Shown: piece after piece, positions 1 through 40,680 of the stretch
How positions within the stretch are numbered: position 1 is the stretch's first letter
Layout of the letters: each line of letters opens with the position of its first letter
From: Acidobacteriota bacterium
Lineage (GTDB): Bacteria; Acidobacteriota; UBA6911; RPQK01; JAJDTT01
Assembly: GCA_028874215.1 (NCBI GenBank)
Contig: JAPPLF010000055.1
Span: forward strand, 1-40,680
Length of the DNA: 40,680 bases
Reading direction: 5' to 3'
Translations under genes and position numbers: made by a program
Notes under the pieces: model-generated
The model's database searches: none
Seen by the model: the letters and a program-made list of their open reading frames with translations, nothing else
What the model was told of the DNA's origin: nothing

Positions 1-2
1 CA

Positions 3-14
3 GGGGGGTCGCTC
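3..14. repeat. Isolated copy of the nested-palindrome arm
   Basis: The 12 bases here are identical to 987-998, the right outer arm of the nested palindrome at 906-1003, and are the reverse complement of its left arm. The copy lies at the window edge, so it cannot be seen whether a full palindrome extends to the left. It may be another member of the same repeat family or one end of an element covering the first kilobase. Confidence 0.45.
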
Positions 15-129
15 ACTTCTCCTCCCCGGACTCCCCGTCCGGGCGCGCCTCCTCCCGAAGGGCGGGGATAACCCGAAGGGGCTCAACAGGATGGCGGAAA
101 GGGGGCTTGTGACACTCGCCGCTCCGAGA

Positions 130-159
130 GTGGAACACACCCCCCCATGTGTGTTTCAC
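130..159. repeat. Imperfect hairpin built on GTGGAACAC
   Basis: Arms 130-140 and 149-159 pair over 11 positions with one G-T, around an 8-base loop (141-148). The 9-base core GTGGAACAC occurs again at 192-200. There is no T-run after it, so it is not a typical terminator. It could be an operator or the end of a decayed element. No gene is assigned between positions 1 and 228. Confidence 0.4.
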
Positions 160-228
160 ATCCCGGGACTTCGCCGGACAGGCCCCCGGAGGTGGAACAC
201 GGCCCGGGAGCGGTCCGCCACATTGCCG

Positions 229-789
229 TCAATGGGACTTTCCGTGCTCTTCGCAGCCCGTGGATCCGCGACGTCTACAGGGTCCACCCGGGACCGGGCG
301 CGCGCGGCCCCTTAGGCGATCCACAACCCTCCCCCCGGTTTCCGCTGGAATCCGGACCGAGAGCCAGGTCCGGCCTCGGTCGATGCGGATGCGGCATTGG
401 AGGATGGGGGCGGTTGCCCGCTCCCGCCGGAGGTCGTCGCGGGCCACCGCGACCACGTGCACCGGGTGGTCTTGTGCGTGTAGCGCGGCCCAGAGCCGGG
501 CGTGCTCCGCCCCCCACGAGCATAGCTCCGAGTCGGTGTGCCGGCTGGGATCGACATAGACGAAGGTCGCCCGGTCCTCCTCCAGGGCCAGGGGGAGCTT
601 GCGGGGGAAGTACCGGCTCTGTCCGTGGGCGTGGCCGGCATAGTGGCGGCACGGGAACAGCCGCCGGGAAAGGCCCAGCGCCTCCAGCGCCTGCGACAAC
701 TGCGTCACCTGCGGACCGACGAGGTTCATGGAGAGGTGAAAGGGCTTCCCGGTGTCGATCTGGAGGTGTAAGGGAGACAATGGAGGCAA
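229..789 (-). pseudogene. Remnant of an unidentified protein-coding gene
   Basis: The minus-strand reading frame has a protein-like middle (about residues 20-125, with a VYVDPSRHTDSEL stretch followed by a W-A-L-H-A...VHVVAVARD stretch), unlike the Arg/Pro-rich shadows around it. The frame is closed by a stop at 814-816, yet protein-like sequence already begins at its first residues (LQIDTGKPFHLSMN), and its only ATG (729) has no Shine-Dalgarno. The last 40 or so residues turn low-complexity (Arg/Gly/Pro), as if past a frameshift. I infer a gene fragment cut at both ends. The family is not recognised; a plasmid or mobile-element accessory protein is possible but unproven. Confidence 0.35.
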
Positions 790-905
790 GTTACATCGCG
801 GAAGTCTTTCGACTTACACGCGCGATTTCCCCGATCCCTTTGTCGCTCATGCAGTTGCGGCCACATTCCCGGCTTCGCCGCGCCCGCACGGGGAAAGCGG
901 AAGTG

Positions 906-1003
906 GACGGGAGCGACCCCCCCTTTTTCCTGCCCGGTGCGGGCGCGGGGGTGTTGCGCAACTTACACTTGCGCAACACCCCCTGGGGGGGGTCGCTCCC
1001 GTC
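906..1003. repeat. 98-base nested palindrome
   Basis: Outer arms 906-923 and 986-1003 are perfect 18-base inverted complements. Inner arms 947-961 and 969-983 are perfect over 15 bases around the 7-base loop CTTACAC. The left side carries a 23-base insert (924-946) with its own small GCCCG/CGGGC hairpin, so the folded form is a three-arm structure. No T-tract follows. Such a structure may be a MITE-like or REP-type element, a replication or recombination site, or a strong RNA fold. No target-site duplication is obvious. Confidence 0.8.
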
Positions 1004-1291
1004 TCAATCATCCCTGCGGGAAGGCTACTATGAAGACTTCTTGCATCTCGTTCGGCGACCGCAAGGTCGACTAGGCCCTAGGGGGTATCCTACAAGTAGT
1101 TTCCGAAGGTGTGCCCGGGACGGCTCGGTGAGTAGGCCCAAGCGAAACCGGTTCAGACGAGAAATCCTGGAGCCCGAACTAGAGCGATTGTGCTACGAGG
1201 CAAGCCGGGTCTAGCGACAGTACGACGCGGTCGACGGCGGAGAAGTGGATTGTGGCTGCGACGCTGGGTCGGAAATAGGAAAGATGAGCTA

Positions 1292-1323
1292 GCGTCACCG
1301 GAGTGGTGTACAGTGGTGAACGC
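1292..1323 (+). promoter_or_regulatory. Operator-like tandem repeat before the RHH gene
   Basis: Two abutting 10-mers, AGTGGTGTAC (1302-1311) and AGTGGTGAAC (1312-1321), differ at one position and end 5 bases before the ATG at 1327. GCGTCACC (1292-1299) is also a near inverted complement of GGTGAACGC (1315-1323). Ribbon-helix-helix repressors of the CopG/ParD type commonly bind short repeated sites in their own promoters, so this is a natural autoregulation site for the gene that follows. The function is inferred from position and symmetry only. Confidence 0.45.
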
Positions 1324-1326
1324 CAT

Positions 1327-1524
1327 ATGTCTTCCACGGAGCGGCACACTAGACGGTTGTCAATCACGTTGACCCGTGAGCAATACCGCGAGCTTGAGCG
1401 CGTGGCTAGACACAAACGCGTTTCGCGAGCGTGGGTCGTCCGAGACGCGGTAGACCAGTACCTTGAGGCCCAAATGCCGCTCTTTTCGAGTCGGACGATT
1501 AGCAGCTCGGATTCGGGTGAGTAG
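1327..1524 (+). CDS. Ribbon-helix-helix (CopG-like) regulator
   Basis: This is a 65-residue protein. Residues about 10-50 fit the ribbon-helix-helix fold: a short beta strand (RRLSITLT) followed by two helices (REQYRELERVARHKR and SRAWVVRDAVDQYLEAQ). Such proteins are DNA-binding repressors or antitoxins. The start at 1327 was chosen over 1303 because the extra residues add nothing to the fold and the later ATG lies just after the paired repeats at 1302-1321. It is the first gene of a tight operon, 6 bases before the methyltransferase, so the likely role is control of the modification/restriction genes, analogous to C proteins of restriction-modification systems. A toxin-antitoxin antitoxin is less likely because no toxin-like gene follows. 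Confidence 0.7.
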   Translation: MSSTERHTRRLSITLTREQYRELERVARHKRVSRAWVVRDAVDQYLEAQMPLFSSRTISSSDSGE

Positions 1525-1530
1525 ACATCC

Positions 1531-3042
1531 ATGCGTCGTCTATGGGCTATGGATAACCTTGAAGCAATCGCACAGCTTCCCTCTGGCTCTGTTGCGCTTG
1601 CGTACCTCGATCCCCCGTTCAACTCTGGGCGTTCATACGACACAGTCGTGACGATGTCGCGACAGTCGGGGCGAGAGATCCAGTCGGCATTCTCTGACAG
1701 TTGGCGTTGGTCCAGCGATACCGGAAGACTTGCTCAAAGCCTAGACCAGTGGCTTCCCAAGTCGGCGGTAAGCATCGTGAATACATTGGTCACCACACTC
1801 GGGAAGACCGACATCTCAGCATACCTTGTCATGATGGCGCCGCGCTTGGCCGAAGTACACCGCTGCCTCCGAGAAGAAGGATCCGTCTATGTACACTGTG
1901 ACCCGGCAGCGAGCCACTATCTGAAGGTGCTACTCGACCACCTCTTCGGTCCAGAGAATTTTCGAAACGAGATTATTTGGAAGAGAACCCACGCCCACAG
2001 TAGCTCCAAACGCTACGGACCAGTTCACGATACGATCTTGTTCTATACGAAGAGCCCCAGGTACACGTGGAACCGAGTATTCTCGAAGTACAGCAAAGCG
2101 TATCTCAAAAAGAATTTTAGAAACTCAGACGAGCGGGGCAAGTACCAGCTCATCACCTGTACGGCACCAGGCGATCGGACGGGAACCCGGGCGCACTACC
2201 GCTGGCGAAACCAGTGGCCTCCTCCCGGTCGCCACTGGGCCTGGAAGCGTGAGCAGATGGAGGCTTTCGACAAACAGGGTTGCATTGAGTATTCCTCGAA
2301 CGGCATACCTCGTTTGAAGCGCTATATCGACGACGGACAAGGTGTTGCGGTTCAGGACATTTGGCTGGATATCAACCGACTCGACTCTCACTCGGCAGAG
2401 AGAGTTGGTTTCGAGACACAGAAGCCGCTTGCGCTCCTTGAGCGTCTCATTAGCGCTAGCTCCAACAAGGGAGATACCGTCCTGGATCCATTCGCAGGAA
2501 GCGGAACAACGGCAGTCGCGGCCGAGCGACTAGGGCGGAAATGGACCATAGTCGATGAGTCCTTGATGTCTTGCGCCATCGCACTTGCACGAGTGCGGCA
2601 GGATGTGAATTTGGAAGCCGTTTCCTTGAAAGGATTTCCGGAGGATTCGCGTTCGGCGCGGGCTCTGTTGCGATCGGAGCCCTTTGCCTTTGGGATTTGG
2701 GGGTCTTCGATGCTCGCAACTCTTCCGAGCCGTAGAGAAACGAATTATGAAGTCGTCACTGGAAGTGGCAATCTGACAGTCAAGTCGCGTCGCATCGAGC
2801 TCATTAGCTGGGTGCCTCTACGCTCCCTCGTCGAGGTTCCCGTGCCTCCCTCAAGTCGACGGCGACTTGCGAAGCTTGGACTAATCCTGCGCCATGGCCG
2901 ATCCGCAGCGACTGCTCGCCGGTGGCTTGAACAACAAGTCTCTGTACCGTTGCATGAGATTGATCTCAACCATCTTGTTGAGCCCGAAGCATTGAATCGC
3001 GGAATCTCCCCACGGCTTGCCGAACTAGTCCACCTGGGATGA
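1531..3042 (+). CDS. Beta-class DNA N4/N6 methyltransferase
   Basis: A 503-residue site-specific DNA methyltransferase that transfers a methyl group from S-adenosylmethionine to an exocyclic amino group (adenine N6 or cytosine N4). The catalytic motif IV, DPPF, is at residues 27-30, and the cofactor motif DPFAGSGTT starts at about 319. This order (IV before I) defines the beta class. The central 150-310 segment should include target recognition. About 160 residues after motif I match nothing I recognise. Its last codon overlaps the next start (ATGA at 3039-3042), so the two methyltransferases are translationally coupled. G+C is lower than in the rest of the window, which suggests transfer. 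DPPF favours adenine N6, but N4 cannot be excluded. Confidence 0.9.
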   Translation: MRRLWAMDNLEAIAQLPSGSVALAYLDPPFNSGRSYDTVVTMSRQSGREIQSAFSDSWRWSSDTGRLAQSLDQWLPKSAVSIVNTLVTTLGKTDISAYLVMMAPRLAEVHRCLREEGSVYVHCDPAASHYLKVLLDHLFGPENFRNEIIWKRTHAHSSSKRYGPVHDTILFYTKSPRYTWNRVFSKYSKAYLKKNFRNSDERGKYQLITCTAPGDRTGTRAHYRWRNQWPPPGRHWAWKREQMEAFDKQGCIEYSSNGIPRLKRYIDDGQGVAVQDIWLDINRLDSHSAERVGFETQKPLALLERLISASSNKGDTVLDPFAGSGTTAVAAERLGRKWTIVDESLMSCAIALARVRQDVNLEAVSLKGFPEDSRSARALLRSEPFAFGIWGSSMLATLPSRRETNYEVVTGSGNLTVKSRRIELISWVPLRSLVEVPVPPSSRRRLAKLGLILRHGRSAATARRWLEQQVSVPLHEIDLNHLVEPEALNRGISPRLAELVHLG

Positions 3043-4253
3043 TGGTAGTCGACCACGTGTCCGGGAAGCTCAGTCAGCTTGACCAGGAAGTTGTCCGGGC
3101 CGTTCCTCCAGGCGGGAATTGGAGGAATTTGCCAGAGGACTTTAAATCTGCACGCGTCCAGCAGATTCGGAAGAGCGCAAAGCAAGGCGGCGGAAGTCGC
3201 AGTACGTACTACGGACGGCTTCGCTGGGACTCTCCTAGCTACACTATCTCTACCTACTTCAATCGTCCAGGGAACGGGTGCTTCATTCATCCGGAGGCTA
3301 ATCGGCTTATCACTGTCAGAGAGGCTGCTCGACTGCAGAGCTTTCCGGACTGTTATCGGTTCTTCGGTCGAGGACGTGCTCGCTACATCCAGGTTGGCAA
3401 TGCGGTTCCCCCGTTACTGGCCTACAACATTGCGGCTGTGCTTGAGCCTGGGCCGATGGTGGACCTCTTCGCGGGAGCAGGCGGACTCTCACTTGGGTTC
3501 GAGAGCGCAGGGTTCTCTGTGCTGGCTAGTGTTGACAACGACCCTGCCGCCACCGCGACGTACCAACTGAATCGTCCGTCAAAAGAACTGGTGCTCCGTA
3601 AAGATCTCTCAGACCCCCGCAATTTCGACTATACCATCAAGGAAATCCGACGACGTGCCGGGCAGGACGGCGTTCAAATGGTAGCAGGCGGTCCTCCTTG
3701 CCAGGGATTTTCGACTGCTGGCAATCTTCGATCGCATGACTCGCGGAATGGGTTGGTTTATGCCTTCTTGGAGGCGGCGAAGGCCCTCAGACCACGCTAC
3801 GCATTAATGGAAAACGTGCCGGCACTTTCCTATCGACGACATGCCAAAACGCTCCGCGAGATCCGCCGTTCTTTCCACGATTTCTCGTACTCTACATCAG
3901 TCATGATCGCCCACGCAGAGGCCTACGGTGTGCCACAGCGGCGCCGCCGACTCTTCCTACTGGCCTCCCGAGATCATGGAGATCTTCCGTGGCCTCAGCC
4001 CGAATTTTGCCCTTTGCCCCCATCCCAGCTTCGATTACAACCAGGAGCCCTTGATGCTCGAGACGCGCCACATGGTTTCAGCGTTTCAGATGCGATCGGA
4101 GACCTTCCCTTGACTGATGTGGCAGACCCGGAAATCGAGGTTGCATATGCGAAGCCTGCCGTTTCGAAGTTCCAGCAATGGGCGCGCGGCGACATCCGTT
4201 TAGAGTGTCTCGCCAAACCTCGCGCGGTTTCTTCATATCCATCATTGTTTTGA
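3039..4253 (+). CDS. Circularly permuted C5-cytosine DNA methyltransferase
   Basis: A 404-residue 5-methylcytosine methyltransferase with motifs in permuted order. Motif IX (RLITVREAARLQSFPD, residues 89-104) and motif X (VGNAVPP, 119-125) come first. Motif I follows (DLFAGAGGLSLGF, 142-154), then motif IV with catalytic Cys221 (GGPPCQGFS), motif VI ENVP (258-261) and motif VIII (PQRRRR, 299-304). The first residues (DHVSGKLSQLD...PPGGNWRNLP) match the segment that normally follows the recognition domain, and the C-terminus stops where that segment would begin, so the break is clean. M.BssHII is a known permuted example. All catalytic motifs are intact, so activity is expected. It overlaps the N-methyltransferase by 4 bases and is followed after 19 bases by the nuclease-like gene. 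Confidence 0.9.
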   Translation: MMVVDHVSGKLSQLDQEVVRAVPPGGNWRNLPEDFKSARVQQIRKSAKQGGGSRSTYYGRLRWDSPSYTISTYFNRPGNGCFIHPEANRLITVREAARLQSFPDCYRFFGRGRARYIQVGNAVPPLLAYNIAAVLEPGPMVDLFAGAGGLSLGFESAGFSVLASVDNDPAATATYQLNRPSKELVLRKDLSDPRNFDYTIKEIRRRAGQDGVQMVAGGPPCQGFSTAGNLRSHDSRNGLVYAFLEAAKALRPRYALMENVPALSYRRHAKTLREIRRSFHDFSYSTSVMIAHAEAYGVPQRRRRLFLLASRDHGDLPWPQPEFCPLPPSQLRLQPGALDARDAPHGFSVSDAIGDLPLTDVADPEIEVAYAKPAVSKFQQWARGDIRLECLAKPRAVSSYPSLF

Positions 4254-4272
4254 CGACTATTGGGAGTGCGAA

Positions 4273-5580
4273 GTGCTGCCGGTCGATCGATCCGACATCC
4301 TAAAGGAAGGGCTCAATGCACTCAGTCAATTTGCGCAAACAACGAGCGTACGGGGTCGCTTTATCGCGCTGTATTTGGGCCTCCGTCGTATGCTCAAGTT
4401 TCGGGCGGCGGGCCATACTATTCTCCACCATCTTGGTAGCAAAGGCGCAACTCCAAGTCGAGCAATCGAGGATTTTCTCGATCGGCTGTATACGAAGACG
4501 CATAGACCTGAGCCCTTCGTTGTTCTGACAGCGCCATTCGGTGGCAGCACATCTCCTGAAGCTCCATATAGTACCCTCACGAACGTTCTGGCTCCCGGAC
4601 GAAGGTATCCAACCAACACTTGGCGCAATAACTTCGGGATACAGAAAGGTGTAGGCTGCCCAGCAGAACCAGACATCATAAGCCGTCTGTTAGACAGTCC
4701 CCAGCGGCGATTGGCCTGCCAACACATGTCCATGGATGAGGGAGGACGGCACCATTGTCGCCTCAGAAGCACATCCTATCGGGGTGAGGAACACTCAATT
4801 TGGATGCGAGTAGCTCCGGACGGTTACCAGATAACAGATCTTGACCACCCAGCCGTCCACACGGACTACCTCCGGCCACATGGGAAAACCATACCGATCT
4901 TTCCTCTCATTTCAGTGCTCTACAGCTTTGCTCCTGCGGGAGTGTATCCGGCTAGAAACCGCGTCGGAATCCCGGACTTCGCTTCGGATTTCGGTTTCAC
5001 CCTTGAGCAGGTTGAGGCACTGTTCGATTGCGACCCTCAAGCGCAATACAACACCAGGGTGGTATCTCTCGTATTTGATGCGGACCTCGGCCGATCCGAG
5101 CGGCATCACGATATGCCGCCGGTGCAGGCTGCTGCCCCGCGCCCTTCTGATTTGATGCAGTCTGCTGTGCCACTCCCACCTGCACCGGTGGCCGCGACAG
5201 TCAATACTGGTGTTGGAGCCGAGTTGTTGGTAGCTAAGGATCTCCTACGCCAAGGGTGGGATGTACTGTACAGAGGCAACCAACATGGAATTGGTTACGA
5301 TCTAGAAGCGCGGCGAGGCAGCCAAACCTTACGGTTGGAGGTAAAATCATCTGTCGCTTTCACATATCCGGAACTCCAGTCGTCAGAGTGGAGTGCTGCG
5401 CAACGCTATCAAGACACGTTCGTGCTAGCCGTGGTTGACTTCTACGGGTCCAACAAGCCTCGAATCTGGTATGTGAGGAATCCGGCAGCCAACACTGCAC
5501 CGGTAGCGCGCAATTTAGTCATTTTCCGGCTCAGTCGTTTTGATTTAGAGTCACTCAGTATTGACGCTGATTTCTTATAA
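4273..5580 (+). CDS. Putative restriction endonuclease, PD-(D/E)XK C-terminal domain
   Basis: A 435-residue protein with a GTG start. The N-terminal 300 residues are not recognised. It contains a compact segment RYPTNTWRNNFGIQKGVGC that could belong to DNA recognition. A Pro/Ala-rich linker (about 282-312) leads to a C-terminal domain at about 315-420 with the nuclease pattern: Glu in VGAELLVAKDLL, Asp343 in GIGYDLEA, and Glu356-x-Lys358 in LEVKSS. This resembles the DUF3883/Mrr-like PD-(D/E)XK group that cuts DNA with Mg2+. As last gene of the methyltransferase operon it is the natural restriction partner. The assignment rests on the active-site pattern and position; the recognition site and cleavage are unknown. 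Confidence 0.7.
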   Translation: MLPVDRSDILKEGLNALSQFAQTTSVRGRFIALYLGLRRMLKFRAAGHTILHHLGSKGATPSRAIEDFLDRLYTKTHRPEPFVVLTAPFGGSTSPEAPYSTLTNVLAPGRRYPTNTWRNNFGIQKGVGCPAEPDIISRLLDSPQRRLACQHMSMDEGGRHHCRLRSTSYRGEEHSIWMRVAPDGYQITDLDHPAVHTDYLRPHGKTIPIFPLISVLYSFAPAGVYPARNRVGIPDFASDFGFTLEQVEALFDCDPQAQYNTRVVSLVFDADLGRSERHHDMPPVQAAAPRPSDLMQSAVPLPPAPVAATVNTGVGAELLVAKDLLRQGWDVLYRGNQHGIGYDLEARRGSQTLRLEVKSSVAFTYPELQSSEWSAAQRYQDTFVLAVVDFYGSNKPRIWYVRNPAANTAPVARNLVIFRLSRFDLESLSIDADFL

Positions 5581-5911
5581 CGACCACCTATGCGGGGTGG
5601 GGAAGGTGCAGTTGTAGGATCGCTTGGGTACTCAAGTATGTCGGCCCCGATTTTGCCCATAGGAATAGGCTCACTCGTTCCCTTCATGATGCCTTCCATT
5701 TCCTGCCGCCTTCGCTTTGGATGTCGGTGGCGATCTAAAATGTCAAACTTCGGGGGCGTCGGCACGTGGGTATCCGGGGCTGACGCGGTCCATTTACGGC
5801 CAGGAACGTCCAGGCCCATCCGGTTCGATCAGGTGGAAAGAATGGTGGGGAGAGCGTCTCCGCATAATACGTAACTCTTTTTTATTAAATGGTTTACAGA
5901 GATTATGGAAT

Positions 5912-5926
5912 CAGTCCGGCGGACTG
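5912..5926. repeat. 15-base perfect palindrome, operator-like
   Basis: CAGTCCGGCGGACTG has 7-base perfect arms around one central base. Its size fits a dimeric repressor site such as those of the LacI/GntR types that often control sugar ABC operons, but it is about 170 bases before the binding-protein start and no regulator gene is adjacent. Confidence 0.4.
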
Positions 5927-5930
5927 CGTT

Positions 5931-5969
5931 GCGATTCGGGCACATACTCCCGGTATGCACCCGAATCGC
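5931..5969. repeat. 17-base-arm inverted repeat upstream of the ABC operon
   Basis: Arms 5931-5947 and 5953-5969 pair at 15 of 17 positions around a 5-base loop. There is no T-run on either side, so it is not an ordinary intrinsic terminator. It may be a regulatory fold or a repeat element between the restriction island and the sugar importer. Confidence 0.55.
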
Positions 5970-5998
5970 GCCTTGTCCGGCGGGCGCAGGAACGGTCT

Positions 5999-6088
5999 CG
6001 GTGCTCGCGGGACTTTCACCACGGACTGTTAAGATCGTCCACCCAGGGTCCGGTGCTCTGTTTGACTTTCACGACGGGCTGCTAGAAT
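5999..6088 (+). promoter_or_regulatory. Duplicated promoter-like module of the sugar ABC operon
   Basis: Two copies of one module lie 52-53 bases apart. CGGTGCTC occurs at 5999 and 6051, GACTTTCAC at 6011 and 6064, ACGG at 6021 and 6074, and CTG then TA at 6026 and 6079. The second copy has TTGACT (6062-6067) and TAGAAT (6083-6088) with a 15-base spacer. The aligned -10 of the first copy is TAAGAT (6030-6035). The second copy ends 10 bases before the ATG at 6098, so a transcript from it would have almost no leader. Promoter function is inferred. Confidence 0.4.
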
Positions 6089-6097
6089 GACGTGCCC

Positions 6098-7084
6098 ATG
6101 AGACATCGAGCACGAATTGGATTTCTAGTGACGGTTGCCCTTTTGCTGGTGTTCTCGGCGCCGGCCTGCGGGCCGGCGGCGGACGAGGACGGCCGCCTGA
6201 AGATCGCCGGGATGTTCATGCAGGAGGACCAGTTCTTCCGTCTGGTCCGGTTCGGAATGCAGCAGGCCGCCAAGGAGGAGGGTGCCGAGCTGCTGCTCTC
6301 CACCGTGGACGGCAAGCCGGAAAAGGAGCTCCAACTCGTCAACACCTACATCGCCCGGCAGGTGGATGGCATCGTCCTTTCGCCCCTGAGCGCCACTGCC
6401 TCGGTCACGGCTCTGCGGCGGGCCCACGACGCCGGAATCCACGTCGTCGCCTACAACTCCACCGTGGAGGGCGGACTTCCGGCCGCCTTCATCGAGAGCG
6501 ACCAGTCCGACTTGGGCTCCCAGACCGGAGAGGCGGCCCGCACATACATCGAGGAGAAACTGGGCGGACAGGCCCAGATCGCCATTCTGGCCTTCAAGTC
6601 GGCGCTGACGGAGCAGAGCGAAGCCCGGACCAACGGTTTCAAGAGCCGGGTCACCGATCTGCCCGGAGTCGAGATCGTGGCCGAGCAGGATGCCTGGCTG
6701 CCGGAGATGGGTATCCGCAAGGCGGGCGACATCCTCACGGCCAATCCCGGGATCGACCTGATCTGGTGCGCCAACGAGGGGGGAACGGTGGGCGCCGTCA
6801 TGGCGGTCAAGAGCGCCGGACGGGGAGGCGAGGTCGTCGTCTTCGGGACCGACGTGAGCGACCAGATGCTTGGTTTCCTCCTGGCGGAGGACGAGATTCT
6901 GCAGGCCGTCACCGGCCAGAAGCCCTTCGAAATCGGCTACCAGTCCGTCAAAGCGGCCGTCGCCGTGATCCAGGGGAGGGAAGTCGAGAGCCACGTCTCC
7001 ATGTCCGGGGTGTTGCTTGAGCGCAGGGATCTCGAGATCGTTCGCGCCTACCGGGCCCGGCTCCAGGAACTCATCGCCAACTAA
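6098..7084 (+). CDS. Sugar ABC transporter substrate-binding lipoprotein (RbsB-like)
   Basis: A 328-residue periplasmic-binding-protein-like domain of the ribose/galactose class that captures a sugar outside the membrane and delivers it to the permease. The N-terminus is a signal sequence ending in a lipobox-like SAPAC, so it is probably a lipoprotein. The mature part has the typical opening (LKIAGMFMQEDQFFRLVRFGMQQAA), the DGIVLSPLS segment and VVAYNSTV. ATG 6098 is preferred over GTG 6092 because it directly precedes the basic MRHRAR start. The ATPase gene begins 2 bases after its stop, so the three transporter genes form one operon. The substrate cannot be told from the sequence. Confidence 0.9.
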   Translation: MRHRARIGFLVTVALLLVFSAPACGPAADEDGRLKIAGMFMQEDQFFRLVRFGMQQAAKEEGAELLLSTVDGKPEKELQLVNTYIARQVDGIVLSPLSATASVTALRRAHDAGIHVVAYNSTVEGGLPAAFIESDQSDLGSQTGEAARTYIEEKLGGQAQIAILAFKSALTEQSEARTNGFKSRVTDLPGVEIVAEQDAWLPEMGIRKAGDILTANPGIDLIWCANEGGTVGAVMAVKSAGRGGEVVVFGTDVSDQMLGFLLAEDEILQAVTGQKPFEIGYQSVKAAVAVIQGREVESHVSMSGVLLERRDLEIVRAYRARLQELIAN

Positions 7085-7086
7085 CC

Positions 7087-8580
7087 GTGAATCCCGTCTC
7101 CAAGCCGATCCAGCTCGAAGCCCGCGGGATCCGGAAGGAATATCCGGGGACCGTCGCCCTCAAGGACGTCTCGGTCCGGTTCGAAGGGGGCAAGGTGCAC
7201 GCGCTCATCGGCCGGAACGGCGCCGGGAAGAGCACCCTGGTCCGAATTTTGGCCGGCTCCACTCAACCCACTGCGGGCCAGGTCCTGCTTGACGGCGAAC
7301 CCGTCGAGTTGAGATCGCCCGGCGACGCCTTCCAACGGGGGATCGCCACCGTCTACCAGGAGCTGAGCCTGGTGCCGGGGTTGAGCGTGGCCGAGAACAT
7401 CCTCCTGGGACGGATGCCCCGAAACCGGGGTCCGTTCATCGACTGGGAGTCGGCCGCCGACCGGGCCCGCTCCGTGCTGGCCACCATGGACGTGGAGATG
7501 GATGTTGACGAGCCGGTGGGCCGGTTGGGCTTCGCCCAGCAGCAGACGGTGGAGATCGCCAAGGCCATGTCCTTCCGGCCTTCGGTCCTGATGCTGGACG
7601 AGCCGACGTCGGGACTGGCGCGGCACGAAACCCGCAGCCTCTTTCGGCTCGTGCGCCAACTGGCGGAACAGGGAGTAGCCATCCTCTACATCTCCCACCG
7701 GCTCCAGGAGCTGAGGGAGATCGCCGACCGGGTCACCGTCCTTCGGGACGGCAATCACGTGGCGACAGTTGAGATGGAGGAAACCACGGACGGGGAGATC
7801 GTTCACTACATGTTCGGGGAGACCGTGCAGAAGGAGCGTCCCGCCGATCTCCTGGCCGGCCGGGAGCCGGTGCTGCAGGTTCGGGGACTGTCCCGGGGCG
7901 ACGAGTTCCAGGACGTGAATCTGACCCTTCACCGGGGAGAGATCCTGGGGATCGCCGGCATGCTGGGATCGGGACGCACCGAGTTGCTCAAGTCGATCTT
8001 CGGAGCCCTTCCCTTCGATCGTGGTGAAATTCTCGTATCCGAGGAGACTTACGATAAAGTTTCTCCTTCCGAAATGAAGAATCTTGGTCTCGGGTTCGCC
8101 CCCGAGGACCGGAAACAGGAGGGACTGGTCCAGACCCAGAGCATCCGGTCCAACCTCTGCCTGGCCAGTCTGGACCGGATTTCGAGTCGGGGATTCCTGA
8201 ACCGGCGGCGGGAGCGGAGCCTGATCCGGGAGCAGGTGGATCGCCTGCACATCAAGGCCCCCGACGTGGAGGAGGCCGTCTCCTCGCTCAGCGGAGGCAA
8301 CCAGCAGAAGGTTGTGGTGGGAAAGTGGCTCGGCACCTCATTGCAGGTGCTGCTCCTGGACGAGCCCACGCGCGGGATCGATCTCCAGGCCAAGCAGCAG
8401 ATCTTCCAATTGATGTGGGACCTGAGCCGCCAGGGGATCGCCGTCCTGTTCGTCTCCAGCGAGCTTGAGGAACTGGTGGAGGTGTGCCACCGTATCCTGG
8501 TCATGAAGCACGGTCGGATCGAGCAGGAAGTCCGGCCCGAAAACACCACCGCCGACCAACTCTTCGTCCAGTGCATGTAA
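7087..8580 (+). CDS. Sugar ABC transporter double ATPase (RbsA-like)
   Basis: A 497-residue ATPase with two nucleotide-binding domains in tandem, as in RbsA/MglA. The first has a perfect Walker A (GRNGAGKST), a Q-loop region (YQELSLVPGLS), a variant signature (GFAQQQTVEIAKA) and Walker B (LMLDEPTSGL). The second has the degenerate Walker A normal for this family (GMLGSGRTELLK), a good signature (LSGGNQQK) and Walker B (LLLDEPTRGID). It powers sugar import from the inner face of the membrane. It starts with GTG 2 bases after the binding-protein stop and its end overlaps the proposed permease start. Confidence 0.95.
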   Translation: MNPVSKPIQLEARGIRKEYPGTVALKDVSVRFEGGKVHALIGRNGAGKSTLVRILAGSTQPTAGQVLLDGEPVELRSPGDAFQRGIATVYQELSLVPGLSVAENILLGRMPRNRGPFIDWESAADRARSVLATMDVEMDVDEPVGRLGFAQQQTVEIAKAMSFRPSVLMLDEPTSGLARHETRSLFRLVRQLAEQGVAILYISHRLQELREIADRVTVLRDGNHVATVEMEETTDGEIVHYMFGETVQKERPADLLAGREPVLQVRGLSRGDEFQDVNLTLHRGEILGIAGMLGSGRTELLKSIFGALPFDRGEILVSEETYDKVSPSEMKNLGLGFAPEDRKQEGLVQTQSIRSNLCLASLDRISSRGFLNRRRERSLIREQVDRLHIKAPDVEEAVSSLSGGNQQKVVVGKWLGTSLQVLLLDEPTRGIDLQAKQQIFQLMWDLSRQGIAVLFVSSELEELVEVCHRILVMKHGRIEQEVRPENTTADQLFVQCM

Positions 8581-9554
8581 TCCGGCTGACCCCTTCCCAA
8601 GTGATGGCCTGGGCCCGAAGCTCCATCCTGGAGCTGGTCCTGGTGGTCCTCTGCCTGGTGCTGGCGTTCCAGGCGGAAGGCTTCTTCACGGTAGCCAACC
8701 TGCTCAACGTCCTGCGGAACGTCTCCATGCAGGGGATCATCGCCTTCGGCATGACCATGGTCATCATCTCGGGCGAGATCGACCTGAGCGTGGGATCTGC
8801 CGTGGCCTTCGCCGGGTGCGTCACCGCGTGGCTGACGCAGTGGCTGGCCGCCCTGGGAGTAGCCATGCTGGTGGCTCTTCCCCTGGCCATGGTCTCGACG
8901 CTCCTCGTAGGCATGAGCATCGGAGCCTTGACGGGCCTGATCCGGGTCCGATTCGCCGTCCCCAGCTTCATCATCACCCTGGCCTGGATGACCGTGCTGA
9001 CGGGAGTAGCCCAGCTCATCACCGGGGGCTTTCCGCTGACCCCCTTTCCCGAGTGGTACAACTTCTTCGGGGGCGGCTACCTCTTCGGCGTGCCCTTTCC
9101 GGCGCTGGTCTTCCTGCTGGTCTTCCTCACCACCCATGTCCTCATGGGCTACACCTCGTTCGGGCGTTCCGTCTATGCCGTGGGAGGGAATCCGGAGGCG
9201 GCCCGCCTCAGCGGGATCCGGGTCGGCCGGGTCAAGGTGGTGGTGATGGCCAGCGTGGCCTTTCTGGCCGCCCTGGCAGGAATCATGCAGTCGGCCCAGA
9301 TCATGGCCGGATCGGCGACGACGGCGCGGGGTTGGGAACTGGACGTCATCGCCTCGGTCATCATCGGCGGAACCAGCCTTATGGGCGGGGAGGGGAGGAT
9401 CCGGGGCACCCTGATGGGCGTCATCTTCCTGGGCATCCTGGTCAACGGCATGACGTTGATGAACATCAACGAGTACTGGCAGTACGTGGTCCGGGGCACC
9501 CTCATCCTGGCCGCGGTTCTCGGCAACCGGATCAACGAGCGGTCTCGGGATTAG
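8571..9554 (+). CDS. Sugar ABC transporter permease (RbsC-like)
   Basis: About 327 residues with 8-10 hydrophobic segments. Family hallmarks are FFTVANLLNVLRNVS, GMTMVIISGEIDLSVGS, YAVGGNPEAARLSGI (cytoplasmic coupling loop) and the VIIGGTSLMGGEGRIRGTLMG segment near the end. It forms the membrane channel of the importer. The start is uncertain: GTG 8571 overlaps the ATPase stop, while GTG 8601 or ATG 8604 would also keep the first membrane helix, and none has a clear Shine-Dalgarno. Its stop overlaps the stop of the convergent aminopeptidase by 4 bases (9551-9554), so no terminator fits between them. Confidence 0.9.
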   Translation: MHVIRLTPSQVMAWARSSILELVLVVLCLVLAFQAEGFFTVANLLNVLRNVSMQGIIAFGMTMVIISGEIDLSVGSAVAFAGCVTAWLTQWLAALGVAMLVALPLAMVSTLLVGMSIGALTGLIRVRFAVPSFIITLAWMTVLTGVAQLITGGFPLTPFPEWYNFFGGGYLFGVPFPALVFLLVFLTTHVLMGYTSFGRSVYAVGGNPEAARLSGIRVGRVKVVVMASVAFLAALAGIMQSAQIMAGSATTARGWELDVIASVIIGGTSLMGGEGRIRGTLMGVIFLGILVNGMTLMNINEYWQYVVRGTLILAAVLGNRINERSRD

Positions 9555-10615
9555 CTGGCGAGAGTCAATCGGCCGTCTCGGACGACACATCGCGACCCCA
9601 CAAACACCGTCGCACCGGGACAGGTCAGATCCATATTCAGGGTGGATTCGTTCTTTCCACCCAGGTACCTGTTTTCTCCCAAAGCAAAGAACAGCATCCC
9701 TGTTTTACATTCGTCAACGCCTATGTTTCCCGTCGGGGAGTGGATACCCGGGTTGACTCCAATCCCCACGTGGCTGATTCGATCACGGTGGCCGGAATGT
9801 GTGCCGACAAAGTCCGTAAAGGATTTCGGGCTGTTGGCCGCCGAAATGCCGGAAATACGGCCGTCGACGAAAGTAAGGGTCAGATCGCGGACGTTTCTCC
9901 ACCGTTCAATACAAATGGAGCCCTGAACGGTGGTTTCCGGTACGGTAAACGAAATCGCACCGAACGGCAGGTTCAGAACGAGACTGTTGAGACGGCCATC
10001 GTTCTCGAATACGGGTCTGCCGCCAAGCTGACACTCCAGGCGGCCGCTATTGGGAGTCCTGATGTCCAGGACGCTTCCATTTTCAATGACCTGCTTGACG
10101 GACCGTACACGCCGGTCCAATTCGATCATATCCACGTCAATCGAGTTCTCCATTGCGCGATAGATGTCTCCCCTCGGGACCAGGAGCTCATCCTGTGGCA
10201 CCGCGCCCGGATGCGCGATCATGCAATTGGGAACGCGTCTGGATTCCTGTTGATGCAAAAGCGTTCCTATGGCTTGGTTCCATGCCTGAAGCCGTTCGGG
10301 AGGACAAGATTCCGTCAATGGACGCCAGTCACGCTCGATGACGATGGCGGCAGCGGCCCTGGTGGCGAGGTCAGATAGAAACGGTGACGGAGATCGAAGC
10401 CACTCAATGGGCAACGTCCGAATGCGTTCCGCCTCGTGAGCAATCGAGGTGACGTTGAGGCAGGGGATCGCCTTGGCTCTTTCTACCGCGAGCGATACGG
10501 CTTCGATGCATTTCCACATGGCAGCGTCGCCGCGAATTTCAACGAACTGACCTGCCTGAATCTCCAGGCCGGCGACGGCCATGTCCGCCAGCTTCTTGTA
10601 GAGCAATGGCGACAC
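9551..10615 (-). CDS. M29-family-like aminopeptidase
   Basis: A 354-residue protein resembling thermophilic metallo-aminopeptidases (peptidase family M29) and the related 2,5-dihydroxypyridine dioxygenase-type proteins. The C-terminal metal-site region is visible as GIGVNPG...VDECKTGMLFFALGENRYLGGKNESTLNMDL, close to the family's ALGxNxxxGGxNxSxxHxD pattern, but with Asn-Met before the final Asp where the family usually has His. Release of N-terminal amino acids in the cytoplasm is the usual role. It starts with GTG at 10615, overlapping the stop of the small upstream gene by one base, so they are co-transcribed. The unusual residue near the metal site makes the activity less certain. Confidence 0.75.
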   Translation of the reverse strand: MSPLLYKKLADMAVAGLEIQAGQFVEIRGDAAMWKCIEAVSLAVERAKAIPCLNVTSIAHEAERIRTLPIEWLRSPSPFLSDLATRAAAAIVIERDWRPLTESCPPERLQAWNQAIGTLLHQQESRRVPNCMIAHPGAVPQDELLVPRGDIYRAMENSIDVDMIELDRRVRSVKQVIENGSVLDIRTPNSGRLECQLGGRPVFENDGRLNSLVLNLPFGAISFTVPETTVQGSICIERWRNVRDLTLTFVDGRISGISAANSPKSFTDFVGTHSGHRDRISHVGIGVNPGIHSPTGNIGVDECKTGMLFFALGENRYLGGKNESTLNMDLTCPGATVFVGSRCVVRDGRLTLAS

Positions 10616-10953
10616 TAAACTCCCTTGTCGCCAGGTCGAACGGAGAAATCCCGCCGGTCCCGGTAGAGTCGAGCCCGGTTCAGGACAAACTCATGTTTGG
10701 TCGCATCCAAATCGATATTCATGCAGGGGGTGTAGGTCCAATACTTGTACTCCCCGATGAAGAGGTAGGTGAACGACTTGCTGAAGAACTTCCCGTCAAT
10801 CCCCTCGCCGTCCCGGATGCGTTCGCAGAAGGCCTCAAGTAGCGCCTGCTGCTTGTCCTTCCTGATGAGAACGTACTCGTGCGGCCAGGTATTGCGGTAG
10901 GTCTTGGCCTCGCGCCACGGCGCTCTCGCGATCAACTCCGTCAAGTTCGGCAC
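10615..10953 (-). CDS. Conserved small protein of unknown function
   Basis: A 112-residue protein with a GTG start. Its composition is that of a real soluble protein. Several aromatic-rich stretches look conserved: APWREAKTYRNTWPHEYVLIRKDKQQ, the FTYLFIGEYKYWTY segment, and LNRARLYRDRRDF near the end. I have the impression of a widespread family of this length but cannot name a function. It lies between the homocysteine methyltransferase (31 bases upstream) and the aminopeptidase (1-base overlap), in the same orientation, so the three probably share a transcript. Confidence 0.65.
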   Translation of the reverse strand: MPNLTELIARAPWREAKTYRNTWPHEYVLIRKDKQQALLEAFCERIRDGEGIDGKFFSKSFTYLFIGEYKYWTYTPCMNIDLDATKHEFVLNRARLYRDRRDFSVRPGDKGV

Positions 10954-10984
10954 GAATACCCCGTTGGTGCGATTCGTGCTTTGC

Positions 10985-11875
10985 TCACGCCGCGGGCCGC
11001 ACCGCCTTGACCAGTTCGCGAATGTGTTCGGGAGTAGTCCCGCAGCAGCCGCCGATGATCTTGATTCCCATATCGGCCATGCGGCGAAAGCGTTTCGCCA
11101 TCCAGCGCGGCTCTTCGTCGTAGACGATCTTCATGTCCACCAGTTTGGGGATGCCGGCGTTGGAGTGAACCACCAGCGGCTGGTCGGTCAGATCCGTCAT
11201 GATGTCGGAGATCTCCACCATTCTCTCGATGCCGTTCCCGCAGTTGGTTCCCACCACGTCGGCGCCGGCGGCGTCCAACTTGAGGACGCCCTGCTCGGGA
11301 GAAATTCCCATCATGGTGAAGTAGCCGCGCGGACCCTTGTCGAAGGTCATGGAGACCAGGACCGGAAGCCCGGTGGCCTCCTTGGCGGCCTGAACGGCCA
11401 GCGTCGCCTCTTCCACCGCGGTCATAGTTTCGGCCAGGATCGCATCGGCGCCCCCTTCGGCCAAGGCAGACGCCTGCTCGGCAAAGGCTTCGAACATTTC
11501 CCGTTCGGTGACCTCGCCCAGCGGCTCGACGAACTCCCCCGTGGGTCCCATGGAACCCACGACGTAGCAGTCGTCGCCGGCGCCCTCGCGGGCGAGTTGG
11601 GCGGCCAGTTTGTTGAAGCGGTGAAGCTGGTCGCCGTAGCCGTATTTCTTGAGCATGAAGCGGTTGCCGCCGAAGGAGTTGGTGAGCACCATCTCCGATC
11701 CCGCCTCGGAGTAGGCGGCGGACATTCCCCGAACGATGTCGGGATGGTCGGCGTTGAAGGCCTCGGGACAACCACCCGGCTCCAGGCCGTGCATCTGGAG
11801 GTAGGTTCCGGTGGCCCCATCCGAGATGATGGGTACATCCTGGGCCAATCGGCTCAACAACGGCGGCCTGGGCAT
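10985..11875 (-). CDS. Homocysteine S-methyltransferase family protein
   Basis: A 296-residue single-domain member of the homocysteine methyltransferase family (the N-terminal domain type of MetH, also in MmuM and BHMT). It transfers a methyl group to homocysteine to give methionine. The zinc site is complete: one Cys in GTNCGNG and a Cys pair in GGCCGTTP near the end. The opening DGATGTYLQMHGLEPGG is also typical. Folate- and cobalamin-binding domains are absent, so the methyl donor is probably a small molecule such as S-methylmethionine or betaine, or a separate corrinoid protein. ATG 11875 was preferred to TTG 11917. It appears to be first in a minus-strand run of three genes. Confidence 0.88.
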   Translation of the reverse strand: MPRPPLLSRLAQDVPIISDGATGTYLQMHGLEPGGCPEAFNADHPDIVRGMSAAYSEAGSEMVLTNSFGGNRFMLKKYGYGDQLHRFNKLAAQLAREGAGDDCYVVGSMGPTGEFVEPLGEVTEREMFEAFAEQASALAEGGADAILAETMTAVEEATLAVQAAKEATGLPVLVSMTFDKGPRGYFTMMGISPEQGVLKLDAAGADVVGTNCGNGIERMVEISDIMTDLTDQPLVVHSNAGIPKLVDMKIVYDEEPRWMAKRFRRMADMGIKIIGGCCGTTPEHIRELVKAVRPAA

Positions 11876-12057
11876 AGCCGGAACAGGATACTCGGATTTT
11901 TCAATTGGAGTCGACAAATCGCACCGGGGCTATTGCGCACAGACGAAATTCGAGGAGGTCGTCCAGACAGCGAAAATGGACGAGTTCCCGTGATCGTTGG
12001 GGGCGCGAATGGCCATGAATGACGGCCGTCCGAGTTTTCAGGCAGAATTCTACTGAA

Positions 12058-12522
12058 ATGAAACGCAGAATCTACACCGACACCTCCGTGATGGGGGGTG
12101 TCCTTGATGTGGAATTCACTCAGTCGTCACAGATCCTGATGGATACGTTCAGGCATGGTGAGGCGACGTTGGTGATTTCAAGCCTTACGGAGCTGGAGCT
12201 TTTGTCGGCTCCGTCCGGTGTACAAGCCACGCTAGCTCAAGTGCCGGAGGTGCACCGAGAACGCGTTGAGATGACGGAAGAGGCGTTAGTGCTTGCGGGG
12301 CTGTACATTGACGCCCGCGCCATTGGTCCGGCAAACAGGGCAGACGCCCAACACATAGCCATAGCAACGGTCAGCCGAGTAGATGCGTTGGTGAGTTGGA
12401 ACTTCAAACATATAGTGAACTTGAAGCGAATACAGGCTTATAATTCGGTGAATCTACGTGAAGGCTATCCTATCCTGGAGATTCGAACTCCCAGGGAGGT
12501 CATCGACTATGGCAATGATTGA
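12058..12522 (+). CDS. PIN-domain toxin (VapC-like)
   Basis: A 154-residue PIN-domain protein, the fold of VapC-type ribonuclease toxins. The first acidic residue is in IYTDTS (residues 5-10), a conserved Glu in SSLTELELLSA, and a third acidic cluster in NRADAQHIAIATVSRVDALVSWNFKHI, where the WNFKHI stretch is typical of PIN proteins of this group. It would cut RNA when free of its antitoxin. ATG 12058 begins the conserved strand directly, so the upstream start at 12019 was not used. The next gene overlaps its end by 14 bases, giving a toxin-first arrangement. Local G+C is lower than in neighbours, as expected of a mobile module. Confidence 0.85.
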   Translation: MKRRIYTDTSVMGGVLDVEFTQSSQILMDTFRHGEATLVISSLTELELLSAPSGVQATLAQVPEVHRERVEMTEEALVLAGLYIDARAIGPANRADAQHIAIATVSRVDALVSWNFKHIVNLKRIQAYNSVNLREGYPILEIRTPREVIDYGND

Positions 12523-12721
12523 GAAAAAGTTCGACGCTGTGCAGGTGATGCGCTCGATTCGGGATCGCATCAGTGACGAGATCGATGGCATGACCTTCGA
12601 GGAGGAGCAGTCCTATATCAAAAAGCGCCTTCGGGACGCATCCAACACGCCTGTCATTGGTTCTGGTGACAAAGGATTTCCTGCGCCCGGTAGGCTCGCA
12701 AGGCCAACGAGAGACAACTGA
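12509..12721 (+). CDS. Antitoxin of the PIN-domain pair
   Basis: A 70-residue protein starting at ATG 12509, 8 bases after a strong GGGAGGT, inside the end of the toxin gene. The first 45 residues (VQVMRSIRDRISDEIDGMTFEEEQSYIKKRL) are two predicted helices of a type seen in short proteins encoded directly after PIN toxins. This is taken as the antitoxin that wraps the toxin. The last 20 residues (from about DKGFPAPG) look less conserved. No DNA-binding domain is visible, so autoregulation may work differently from classical VapB. Confidence 0.7.
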   Translation: MAMIEKKFDAVQVMRSIRDRISDEIDGMTFEEEQSYIKKRLRDASNTPVIGSGDKGFPAPGRLARPTRDN

Positions 12722-12865
12722 AGTGATGAGAGCCACCAGGCTTGGTCGGCAATCCAAGGTGGCGTTCCGTGTCTGACCGTTGGTCTGACTCCTTGCCTCT
12801 TCATGCACGCTACCGCTGAGCGGCTCCGGCGACCCTGTCACCCTGTGGACGACCCGTACCCCCAC

Positions 12866-12892
12866 TTGACTCCCCTTGGAGGCGGGGATAGC
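12866..12892 (+). promoter_or_regulatory. Possible promoter of the HD-domain gene
   Basis: TTGACT (12866-12871) is followed after 15 bases by GATAGC (12887-12892), 24 bases before the ATG at 12916. The -35 box and short spacer resemble the sugar-importer promoter at 6062-6088. The -10 match is weak, so this is tentative. Confidence 0.25.
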
Positions 12893-12915
12893 GTGACCGC
12901 ACTGGGGGTGAAGCC

Positions 12916-13500
12916 ATGGAAATACGTGAGGACTTGCGCGAATCGGTCCGGAATTCGTTGCCGGAGTTGTCGGAAATCATCGACGAAAGCCTCCGGAATC
13001 TGGTCGTGGACGCCTGGGCCTATTGCCTGGGCCAGAGTTCCTTCCGGTCCATCGACGAGATTCGCCCCTCGGGCAACCCCGACACCCCTACTCTCAAGGG
13101 GGGCACCCAGACCGACCACATCCGCGGGGTGACCCGCCTGGCGCTGGCCCTGGGCGACACCCTCAAGGAACAGTTTCCCCAGCTCCCCATCGACCGGGAC
13201 CTGCTGGCCGCTTGCGCGCTCTGCCATGACGTGGGCAAGCCCTACGAGTTCGACCCCGAGCGCCAGGCGCGCTGGAGCAGCCGGCCCGCCGCCTCGGGCT
13301 GGCCCCCCATTCGCCATCCCCAGTACGGGACTCACGTCTGCCTGACGGTGGGGTTGCCCGAGGAGGTCTGCCATGCCGCCGGCTGCCACTCGGGCGAGGG
13401 GGAGCTGGTCCGCCGGTCGCTTCACGTGACCATCGTCCACCACGCCGACTATGCCTTCTGGCGGCCTCTGGAGGCGGCCGGCCTGCTGGATTCGGATTGA
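12916..13500 (+). CDS. HD-domain phosphohydrolase
   Basis: A 194-residue protein of the HD superfamily, metal-dependent phosphohydrolases acting on nucleotides or signalling molecules. Metal ligands can be followed: His68 (TDHIRGV), the His104-Asp105 pair (CHDVGKPYEF), His134/His140, His158 (AAGCHSGEG) and Asp178 (HHADYAFW). The set is complete, so activity is likely. The substrate is unknown. It precedes the lipoprotein gene by 70 bases in the same direction and may head that operon. Confidence 0.85.
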   Translation: MEIREDLRESVRNSLPELSEIIDESLRNLVVDAWAYCLGQSSFRSIDEIRPSGNPDTPTLKGGTQTDHIRGVTRLALALGDTLKEQFPQLPIDRDLLAACALCHDVGKPYEFDPERQARWSSRPAASGWPPIRHPQYGTHVCLTVGLPEEVCHAAGCHSGEGELVRRSLHVTIVHHADYAFWRPLEAAGLLDSD

Positions 13501-13570
13501 GGCTGACCATCCCGGCCAGCGCCTGGAAACCGCCCCGGGAGGGTGGATCGGATTTCGGAGGGAAGCGGTG

Positions 13571-16408
13571 ATGCGAGTCCGTGTCTGGCCTCTCTTTTCG
13601 CTGTTGGCTCTGGCCGCAGGCTGCGCCCTGGACTCGGCCCCCGTTTCGAACCGTCCGGCGAGCCAGCCTCCGGTCCCCGAAGCCACCTACCGCCTGACCT
13701 TCGGTCTGAAGGACGCTTCTCCGACGGCGTGGGACGGGCGCCTGGTTCTCTCCCCGGGACAACGGATTCAGGCGTTGCCTGACCTGCTCCGGGAGCACAA
13801 CCTCGCGACCGGCGAGGACCCGCTCTTCCCCAACGACTACGTCCGGACCGGGTCCAGTTGGGTCGCGAGTTCGCGCAAAGCGTGGATGCGGGATCCGGAG
13901 GCCTTCCAACTGGAGTATCCCAGCGTCCTGGTCCAGGTCTGGGAGAACCCCAACCAGGGACCGATCCGGATCGAGACCGTCCGGGGCGCCTTTTCCTTCG
14001 TCTTCCGGGAACTTCCCCCATTCTCGTCCGCCGAGTATCTGGACGGGGGTGTGCTGGTCGAGTCCGTGCCTTCACCCCTGGCCGTCGATTCCCGATACGC
14101 GGGACAACAGGACCACCCGGCGATCTGGGCCTCCGGCTCGGGGGAACTCTGGCTGGCGTGGCAGGAGTACGAGAACGACTCCGATGCGGTCTGCGTCCGG
14201 AACCTTTCGGGGGATTCCTGGGGACCGACGCAGGTGCTGGCAACAGAGTCCGACGTGTTCCAAACGGCGGTGGCCGAGGACGACTCCGGGCGGGTCTGGG
14301 TGGTCTGGTCCATGCAGGTGGACGGCAATTGGGATCTCTACGGCCGATCCCATGAGCGAGGCCGCTGGTCCGGATTGGAGCGGCTCACCGAGGGAGCGGG
14401 TCCCGACACGCACCACTCCCTGGTCCGGGATGCCGCGGGACGCCTCTGGCTGATCTGGCGTTCCGTGCCGCAGGACCGGGCTCAAATCATGGCCCAAAGC
14501 CTGGAGAAGGGCCGGTGGTCGCCGCCCCGGCAGATCAGCACGGGGGATTCGGCCGCGGGCAACAACTGGTGGCCCGTGGCCTCGGCGGGACCCGGCGGCT
14601 CGCTGGCGGTGGTCTGGGACGGCTATGCCTCCGGCAGCTACGACGTCTATCTGCGGGTCTGGTCATCGGGCCGGTGGCTTCCGGTCCGGACGGTGGCGGG
14701 AACCGCGCGGTTCGAGGCCAACCCTTCCGTCACCGTGGGTCCCGAAGGCCGGATCTGGGTGGCTTGGCAGGAGTCGGGCGTCGAGTGGGGCAAGGACACG
14801 GGGCGGCTGTCCCGGGTGCAGGGGACACAGCTTCGCGAGTCCAGGGAGATCCGGATCGTCTGCCTGGACGGTGAGAAGCGGTTGGCCACGGAGGGGTCGC
14901 TCTCCACGATTTTCATCGGAGATCTCTGGGAGATGCCCCACCTGGAGACGGGGCCCTCCGGGGAACCCTGGTTGCTGGTCCGGAAACTGTATCTGCGCCA
15001 GCCCGACATCCGGGAAGTGAGAGGGAAACTGGGACCCGTCTACTACCCACGTTGGGACATTCATCTGACCCAATACCGGGGCGGCCAATGGAGTGCACCC
15101 ATGCGTCTGGCCCGCACCAGCGGCCGCAACGCCCTGATGCCCTCCGGTTCCAGGGCTCCGGACGGCGCGTTCTGGCTCACTTGGGCCACGGACCACCGGA
15201 ACGCCAAGAGCTACATGCAGCAACACAACCAGGTCTTCCTGGCCAAGCTGCAGCCGCCGGAGCTGGAACAAGGCGTTTCCCTGGTTCCCGCCCCGTCGTC
15301 GGCGGAGGATCCTCCGGTCCCGCCCATCCATCCCGACGAAGAGGAGGAGTTGGACCGAATCCGCGCTTTCCGGGTGGAGCATCGCGGCAAGACCTACTCC
15401 ATCTACCGGGGAGATCTCCACCGCCACACCGAGATCTCGATTGACGGAGCGGCGGACGGCACGCTTCTGGATGCCTACCGGTATGCCGTGGATGCCGGTG
15501 GGTTGGATTTCCTGGGAGTGAGCGATCACACCCACCATGTTGACGAGCCCTACACCTGGTGGCGGAGCCAGAAGACCGCCGACCTCTTCCAACTGGAGGA
15601 TTTTGTCTCGTTTTACGGCTACGAGCGGTCGCTCAGTTTCCCCAGCGGTCACCGGAACATCTTCTTCACCGAACGGGGGAAGCCCATCCATCCCATCCTG
15701 GGGCCTGAGGAGCGGGGCCAGGAGGGCGCCGAGCGGCTCTTCTGGTACCTCCGCCGCCACGGGGGAACCTCCATCCCTCACACCACCGGCAGGTCCAACG
15801 ATTGGCGCGACAACGACCCCGAGGTGGAAACCCTGGTGGAGATCTACCAGGGTCTCCGGGACACCTATGAGCACGCCGGAGCGCCGCAGCCCGGAACCTT
15901 GAAGCCCCGGAACGCCGAGGAACGTCCCGGCTACGTCTGGAACGCTCTGGCCAAGGGCTACCGGTTGGGATTCATCGCCTCCTCGGACCACCACTCCACC
16001 CACATGAGCTACGCCTGCCTGCTGGCCGAGGAACTGACCCTGGAGAGCCTGATGGAGGCGATCCGGAGCCGGCGCGCCTACGCCTCCACCGACAACATCA
16101 TCCTGGACGTGCGTTTCGTCCACGCCGGTGGCGAGCATCTCATGGGCGAGGAGTTCGACGTATCGGGACCGCTGCGCCTGAAGGCGAGGGTGGTGGGGAC
16201 CGATCCGCTCCACCGCGTGGACGTCATCCGGAATGAGGCCATCGTCTACCAGGTGTCTCCCGAGAAGGAGCAGGAGATCTCCTTCGAGTACGTGGACGCC
16301 GACACGGGCGAAGGCGAGCACTACTACTACGTGCGGGTCCTGCAGCAGGACGGCATGGTGGCTTGGGGCTCTCCCGTCTGGGTGACCTACCAACCGTCCG
16401 AGCCATGA
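13571..16408 (+). CDS. Lipoprotein with beta-propeller-like repeats and a PHP domain
   Basis: A 945-residue exported protein. ATG 13571 follows a GGAGGGA Shine-Dalgarno; the signal sequence ends in the lipobox LAAGC. Residues about 190-500 hold repeated W-x-A/V-W blades (ELWLAWQE, RVWVVWSM, RLWLIWRS, RIWVAWQE), like a sugar-binding or sialidase-type propeller. The C-terminal third is a PHP metal-hydrolase domain with DLHRHTEIS (615-623), SDHTHH and SSDHHSTHMSY, related to the DUF3604 group. PHP domains hydrolyse phosphoesters with two or three metals. It probably acts at the cell surface on a phosphorylated or other polyanionic substrate. Its stop overlaps the transporter start (ATGA), so uptake of the product is a plausible link. 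Confidence 0.85.
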   Translation: MRVRVWPLFSLLALAAGCALDSAPVSNRPASQPPVPEATYRLTFGLKDASPTAWDGRLVLSPGQRIQALPDLLREHNLATGEDPLFPNDYVRTGSSWVASSRKAWMRDPEAFQLEYPSVLVQVWENPNQGPIRIETVRGAFSFVFRELPPFSSAEYLDGGVLVESVPSPLAVDSRYAGQQDHPAIWASGSGELWLAWQEYENDSDAVCVRNLSGDSWGPTQVLATESDVFQTAVAEDDSGRVWVVWSMQVDGNWDLYGRSHERGRWSGLERLTEGAGPDTHHSLVRDAAGRLWLIWRSVPQDRAQIMAQSLEKGRWSPPRQISTGDSAAGNNWWPVASAGPGGSLAVVWDGYASGSYDVYLRVWSSGRWLPVRTVAGTARFEANPSVTVGPEGRIWVAWQESGVEWGKDTGRLSRVQGTQLRESREIRIVCLDGEKRLATEGSLSTIFIGDLWEMPHLETGPSGEPWLLVRKLYLRQPDIREVRGKLGPVYYPRWDIHLTQYRGGQWSAPMRLARTSGRNALMPSGSRAPDGAFWLTWATDHRNAKSYMQQHNQVFLAKLQPPELEQGVSLVPAPSSAEDPPVPPIHPDEEEELDRIRAFRVEHRGKTYSIYRGDLHRHTEISIDGAADGTLLDAYRYAVDAGGLDFLGVSDHTHHVDEPYTWWRSQKTADLFQLEDFVSFYGYERSLSFPSGHRNIFFTERGKPIHPILGPEERGQEGAERLFWYLRRHGGTSIPHTTGRSNDWRDNDPEVETLVEIYQGLRDTYEHAGAPQPGTLKPRNAEERPGYVWNALAKGYRLGFIASSDHHSTHMSYACLLAEELTLESLMEAIRSRRAYASTDNIILDVRFVHAGGEHLMGEEFDVSGPLRLKARVVGTDPLHRVDVIRNEAIVYQVSPEKEQEISFEYVDADTGEGEHYYYVRVLQQDGMVAWGSPVWVTYQPSEP

Positions 16409-17808
16409 GCCGTCTTCCGCAGCGTTTCCTTCCCCCGGTCCTCATCGGACTGCTGGTCTGGTTCGTGCCGCCACCGGACGAGGTCCAGCTCCAGGCCTGG
16501 CGCCTCCTGGCCATCTTCCTGGCCACCATCGCGGGGATCCTGGCCAAGACCCTCCCCTTGGGCGCCATGGCGCTACTGGGGGTCATCGCGTCCATGCTCA
16601 CCGGCGTCCTGAAGCCGGACGAAGCGTTGGCCGGGTTCGGCTACCCCGTGGTCTGGCTCATCGTGTCCGCCTTCTTCATCTCCCGGGGGTTCCTGGTCAC
16701 CGGCCTGGGACTGCGAATCGCGTACCTGTTCATGGCGGCGGTGGGGAAGAAGAGTCTGGGGCTGGCCTACAGCATGATCGGAGTCGATCTGGTCCTGGCC
16801 CCGGCCATCCCCAGCAACACAGCTCGTTGCGGCGGCGTCATCTGCCCCATCCTGCAATCCGTGGCCGTCTCCTTCGGGAGCCGTCCCGACGGCGCCAGCG
16901 CCCGCCGGCTGGGCGCGTTTCTGATCAAAACGTCCTATCAGGGCGGCGTCGTGGTGAGCGGCATGTTCCTGACCTCCATGGCGGGCAATCCCATGGCGGC
17001 CGGGCTGGCTGCGGGGATGGGAATCGAGATCGACTGGACCACGTGGTTCCTGGCCGCCCTGGTTCCCGGACTGCTGTGTCTCATGACAGGCCCCTGGATC
17101 CTCTACCGGATCTATCCTCCCGAGATTACCGAGACGGCCGGAGCCGCCCGGATGGCCAAGCGGAAGCTGGAGGAGATGGGGCCGCTCAAGCCGTCCGAGC
17201 GGATCATGCTGGGCACCTTCGCCCTCCTTCTGATCCTGTGGGTGTTCGGCGGTAGATTGGGGATCAGCAGCGCAGTCGCGGCGCTGACCGGACTGGCCAT
17301 CCTGCTCCTGACCGGGACGCTGAGGTGGAAGGACATCCTGGGGGAAAGAGGAGCCTGGGACGCGCTCATCTGGTTCGGAGTCCTCATCAACCTGGCCAGT
17401 CACCTCAACTCCATGGGGCTGATCCCCTGGTTCGGAGATCAACTGGCCGCCGTACTGGGAGAAGGGCACTGGATGAAGTCCTTCGTACTCCTGAGCCTTC
17501 TCTATTTCTACAGCCACTACCTGTTTGCGGGAAACACGACCCACATCAGCTCCATGTACGCTCCCTTCCTGGCGGTGGCCATTGCGGTGGGAACCCCGCC
17601 CCTGCTGGCGGCGCTGGTATTGGGCTACTTCAGCAACCTGTTCAGCGGCATGACGCACTACGGCACCGGCCCCGCTCCGGTCTTTTTCGGGACAGGCTAC
17701 GTGGAGATGGGCGACTGGTGGAAGCTGGGCGGCCTCCTCAGCGTGGTGAACATCCTCATCTACTTCGTCGCCGGCGGGTTTTGGTGGAAGGTGCTGGGGA
17801 TCTGGTAG
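16405..17808 (+). CDS. DASS/SLC13-type anion transporter
   Basis: A 467-residue inner-membrane transporter with 11 or more hydrophobic segments, of the divalent anion:sodium symporter or CitT-like exchanger class that moves dicarboxylates or similar anions. The two substrate-motif regions are visible: PAIPSNTARCGG in the first half and AGNTTHISS in the second. ATG 16405 overlaps the stop of the propeller/PHP lipoprotein, which indicates translational coupling and a shared pathway. The C-terminal segment GMTHYGTGPAPVFFGTGYV is also typical of the CitT side of the family. The actual substrate is not determined by sequence. Confidence 0.88.
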   Translation: MSRLPQRFLPPVLIGLLVWFVPPPDEVQLQAWRLLAIFLATIAGILAKTLPLGAMALLGVIASMLTGVLKPDEALAGFGYPVVWLIVSAFFISRGFLVTGLGLRIAYLFMAAVGKKSLGLAYSMIGVDLVLAPAIPSNTARCGGVICPILQSVAVSFGSRPDGASARRLGAFLIKTSYQGGVVVSGMFLTSMAGNPMAAGLAAGMGIEIDWTTWFLAALVPGLLCLMTGPWILYRIYPPEITETAGAARMAKRKLEEMGPLKPSERIMLGTFALLLILWVFGGRLGISSAVAALTGLAILLLTGTLRWKDILGERGAWDALIWFGVLINLASHLNSMGLIPWFGDQLAAVLGEGHWMKSFVLLSLLYFYSHYLFAGNTTHISSMYAPFLAVAIAVGTPPLLAALVLGYFSNLFSGMTHYGTGPAPVFFGTGYVEMGDWWKLGGLLSVVNILIYFVAGGFWWKVLGIW

Positions 17809-17847
17809 ACGGGATCGGCGAAGCGATTCGTCTCCCAAGGTCCAATC

Positions 17848-19218
17848 ATGAACGACATGCGAGATTTGTTGCAGGAGACGGCCGAGCGCGCCGCGAAGTT
17901 CCTCGAATCACTCCCCGAACGCCGGGTCTCGGCGGCACGAAACGCGGAAGAGCTCGTGGCGGATCTCGGAGGCGAACTGCCCCAAAAGGGACTTCCGGCA
18001 TCGGAGATCGTGGAGCGGCTCGACGTGACCGGCGTGCAAGGTGTGGTGGCGAGCGCCGGACCTCGCTACTTCGGCTTCGTCACGGGTGGCGCGCTGCCGG
18101 CGTCGCTGGCCGCGAATTGGCTCGCGGCGGCGTGGGATCAGAACGCCTTCAGCGAGGCCGGCTCGCCGGCCGGTGCCGCCATCGAGCAGGTCGCGATGCG
18201 CTGGGTGTTCGAAGCGCTGGAATTGCCGGCGGACGCAGGAGCCGCGTTCGTCACCGGAGCGACCATGGCCAACTTCACCGCACTCGCTGCGGCCCGGCGC
18301 GCGGTCCTGCACGCGCACGGTCACGATGTCGACCGGCATGGACTCCACGGGGCGCCGGAGATCACGGTGGTCGTGGGCGAGCAGGCCCATGCCACCCTGT
18401 TCAAGGCGCTCGGCATGCTGGGTCTCGGACGCGACCGGGTTTGGCGCGTGCCCGTCGACGCGCAGGGCCGGATGCAAGTTGGTTCGGTTCCCGATCTCGA
18501 CGGGCCGGCGATCGTCTGCACTCAGGCCGGGAACGTGAACAGCGGCGCGTTCGACCCGGTGGGCGCGGTGTGCGACGCGGTGGGAGGCAGGGACGTCTGG
18601 GTCCATGTGGACGGCGCCTTCGGCTTGTGGGCGCGAGCATCGAGACGGCTCGGTCCCTTGTCCGCCGGCGTCGAACGTGCCGATTCGTGGGCGACCGACG
18701 CCCACAAGTGGCTGAACGTGCCCTACGACAGCGGTCTTGCCATCGTCCGTGATGCGGGTGCCCTGCGCGCGACGATGTCCGTGCATGCCGATTATCTCCC
18801 CGGCCGGATCAGCCGCGATCCGTTCGAGTTCACGCCGGAAACGAGCCGCCGGATGCGCGGGGTGGAGATCTGGGCCGCATTGCTCGCGCTCGGCCGGGAC
18901 GGAATCGAGGAATTGGTGGATCGCAACTGCCTCCAGGCGCGGCGGTTCGCGGCCGGACTTTTCGACGCGGGTTGGGAGATTCTCAATGATGTGGTGCTCA
19001 ATCAGGTGCTCGTCGCGTTCGGCGACGATCGCATCACGACTGACGTCATAAGGGGCGTGCAGCGTGAGGGAACCTGCTGGTGCGGGAAAACGAACTGGAA
19101 CGGCCGCGCCGCAATGCGCATCAGTGTCTCGTCGTGGGCGACGACCGACGAAGACGTGGAGCGAAGTCTGGCTGCGATTCTGCGTGTCGCCGATGACATG
19201 GCGCGGCCGGGTGTCTGA
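17848..19218 (+). CDS. PLP-dependent group II amino-acid decarboxylase family protein
   Basis: A 456-residue fold-type I pyridoxal-phosphate enzyme of the glutamate/aromatic amino-acid decarboxylase family. The cofactor lysine is in TDAHKWLNVPYDSG, the Asp contacting the pyridine nitrogen in VWVHVDGAFG, and the substrate-loop region at GPRYFGFVTGGALP. It would decarboxylate an amino acid in the cytoplasm; the specificity is open. It follows the transporter by 39 bases but uses many GCG and TCG codons, whereas the preceding genes prefer GCC and TCC, which hints at separate acquisition. It is convergent with the phosphatase gene, 27 bases away. Confidence 0.9.
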   Translation: MNDMRDLLQETAERAAKFLESLPERRVSAARNAEELVADLGGELPQKGLPASEIVERLDVTGVQGVVASAGPRYFGFVTGGALPASLAANWLAAAWDQNAFSEAGSPAGAAIEQVAMRWVFEALELPADAGAAFVTGATMANFTALAAARRAVLHAHGHDVDRHGLHGAPEITVVVGEQAHATLFKALGMLGLGRDRVWRVPVDAQGRMQVGSVPDLDGPAIVCTQAGNVNSGAFDPVGAVCDAVGGRDVWVHVDGAFGLWARASRRLGPLSAGVERADSWATDAHKWLNVPYDSGLAIVRDAGALRATMSVHADYLPGRISRDPFEFTPETSRRMRGVEIWAALLALGRDGIEELVDRNCLQARRFAAGLFDAGWEILNDVVLNQVLVAFGDDRITTDVIRGVQREGTCWCGKTNWNGRAAMRISVSSWATTDEDVERSLAAILRVADDMARPGV

Positions 19219-19245
19219 CTCTGTGAATCGAGTGACTATCCGGTT

Positions 19246-20661
19246 TCAACGGGTTTGGCGGGCCCTGTTTCCGTTCTCCGGCACGTCAATGACAAGCAGC
19301 GTCAGGTCGTCGTCCAGAGCGAGCCGCGGTTTGCGAGTCCATCCGATCAGTTGCCGAAGGGTGTAGTCGGCGAATTCATCCGTCGTGGTGTCGGAACGCT
19401 CCACAAGCATCTTGAGCAGACGTTCTGTGGTGAATTCCTCGCCGTCGGGCGCGGCGGCCTCCGTCACGCCGTCGCTGTAGATGACGATGCGGTCGCCGGG
19501 AGCCAGAGGGATCGTTGCGGTCTCATAACTCTGGACGGGCAGGACTCCCAGCGCGATACCGTTGATGTCGACCTCGTTGCCGGACTGCCGCGTGGGCGAA
19601 TAGATCAGAGGTGGCGGGTGGCCGGCGCTCGCGACACGCAGTTCGTTTGCCTCCAGGTCGATATAGGCGTAGGTGACGGTTACGAAGTGGAGGTCCGTCT
19701 GATCGTAGAGGGCATCGTTCATCCCGGCCAGGACTCGGGAGGGCTCCGCCACGGCATGAGACTGTGACGCCGACGCAGTCTTTACCATGGTGGCGATGAG
19801 GGCGGCCGGAATGCCGTGTCCGGTGACGTCGGCGACCATGACGCCGAACCGGTGATCGTCGATGGGGATGAAGTCGTAGAAGTCGCCGCCCACGGCGTCC
19901 ATGGGGATGTAACGCACGCTCAGCTTCTCGGGTTCGATGCTCGGCCCTTGCCGGGGAAGGAGGGAGTGTTGAATCTGCCGGGCGGTATTGAGTTCCGACT
20001 CGATGGTGGCGAGCCGCTTTTCGTTGTTGAGGGCGCGGTGCAGCAACGCGTAGCAGATGGCGGCGGCGAGCACGAAATTTCCGATGGGACCGAACAATAT
20101 GGTCCACGGGAGCAGTTCGAGCCGCGCGAACACGTCGTGGAGGATGATGACGGAGGCGATGACCATGGCAATGTATGCGGGGGCGGTTTCCCGCTCGTAT
20201 CGGATGTGGCCGGTGAAGTAGTTGGCGATGGTGGTCAGGATGTAGATGAGGAGCAGATTGACGTGGACCGGGAGCATCGAGCCCGGCGCGCCGTTGTACA
20301 GGTCGACCGTCATCGCAACGATCACGAAAATGATGTGGAACTGCCAGATCCGGCGAAAGCAATTGAAGACGCCTTTGGTCCTCCAGAACACTTCCACGAA
20401 GAACCATGCGGCGATTCCCTGGCTGTAGTAGGCCCCGAAGGTGATGTAGTCCCAAACGGCAGGGGGGATTGGGGTTGCATTCCGGATGGCCTCGACCGGG
20501 CCCAGAATCCGGATTCCGTAGAGCAGCCAGCAGACGGCGAAGGCGGGTAGCTCGATGCCGCTCCGTGAACGTACGGACCCCCAGAGGAGGAACACGGCGA
20601 GGCCGTTGAATACCAGGATGGATCCGACCGCGATGTCGAGAACTTGCGGGTCTGTCGTCAT
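19246..20661 (-). CDS. Membrane-bound SpoIIE/PP2C-type serine phosphatase
   Basis: A 471-residue signalling protein. Residues 1-210 contain about seven hydrophobic helices (a 7TM-like sensor). A linker helix (NNEKRLATIESELNTARQIQHSLLP) connects to a C-terminal SpoIIE/RsbU phosphatase domain. Metal-binding motifs are intact: GGDFYDF, VADVTGHGIPAALIA, IVIYSDGVTEA and DDLTLLVI. Such proteins dephosphorylate anti-anti-sigma factors in stress or partner-switching pathways. No partner is encoded nearby. ATG 20661 was chosen; the longer open frame to 20904 reads through repeat hairpins and is not protein-like. Confidence 0.9.
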   Translation of the reverse strand: MTTDPQVLDIAVGSILVFNGLAVFLLWGSVRSRSGIELPAFAVCWLLYGIRILGPVEAIRNATPIPPAVWDYITFGAYYSQGIAAWFFVEVFWRTKGVFNCFRRIWQFHIIFVIVAMTVDLYNGAPGSMLPVHVNLLLIYILTTIANYFTGHIRYERETAPAYIAMVIASVIILHDVFARLELLPWTILFGPIGNFVLAAAICYALLHRALNNEKRLATIESELNTARQIQHSLLPRQGPSIEPEKLSVRYIPMDAVGGDFYDFIPIDDHRFGVMVADVTGHGIPAALIATMVKTASASQSHAVAEPSRVLAGMNDALYDQTDLHFVTVTYAYIDLEANELRVASAGHPPPLIYSPTRQSGNEVDINGIALGVLPVQSYETATIPLAPGDRIVIYSDGVTEAAAPDGEEFTTERLLKMLVERSDTTTDEFADYTLRQLIGWTRKPRLALDDDLTLLVIDVPENGNRARQTR

Positions 20662-20769
20662 GGGGAGGATTTGGATCGCATGGGCCTCGCTTTTGGCGCG
20701 TGCATCGTAACTATATCTGGCGCTTGGGATGTCTCCAAACCAGGAGGGGCAGTCTTGTCCCGTCGTGAG

Positions 20770-20791
20770 GCGGGGGTAGGAAAACCCTCGC
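20770..20791. repeat. REP-like hairpin, loop AGGAAA
   Basis: Arms GCGGGGGT (20770-20777) and ACCCTCGC (20784-20791) pair over 8 positions with one G-T around the loop AGGAAA. It belongs to the family whose loop reads TTTCCT or ATTCCT on the other strand. Confidence 0.65.
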
Positions 20792-20809
20792 GTTTCTAAG
20801 AAAAAGGAG

Positions 20810-20828
20810 GGACGATTTCCAATCGTCC
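20810..20828. repeat. REP-like hairpin, loop TCC
   Basis: Arms GGACGATT (20810-20817) and AATCGTCC (20821-20828) are perfect complements around TCC, so the top reads TTTCCA. The stem sequence differs completely from the neighbouring hairpins while pairing is kept, and the loop is in the opposite orientation. Confidence 0.6.
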
Positions 20829-20861
20829 GGTCTTCGTCGCCAAGTTTGTCACACCGGGAAT

Positions 20862-20881
20862 CGGCGGTTAGGAAACCGCCG
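20862..20881. repeat. REP-like hairpin, loop AGGA
   Basis: Arms CGGCGGTT (20862-20869) and AACCGCCG (20874-20881) are perfect 8-base complements. The flank GCTCC is shared with the tandem copies at 30649-30726, about 10 kb away. Confidence 0.7.
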
Positions 20882-20917
20882 CTCCCGCTCCCGCTCCTAA
20901 TCAACTGGAGGTTGAAG

Positions 20918-23434
20918 TCAGTCGGTTTCGGCTGAGGAGAACAAGGTCACGTGGCCGTTGTTTTGTCCCACCGCGAACACCTGGATTCGGTTCGTCCCGT
21001 CCCGCAGAGTAGACTCGGGGACGATCGCCTGGAAACGACGGTCGCCCCTTCGTCCTTCGAATGTGGCAGCAACGGCTCGGACGGTTCCGTTCACGGCCAC
21101 GGCCAAGACCTCCGCGTATTTCGTCGAGACCCGTCCTTCGACGGCGGCCGGAATGAAGTCGGAGTCCAGTCGCCGCCTCAGCCTTGAAAGAAAGCCTGGC
21201 TTGTCCAACTCGATCCGGAGGTCCGGAGTCGGCCGTACGGTAAGTTGATCCAGCCGTTTCCCGATCAGGGCACGGAATGGCGCGGGCTGGAACAATCCGT
21301 CTTCGCCTGCGTCCCAAGCCCGCTCCCGGAGACCGATTTCGAAGTCACTGGGCTTGGAGGCCGCCATGAGGGACTCGGATGTGAGCGGCCGTGTGATCAG
21401 AAAGGATCGTTGCTCGTTCTGATCCTGGGAGCAGATCCGGCCAGCGTCGGCGGTCTTGGCTTTATCGAAACTCTCGTCCGATTCGGTGGACCAGGGGAAA
21501 CTGGCTGGATATTGGGCCTCGCGGATTCGGTCTCCGAAAGACGCAAAGCAACGCACCGCGGGATTCCCTTCGAGGAGTTCCCGGTCCAGCTCGAGCAAAA
21601 ACCCGGAATTCTCCAATTCCGCGGCCTTGAAGGACTCGACCACGTCCGGGCGCGGGCGCCGAGCCATTCCCCGATAGACCAGTTCGCCGTTGGCGAACAC
21701 GAGTATGGAGTCGGCCGGCGCCAGGGTTTCCATGTCTGCCGCCCAGCCGAAAAACATGATCCTGCCGCCGCTCTCGCTCACCTCATCCAGATGAACGCGG
21801 GATCCACGCTGGGTCACGTCGAACGACCGCCCTTGGAGGCATATCGTCGTTTGAGAACGCAGAAACTGATACGGGCGAGCGATGTTCAGAGCGGTGGAAG
21901 CCAGATCCCGGTTTTCCGGAAGCTCGGTTTCCGTGACCGGGATTCCGTCTGTGGGCCATGGCGCCGGAACCCCGAGAATGCCGGCGATGGTGGGGAGGAC
22001 ATCCGTGGTTCGTGTGGGGCGATCCGACGACCGGCCCTGTTCCTGGTGGGGAGCCTTGATCAACAGCGGCACGTTCAGGATGTTCTTGAAGTTGGCGTCG
22101 GTCATGGCTCGCCTGGACCCGCCGGGCCGAAAGCTGACGCCATGATCCGATGCGACGACAATCAGGCTCCGATCGTAGAGTTCGTGTGATTTCAGCTTCT
22201 TGAGCAGGCGGCCCAGGAGCCGGTCGGCGAATCCCACCTGCAGCAGGTGACGCTGGTAGGCCAGGGTCACCAGGGCTTCATCCCGGGTCCAGAGGCCCCG
22301 CTTCCCGAAGAGGCTGATGTCCCCACCGGACAGATAGCGTTTTCCCGAGGGGAGATAGACCCAGGGCAGGTGGGGGATCTGAAGGTGAATGAAATGCAAT
22401 CCGGGCTCCTCCGGGCCCGGAATCGACTCCAGGAATGACTCGAATTGCCGGGCCGGATGACCCAACTGCCAAGTCCATCCGTATCGGATGTCAGGCAGGC
22501 GGTATGTCAAATCCTCGGGCAGGACGAGATGAAGATAGATCAGGGAAACATCCACCAGCAGACGAATCAGGCTCTGCACGCGGGAACTCGCGCGCGCCTG
22601 AGACGCCGGGCAGAGATGCGTCGTGGATTCGAAGACGTTGAGCCGGTGGGAATTCCGGAGCCAGGTGAAGAGATTGTCCGGATAGTCGGCCCGCGTGGGG
22701 CGAGCCGTCCGGTCCGGTTCCGGGAGATTCCCGGTCAGCATGGCCGCGACGGCGTATTGGGTGGAAGGGGAAACCGTCGCCGTATTCGGGAACCAGGCGG
22801 CGTCTTCGGCCAGCCCGGCAAAATTGGGAAAACGCAAGGAGTCGATTTCGCCCCGGCGGTCCAGGAGAGACTGAAGTGGGAGTTCGTCGAAGACCAACAT
22901 GACGATGGGCGTCTGCGTCCGACCGCTGTCCAATGCGACGCCTTGCGGCGCGTCCGGATTGAGAACGCTCTGAACCGAGGGATTAGCCAGAAAGAGCGCC
23001 GGAACGATGAGCAGGGCCGGCGACAGGAGGGTCAGATACCGGCGCGCAGTTGAGGAGCGGTCATAGACGATTGCCGTCGACCCCGCCAGCAGGCCTACTG
23101 CGCCGGAGAGGAGTATTCCCGCATCCGGCATGAGGGTCTTCAGCACCAGCAGGCCGAAAAGAACAACAAGGATCCCGATGCCGGCGCCGTAAAACCAACG
23201 CTTCGCGCCGATGGCCCATCCCGCCAGAAAGGTCCCCGCAACCACCAGTCCCGGAACGGCGAGGACCAGGAAGAAGATCAGGAACGATGCTTCCAGGACT
23301 CCCACCTGGCGCGAGACCAGGTACTCAGTCTGTTGGGAGAGCAGATCCAGAACCGGTTGTGCCACCGACAAGCTGGAGAGAGTCCCGATGTGCAGGGCGT
23401 ATTTCCAAACTCGGTTCTCTCTCGTGGCCGGCAT
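20918..23434 (-). CDS. Membrane sulfatase-like hydrolase/transferase (alkaline phosphatase superfamily)
   Basis: An 838-residue protein. The N-terminus has four or five membrane helices (to about residue 160). The catalytic domain follows, with metal sites in IVMLVFDELP and SDHGVSF and the nucleophile region NTATVSPSTQYAVAAMLTGNLPE. The Cys-x-Pro-x-Arg signature of true sulfatases is absent and Thr/Ser stands in its place, as in phosphoethanolamine or phosphoglycerol transferases (EptA, MdoB). A C-terminal 200-residue region (from about 610) is of unknown fold. It may transfer or remove phosphate-containing groups on the cell envelope. It is followed on the same strand by the phosphatase gene after a repeat-filled gap. 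Confidence 0.8.
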   Translation of the reverse strand: MPATRENRVWKYALHIGTLSSLSVAQPVLDLLSQQTEYLVSRQVGVLEASFLIFFLVLAVPGLVVAGTFLAGWAIGAKRWFYGAGIGILVVLFGLLVLKTLMPDAGILLSGAVGLLAGSTAIVYDRSSTARRYLTLLSPALLIVPALFLANPSVQSVLNPDAPQGVALDSGRTQTPIVMLVFDELPLQSLLDRRGEIDSLRFPNFAGLAEDAAWFPNTATVSPSTQYAVAAMLTGNLPEPDRTARPTRADYPDNLFTWLRNSHRLNVFESTTHLCPASQARASSRVQSLIRLLVDVSLIYLHLVLPEDLTYRLPDIRYGWTWQLGHPARQFESFLESIPGPEEPGLHFIHLQIPHLPWVYLPSGKRYLSGGDISLFGKRGLWTRDEALVTLAYQRHLLQVGFADRLLGRLLKKLKSHELYDRSLIVVASDHGVSFRPGGSRRAMTDANFKNILNVPLLIKAPHQEQGRSSDRPTRTTDVLPTIAGILGVPAPWPTDGIPVTETELPENRDLASTALNIARPYQFLRSQTTICLQGRSFDVTQRGSRVHLDEVSESGGRIMFFGWAADMETLAPADSILVFANGELVYRGMARRPRPDVVESFKAAELENSGFLLELDRELLEGNPAVRCFASFGDRIREAQYPASFPWSTESDESFDKAKTADAGRICSQDQNEQRSFLITRPLTSESLMAASKPSDFEIGLRERAWDAGEDGLFQPAPFRALIGKRLDQLTVRPTPDLRIELDKPGFLSRLRRRLDSDFIPAAVEGRVSTKYAEVLAVAVNGTVRAVAATFEGRRGDRRFQAIVPESTLRDGTNRIQVFAVGQNNGHVTLFSSAETD

Positions 23435-23530
23435 GTGTTATCGAATGGTGTGCCCGCGCTGGCCTGGGGCGCCCCACAACGGGCACCCCTACTATACGGT
23501 TTGCGGCGAACGCCCGAGCGCCATTCGGCC

Positions 23531-24769
23531 TTATCCCTCCCTGGACGTCGAGCTCGTTGCCTCGTCCTGGGCGCGGACTTTCGGAAGTTTGGCGATCAGG
23601 AACAGCGACACCACCGCCGCCGCCAGGGCGAAAATAAAGCTGGCCTGGAACCCGAAATGGTCGGCCAGGGCTCCGTGGGTGCTGGGAGCGAAGAAGCTGG
23701 CGCAACTGGTCATCATCAGGATCGACATGTTCCGGGTGGAGAGCGCGGGTGACGAGATCCCGACGATGTAGTTGGGGAAGTAGGCGCCGCCCAGCTCACC
23801 GGCTCCCATCAATCCGAAGGCGATGAGGAAGAAGTAGCCGGGAACCGTCCAGCCCCAGATGATGGAGGTCCCCAGCAGTACCATGCAGACGAAGAGGGAG
23901 GCCCGCAGGCCGTACCGCAACGTGATCACGCCCAGGGCGTATCCGGCCGCGGCCTTGAATCCGAAGCGAAGGGCCATCACCCAACCCGAGTAGTCCTTGG
24001 GGTCGCCGCCCAAAACCTCCCGGCTGTACAGCGAGAGGGTGGGCATGGCGGTGAAGACCATGAACCACATGAAGAAGCCCAGCCACAGGTAGACCAGCGT
24101 GCGGTTTTGAACGAAGGACTTGAAACTGCCGGAAAAGTAGCTGACGAAGGGTTGACGCGGGGATTCCGGGACCGAAGCCAAGTGGTACCGGCTGGTCAGG
24201 TAGCAGGCCATGCCCATGCTGGGCGCGCCGATGAGGTAGAGCACGGCGAAGTCATAGGGGTAGGGGAGCCACTCGATGCCACCCCCCAGCACGTACTGGG
24301 CCCAGAGGGATCCGGCCACGGCGAAGATCGGTCCCAGCGCGAAGGTCCACTTGAAGGCCCAGGCGCGGCCTTGGGGTGTCGTGCCCCGCTTCAGGCACTG
24401 GTACTTGTACACCTGGAAGGTGTAGGCGGAAAAACCCTGGATCAGGCCCTGACCGATGACTGCGGTCAAGCGGACCGTATCGCTGAACGGCGCGAAGAGG
24501 CAGATGCAGACCAGCGAGATCATGGTGGTGGTCACGGCGCAGGCGACCACGGCGGTGGTCCGGACGAACCGGTGGGGAACCAGCCACGACAGCAGGGGAG
24601 GAGCGAAGGCGCCCAGAAGATAGGTGGAGGCCGGGAGGTTGGCCACCATGGCGCTGGCCCCCAGCTTGTCCGCAAGGGCGGCCTGGACCACGCCCACGTA
24701 GACCACCGGCGCCGCGAACATGAAGATGCACATGGAGACGAGGTAGAGGAGGCCGTTGCGGCGGCTCAT
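23531..24769 (-). CDS. MFS transporter
   Basis: A 412-residue major facilitator with 12 predicted membrane helices. ATG 24769 gives a normal start just before the first helix (LLYLVSMCIFMFAAPVVYVGVVQAAL). The longer open frame back to 24982 only overlaps the cytochrome gene in another frame. The substrate is not apparent. It begins 59 bases after the stop of the seven-heme cytochrome gene and is probably transcribed with it, which might link it to import of an electron donor or acceptor, but this is inference from position. Confidence 0.85.
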   Translation of the reverse strand: MSRRNGLLYLVSMCIFMFAAPVVYVGVVQAALADKLGASAMVANLPASTYLLGAFAPPLLSWLVPHRFVRTTAVVACAVTTTMISLVCICLFAPFSDTVRLTAVIGQGLIQGFSAYTFQVYKYQCLKRGTTPQGRAWAFKWTFALGPIFAVAGSLWAQYVLGGGIEWLPYPYDFAVLYLIGAPSMGMACYLTSRYHLASVPESPRQPFVSYFSGSFKSFVQNRTLVYLWLGFFMWFMVFTAMPTLSLYSREVLGGDPKDYSGWVMALRFGFKAAAGYALGVITLRYGLRASLFVCMVLLGTSIIWGWTVPGYFFLIAFGLMGAGELGGAYFPNYIVGISSPALSTRNMSILMMTSCASFFAPSTHGALADHFGFQASFIFALAAAVVSLFLIAKLPKVRAQDEATSSTSREG

Positions 24770-24828
24770 CTCTTCGGTGGGGAGGAAGAGTGTGCCGGTC
24801 GCGCCGGGTTCATTGGGCGGTATTGGTT

Positions 24829-25479
24829 TCAATGGCAACCTCGGCACTCGAAGCTGGTTCCGTGGCAGGGCAGGCAACTGGCCTTGTCCAGTTGGATCTT
24901 GCCCGTCCCGTGGAGATCGGCGAATTCCTGGGTGTGATCCGCGGGCCGCAGGTTCACCCCCTCCAGGTGGCAGTCGCCGCAACTGAAGGGGTTGTCGATC
25001 TCCGAGTGACAGACCAGGCAGTCGGACATGACGGGAAGGGGAGTGGCCTCTCCGGCGTCGAGTCCCCGGTGGCAGGCCATGCAGCCGCCGGACTGGTCCA
25101 GGAGGGGCCGGATCTCAGGTGATCCGAAATACTTGCCGCCGTCGATGGCAGCCGCAAGGACAGGGGCGAGGTCGCCCATCCGGACATGGAAGGCGTGATC
25201 GAATCGGTAGGTGCGCTCCGGAGCGGTCCAGCGGAGCCGGGCCGGGTCGAGAGGCGTGCGCTCGGGGTCGGAGTGGCACGACAGGCAGACCGCGGGCCGC
25301 GGGAAGATCTGATCGCCGGCTTGACGGCTGGTTTCGGCCCCGGCGTGGCAGTGAGCGCAGGCCAATCCCAGTTCGAGATGAACCGGGTGGGAGAAATCCG
25401 GGGAGGCGAGGAGGGTCAAGCCGAACACCAGGGGCGCGCCAAAGGCGAAGCCGGTTTGGCTCAGGCGCTTCCCGGACAT
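24829..25479 (-). CDS. Seven-heme c-type cytochrome
   Basis: A 216-residue exported protein with an N-terminal hydrophobic signal. It has seven CxxCH heme-attachment motifs, starting at about residues 41, 65, 133, 154, 167, 202 and 212; the last is the very C-terminus (ECRGCH). The first block (FSHPVHLELGLACAHCH) is like class III/cytochrome c7 domains with distal His ligands. It should carry electrons in the periplasm or at the cell surface. No catalytic partner such as a reductase lies beside it; the neighbours are an MFS transporter (downstream) and a PQQ-type dehydrogenase (same strand, upstream), the latter a possible electron donor. Confidence 0.88.
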   Translation of the reverse strand: MSGKRLSQTGFAFGAPLVFGLTLLASPDFSHPVHLELGLACAHCHAGAETSRQAGDQIFPRPAVCLSCHSDPERTPLDPARLRWTAPERTYRFDHAFHVRMGDLAPVLAAAIDGGKYFGSPEIRPLLDQSGGCMACHRGLDAGEATPLPVMSDCLVCHSEIDNPFSCGDCHLEGVNLRPADHTQEFADLHGTGKIQLDKASCLPCHGTSFECRGCH

Positions 25480-25579
25480 GAGGACCGCTCCCGTCGGGGA
25501 CGCATGGGGCCATCGCCGGGGCGGGCCTGTGCGCCGATTCGCTCCGCGAACACCGGTCCGCGGCGACTGTGGCGGCGGG

Positions 25580-26785
25580 TTACCTCTTGGGATCGTAGGA
25601 CACCCGCCAGATCTTGCCGGCCCCGTCGTCGGAGATCAGCAGCGACCCGTCGACCATCTGCAGCAGCCCCACCGGCCGTCCCCAGACCTCGGGACGATCG
25701 GGCGCCAACATCCAGCCCGTGAGGAAGTCGGTGGGACCCGAGGTGGGACGGCCCTTCAGGAAGGGGATGAATGCAATGGAATACCCGACCCGCACCGCCC
25801 GGTTGGAGGAGCCGCGAAAGGCCAGGAAGAGGCCGCCGTGGTATTTCTCGGGGAACTGGCTCCCGCTGTAAAAGAGAATGTCCAGGACCGACACGTGTGC
25901 GCCCAGCAGGACGTCCGGGTAGCGGCTGCTGTCGACCTTCTCCTGGTCGGTCTCCTTGTGGCGCGGCTCCTTGTGGGGACCGGAATAGGCATCGGGGAAG
26001 CCGTAGAAACCGCCCTGTTCGATGTGGACCAGGTAGTCGTCCGGCAGATCGTCGCCCAGTCCGTCCCGTTCCTGCACGCTTCCCCAGAGCTCATCCGTCC
26101 CCGGGCGCCAGCGCAGACCCACGGTGTTGCGCAGACCGGTGGCGAAGATCTCGTGTCCGCTCCCGTCGGGATTGATCCGGTTGAGGGCTGCGCGGACGGG
26201 AGGGTCCCCCTTGCCGATGTTGGAGCTGGAACCCACCGTCACGTAGAGCTTTTCGCGCTGCCGGTCAAACAACAGGGTCCGGGTCCAATGGCCCTTGCCG
26301 AATCCCGCCATGGAGAAGACCTCCTCGCCCTCTCCCGTGATCCAGAGGTTCTTGTAGGGATAGCGTTTGACGGAGGTGGGCTCGGCCACGTAGAGGTAAC
26401 CCTGGTAGCGGGCCAAACCGTAAGGCCGGTCCAATCCTTCCAGGAGGACGGTCTTCTTGCCGTGCATCAGCCGGGTGACGGTTCCGGTCGGTTCATTCCG
26501 CTTGCCGCTGTCGGTGATCAGAATCTCACCGGTCGGACCCAGGAGCATGAAGCGCGGCTTCTCGAAACCGCTGGCGATGACCTCGGCCTGAAAGCCGTCG
26601 GGGAGCTTCAGGCTGGCCCCCTCGGGCCGGGGCACGATCTGCGGTCGGTTGCTGGACGATTTGGAATGGAACGGCTCGGGAAGCTTCCTCCAGTTCACCG
26701 GAAGATCGGACGATTGAGCCAGGACGGCGCCACCGGCCGCCAGCAGGATGCACCAGGAGAATCCGAGGAGTTGACGCGCCTTCAT
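25580..26785 (-). CDS. Secreted PQQ-type sugar dehydrogenase (sorbosone dehydrogenase family)
   Basis: A 401-residue exported protein with a Sec signal (residues 1-23 from ATG 26785; GTG 26812 only adds residues before the signal). It has the six-bladed propeller pattern of soluble glucose/L-sorbosone dehydrogenases: LPDGFQAEVIASGFEKPRFM, ITDSGKR, LDRPYGLARYQGYLYVAE, a His-containing segment FGKGHWTRTLLFD, ATGLRNTVGLRW and the C-terminal GSLLISDDGAGKIWRVSY. Such enzymes oxidise sugars in the periplasm with PQQ. No PQQ-synthesis genes are in the window. It is divergent from the trehalose-phosphatase-like gene. Confidence 0.88.
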   Translation of the reverse strand: MKARQLLGFSWCILLAAGGAVLAQSSDLPVNWRKLPEPFHSKSSSNRPQIVPRPEGASLKLPDGFQAEVIASGFEKPRFMLLGPTGEILITDSGKRNEPTGTVTRLMHGKKTVLLEGLDRPYGLARYQGYLYVAEPTSVKRYPYKNLWITGEGEEVFSMAGFGKGHWTRTLLFDRQREKLYVTVGSSSNIGKGDPPVRAALNRINPDGSGHEIFATGLRNTVGLRWRPGTDELWGSVQERDGLGDDLPDDYLVHIEQGGFYGFPDAYSGPHKEPRHKETDQEKVDSSRYPDVLLGAHVSVLDILFYSGSQFPEKYHGGLFLAFRGSSNRAVRVGYSIAFIPFLKGRPTSGPTDFLTGWMLAPDRPEVWGRPVGLLQMVDGSLLISDDGAGKIWRVSYDPKR

Positions 26786-26913
26786 GATGGTTCGGGATGG
26801 TAGTTTCCGCACGCGGGCGAGTCAAGGCGCACCGCCCTCGATTGACTCGGCGCCGGAGGGGGCGAAACAATGCGGACCGGACGACGCTGACACCGGAGTT
26901 TCTGGAGGCGTGG

Positions 26914-27738
26914 ATGGTGGGGGATCGCCGGTTGCCTTCTGCCCTGGACCGCTGGCCGCGGATTCGGGATCGGCTTCAGGCCCGCCGGCTGCTGCTTTTT
27001 CTGTCCTACGACGGAGCGCTGGCCCCCCTGGTCTCCCGGGAGGACATGGCGGTGCTGTCCCGGGGAATGAAGGAGGCGCTCCGCCAATTGGCCGGCCTTT
27101 GCCCCACGGTGATCGTGAGCCGGCGGGGACGACAGGACCTGGCCTCCATGGTGGATATCGACGGCCTCTATCACGCCGGCAGCGACGGGTTGGATTTCTC
27201 GGGACCGGGACTGAGGGGCGGGTCGCGGGCCAAGGTGGAGTGGGTGCGGCAGGTTCGCTCCCTCGCGGCCGACCTGGTCCAGGCGTTCCTGGGAACCGAC
27301 GGTGTCCTGGTGGATCCCAGGGACGTTTCCCTGGGCCTCCAATTGGATCCGGCCGCCCGGGCCCGCTCCCCTGAAATAGAGCGCATTCTCGATTCGGTTC
27401 TCAGGGGATATCCTCGCCTGCAGAAGATCCGTGACCGGGATGGTCTGCTGGTGCGGCCCCGTTTGGAATGGGATCGGGGAAGGGCGGCCACGCGGATCGC
27501 GGCCGAGTTGGCGCCGTCCGGAACCGGACGGATCCCCCTTTACGCGGGGACGCACCCGGCCGACGAGACGGCCTTTCATGCGCTGAGCGCAGAGGGGCTG
27601 ACCCTCGTCGTGGGCGGGGCCGGATCGGCCACCGCGGCCCACTATCAGCTTCAAAACCCGGTCGAATTGGAGTCCTTTCTCTTTCGTCTCTCGGACCTTG
27701 TTCGAGGGACTGAAGAGGTATCGCGGCGGGGGAATTGA
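26914..27738 (+). CDS. Trehalose-phosphatase-like protein without catalytic residues
   Basis: A 274-residue homologue of OtsB, the HAD-family phosphatase that makes trehalose from trehalose-6-phosphate. The scaffold is clear (LPSALDRW, VIVSRRGRQDLASMV, YHAGSDGLDFSGPG, QLQNPVELESFL). The catalytic signature DxDGTL is changed to SYDGAL: Ser31 replaces the nucleophile Asp, and Asp33 remains. The metal motif GDDxTDE is changed to GTHPADE (212-218), losing both Asp ligands. It is expected to be catalytically dead and may bind sugar phosphate as a sensor or have a new role. ATG 26914 with TGGAGG 6 bases upstream was preferred to 26797, which would overlap the divergent promoter. It lies 1 base before the dehydrogenase gene. 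Confidence 0.8.
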   Translation: MVGDRRLPSALDRWPRIRDRLQARRLLLFLSYDGALAPLVSREDMAVLSRGMKEALRQLAGLCPTVIVSRRGRQDLASMVDIDGLYHAGSDGLDFSGPGLRGGSRAKVEWVRQVRSLAADLVQAFLGTDGVLVDPRDVSLGLQLDPAARARSPEIERILDSVLRGYPRLQKIRDRDGLLVRPRLEWDRGRAATRIAAELAPSGTGRIPLYAGTHPADETAFHALSAEGLTLVVGGAGSATAAHYQLQNPVELESFLFRLSDLVRGTEEVSRRGN

Positions 27739-27739
27739 C

Positions 27740-28723
27740 ATGCGGGCCATGATCCTGAGGCGGCCGGGGACGAGCCTGGAGCCGGTGGACCTGCCGCCCC
27801 TGCACCCGGGACCGGGGCAGGTGCGCGTCCGGGTGCGGGCCTGCGCCGTGTGCCGCACGGACCTGCACGTGGTGGACGGAGATCTGACCGGCACCAAGCT
27901 GCCCATCATCCCCGGGCATGAAATCGTGGGAGAAGTGGCCGAGTTGGGTCCCGCAGTGCGGCGGCACTCCGTCGGGGACCGGGTCGGAATCCCCTGGCTG
28001 GGATGGACCTGCGGGCAGTGCGGCTACTGCCGTTCGGACCGGGAGAATCTCTGCGAACGGGCCCGGTTCACCGGGTATACATTGAACGGAGGCTACGCCG
28101 AAGAGGTCGTGGCCCACGAGCGCTACTGCTTTTCGTTGCCGCCGGAGTACTCGGACATCGAGGCGGCCCCCCTCCTGTGTGCCGGCCTCATCGGCTACCG
28201 GTCGTTGGTCATGGCCGGCCCGGGACGGCGTCTGGGCCTCTACGGGTTCGGCGCGGCCGCCCATATCGTCGCCCAGGTGGCCCGGCACCAGGGCAGAAGC
28301 GTCTACGCCTTCACCCGTCCCGGCGATGGGACGGCACAGGATTTCGCCGTGTCCCTGGGGGCGGTCTGGGCCGGGGGTTCGCAACGGATGCCCCCTGAAC
28401 CGCTGGATGCCGCCATCATCTTCGCCCCGGTGGGTCCGCTGGTGCCGCTGGCTCTCGAAGCCGTGGACAAGGGTGGAATCGTGGTCCTGGGCGGAATCCA
28501 CATGAGCGACATTCCGTCGTTTCCCTACCGCCTGTTGTGGGAGGAACGCCGGCTCTGTTCGGTGGCCAATTTGACCCGGAAGGACGCAGCGGAGTTCCTG
28601 GAGGTGGCCCCGCGGGTGCCGGTGCGCACCGAGACCGAGACGTTTGCTCTCGCCGAGGCCAACGAAGCCCTCCGCCGTTTGGCGCAGGGCGAGCTGGATG
28701 GAGCCGCGGTGCTGGTCCCTTGA
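27740..28723 (+). CDS. Zinc-dependent alcohol dehydrogenase family protein
   Basis: A 327-residue medium-chain dehydrogenase. The catalytic zinc site is at CAVCRTD and GHEIVGE, the structural zinc site at CGQCGYCRSDRENLC, and the NAD(P)-binding fold at LGLYGFGAAAHIVAQVA. It oxidises an alcohol, possibly a sugar alcohol, or reduces an aldehyde. It starts at ATG 27740 one base after the stop of the trehalose-phosphatase-like gene, so the two are co-translated and likely act together. Subfamily resemblance is to AdhA-type bacterial enzymes; the substrate is unknown. Confidence 0.9.
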   Translation: MRAMILRRPGTSLEPVDLPPLHPGPGQVRVRVRACAVCRTDLHVVDGDLTGTKLPIIPGHEIVGEVAELGPAVRRHSVGDRVGIPWLGWTCGQCGYCRSDRENLCERARFTGYTLNGGYAEEVVAHERYCFSLPPEYSDIEAAPLLCAGLIGYRSLVMAGPGRRLGLYGFGAAAHIVAQVARHQGRSVYAFTRPGDGTAQDFAVSLGAVWAGGSQRMPPEPLDAAIIFAPVGPLVPLALEAVDKGGIVVLGGIHMSDIPSFPYRLLWEERRLCSVANLTRKDAAEFLEVAPRVPVRTETETFALAEANEALRRLAQGELDGAAVLVP

Positions 28724-28851
28724 TGCGGGATGCGGCGCTCGCCGTGCGCGGGCACGGCTTATGCGGCAGTCTCGGACTCATAGTAGACTGACGCCGGGTC
28801 CGGGCCTCGGGGCCGGTAAATAGCCGCATCCTGTCCGTCAGGAGGATCGAC

Positions 28852-30609
28852 ATGTCATATCAGGTGGGGGCCGATTCGATAGCTCGTTTCACCGGACCCG
28901 GCGCATTGGGAGCCATCCCGCATACGTCGAGGCTCGGATCGTTTGGATGGTTGTTGATTCTGCTACTCTCCACGGGATCGATGACAGCCGAGCCGCAACC
29001 ACAGCTCCTCCCTCATCATGAGGAACTGGCTCCGGGGGTTCACGCCGCCGGGTTCTCCCACCAATTCGCCAGCGCCAACTGCGGATGGGTGGAGTTGGAC
29101 GGGGAGACCCTGTTGGTCGACCTGCCCAGAGGCCGATCCGTTGAGGCCTATCTGGACCGGGTCACGGCTCAAGGAAAGCGGCCCGCGCGGCTTCTGGTAT
29201 TGACCCACATCTGGGAGGATTCGTCCTGGGCGACCTATTCGGCCTACGAACCGGTGGAAAAGCGCTGGTACCGCTCTCCCGAACCCATGGGACCGGACGC
29301 GATCGCTCCTCTGGTCGGCGCGCTGATCAAGGGAGGCGTCAAGCAGATCGTCACCTCTCCCAAGATTCGCCAGCGTTTGTTGGGCAAGATGCCGGATCTG
29401 GATCCGTCCATGGTGACGGCCCTGTCGAGTCCGGGCTTCGTTGGAGACTCCGCCCGGTCGATCCGGTTCCTGCCGCTGGACGGAGTCTGGGACGAGGGAG
29501 CCGGAGCTCTCTATCTGCGGAAGGAAAAAGTCCTTTTCGGCGGCCCCCTGGTCATGAACGGCATCCGGTTCCATCCGGATGGGAAGGACACCGCGGCCTG
29601 GATCGAGGTTCTGGACCGCCTCCATGACCTGGGCGCGCGAGAGGTCGTACCGGGCTTCGGTTCCTGGACCGGGACCAACATGCTGGGGCGTCTCCGCGAC
29701 CTGCTGGCGGAGCTCCGGGACGAGGTCGCCTACGGGATCGCCATTGGATACTCCCTGGCCGAGGTCCAGAAGTATGTCCGGATTCCCGACGGGCTCCAGT
29801 ATTGGACCACCCATTCGCGCCCCAGAGACCCACAGATCGCCCATGTCTATCGGGAGCTCACGGTCCCCAATGCTCCCTTCCACGGTCGTCCGCCCCGGCC
29901 CGGCGACTCCGGTCCCCATGCGCTGGTCCTGATCGGGGACAGTCCCCATCCACCGGCGCCGATCCGGAAGGCGTTGGCAATGGTATTCCAGGCCACCGGC
30001 GTGACTCCCCACTTCACGGTGGACGTGAACGCCCTGTCGGCGGAAAACCTGTCCCGGGTCCAGTTGCTGGTCATTCTGCGGGACGGCCGCCAGGTGGAGC
30101 GCAAAGGGGAGGGCCGGGAGCCGTTGCGGGTTCTGGTGGATCCCCTGCATGGGGAGATCAAGACCTGGGTGACCCTGGAACAGGAGCGGGCGGTGGTGGA
30201 TTTCGTGGAGAAGGGCGGCTCCTTCCTGAATCTCCACAACTCGCTGGGGCTCTATCCTCCCGCCGGACCCTACTTGAAGCTGGTGGGAGGACGTTACATC
30301 GGGCACGGACCCTATGAGCGCTTCCGCGTCGAGGTGGTGGACCCGGATCATCCCATCACGGAGGGCGTCAGCGACTACACGACCGCCGACGAGCAGCACT
30401 CGCCGGTCATCTACGACGAGAGCCAGGTCCACATGATCCTGGAGAGCCGGATGGACAACGGAATCGCGGTCCCCGCCGGCTGGGTCCGCGAGGCCGGGAA
30501 GGGCAGAGTCTGCCACCTGGCCGGCGGCCATCCGGCCGAACCGCTGTTTCACCCCATGTACCAGCGCTTGATGAAGAACGCCGTCCGCTGGTGCCTTCGG
30601 GCCGAGTGA
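28852..30609 (+). CDS. Metallo-beta-lactamase-fold pseudoenzyme fused to a ThuA-like domain
   Basis: A 585-residue exported protein (AGGAGG 6 bases before the ATG; signal helix at about 30-46). Residues 55-310 have the layout of a metallo-beta-lactamase fold, but the T-H-x-H-x-D-H zinc motif reads THIWEDS (118-124), GGD is GGP and the later GHG is GFG, so the metal site is lost. Residues about 350-580 form a ThuA-like domain of the glutamine-amidotransferase-like class (VEKGGSFLNLHNSLGLY, LVGGRYIGHGPYERF, VVDPDHPITEGV, GKGRVCHLAGGHP). ThuA proteins act in trehalose and related sugar 3-oxidation pathways. The only well-preserved domain is therefore the ThuA part. Confidence 0.8.
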   Translation: MSYQVGADSIARFTGPGALGAIPHTSRLGSFGWLLILLLSTGSMTAEPQPQLLPHHEELAPGVHAAGFSHQFASANCGWVELDGETLLVDLPRGRSVEAYLDRVTAQGKRPARLLVLTHIWEDSSWATYSAYEPVEKRWYRSPEPMGPDAIAPLVGALIKGGVKQIVTSPKIRQRLLGKMPDLDPSMVTALSSPGFVGDSARSIRFLPLDGVWDEGAGALYLRKEKVLFGGPLVMNGIRFHPDGKDTAAWIEVLDRLHDLGAREVVPGFGSWTGTNMLGRLRDLLAELRDEVAYGIAIGYSLAEVQKYVRIPDGLQYWTTHSRPRDPQIAHVYRELTVPNAPFHGRPPRPGDSGPHALVLIGDSPHPPAPIRKALAMVFQATGVTPHFTVDVNALSAENLSRVQLLVILRDGRQVERKGEGREPLRVLVDPLHGEIKTWVTLEQERAVVDFVEKGGSFLNLHNSLGLYPPAGPYLKLVGGRYIGHGPYERFRVEVVDPDHPITEGVSDYTTADEQHSPVIYDESQVHMILESRMDNGIAVPAGWVREAGKGRVCHLAGGHPAEPLFHPMYQRLMKNAVRWCLRAE

Positions 30610-30613
30610 TAGG

Positions 30614-30637
30614 AGGGGGGACTTTCCTGTCCCCCCT
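30614..30637. repeat. REP-like hairpin, loop TTTCCT
   Basis: Arms AGGGGGGAC (30614-30622) and GTCCCCCCT (30629-30637) pair perfectly over 9 bases around TTTCCT. It starts 5 bases after the ThuA-fusion stop codon. Confidence 0.75.
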
Positions 30638-30647
30638 GACCCCCTGT

Positions 30648-30726
30648 CGGCGGTAGGAATACCGCCGCTCCTATGGCGGTAGGAACGCCGTCGCTCCTTC
30701 GGCGGCAGGGATGGCGTGGCTCATCG
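30648..30726. repeat. Three tandem REP-like units, 26-base period
   Basis: Units begin at 30649, 30675 and 30701, exactly 26 bases apart. The first is an intact hairpin (CGGCGGTA at 30648-30655 with TACCGCCG at 30660-30667, loop GGAA). The second keeps GGCGGTAGGAA but only a short stem, and the third is further decayed (GGCGGCAGGGA). Each unit is followed by a GCTCC- or GCTCA-like flank. The third unit overlaps the end of the dehydratase gene (stop at 30721). Confidence 0.7.
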
Positions 30727-32427
30727 CAGGAAGTCGAAATCGCATCCCTGGTCCGCCTGCAGGACGCGTTCGAAGTAGAGTCGGCGGTAGCCTCTTGATT
30801 CGGGCCGGACTCGGCGACGGAAGCCCGCAAGCCGGCGCTTGATCTCCCGGGGCTCGACCAGGAGGTCTAATCGCCGGGCCGGAACGTCGAGCCGGATGGG
30901 ATCGCCCGTGCGGACCGCGGCCAGCGGTCCTCCCGCTTCGCTCTCGGGGCAGACGTGGACCACCACCGTTCCCCGAGCCGTGCCGCTGATGCGTGCGTCG
31001 CTGATCCGGACCATGTCCCGAACGCCTGAACGGAGCAGTTTTCGGGGGATCGGCAGCAGTCCCCATTCGGGCATGCCGGGACCGCCGAGAGGCCCGGCGC
31101 CTCGAAGCACCAGCACGTCCTCGGGACCGACTTCCAAATCCGGATCGTCGATGCGCTCCAGCAGTTCGTGGTGATCGTCGAAAACGATCGCCCGGCCCTC
31201 ATGGCGCAGCAGTCCGGGCGCGGCGGCGCTGTGCTTGATGATGCATCCGTCCGGAGCCAGCGACCCGTAGAGGACGGCCAGGCCGCCGGCAGGTTCCAGC
31301 GGGCGGTCCAGGGGACGGATCACTTCCGAATTGTCGTTGCGGGCTCCCTGAAGGTTTTCGCCCAGGCTCTTTCCGGTGACCGTGGGCTGGTCCAGGTCCA
31401 GCAGAGGCGCGATCTCATTCAAAAGCGCCGCCGCCCCTCCCGCGTAGGCGAAGTCCTCCATCAGGAAACGCCCCGCCGGCTTCAGATCCAGGAGCACCGG
31501 TGTCGTCTGAGACAGTTCGTCGAACCTCTTGAGCGACAGCGGGATGCCGGCGCGTCCGGCCACGGCCAGAAGATGAACGATGGCGTTCGTGGATCCGCCG
31601 ATGGCGTGCAGCGTGTGGATGGCGTTGTCGAACGACGCGGCGCTCAGCAGCCGGGACGGTTTCAGATCCCGTTCCGCCAAGTCCACGATCCGGCGTCCGG
31701 CGCGGTGCGCCAGCCGGGTCCGGCGGGAATCGGCCGCCGGGTAGGCGGCGTTCCCGGGCAACGCCAATCCCAGGGCTTCGGCCAATGTGGCCAGGGTGGA
31801 AGCCGTGCCCATGGTCATGCAGTGCCCCGGACTCCGGATCATGGCGCCCTGGAGATCCAGCCAGTCTTCCTGCTTGATTCTCCCGGCTCTCAGTTCGGCC
31901 TCGAAGCGCCTGCAATCGGTGCACGATCCCAGCTCCTGGCCCCGCCAGTGGGCGGTGAGCTGTGGCCCGCCCGTCACCAGGATCGCCGGCAGGTCCGCGC
32001 TCACGGCTCCCATGAGCAGTCCCGGCGTGGTCTTGTCGCATCCTCCCAGCAGGACCACGCCGTCCAGAGGATTGGCCCGGATGCATTCCTCCACGTCCAT
32101 GCTCAGGAGGTTGCGGAAGAGCATGGCGGTGGGCCGCATGTTGAACTCGCCCAACGAGATGACGGGAAATTCGAAGGGCACTCCGCCCGCCTGCCAGACC
32201 CCTTCCTTGACCCGCTGGGCGAGGGTGCGCAGGTGGGCATTGCAATGGGTCAACTCGCTCCAGGTGTTGCAGATGCCGATGAGGGGACGGTCCCGGTACA
32301 CGCCGGGGTCGAGGCCCAGTCCCTGCAGGGCGGCCTGCCGGGTCCACCCGTACAGTGCGGGGGTGTCGAACCACTCGCGGCTGCGCAAGTTGCGCCTTTT
32401 TCCGTTCTTCAATCCCTTCGCCTCCAC
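30721..32427 (-). CDS. Sugar-acid dehydratase, IlvD/Edd family
   Basis: A 568-residue Fe-S dehydratase of the IlvD/Edd family in the pentonate branch (L-arabinonate or D-xylonate dehydratase-like), which turns an aldonic acid into a 2-keto-3-deoxy acid in the cytoplasm. The branch is indicated by SREWFD near the N-terminus. Likely [2Fe-2S] ligands are Cys53 (GICNTWSE), Cys130 (GGCDKTTP) and Cys203 (GHCMTMGTAST). Substrate-loop and magnesium regions (GGSTNAIVHLLA, ISDARISGTA) are intact. The GTG start at 32427 lies in the short space divergent from the ankyrin gene. A substrate from the neighbouring dehydrogenases would be a sensible link, but this is not shown. Confidence 0.9.
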   Translation of the reverse strand: MEAKGLKNGKRRNLRSREWFDTPALYGWTRQAALQGLGLDPGVYRDRPLIGICNTWSELTHCNAHLRTLAQRVKEGVWQAGGVPFEFPVISLGEFNMRPTAMLFRNLLSMDVEECIRANPLDGVVLLGGCDKTTPGLLMGAVSADLPAILVTGGPQLTAHWRGQELGSCTDCRRFEAELRAGRIKQEDWLDLQGAMIRSPGHCMTMGTASTLATLAEALGLALPGNAAYPAADSRRTRLAHRAGRRIVDLAERDLKPSRLLSAASFDNAIHTLHAIGGSTNAIVHLLAVAGRAGIPLSLKRFDELSQTTPVLLDLKPAGRFLMEDFAYAGGAAALLNEIAPLLDLDQPTVTGKSLGENLQGARNDNSEVIRPLDRPLEPAGGLAVLYGSLAPDGCIIKHSAAAPGLLRHEGRAIVFDDHHELLERIDDPDLEVGPEDVLVLRGAGPLGGPGMPEWGLLPIPRKLLRSGVRDMVRISDARISGTARGTVVVHVCPESEAGGPLAAVRTGDPIRLDVPARRLDLLVEPREIKRRLAGFRRRVRPESRGYRRLYFERVLQADQGCDFDFLR

Positions 32428-32586
32428 CCCGAAAAATTCCCGAGCCCTGTGTTATCATGCCCGCAACTCCGACACAATTCGGAGAGGGCTCGCTGGACCG
32501 CACACCCCGGAGGGCGGTGGAGGGCCGTTCCTGCGGCGGATTCTGTGACTGCTCGGTCCGCGTCCCGCAACTCAGAAAGGAGATCC

Positions 32587-33531
32587 ATGATGCTGAATTT
32601 TCGGGGATTCGTGACGTTGCTGGCCCCCTCTCTTCTTCTGCTCTGCAGTTGTGGCGGGAACATCAACGAGGAGCTGATCGATGCCGCGGGGAATGGGGAT
32701 GACGCCGCCGTCAAGGAACTCCTGGCACAAGGCGCCGACGCCAATGTCGCCAGCGAGGAGGAGGGACAGGAAGGACAGCTCGCCCTCATCCTGGCCGCCG
32801 GTCACGGCCACGACGCCGTGGTCCAGTCGTTGATCGGTGGCAGCGCCGACATCGAAATCCGCGATTCCGAACAGCGGACACCCTTGATGGCCGCCGCGGC
32901 GAGCGGTCAGGCCGGGACGGTCCGGGTCCTGCTGGAGGCCGGCGCCGATGTGGAGGCGCAGGACAACCGGAAGCGGACGGCCGTGCTCTGGGCCGCGGCT
33001 CGGGGCCACGACGAGGTCATCGGAGCGCTGGCGGAGAAGGGGGCCAATCTGGACGTGGCGGATCAGAGCGGCGGAACCGCGCTGATCATGTCCCTCGGGG
33101 CCGGGCACGGAGCAACGGCGCGAGCACTGCTGAGCCACGGCGCGGACGCCTATGCCATGACCAGCGACGGATCTCCTTCCGTCCTGCTGGCGGCCAAACT
33201 GGGTGACACGGAGAGTGTCAACGCCCTGCTGGAAGAAGGAGTCGACGCCGAGGGAACGGATCCGGACGGAAAGACCTCGGTGGTGTGGGCCGCCGAGGGT
33301 GGACACACCGAAACCGTGAAGGCCCTGGCCGAGTCGGGAGCCGACGTCAACGTGCAGGACAAGCAGGGTTGGACCGGACTCATGTACGCGGCGGTCAACG
33401 GGCATGCCGATGCGGTCAAGGTGCTGCTGGAAGCCGGAGCCGACGCCAGGGCCAGGAACGAGGACGGGAAGACGGCCCGGACGCTGGCTCAAGAGGGGAA
33501 CAAGGAGGAGGTCGCCGCCCTCTTGAAGTAG
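32587..33531 (+). CDS. Ankyrin-repeat lipoprotein
   Basis: A 314-residue exported protein. ATG 32587 follows AAAGGAGA and precedes a signal helix ending in the lipobox-like LCSC, so it is probably lipid-anchored. The rest is about eight 33-residue ankyrin repeats (for example RTPLMAAAASGQAGTVRVLL and GWTGLMYAAVNGHADAVKVL), a fold for protein-protein binding. The much longer open frame starting at 31168 is a shadow of the dehydratase and was ignored. Its partner is unknown. It is 3 bases before the next gene. Confidence 0.9.
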   Translation: MMLNFRGFVTLLAPSLLLLCSCGGNINEELIDAAGNGDDAAVKELLAQGADANVASEEEGQEGQLALILAAGHGHDAVVQSLIGGSADIEIRDSEQRTPLMAAAASGQAGTVRVLLEAGADVEAQDNRKRTAVLWAAARGHDEVIGALAEKGANLDVADQSGGTALIMSLGAGHGATARALLSHGADAYAMTSDGSPSVLLAAKLGDTESVNALLEEGVDAEGTDPDGKTSVVWAAEGGHTETVKALAESGADVNVQDKQGWTGLMYAAVNGHADAVKVLLEAGADARARNEDGKTARTLAQEGNKEEVAALLK

Positions 33532-33534
33532 CCC

Positions 33535-34761
33535 ATGTCCGAACCGTCCGCATCCCATCTGAGCCGCCGCCGTTTCCTGGAGAGGAGTTTGGCCTGCGGA
33601 GCCGTCGCCGCGGCTCCGTCCACGGCGGCGAAGGCGGTTTCGGCTTCGGCGGCGAAAAGTTCGGGCGAACGCAGATTTTCACTCTGGTGCGCTCCGGGCG
33701 GACTGATCAGTCCAACTCAGCCTTCCGACGAGGCGGCCGTCATCGACTTCGTCGAAAAGTGCGCCCGCCATGGCGTGACCCATCTGATTCCGACCCGCGG
33801 ATCCCCGATCCTGGCCCAGGCGGCGGCGGAAAAGGGGATCGTGATGCATCCCTACATGGCGTTCAACAGCCATGGCGCGAGGCGGATGCGGGCCAACTGG
33901 TCTCTCAACTACATCGGTCTTCCTTACGGTTCCGCCAAGCTCAAGGAAAAGCTTGATCGCCATCGTCCCATCTGGAACAGCCCCCGGGCCGTCCTGAGCG
34001 TCAGCCCCTTTGCCGAGAAGCATCCCGACTGGTGGGCGCTGGATCTGGAAGGGGACCGGGAACTCAAGGTGGGGAGCCGGCTCTCCATGAGCTTGGCCGT
34101 GCCCGAGGTCCGGTCCTACATGGTCGACCGGTATATGAACATCGTGGAGGAATCGGGCGGCCACGGCATCCAGGTGGAGTTCGTGAGCGAGTTCCGGGAC
34201 CGCCACGGCGCGGCGATCCACGGCTACGAACCCCCCATGGTGGAGGAGTACCGCAAGCGGTACGGCAAGAGCCCCTCGGAACTCCCGAACCATGACCCGG
34301 ACTGGCTCCGCTTCCGGGCCGGCTTCGTCACCGAAACCCTTCGGGCTCTGCGCCGCCGGTTGAAGGAGCGCCGCCCTGAAGCTCCCCTCTCCATAGCCGT
34401 CATTGCCCAGGACCTGGAGGGGCCGCACGGAGACCGCTACCTGGGCGCCTTCCAGGATCTCCGCGCCTGGCTCGACGAGTCGCTGATGGACGAACTCACC
34501 CTCTGGTTTCGGACCACTTCGGACGTGCACCGGGTGGAGCGCCATACGAGCCAGCTTGCGGAATTGATCCAGGGACGCTGTCCGCTGATCGTGGAGTTGT
34601 CCTGCTACCACGTCGGAAGTTTTCAGGATCCGAAACTGATGATGGGGGCCGCCCGGACCGCCCTGGCCAACGGAGCCGAATCAGTGGGAATGTACCGCGG
34701 CCATGCCGTGGACCAGTTGAACTTCTGGCCCCTCATCGAGGAAATCCGATCGCTGGGGTGA
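33535..34761 (+). CDS. Tat-exported GH10-like glycoside hydrolase family protein
   Basis: A 408-residue protein. The N-terminus has a twin-arginine signal (SRRRFLERSLACGAVAAAPS), so it is exported folded. The body resembles the putative glycoside-hydrolase group GHL10/DUF187-like: a TIM-barrel with strands such as GVTHLIPTRGSP, DWWALDLEGD, HGIQVEFVSEFRD and LTLWFRTTSD. Acidic residues in EFVSEFRD could be catalytic. It starts 3 bases after the ankyrin stop and may share its transcript. The substrate is unknown and the family call is from overall layout. Confidence 0.75.
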   Translation: MSEPSASHLSRRRFLERSLACGAVAAAPSTAAKAVSASAAKSSGERRFSLWCAPGGLISPTQPSDEAAVIDFVEKCARHGVTHLIPTRGSPILAQAAAEKGIVMHPYMAFNSHGARRMRANWSLNYIGLPYGSAKLKEKLDRHRPIWNSPRAVLSVSPFAEKHPDWWALDLEGDRELKVGSRLSMSLAVPEVRSYMVDRYMNIVEESGGHGIQVEFVSEFRDRHGAAIHGYEPPMVEEYRKRYGKSPSELPNHDPDWLRFRAGFVTETLRALRRRLKERRPEAPLSIAVIAQDLEGPHGDRYLGAFQDLRAWLDESLMDELTLWFRTTSDVHRVERHTSQLAELIQGRCPLIVELSCYHVGSFQDPKLMMGAARTALANGAESVGMYRGHAVDQLNFWPLIEEIRSLG

Positions 34762-34803
34762 TCGGGGCCGTTTCAGTCGCCGATGAAGTGGGGAACAGAA
34801 GAA

Positions 34804-34821
34804 GGGGACAGGAATGCCCCC
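34804..34821. repeat. REP-like hairpin, loop AGGAAT
   Basis: GGGGAC (34804-34809) and GCCCCC (34816-34821) flank the loop AGGAAT. On the opposite strand the stem pairs over 6 positions including one G-T, with loop ATTCCT. It lies in the 111-base gap before the CocE-like gene. GGGGAC-ATTCCT-type hairpins of this kind are known REP elements mobilised by RAYT transposases in many bacteria. Confidence 0.6.
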
Positions 34822-34872
34822 TCTCCCGGCAGCCCATACCCACCCAAGAAGAAGGCGCCAAAAGGAGAAGTG

Positions 34873-36753
34873 ATGGGACGCGGGCAAAGGATTGTATCGA
34901 CCCTGTCCCTGGTGGGGCTTGGCCTTCCGGCCCTGGCAGGGCACCAGAAACCGGATTCGGGGCACTATTCCGAGCCGGAGTACGAAACCAAGGTCGTGCT
35001 GGGGAACATGGTGCCCATGAGAGACGGGGTCAGGATTTCCGTGGACCTCTACCGGCCCGACGCTCCGGGAAGATTTCCCGTGATCCTGACTCACACGGGT
35101 TACAGCAATCTCGGTGGAACACCCGGGTTTGGAACGGATCGAGCCAAGTGGTTCGCCCGGCGCGGTTACGTCTACGCCGTTTCCGACTTGCGCGGCCGAT
35201 ACGATTCGGAAGGGGAAACGGACATCTTCGACGCGAAGCACAAGACGGACGGCTACGACCTCGTCGAGTGGCTGGCGCGCCAATCCTGGTCCAACGGCAA
35301 TGTCGGCATGACCGGGGGCTCTTATCTGGGTTGGACCCAGTGGTGGACTGCCAGCCAGGCGCCTCCTTCCTTGAAGGCGATCGCGCCCGAGGTGGCTCCT
35401 CCGGACCAGTTCTTCAACGCTCCGTACCAGAACGGCATCCTGGTGAGCTGGGCCATGGATTGGGGCGCGGGAATGATGGCCGGCCGCACCATACAGGTGA
35501 TCGGCGAGGGGCCCTACGGCGGCTTTTCAAACAATCGGCACGAAGAATACATGCGTCTGCCCTATATCGACCTTCCGAAAGTGAAGGGAGCGCTGGATGC
35601 GCCCTGGTTCGGGACCTGGATCCGGCAAAACCTCTCGACGGGTGAATACTGGAAGAAGATTTCCTACCAGGGCAAAGAAAACTATTCGAAGATGACGGTG
35701 CCGGCCCTGAACATCACGGGGTGGTTCGATGCGAATTATCCCGGCTCGCCCATGAACTACCAGGGGATGAAGCAGTACGGAGCGACTCCGGAATCCCGAC
35801 GTCCATCTCTTGTGATCGGACCCTGGCAACACTCCATCAACCAGCGGGTGGTCGCGGGATTCGACTACGGTCCCGACGCCGAGATCGACCTGAACGGAAT
35901 GATCTGCCGGTGGTTCGACCATTTCCTGAAGGGGATCGACAACGGAGTGACCGATGGGCCTCCCGTCCATGTCTTCGTCATGGGCCCCAACCGCTGGTAC
36001 GCGGAACCGGATTGGCCGCTGCCTCAAACGAAATGGACGAAGTACTACCTGCACAGTCAAGGGAAGGCAAATTCGCTGAAGGGTGACGGGGTGTTGAACA
36101 CCACACCGCCGGGTGAGGAAGCATGGGATGCCTATGTCTACGATCCGTCCGATCCCACGCCCAGCGCCCCTTTTACGAATGGCCATATCGATGGAGCGGT
36201 GGATGCGCGTATCCCGGCGATCCGGGATGACGTGCTGGTCTATACGACATCGCCGCTGGGCGAAGACATGGAAGTGACGGGGCCGGTCAAGGCGAAACTC
36301 TATGCGGCCACCTCGGCGCGGGATACCGATTGGATGGTACGCCTGATCGACGTCCATCCCGATGGGTATGCCGCCCTCCTGTGTGACGGGGTGATCCGGG
36401 CGCGGCATCGGGACCCGCAACGGGGAGGGGCGTTCAATCCGGAGCGTCTGAGCGAGATCGAGCCCGGCAAGGTCTACGAATATACGATCGAGTTCTGGAG
36501 GTCGACCGGGAACGTGTTCAAGAAGGGGCACCGCATCCGCGTCGAGATCTCCAGCAGTTACTTCCCCTACTACCTGCGAAATTTGAACACGGGCGCCGAC
36601 AATATCGGTCTGGAGACCCGTTCAGAAGTGGCCCGGCAGAAGGTCTTTCATGACGCCGAATCTCCCTCCCACGTCACTTTGCCGGTGATCCCGAGTCGGA
36701 AATCGGACCCGTCGCCTGCCGTCAGCACGGACGGAAACCAGCGGCAAGAATAG
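34873..36753 (+). CDS. Secreted CocE/NonD-type hydrolase
   Basis: A 626-residue alpha/beta-hydrolase of the CocE/NonD (X-Pro dipeptidyl-peptidase S15-like) family. ATG 34873 follows AAAGGAG by 6 bases and opens a signal peptide; the ORF start at 34783 lies in repeat sequence. Catalytic Ser150 is in TGGSYLGW. The typical MRDGVRISVDLYRP and DLRGRYDSEG segments precede it, Asp lies in GWFDANYPGSP, and His in PWQHSINQ. The C-terminal jelly-roll domain follows from about 430. Family members cleave esters or N-acyl bonds. It converges on the mannosyltransferase gene, 10 bases apart. Confidence 0.92.
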   Translation: MGRGQRIVSTLSLVGLGLPALAGHQKPDSGHYSEPEYETKVVLGNMVPMRDGVRISVDLYRPDAPGRFPVILTHTGYSNLGGTPGFGTDRAKWFARRGYVYAVSDLRGRYDSEGETDIFDAKHKTDGYDLVEWLARQSWSNGNVGMTGGSYLGWTQWWTASQAPPSLKAIAPEVAPPDQFFNAPYQNGILVSWAMDWGAGMMAGRTIQVIGEGPYGGFSNNRHEEYMRLPYIDLPKVKGALDAPWFGTWIRQNLSTGEYWKKISYQGKENYSKMTVPALNITGWFDANYPGSPMNYQGMKQYGATPESRRPSLVIGPWQHSINQRVVAGFDYGPDAEIDLNGMICRWFDHFLKGIDNGVTDGPPVHVFVMGPNRWYAEPDWPLPQTKWTKYYLHSQGKANSLKGDGVLNTTPPGEEAWDAYVYDPSDPTPSAPFTNGHIDGAVDARIPAIRDDVLVYTTSPLGEDMEVTGPVKAKLYAATSARDTDWMVRLIDVHPDGYAALLCDGVIRARHRDPQRGGAFNPERLSEIEPGKVYEYTIEFWRSTGNVFKKGHRIRVEISSSYFPYYLRNLNTGADNIGLETRSEVARQKVFHDAESPSHVTLPVIPSRKSDPSPAVSTDGNQRQE

Positions 36754-36763
36754 GCGGGACCGC

Positions 36764-39205
36764 TTACCGGTTCCCCTTGCGAAGTTGAGCGACCATTTTC
36801 CGGGCCATCTGGTGGTCCGGGTCGAGCCGCAGCACCTGTTCCATGCTCTCCAGCGCTTCGGCATGACGTCCCAGGAAGTAGAGCGTCACGCCGATGTTGG
36901 CATGGACGGTGGCGCTGCCCGGTTTCAGCGTCGCCTGGGTTCGATACAGGTCCAGGGCGGCCTCGTACTGCTTCTGTCCGAACCTCAAATGGGCCAGGTA
37001 GTCCAGGGTTTTCGCGTGGTTCGGATCCCGTTTCAGAGCGCGTTCGAATTGCGCCGCCGCCTCGTCCTTCCGATCCAGTTCCAACAGGGTCCGGGCGGAC
37101 AGGTAGTGTGCCGTCGCCGCTGTTTCCGGATCCGTTTCCTGCTGCATGGCGCGGGTCAAGGATTCCAGTGCTTCTTCGTAGCGTTCCAGGTTGAACAGCG
37201 CCGCACCCAGGCCAACTTGGGCGGGCACGAAGTCTGCATCGATCCGCAGCGCTTCGCGGTACAACGCGATCGCCTCCGTGCTCCGTTCCCCCTTCCTCAG
37301 CGCCTCACCCGCGTTGACGAGCGTCGCGGGGTCGTTCGGCCGCAACTCCCGCGCCCGGCGCAGGTGATCCAAGGCTTCGTCGGCCCGGCCCTGCGCGAAC
37401 CTGACATTGGACAGTTCCACCAGGGCTTCCGCAGGATCCGGCATCGACGCCGCGGCACGCCGCAGATGCGCGCTCGCGGCGTCGAGCCGATCCAACCGGA
37501 GCGCTGCACGCCCCGCGTACATGGCGAGTTCACCCGTGAAATGGGCGTCAGGCGCCAATTCAAGCGCTTTCTCGAGAGGCGCAATCGCTTCCGTGTAGCG
37601 TCCCGAATGGAACAGCGCAATGCCGAGTCCGCCATTCCCGTAAACGAGTCTGTCGTCGATTTCCAGCACGCGGTGGTAGGTCTCGATGGCCTCGGCGTAC
37701 CGGCCTTGTCTCCGCAGCACTTCCCCGAGGTTCTGGTTGGCGTTGAGATGCCGGGGTTCGATGCCCAGGGCCGTGCGAAGCGCCGATTCGGCCTCGTCGA
37801 GGCGATCCAGACGGGTGAGCACCCGGCCCAGATTGGAATGGATGTCCGCACTTCCGGGACGCTGTGCCGCGCCGATGCGGCCGGCGGCCAGCGCCTCCTC
37901 GTGACGGCCGGCGTCCGAAAGGGGACCCATCAGGTTGAGGTGGGCGTCCCGCGACTCCGGATTGAGTGCGACGATGTGGCTGAAAAAGGCGACCGGGTCA
38001 CGGTAGATGCCCGTCTGGCGCCAGGTGAGGGTGCCCAGCACCGCGAGCATGACGACGAGCACGCCGCCTGCGCCCGTTCTCAACGCAGACGGTAGCCGGC
38101 TGACGGCGAGTGTGGCGGCTCCGAGGAGCACCGCCAGGACGCCGAGGCCGGCCAAGTATTGGAACCGGTCCGCGACCAGAGAGAACTGCATGTAGCCGTA
38201 GTCGACGAAACCGAGCACCGGTGACAGCGTCACGGCATAGAAGAGGGCGCCGGCCAGGGGTCCCCGCCCCAGCCGATCCCGGCCGATCCAGAGCAAAGCC
38301 GGCAGGGCGGCGGCAGCCAGGACATAGATCCAGGCAACCGGATCCACGGGATCGATCTTCCAAAGCGGATAGATAATGGCCAGACCGGTGGGCCACAGCA
38401 GCTTGCCCACGTAGAACCACAGCGCCCGCGCCGCAATCAGGATCCGGTCGACGAACGAGTAGCCCAGCGCCAGGGGCTCCCGAGAGGTATAGAACGACAG
38501 GTCCAGGGCCGTTATGGCCGCCGCCAGCGCGAAAAGCGGCGCCACACGGAGCAAGTCGGTTCGCGTCACCCGGCCTGATCGCCACCAGTGCCAGATCAAG
38601 AGCGACACCGGCAGCGTGACCACGATGGACTTGGACAACAGTCCGGCTGTGAACAGGCCGAGCACCAGCAGGTAGCGGGAGGGCTTCGGCGCCTCCACGT
38701 ACCGGATCCAGGTCAGCGCCGCCGTCAGGTAGAACATCGCGGAGAGCAGATCCTTGCGCTCGATGACCCAGGCGACCGACTCGACATGCAGAGGGTGGAC
38801 GGCAAACACGGCCGCGACGACCCAGGCGCCGGGCACGGCCATGCGCCCGAGGATCCGCCAGATCAGCAGGACGTTGGCGATGTGCAAAAGTAGATTGACG
38901 GCGTGATAGCCGAGCGGATTCACCCCCCACAGCTTGTGCTCCAGCCAGAAACTGGTGTAGACGACGGGCCAGTAGTGACCTTCCTTCTTGATGTCGGCCG
39001 GCGAGACCCAGATGTTCCACAGTCCGGACCAAGCGTGCACCACCGGCTCATCGGCGAAGATCGTATCGTCCCAGACGAATCCGGCTTCAAGCGCCGGCAG
39101 ATAGCTGGCGACGACCAGGAGGCCGAGAACCAGGGCATGGGCGATCAACCAGCCGGCAGAGCGGCCACCGTTGGCGGAGAGTGCCATTCGCTTCCTCTCG
39201 GGCAT
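36764..39205 (-). CDS. TMTC-like protein O-mannosyltransferase with TPR domain
   Basis: An 813-residue membrane GT-C glycosyltransferase. About ten membrane helices fill residues 15-400. Acidic Asp46/Asp47 in FVWDD after the first helix are the likely catalytic or metal residues. The signature HPLHVESVAWVIERKDLLSA (137-156) is characteristic of TMTC proteins, which move mannose from a lipid carrier to Ser/Thr of exported proteins. Residues about 410-800 are roughly twelve TPR repeats (NPESRDAHLNLMG, SADIHSNLGRVL), perhaps outside the membrane for substrate binding. The mannosyl-phosphate synthase gene lies 65 bases upstream on the same strand. Bacterial function of the family is less studied, so donor and target are inferred. 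Confidence 0.85.
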   Translation of the reverse strand: MPERKRMALSANGGRSAGWLIAHALVLGLLVVASYLPALEAGFVWDDTIFADEPVVHAWSGLWNIWVSPADIKKEGHYWPVVYTSFWLEHKLWGVNPLGYHAVNLLLHIANVLLIWRILGRMAVPGAWVVAAVFAVHPLHVESVAWVIERKDLLSAMFYLTAALTWIRYVEAPKPSRYLLVLGLFTAGLLSKSIVVTLPVSLLIWHWWRSGRVTRTDLLRVAPLFALAAAITALDLSFYTSREPLALGYSFVDRILIAARALWFYVGKLLWPTGLAIIYPLWKIDPVDPVAWIYVLAAAALPALLWIGRDRLGRGPLAGALFYAVTLSPVLGFVDYGYMQFSLVADRFQYLAGLGVLAVLLGAATLAVSRLPSALRTGAGGVLVVMLAVLGTLTWRQTGIYRDPVAFFSHIVALNPESRDAHLNLMGPLSDAGRHEEALAAGRIGAAQRPGSADIHSNLGRVLTRLDRLDEAESALRTALGIEPRHLNANQNLGEVLRRQGRYAEAIETYHRVLEIDDRLVYGNGGLGIALFHSGRYTEAIAPLEKALELAPDAHFTGELAMYAGRAALRLDRLDAASAHLRRAAASMPDPAEALVELSNVRFAQGRADEALDHLRRARELRPNDPATLVNAGEALRKGERSTEAIALYREALRIDADFVPAQVGLGAALFNLERYEEALESLTRAMQQETDPETAATAHYLSARTLLELDRKDEAAAQFERALKRDPNHAKTLDYLAHLRFGQKQYEAALDLYRTQATLKPGSATVHANIGVTLYFLGRHAEALESMEQVLRLDPDHQMARKMVAQLRKGNR

Positions 39206-39270
39206 GTCTCAATTGCCGGCGATGACTGCGACGGCGCGTCGAGGGCCAGCGGCCACCGTCTCCGCAGCGC

Positions 39271-40164
39271 TCACGACGCAGAGCGCGGGGGTCTGTCCGA
39301 GAATGTCCGCCGCACCCTGTCGTGGACACGGTAGCCGTAGAGCCGGGACAGGTGCCGCAGATAGTTGAAGGGAGTCCGCCAGTTCAACTTGCTCTTTCCC
39401 CGGTGGCGGGCGCCGAATCGGATCGGGACTTCCCGGACACGAAGCCGCCCCCGGGCCATCAGCTCAAGGGCAATCTTATAGCCGACGGGATGGAGATCCT
39501 CCAGATCGGGCAGGACCCGGCGATCGGTGGCGAAGAAGCCGGACAGGGGGTCGCGGCAATCGGCGAGCGGACACGCCATCAGTGTGCCGGCCCGGGACAG
39601 GAGCGCGCGGGCGCCGCTCCAGGCCGGGTCCATCCTCGCTTCAGGCGCGTAGCGGCTGCCGACGACCATGTCGCAATCGGCGTCGAGGGCGGCCAGCAGG
39701 TCGATGATCTGTTCCGGCGGATGGGACAGGTCGGCGTCCATGACCACCAGCCGGTCGAAGCGCGCGAGCCGCATGCCTTCGAGAACCGAGAGGGACAAGT
39801 CCCGGGTCGCACCGCGGCGGGTCACCATCCGCACCGGCAAGCGGCGTCCCCACTCGGCGACGATCGCCTCGCTGCCGTCGTTCGAGTCGTCATCGACCAG
39901 GATCAACTCCCACTCGGCGGGCCAATGGGACAAAGCGGCGGATACCCGGCGGACCAGGGTCGGGATATTGGCGGCCTCCCGAAACGTCGGCACGACGATG
40001 GACACCGGGTTGTGCCCAGGAGGCGATGGGTCGCTCAAGGTCGACAAACTTTCTTGACCGGCGGAGGGCGGCTTTCCGAAGTCTGGAGCTGGTTCCGACG
40101 TCAACTCGGGGTTCGTCCTCGGGCTTGCGCTGTGCCCGCACACGGCTTCCGAATGCGTGCGCAT
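39271..40164 (-). CDS. DPM1-like polyprenyl-phosphate mannose synthase (GT2)
   Basis: About 297 residues; a family-2 glycosyltransferase of the dolichol/polyprenol-phosphate mannose synthase type, which makes the lipid-linked mannose donor from GDP-mannose. Visible motifs: SIVVPTFREAANI, DDDSNDGSE, the DxD-type DADLSHPPE, VVGSRY, DPLSGFFATDRR and RFGARHRGKSKL. No C-terminal membrane helices are present, so it is a single-domain soluble or peripheral form. ATG 40164 was preferred to GTG 40182; the first 50 residues are an unusual low-complexity extension and the true start could be later. It precedes the TMTC-like gene and should supply its donor. Confidence 0.85.
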   Translation of the reverse strand: MRTHSEAVCGHSASPRTNPELTSEPAPDFGKPPSAGQESLSTLSDPSPPGHNPVSIVVPTFREAANIPTLVRRVSAALSHWPAEWELILVDDDSNDGSEAIVAEWGRRLPVRMVTRRGATRDLSLSVLEGMRLARFDRLVVMDADLSHPPEQIIDLLAALDADCDMVVGSRYAPEARMDPAWSGARALLSRAGTLMACPLADCRDPLSGFFATDRRVLPDLEDLHPVGYKIALELMARGRLRVREVPIRFGARHRGKSKLNWRTPFNYLRHLSRLYGYRVHDRVRRTFSDRPPRSAS

Positions 40165-40250
40165 CACCCGCGACTTCGGCACCGGCTTCTAACGGCTCGG
40201 TGCGCCCAACGGGAGGCTTGGGATTGTCGATGTACGAGACGCGAGCCAGT

Positions 40251-40680
40251 CTATCTGTCCACCGGCACCACCGGCAGCGTGGTGAAGACGCCGTTCGTGA
40301 CGTCCATCTCTACGGCCACGCCGGTGAAATCCTGCTGTCCTGCCGACGCCGTACAACGGACCGAACCAGTGAAGTCCGACGTGTCGTGGTCGAACAATTC
40401 ATCGATGAACATGGCGTCCTGACCATTGGCCGGCAGAGTCACCGGCTTCATTTCGATCATCTCGCCACCCATCATCAACCGGCAGTTCAACTCCAGTTCG
40501 GACTCGCTCAGGTTGCGGAGGGCCGCTCCCGTGTTGACCCCGCCGGCTTGGCGGCGTACCGGGATGATGGCGTCGCGGAGCGGCTGGCTGGCTCCCACGC
40601 CGGCCACGCCGACGCCCGGAAAATCAAGGGAATTATATCTAATGCTTGACACCCCCGCTTCATTCATGTAGACTCTTTCC
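40251..40680 (-). CDS. C-terminal part of an exported protein with a recurring terminal domain (partial)
   Basis: The minus-strand frame is open to the right edge, so only the C-terminal 142 or so residues are seen. The segment has the form of a beta-sandwich tail domain: VRRQAGGVNTGAALRNL, LMMGGEMIEMKPVTLPANGQD, FIDELF, TSDFTGSVRCTA, FTGVAVEMD and FTTLPVVPV at the end. I have seen closely similar tails in large Acidobacteriota proteins, where they end exported proteins and may act in attachment or secretion; this is from memory and needs a search. It is 86 bases upstream of the mannose synthase start on the same strand. Confidence 0.6.
   Translation of the reverse strand, partial: ERVYMNEAGVSSIRYNSLDFPGVGVAGVGASQPLRDAIIPVRRQAGGVNTGAALRNLSESELELNCRLMMGGEMIEMKPVTLPANGQDAMFIDELFDHDTSDFTGSVRCTASAGQQDFTGVAVEMDVTNGVFTTLPVVPVDR

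Follow-up and report, generated by a model that had tools for sequence, protein, structure and literature searches.

Pseudoenzymes derived from trehalose-phosphatase (TPP) have been described in fungi. TslA of Aspergillus fumigatus lacks the TPP catalytic residues; it binds chitin synthase physically and modulates its activity (PMC5405227). By analogy, TslA is an earlier example of an unrelated enzyme being regulated by a protein that stems from TPP and lacks the catalytic residues. Mycobacterium tuberculosis has two TPP homologues, and TPP activity is expressed by OtsB2 only (PMC11046441). The residues on which catalysis depends are documented for the Brugia malayi enzyme (T6PP), where the metal ligands are Asp213, Asp215 (through its main chain), Asp424 and Asp428 and replacement of the nucleophile (D213A) abolishes activity (PMC4081830).

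Here we consider a TPP-like protein encoded by a 40,680-nucleotide stretch of DNA (the window) from an Acidobacteriota bacterium. It is very probably a pseudoenzyme, and it probably serves, without catalysis, to bind a ligand or to regulate, as a partner co-expressed with a dehydrogenase.

The locus and its neighbours

The gene is an intact open reading frame of 274 codons by translation, and lies among the following features of the window.

26797 to 26825, reverse strand: promoter-like site (TTGACT-17-TACCAT) that diverges towards the GSDH-type gene of that strand, from a promoter search; kept in the four-species alignment
26842 to 26871, forward strand: sigma-70-like promoter (TTGACT-18-AACAAT) 5' of the TPP-like gene, from a promoter search; TTGACT...ACAAT core in four of four species
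26904 to 26908, forward strand: Shine–Dalgarno sequence GGAGG of the TPP-like gene, read directly from the sequence
26914 to 27738, forward strand: coding sequence of the putative TPP-like pseudophosphatase, 274 amino acids, from translation; PF02358 at 80.2 bits, orthologues in four of four species of the genus
27740 to 28723, forward strand: zinc-binding alcohol dehydrogenase family protein (TIGR02822, 358.8 bits against a cut-off of 283.5; ADH_N, 112 bits)

The Shine–Dalgarno sequence backs a start at 26914. A longer frame from 26797 was rejected because a conserved promoter occupies that region and a one-base indel is present in G002, while GGAGG precedes 26914. The promoter-like sites upstream of the TPP-like gene number two, against 0.2 expected from shuffled sequences.

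The gene is present in all four sequenced species of the genus (G000–G003), with the same neighbours and 74–95% identity, and in none of them is it interrupted by stops or frameshifts. Its stop codon is separated from the dehydrogenase start by a single base (TGA-C-ATG), a junction identical in the four species. The initial annotation, made from this sequence by itself, had described an intact gene adjoining a dehydrogenase, and the reading frame and junction bear this out. The gene order fits translational coupling, and from it we infer a functional link.

Throughout the order the dehydrogenase has orthologues with 63–69% identity, and none of the six orthologue loci examined has the TPP-like neighbour. 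A universal dependence of the dehydrogenase on the TPP-like protein was rejected on these grounds, and the pseudoenzyme probably came to lie before a dehydrogenase that was already there. Given the one-base junction in four of four species, the partnership with the dehydrogenase that had been proposed earlier is plausible, but it is weakened by the occurrence of the dehydrogenase in related genera without this neighbour, so that in general the enzyme does not need such a partner.

Several other observations were made on these genomes. In G003 (L030, about 6375–6450) the dehydrogenase frame is broken near codon 22 and the GSDH-type gene near codon 161; this is a low-coverage MAG and the breaks could be assembly errors. 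The next gene after the dehydrogenase (28852–30609 of the window) is syntenic in all four species. Its C-terminal part is a match to ThuA (PF06283), whereas the N-terminal part has weak similarity to metallo-beta-lactamase-fold models. Elsewhere in the window (1531–5580) two adjacent DNA methyltransferase-like ORFs precede one whose C-terminal end resembles a nuclease, as judged by eye; together they possibly form a restriction-modification system.

Family membership and active-site residues

The protein matches the Trehalose_PPase family (PF02358) with 80.2 bits (E 1.6e-22), above the Pfam cut-off of 27 bits, and scores 60.9 with the NCBI equivalog model TIGR00685, just below the cut-off of 68.05. 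Among proteins of solved structure, OtsB2 of M. tuberculosis is its best match (5gvx; phmmer E 6.8e-26). It is a single-domain protein of 274 residues, with neither a fused TPS-like GT20 domain nor an N-terminal PGM domain. An AlphaFold model calculated with active relatives in the alignment gave a pLDDT of 93.0, and a Foldseek search with this model returned OtsB2 (5gvx) as the top match (E 4.5e-24, TM 0.87) together with 5hus (E 4.7e-11). The four orthologues alone gave a poor model (pLDDT 45.3), so the confident fold depends on the alignment with active relatives. Retention of the fold is thus suggested by homology and conserved residues, and is not an independent result.

Residues were compared in an alignment to 24 intact (active) relatives from the same phylum and the four orthologues.

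27004 to 27021, forward strand: motif I, residues 31–36 (SYDGAL); nucleophile Asp replaced by Ser31 and Thr by Ala35, Asp33 kept; D-x-D-G-T in 24 of 24 active relatives, Ser and Ala in four of four orthologues
27118 to 27126, forward strand: motif II, residues 69–71 (S-R-R); Ser69 kept, Gly70 replaced by Arg, from the alignment
27214 to 27459, forward strand: residues 101–182, approximate cap domain region; Asp134, Arg136 and Asp145 altered and residue 179 variable, from the alignment and predicted secondary structure
27475 to 27477, forward strand: motif III, Lys replaced by Arg188; Lys in 24 of 24 active relatives, Arg in four of four orthologues
27547 to 27567, forward strand: motif IV, residues 212–218 (GTHPADE); of the three Asp only Asp217 remains, followed by the retained Glu218; active relatives read GDDxTDE, the four orthologues T-[HFN]-P-[AT]-D-E

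Positions that are invariant in the 24 active relatives are changed in all four orthologues, both in the core (Asp to Ser31, Thr to Ala35, Gly to Arg70 and His to Asp91) and on the cap side (Glu to Asp134, Lys to Arg136, Arg to Asp145 and Gly to Asp174). The sugar-side residue Glu179, invariant in TPPs, varies among the orthologues. The first Asp of motif IV, present in each of the 24 active relatives, is Thr213 in the four orthologues, and the second is replaced by His, Phe or Asn at position 214. Retained are Asp33, Gly34, Leu36, Arg71, Gly89, Gly92, Gly189, Gly212, Asp217 and Glu218, as well as Ser69, a position occupied by Ser in 21 of 24 active relatives. The cleft residues Ser31, Asp33, Ser69, Arg70, Arg71, Arg188, Asp217 and Glu218 show no variation across the four species.

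The initial annotation held that the nucleophile and the metal ligands had been lost. The altered motifs SYDGAL and GTHPADE that it cited are confirmed, but metal ligation would be damaged rather than fully erased, with two of the three side-chain ligands gone and Asp217 left. Its statement that no catalytic Asp survives is wrong, since Asp33 (the general acid/base) and Asp217 (the third Asp of motif IV) are kept, and it missed the changes of Lys to Arg188, Gly70 to Arg and His91 to Asp. The prediction that orthologues would conserve both replacements while folding residues stay was correct for Ser31 and Thr213, but the His of its 'Thr-His' pair is variable (His, Phe or Asn). Judged from these residues, an aspartyl-phosphate intermediate could not form and TPP activity would consequently be absent.

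Ancestry and selection

Ser31, Ala35, Arg70, Asp91, Arg188 and Thr213 are fixed in all four species; a recent mutation or a sequencing error was rejected because the changes are common to them. Close orthologues with a normal Asp, the refuting case that had been named in advance, did not occur, and Ser31 is found in four of four. Among 136 distinct TPP domain matches in the Acidobacteriota, the phylum covered by our survey, the nucleophile position is Asp in 127, Ser in four and Gly in one, and the remaining four matches lack that stretch of sequence. Ser is limited to the four sequences of this genus. In a separate case (L028, G042:C346) a TPP-like ORF lacks the N-terminal motif I with the rest intact, and the genome carries a second, normal copy.

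In an IQ-TREE phylogeny the four orthologues share a single long branch (1.31) and have active beta-PGM-TPP/OtsB2-like enzymes as their sister group, with support of 97/94. By its sequence the gene is the descendant of an active phosphatase of the OtsB2/beta-PGM-TPP type. One relative (L071) has its TPP fused to a HAD domain and adjoins GH65.

Pairwise dN/dS values of 0.26–0.45 between the four species show statistically that the gene is currently under purifying selection. Values for neighbouring genes are mostly 0.05–0.29, and the TPP-like gene lies somewhat above these. The proposal that the protein is a pseudoenzyme kept by selection, and no recent mutant, is upheld by the shared changes and these ratios. 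Constraint is distributed unevenly along the gene, and one segment stands out.

27100 to 27213, forward strand: residues 63–100, hyper-conserved core segment (strand, motif II loop, helix 73–80 and beta hairpin); amino-acid changes in one of its 38 codons, compared with 95 of the 274 in the whole gene, P = 5e-7 (somewhat overstated, see below)

Mean dN in this segment is 0.006 with dS 0.32. Over residues 30–100, six of 71 codons are amino-acid-variable at a normal level of synonymous change (P 8e-9 versus the gene average; this value and that for 63–100 are somewhat overstated, as the segments were picked after the alignment had been seen). Identity within 63–100 is 97–100% here, compared with 85–90% in two active pairs whose overall identity is like or higher (80–88%). 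Compared with 63–100, the cap, motif IV and the C-terminus are under weaker constraint, and the C-terminal 42 residues (233–274) evolve fast, with a mean dN of 0.26 and dS of 0.55. This pattern suggests that the core has gained a surface or site under strong constraint while motif IV and the C-terminus have loosened; the fast C-terminal residues would also suit partial relaxation.

Possible roles and comparison with known systems

A profile search found no OtsA (PF00982) in G000–G003, and GH65, TreS and TreY were not found in any of these four genomes; the TreS and TreY models gave matches in 13 of 14 control genomes. Since the residues that carry out cleavage are replaced and the trehalose pathway was not found, the present role of the protein is probably in binding or regulation and not in catalysis. 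Without the Asp nucleophile and the Lys it would no longer hydrolyse a substrate, and the cleft may have been turned into a metal-poor site for an anion or metabolite, in which a neutral Ser31 stands in place of Asp. Together with Ser69, Arg70, Arg71 and Arg188 it could form a neutral-to-positive pocket that takes phosphate or another anion without a metal. Opening and closing of the cap in response to a ligand, or the core surface around 63–100, would then regulate or scaffold a partner, the best candidate for which would be the zinc alcohol dehydrogenase whose start codon comes next. We give this statement as a whole, from a metal-poor ligand site to a regulated or scaffolded partner, an even chance. 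The retention of Asp33, Asp217 and Ser69 counts against it, as part of the catalytic set is still there. A more specific version, in which a metal-independent metabolite receptor directly controls the zinc alcohol dehydrogenase as a sensor-enzyme pair outside trehalose metabolism, is rather unlikely.

The protein might alternatively act purely as a scaffold or stability partner, binding the dehydrogenase or another protein through its conserved core, with no small ligand and a vestigial cleft. Such a role would account for the concentration of constraint in one part of the core (63–100) rather than in motif IV or the cap, and for the translational-coupling geometry seen in four of four species. 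Nevertheless, the invariant cleft residues listed above, from Ser31 to Glu218, suggest that the cleft still matters, and we assign this explanation a minor share of the probability. A redirected enzyme, carrying out other chemistry or acting as a weak phosphohydrolase by way of Asp33, Asp217 and water, could draw on the acid/base Asp33, the motif II Ser69 and the Asp217–Glu218 pair, all of which are kept. This is doubtful, however, because the HAD mechanism requires the first Asp as nucleophile, as the inactive D213A mutant of B. malayi illustrates (PMC4081830); in addition, neither the Lys of motif III nor the leading Asp of motif IV is left.

We also considered a decaying OtsB remnant that persists through its position ahead of the dehydrogenase, whose promoter it carries. 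OtsA and other trehalose enzymes were not found in the four genomes, the C-terminal part is fast and the ancestral branch is long, all of which would agree with decay. The selection result disfavours it: four species are free of stops and frameshifts at dN/dS well below 1, residues 63–100 are almost without amino-acid change at a dS of about 0.3, and the cleft substitutions are fixed, not scattered. Decay is accordingly improbable. Least probable of all is the trehalose-6-phosphate sensor of the initial annotation, for although the TPP ancestry would suit it and the cap Glu/Lys pair of the family is matched in charge by Asp134 and Arg136, the pathway enzymes sought (PF00982, GH65, TreS and TreY) were not found in the four genomes and sugar-recognition residues are changed (His91 to Asp, Arg145 to Asp, Glu179 variable), so that such sensing is unlikely and trehalose-6-phosphate is probably not the ligand.

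Under automatic annotation this protein would be named OtsB, ascribing to the organism a trehalose step that searches of its genome did not find. The best matches in sequence and fold are M. tuberculosis OtsB2 (5gvx) and the beta-PGM-TPP fusions of Acidobacteriota, with which the protein has a HAD core and C2B cap in common. Those enzymes are active and carry D-x-D-G-T, Lys and GDDxTDE, whereas the window protein lacks the nucleophile, the Lys and the first two Asp of motif IV. M. tuberculosis OtsB1 (Rv2006), the other TPP homologue of that species, has 1327 residues against 274. A pseudo-TPP of another Acidobacteriota genus (L147; G319:C212:18760-19620, reverse strand) has also lost the nucleophile (VGFDGVL, with GEDVVDD at motif IV). 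It differs in that the loss was independent, with Gly at the nucleophile position and the motif III Lys kept, and in that G319 has a second, normal TPP copy elsewhere. If our reading of the window protein as a non-catalytic partner is true, this stand-alone bacterial case, retained under selection in genomes without a synthase and paralleled at least once independently, by L147, would mean that the TPP fold can be converted to a non-catalytic part.

Among the papers covered, our literature search found no report of a stand-alone bacterial pseudo-TPP, and such a negative does not prove that none exists; a case that lacks a trehalose-6-phosphate synthase altogether appears to be new, although pseudo-TPPs are already known in fungi. 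Fungal Tsl1/Tps3 and A. fumigatus TslA/TslB (C. albicans 5hus) have degenerate TPP domains that serve as regulators, and the window protein is likewise degenerate. The fungal proteins are large and include a TPS-like (GT20) domain, and trehalose synthesis is the setting to which TslA and ScTsl1p belong. The window protein, by contrast, is a stand-alone protein of genomes in which no TPS (PF00982) was found. The likeness is one of analogy only, and the catalytic losses were presumably independent. Beside these fungal regulators, the stand-alone pseudo-TPP offers a small, testable system.
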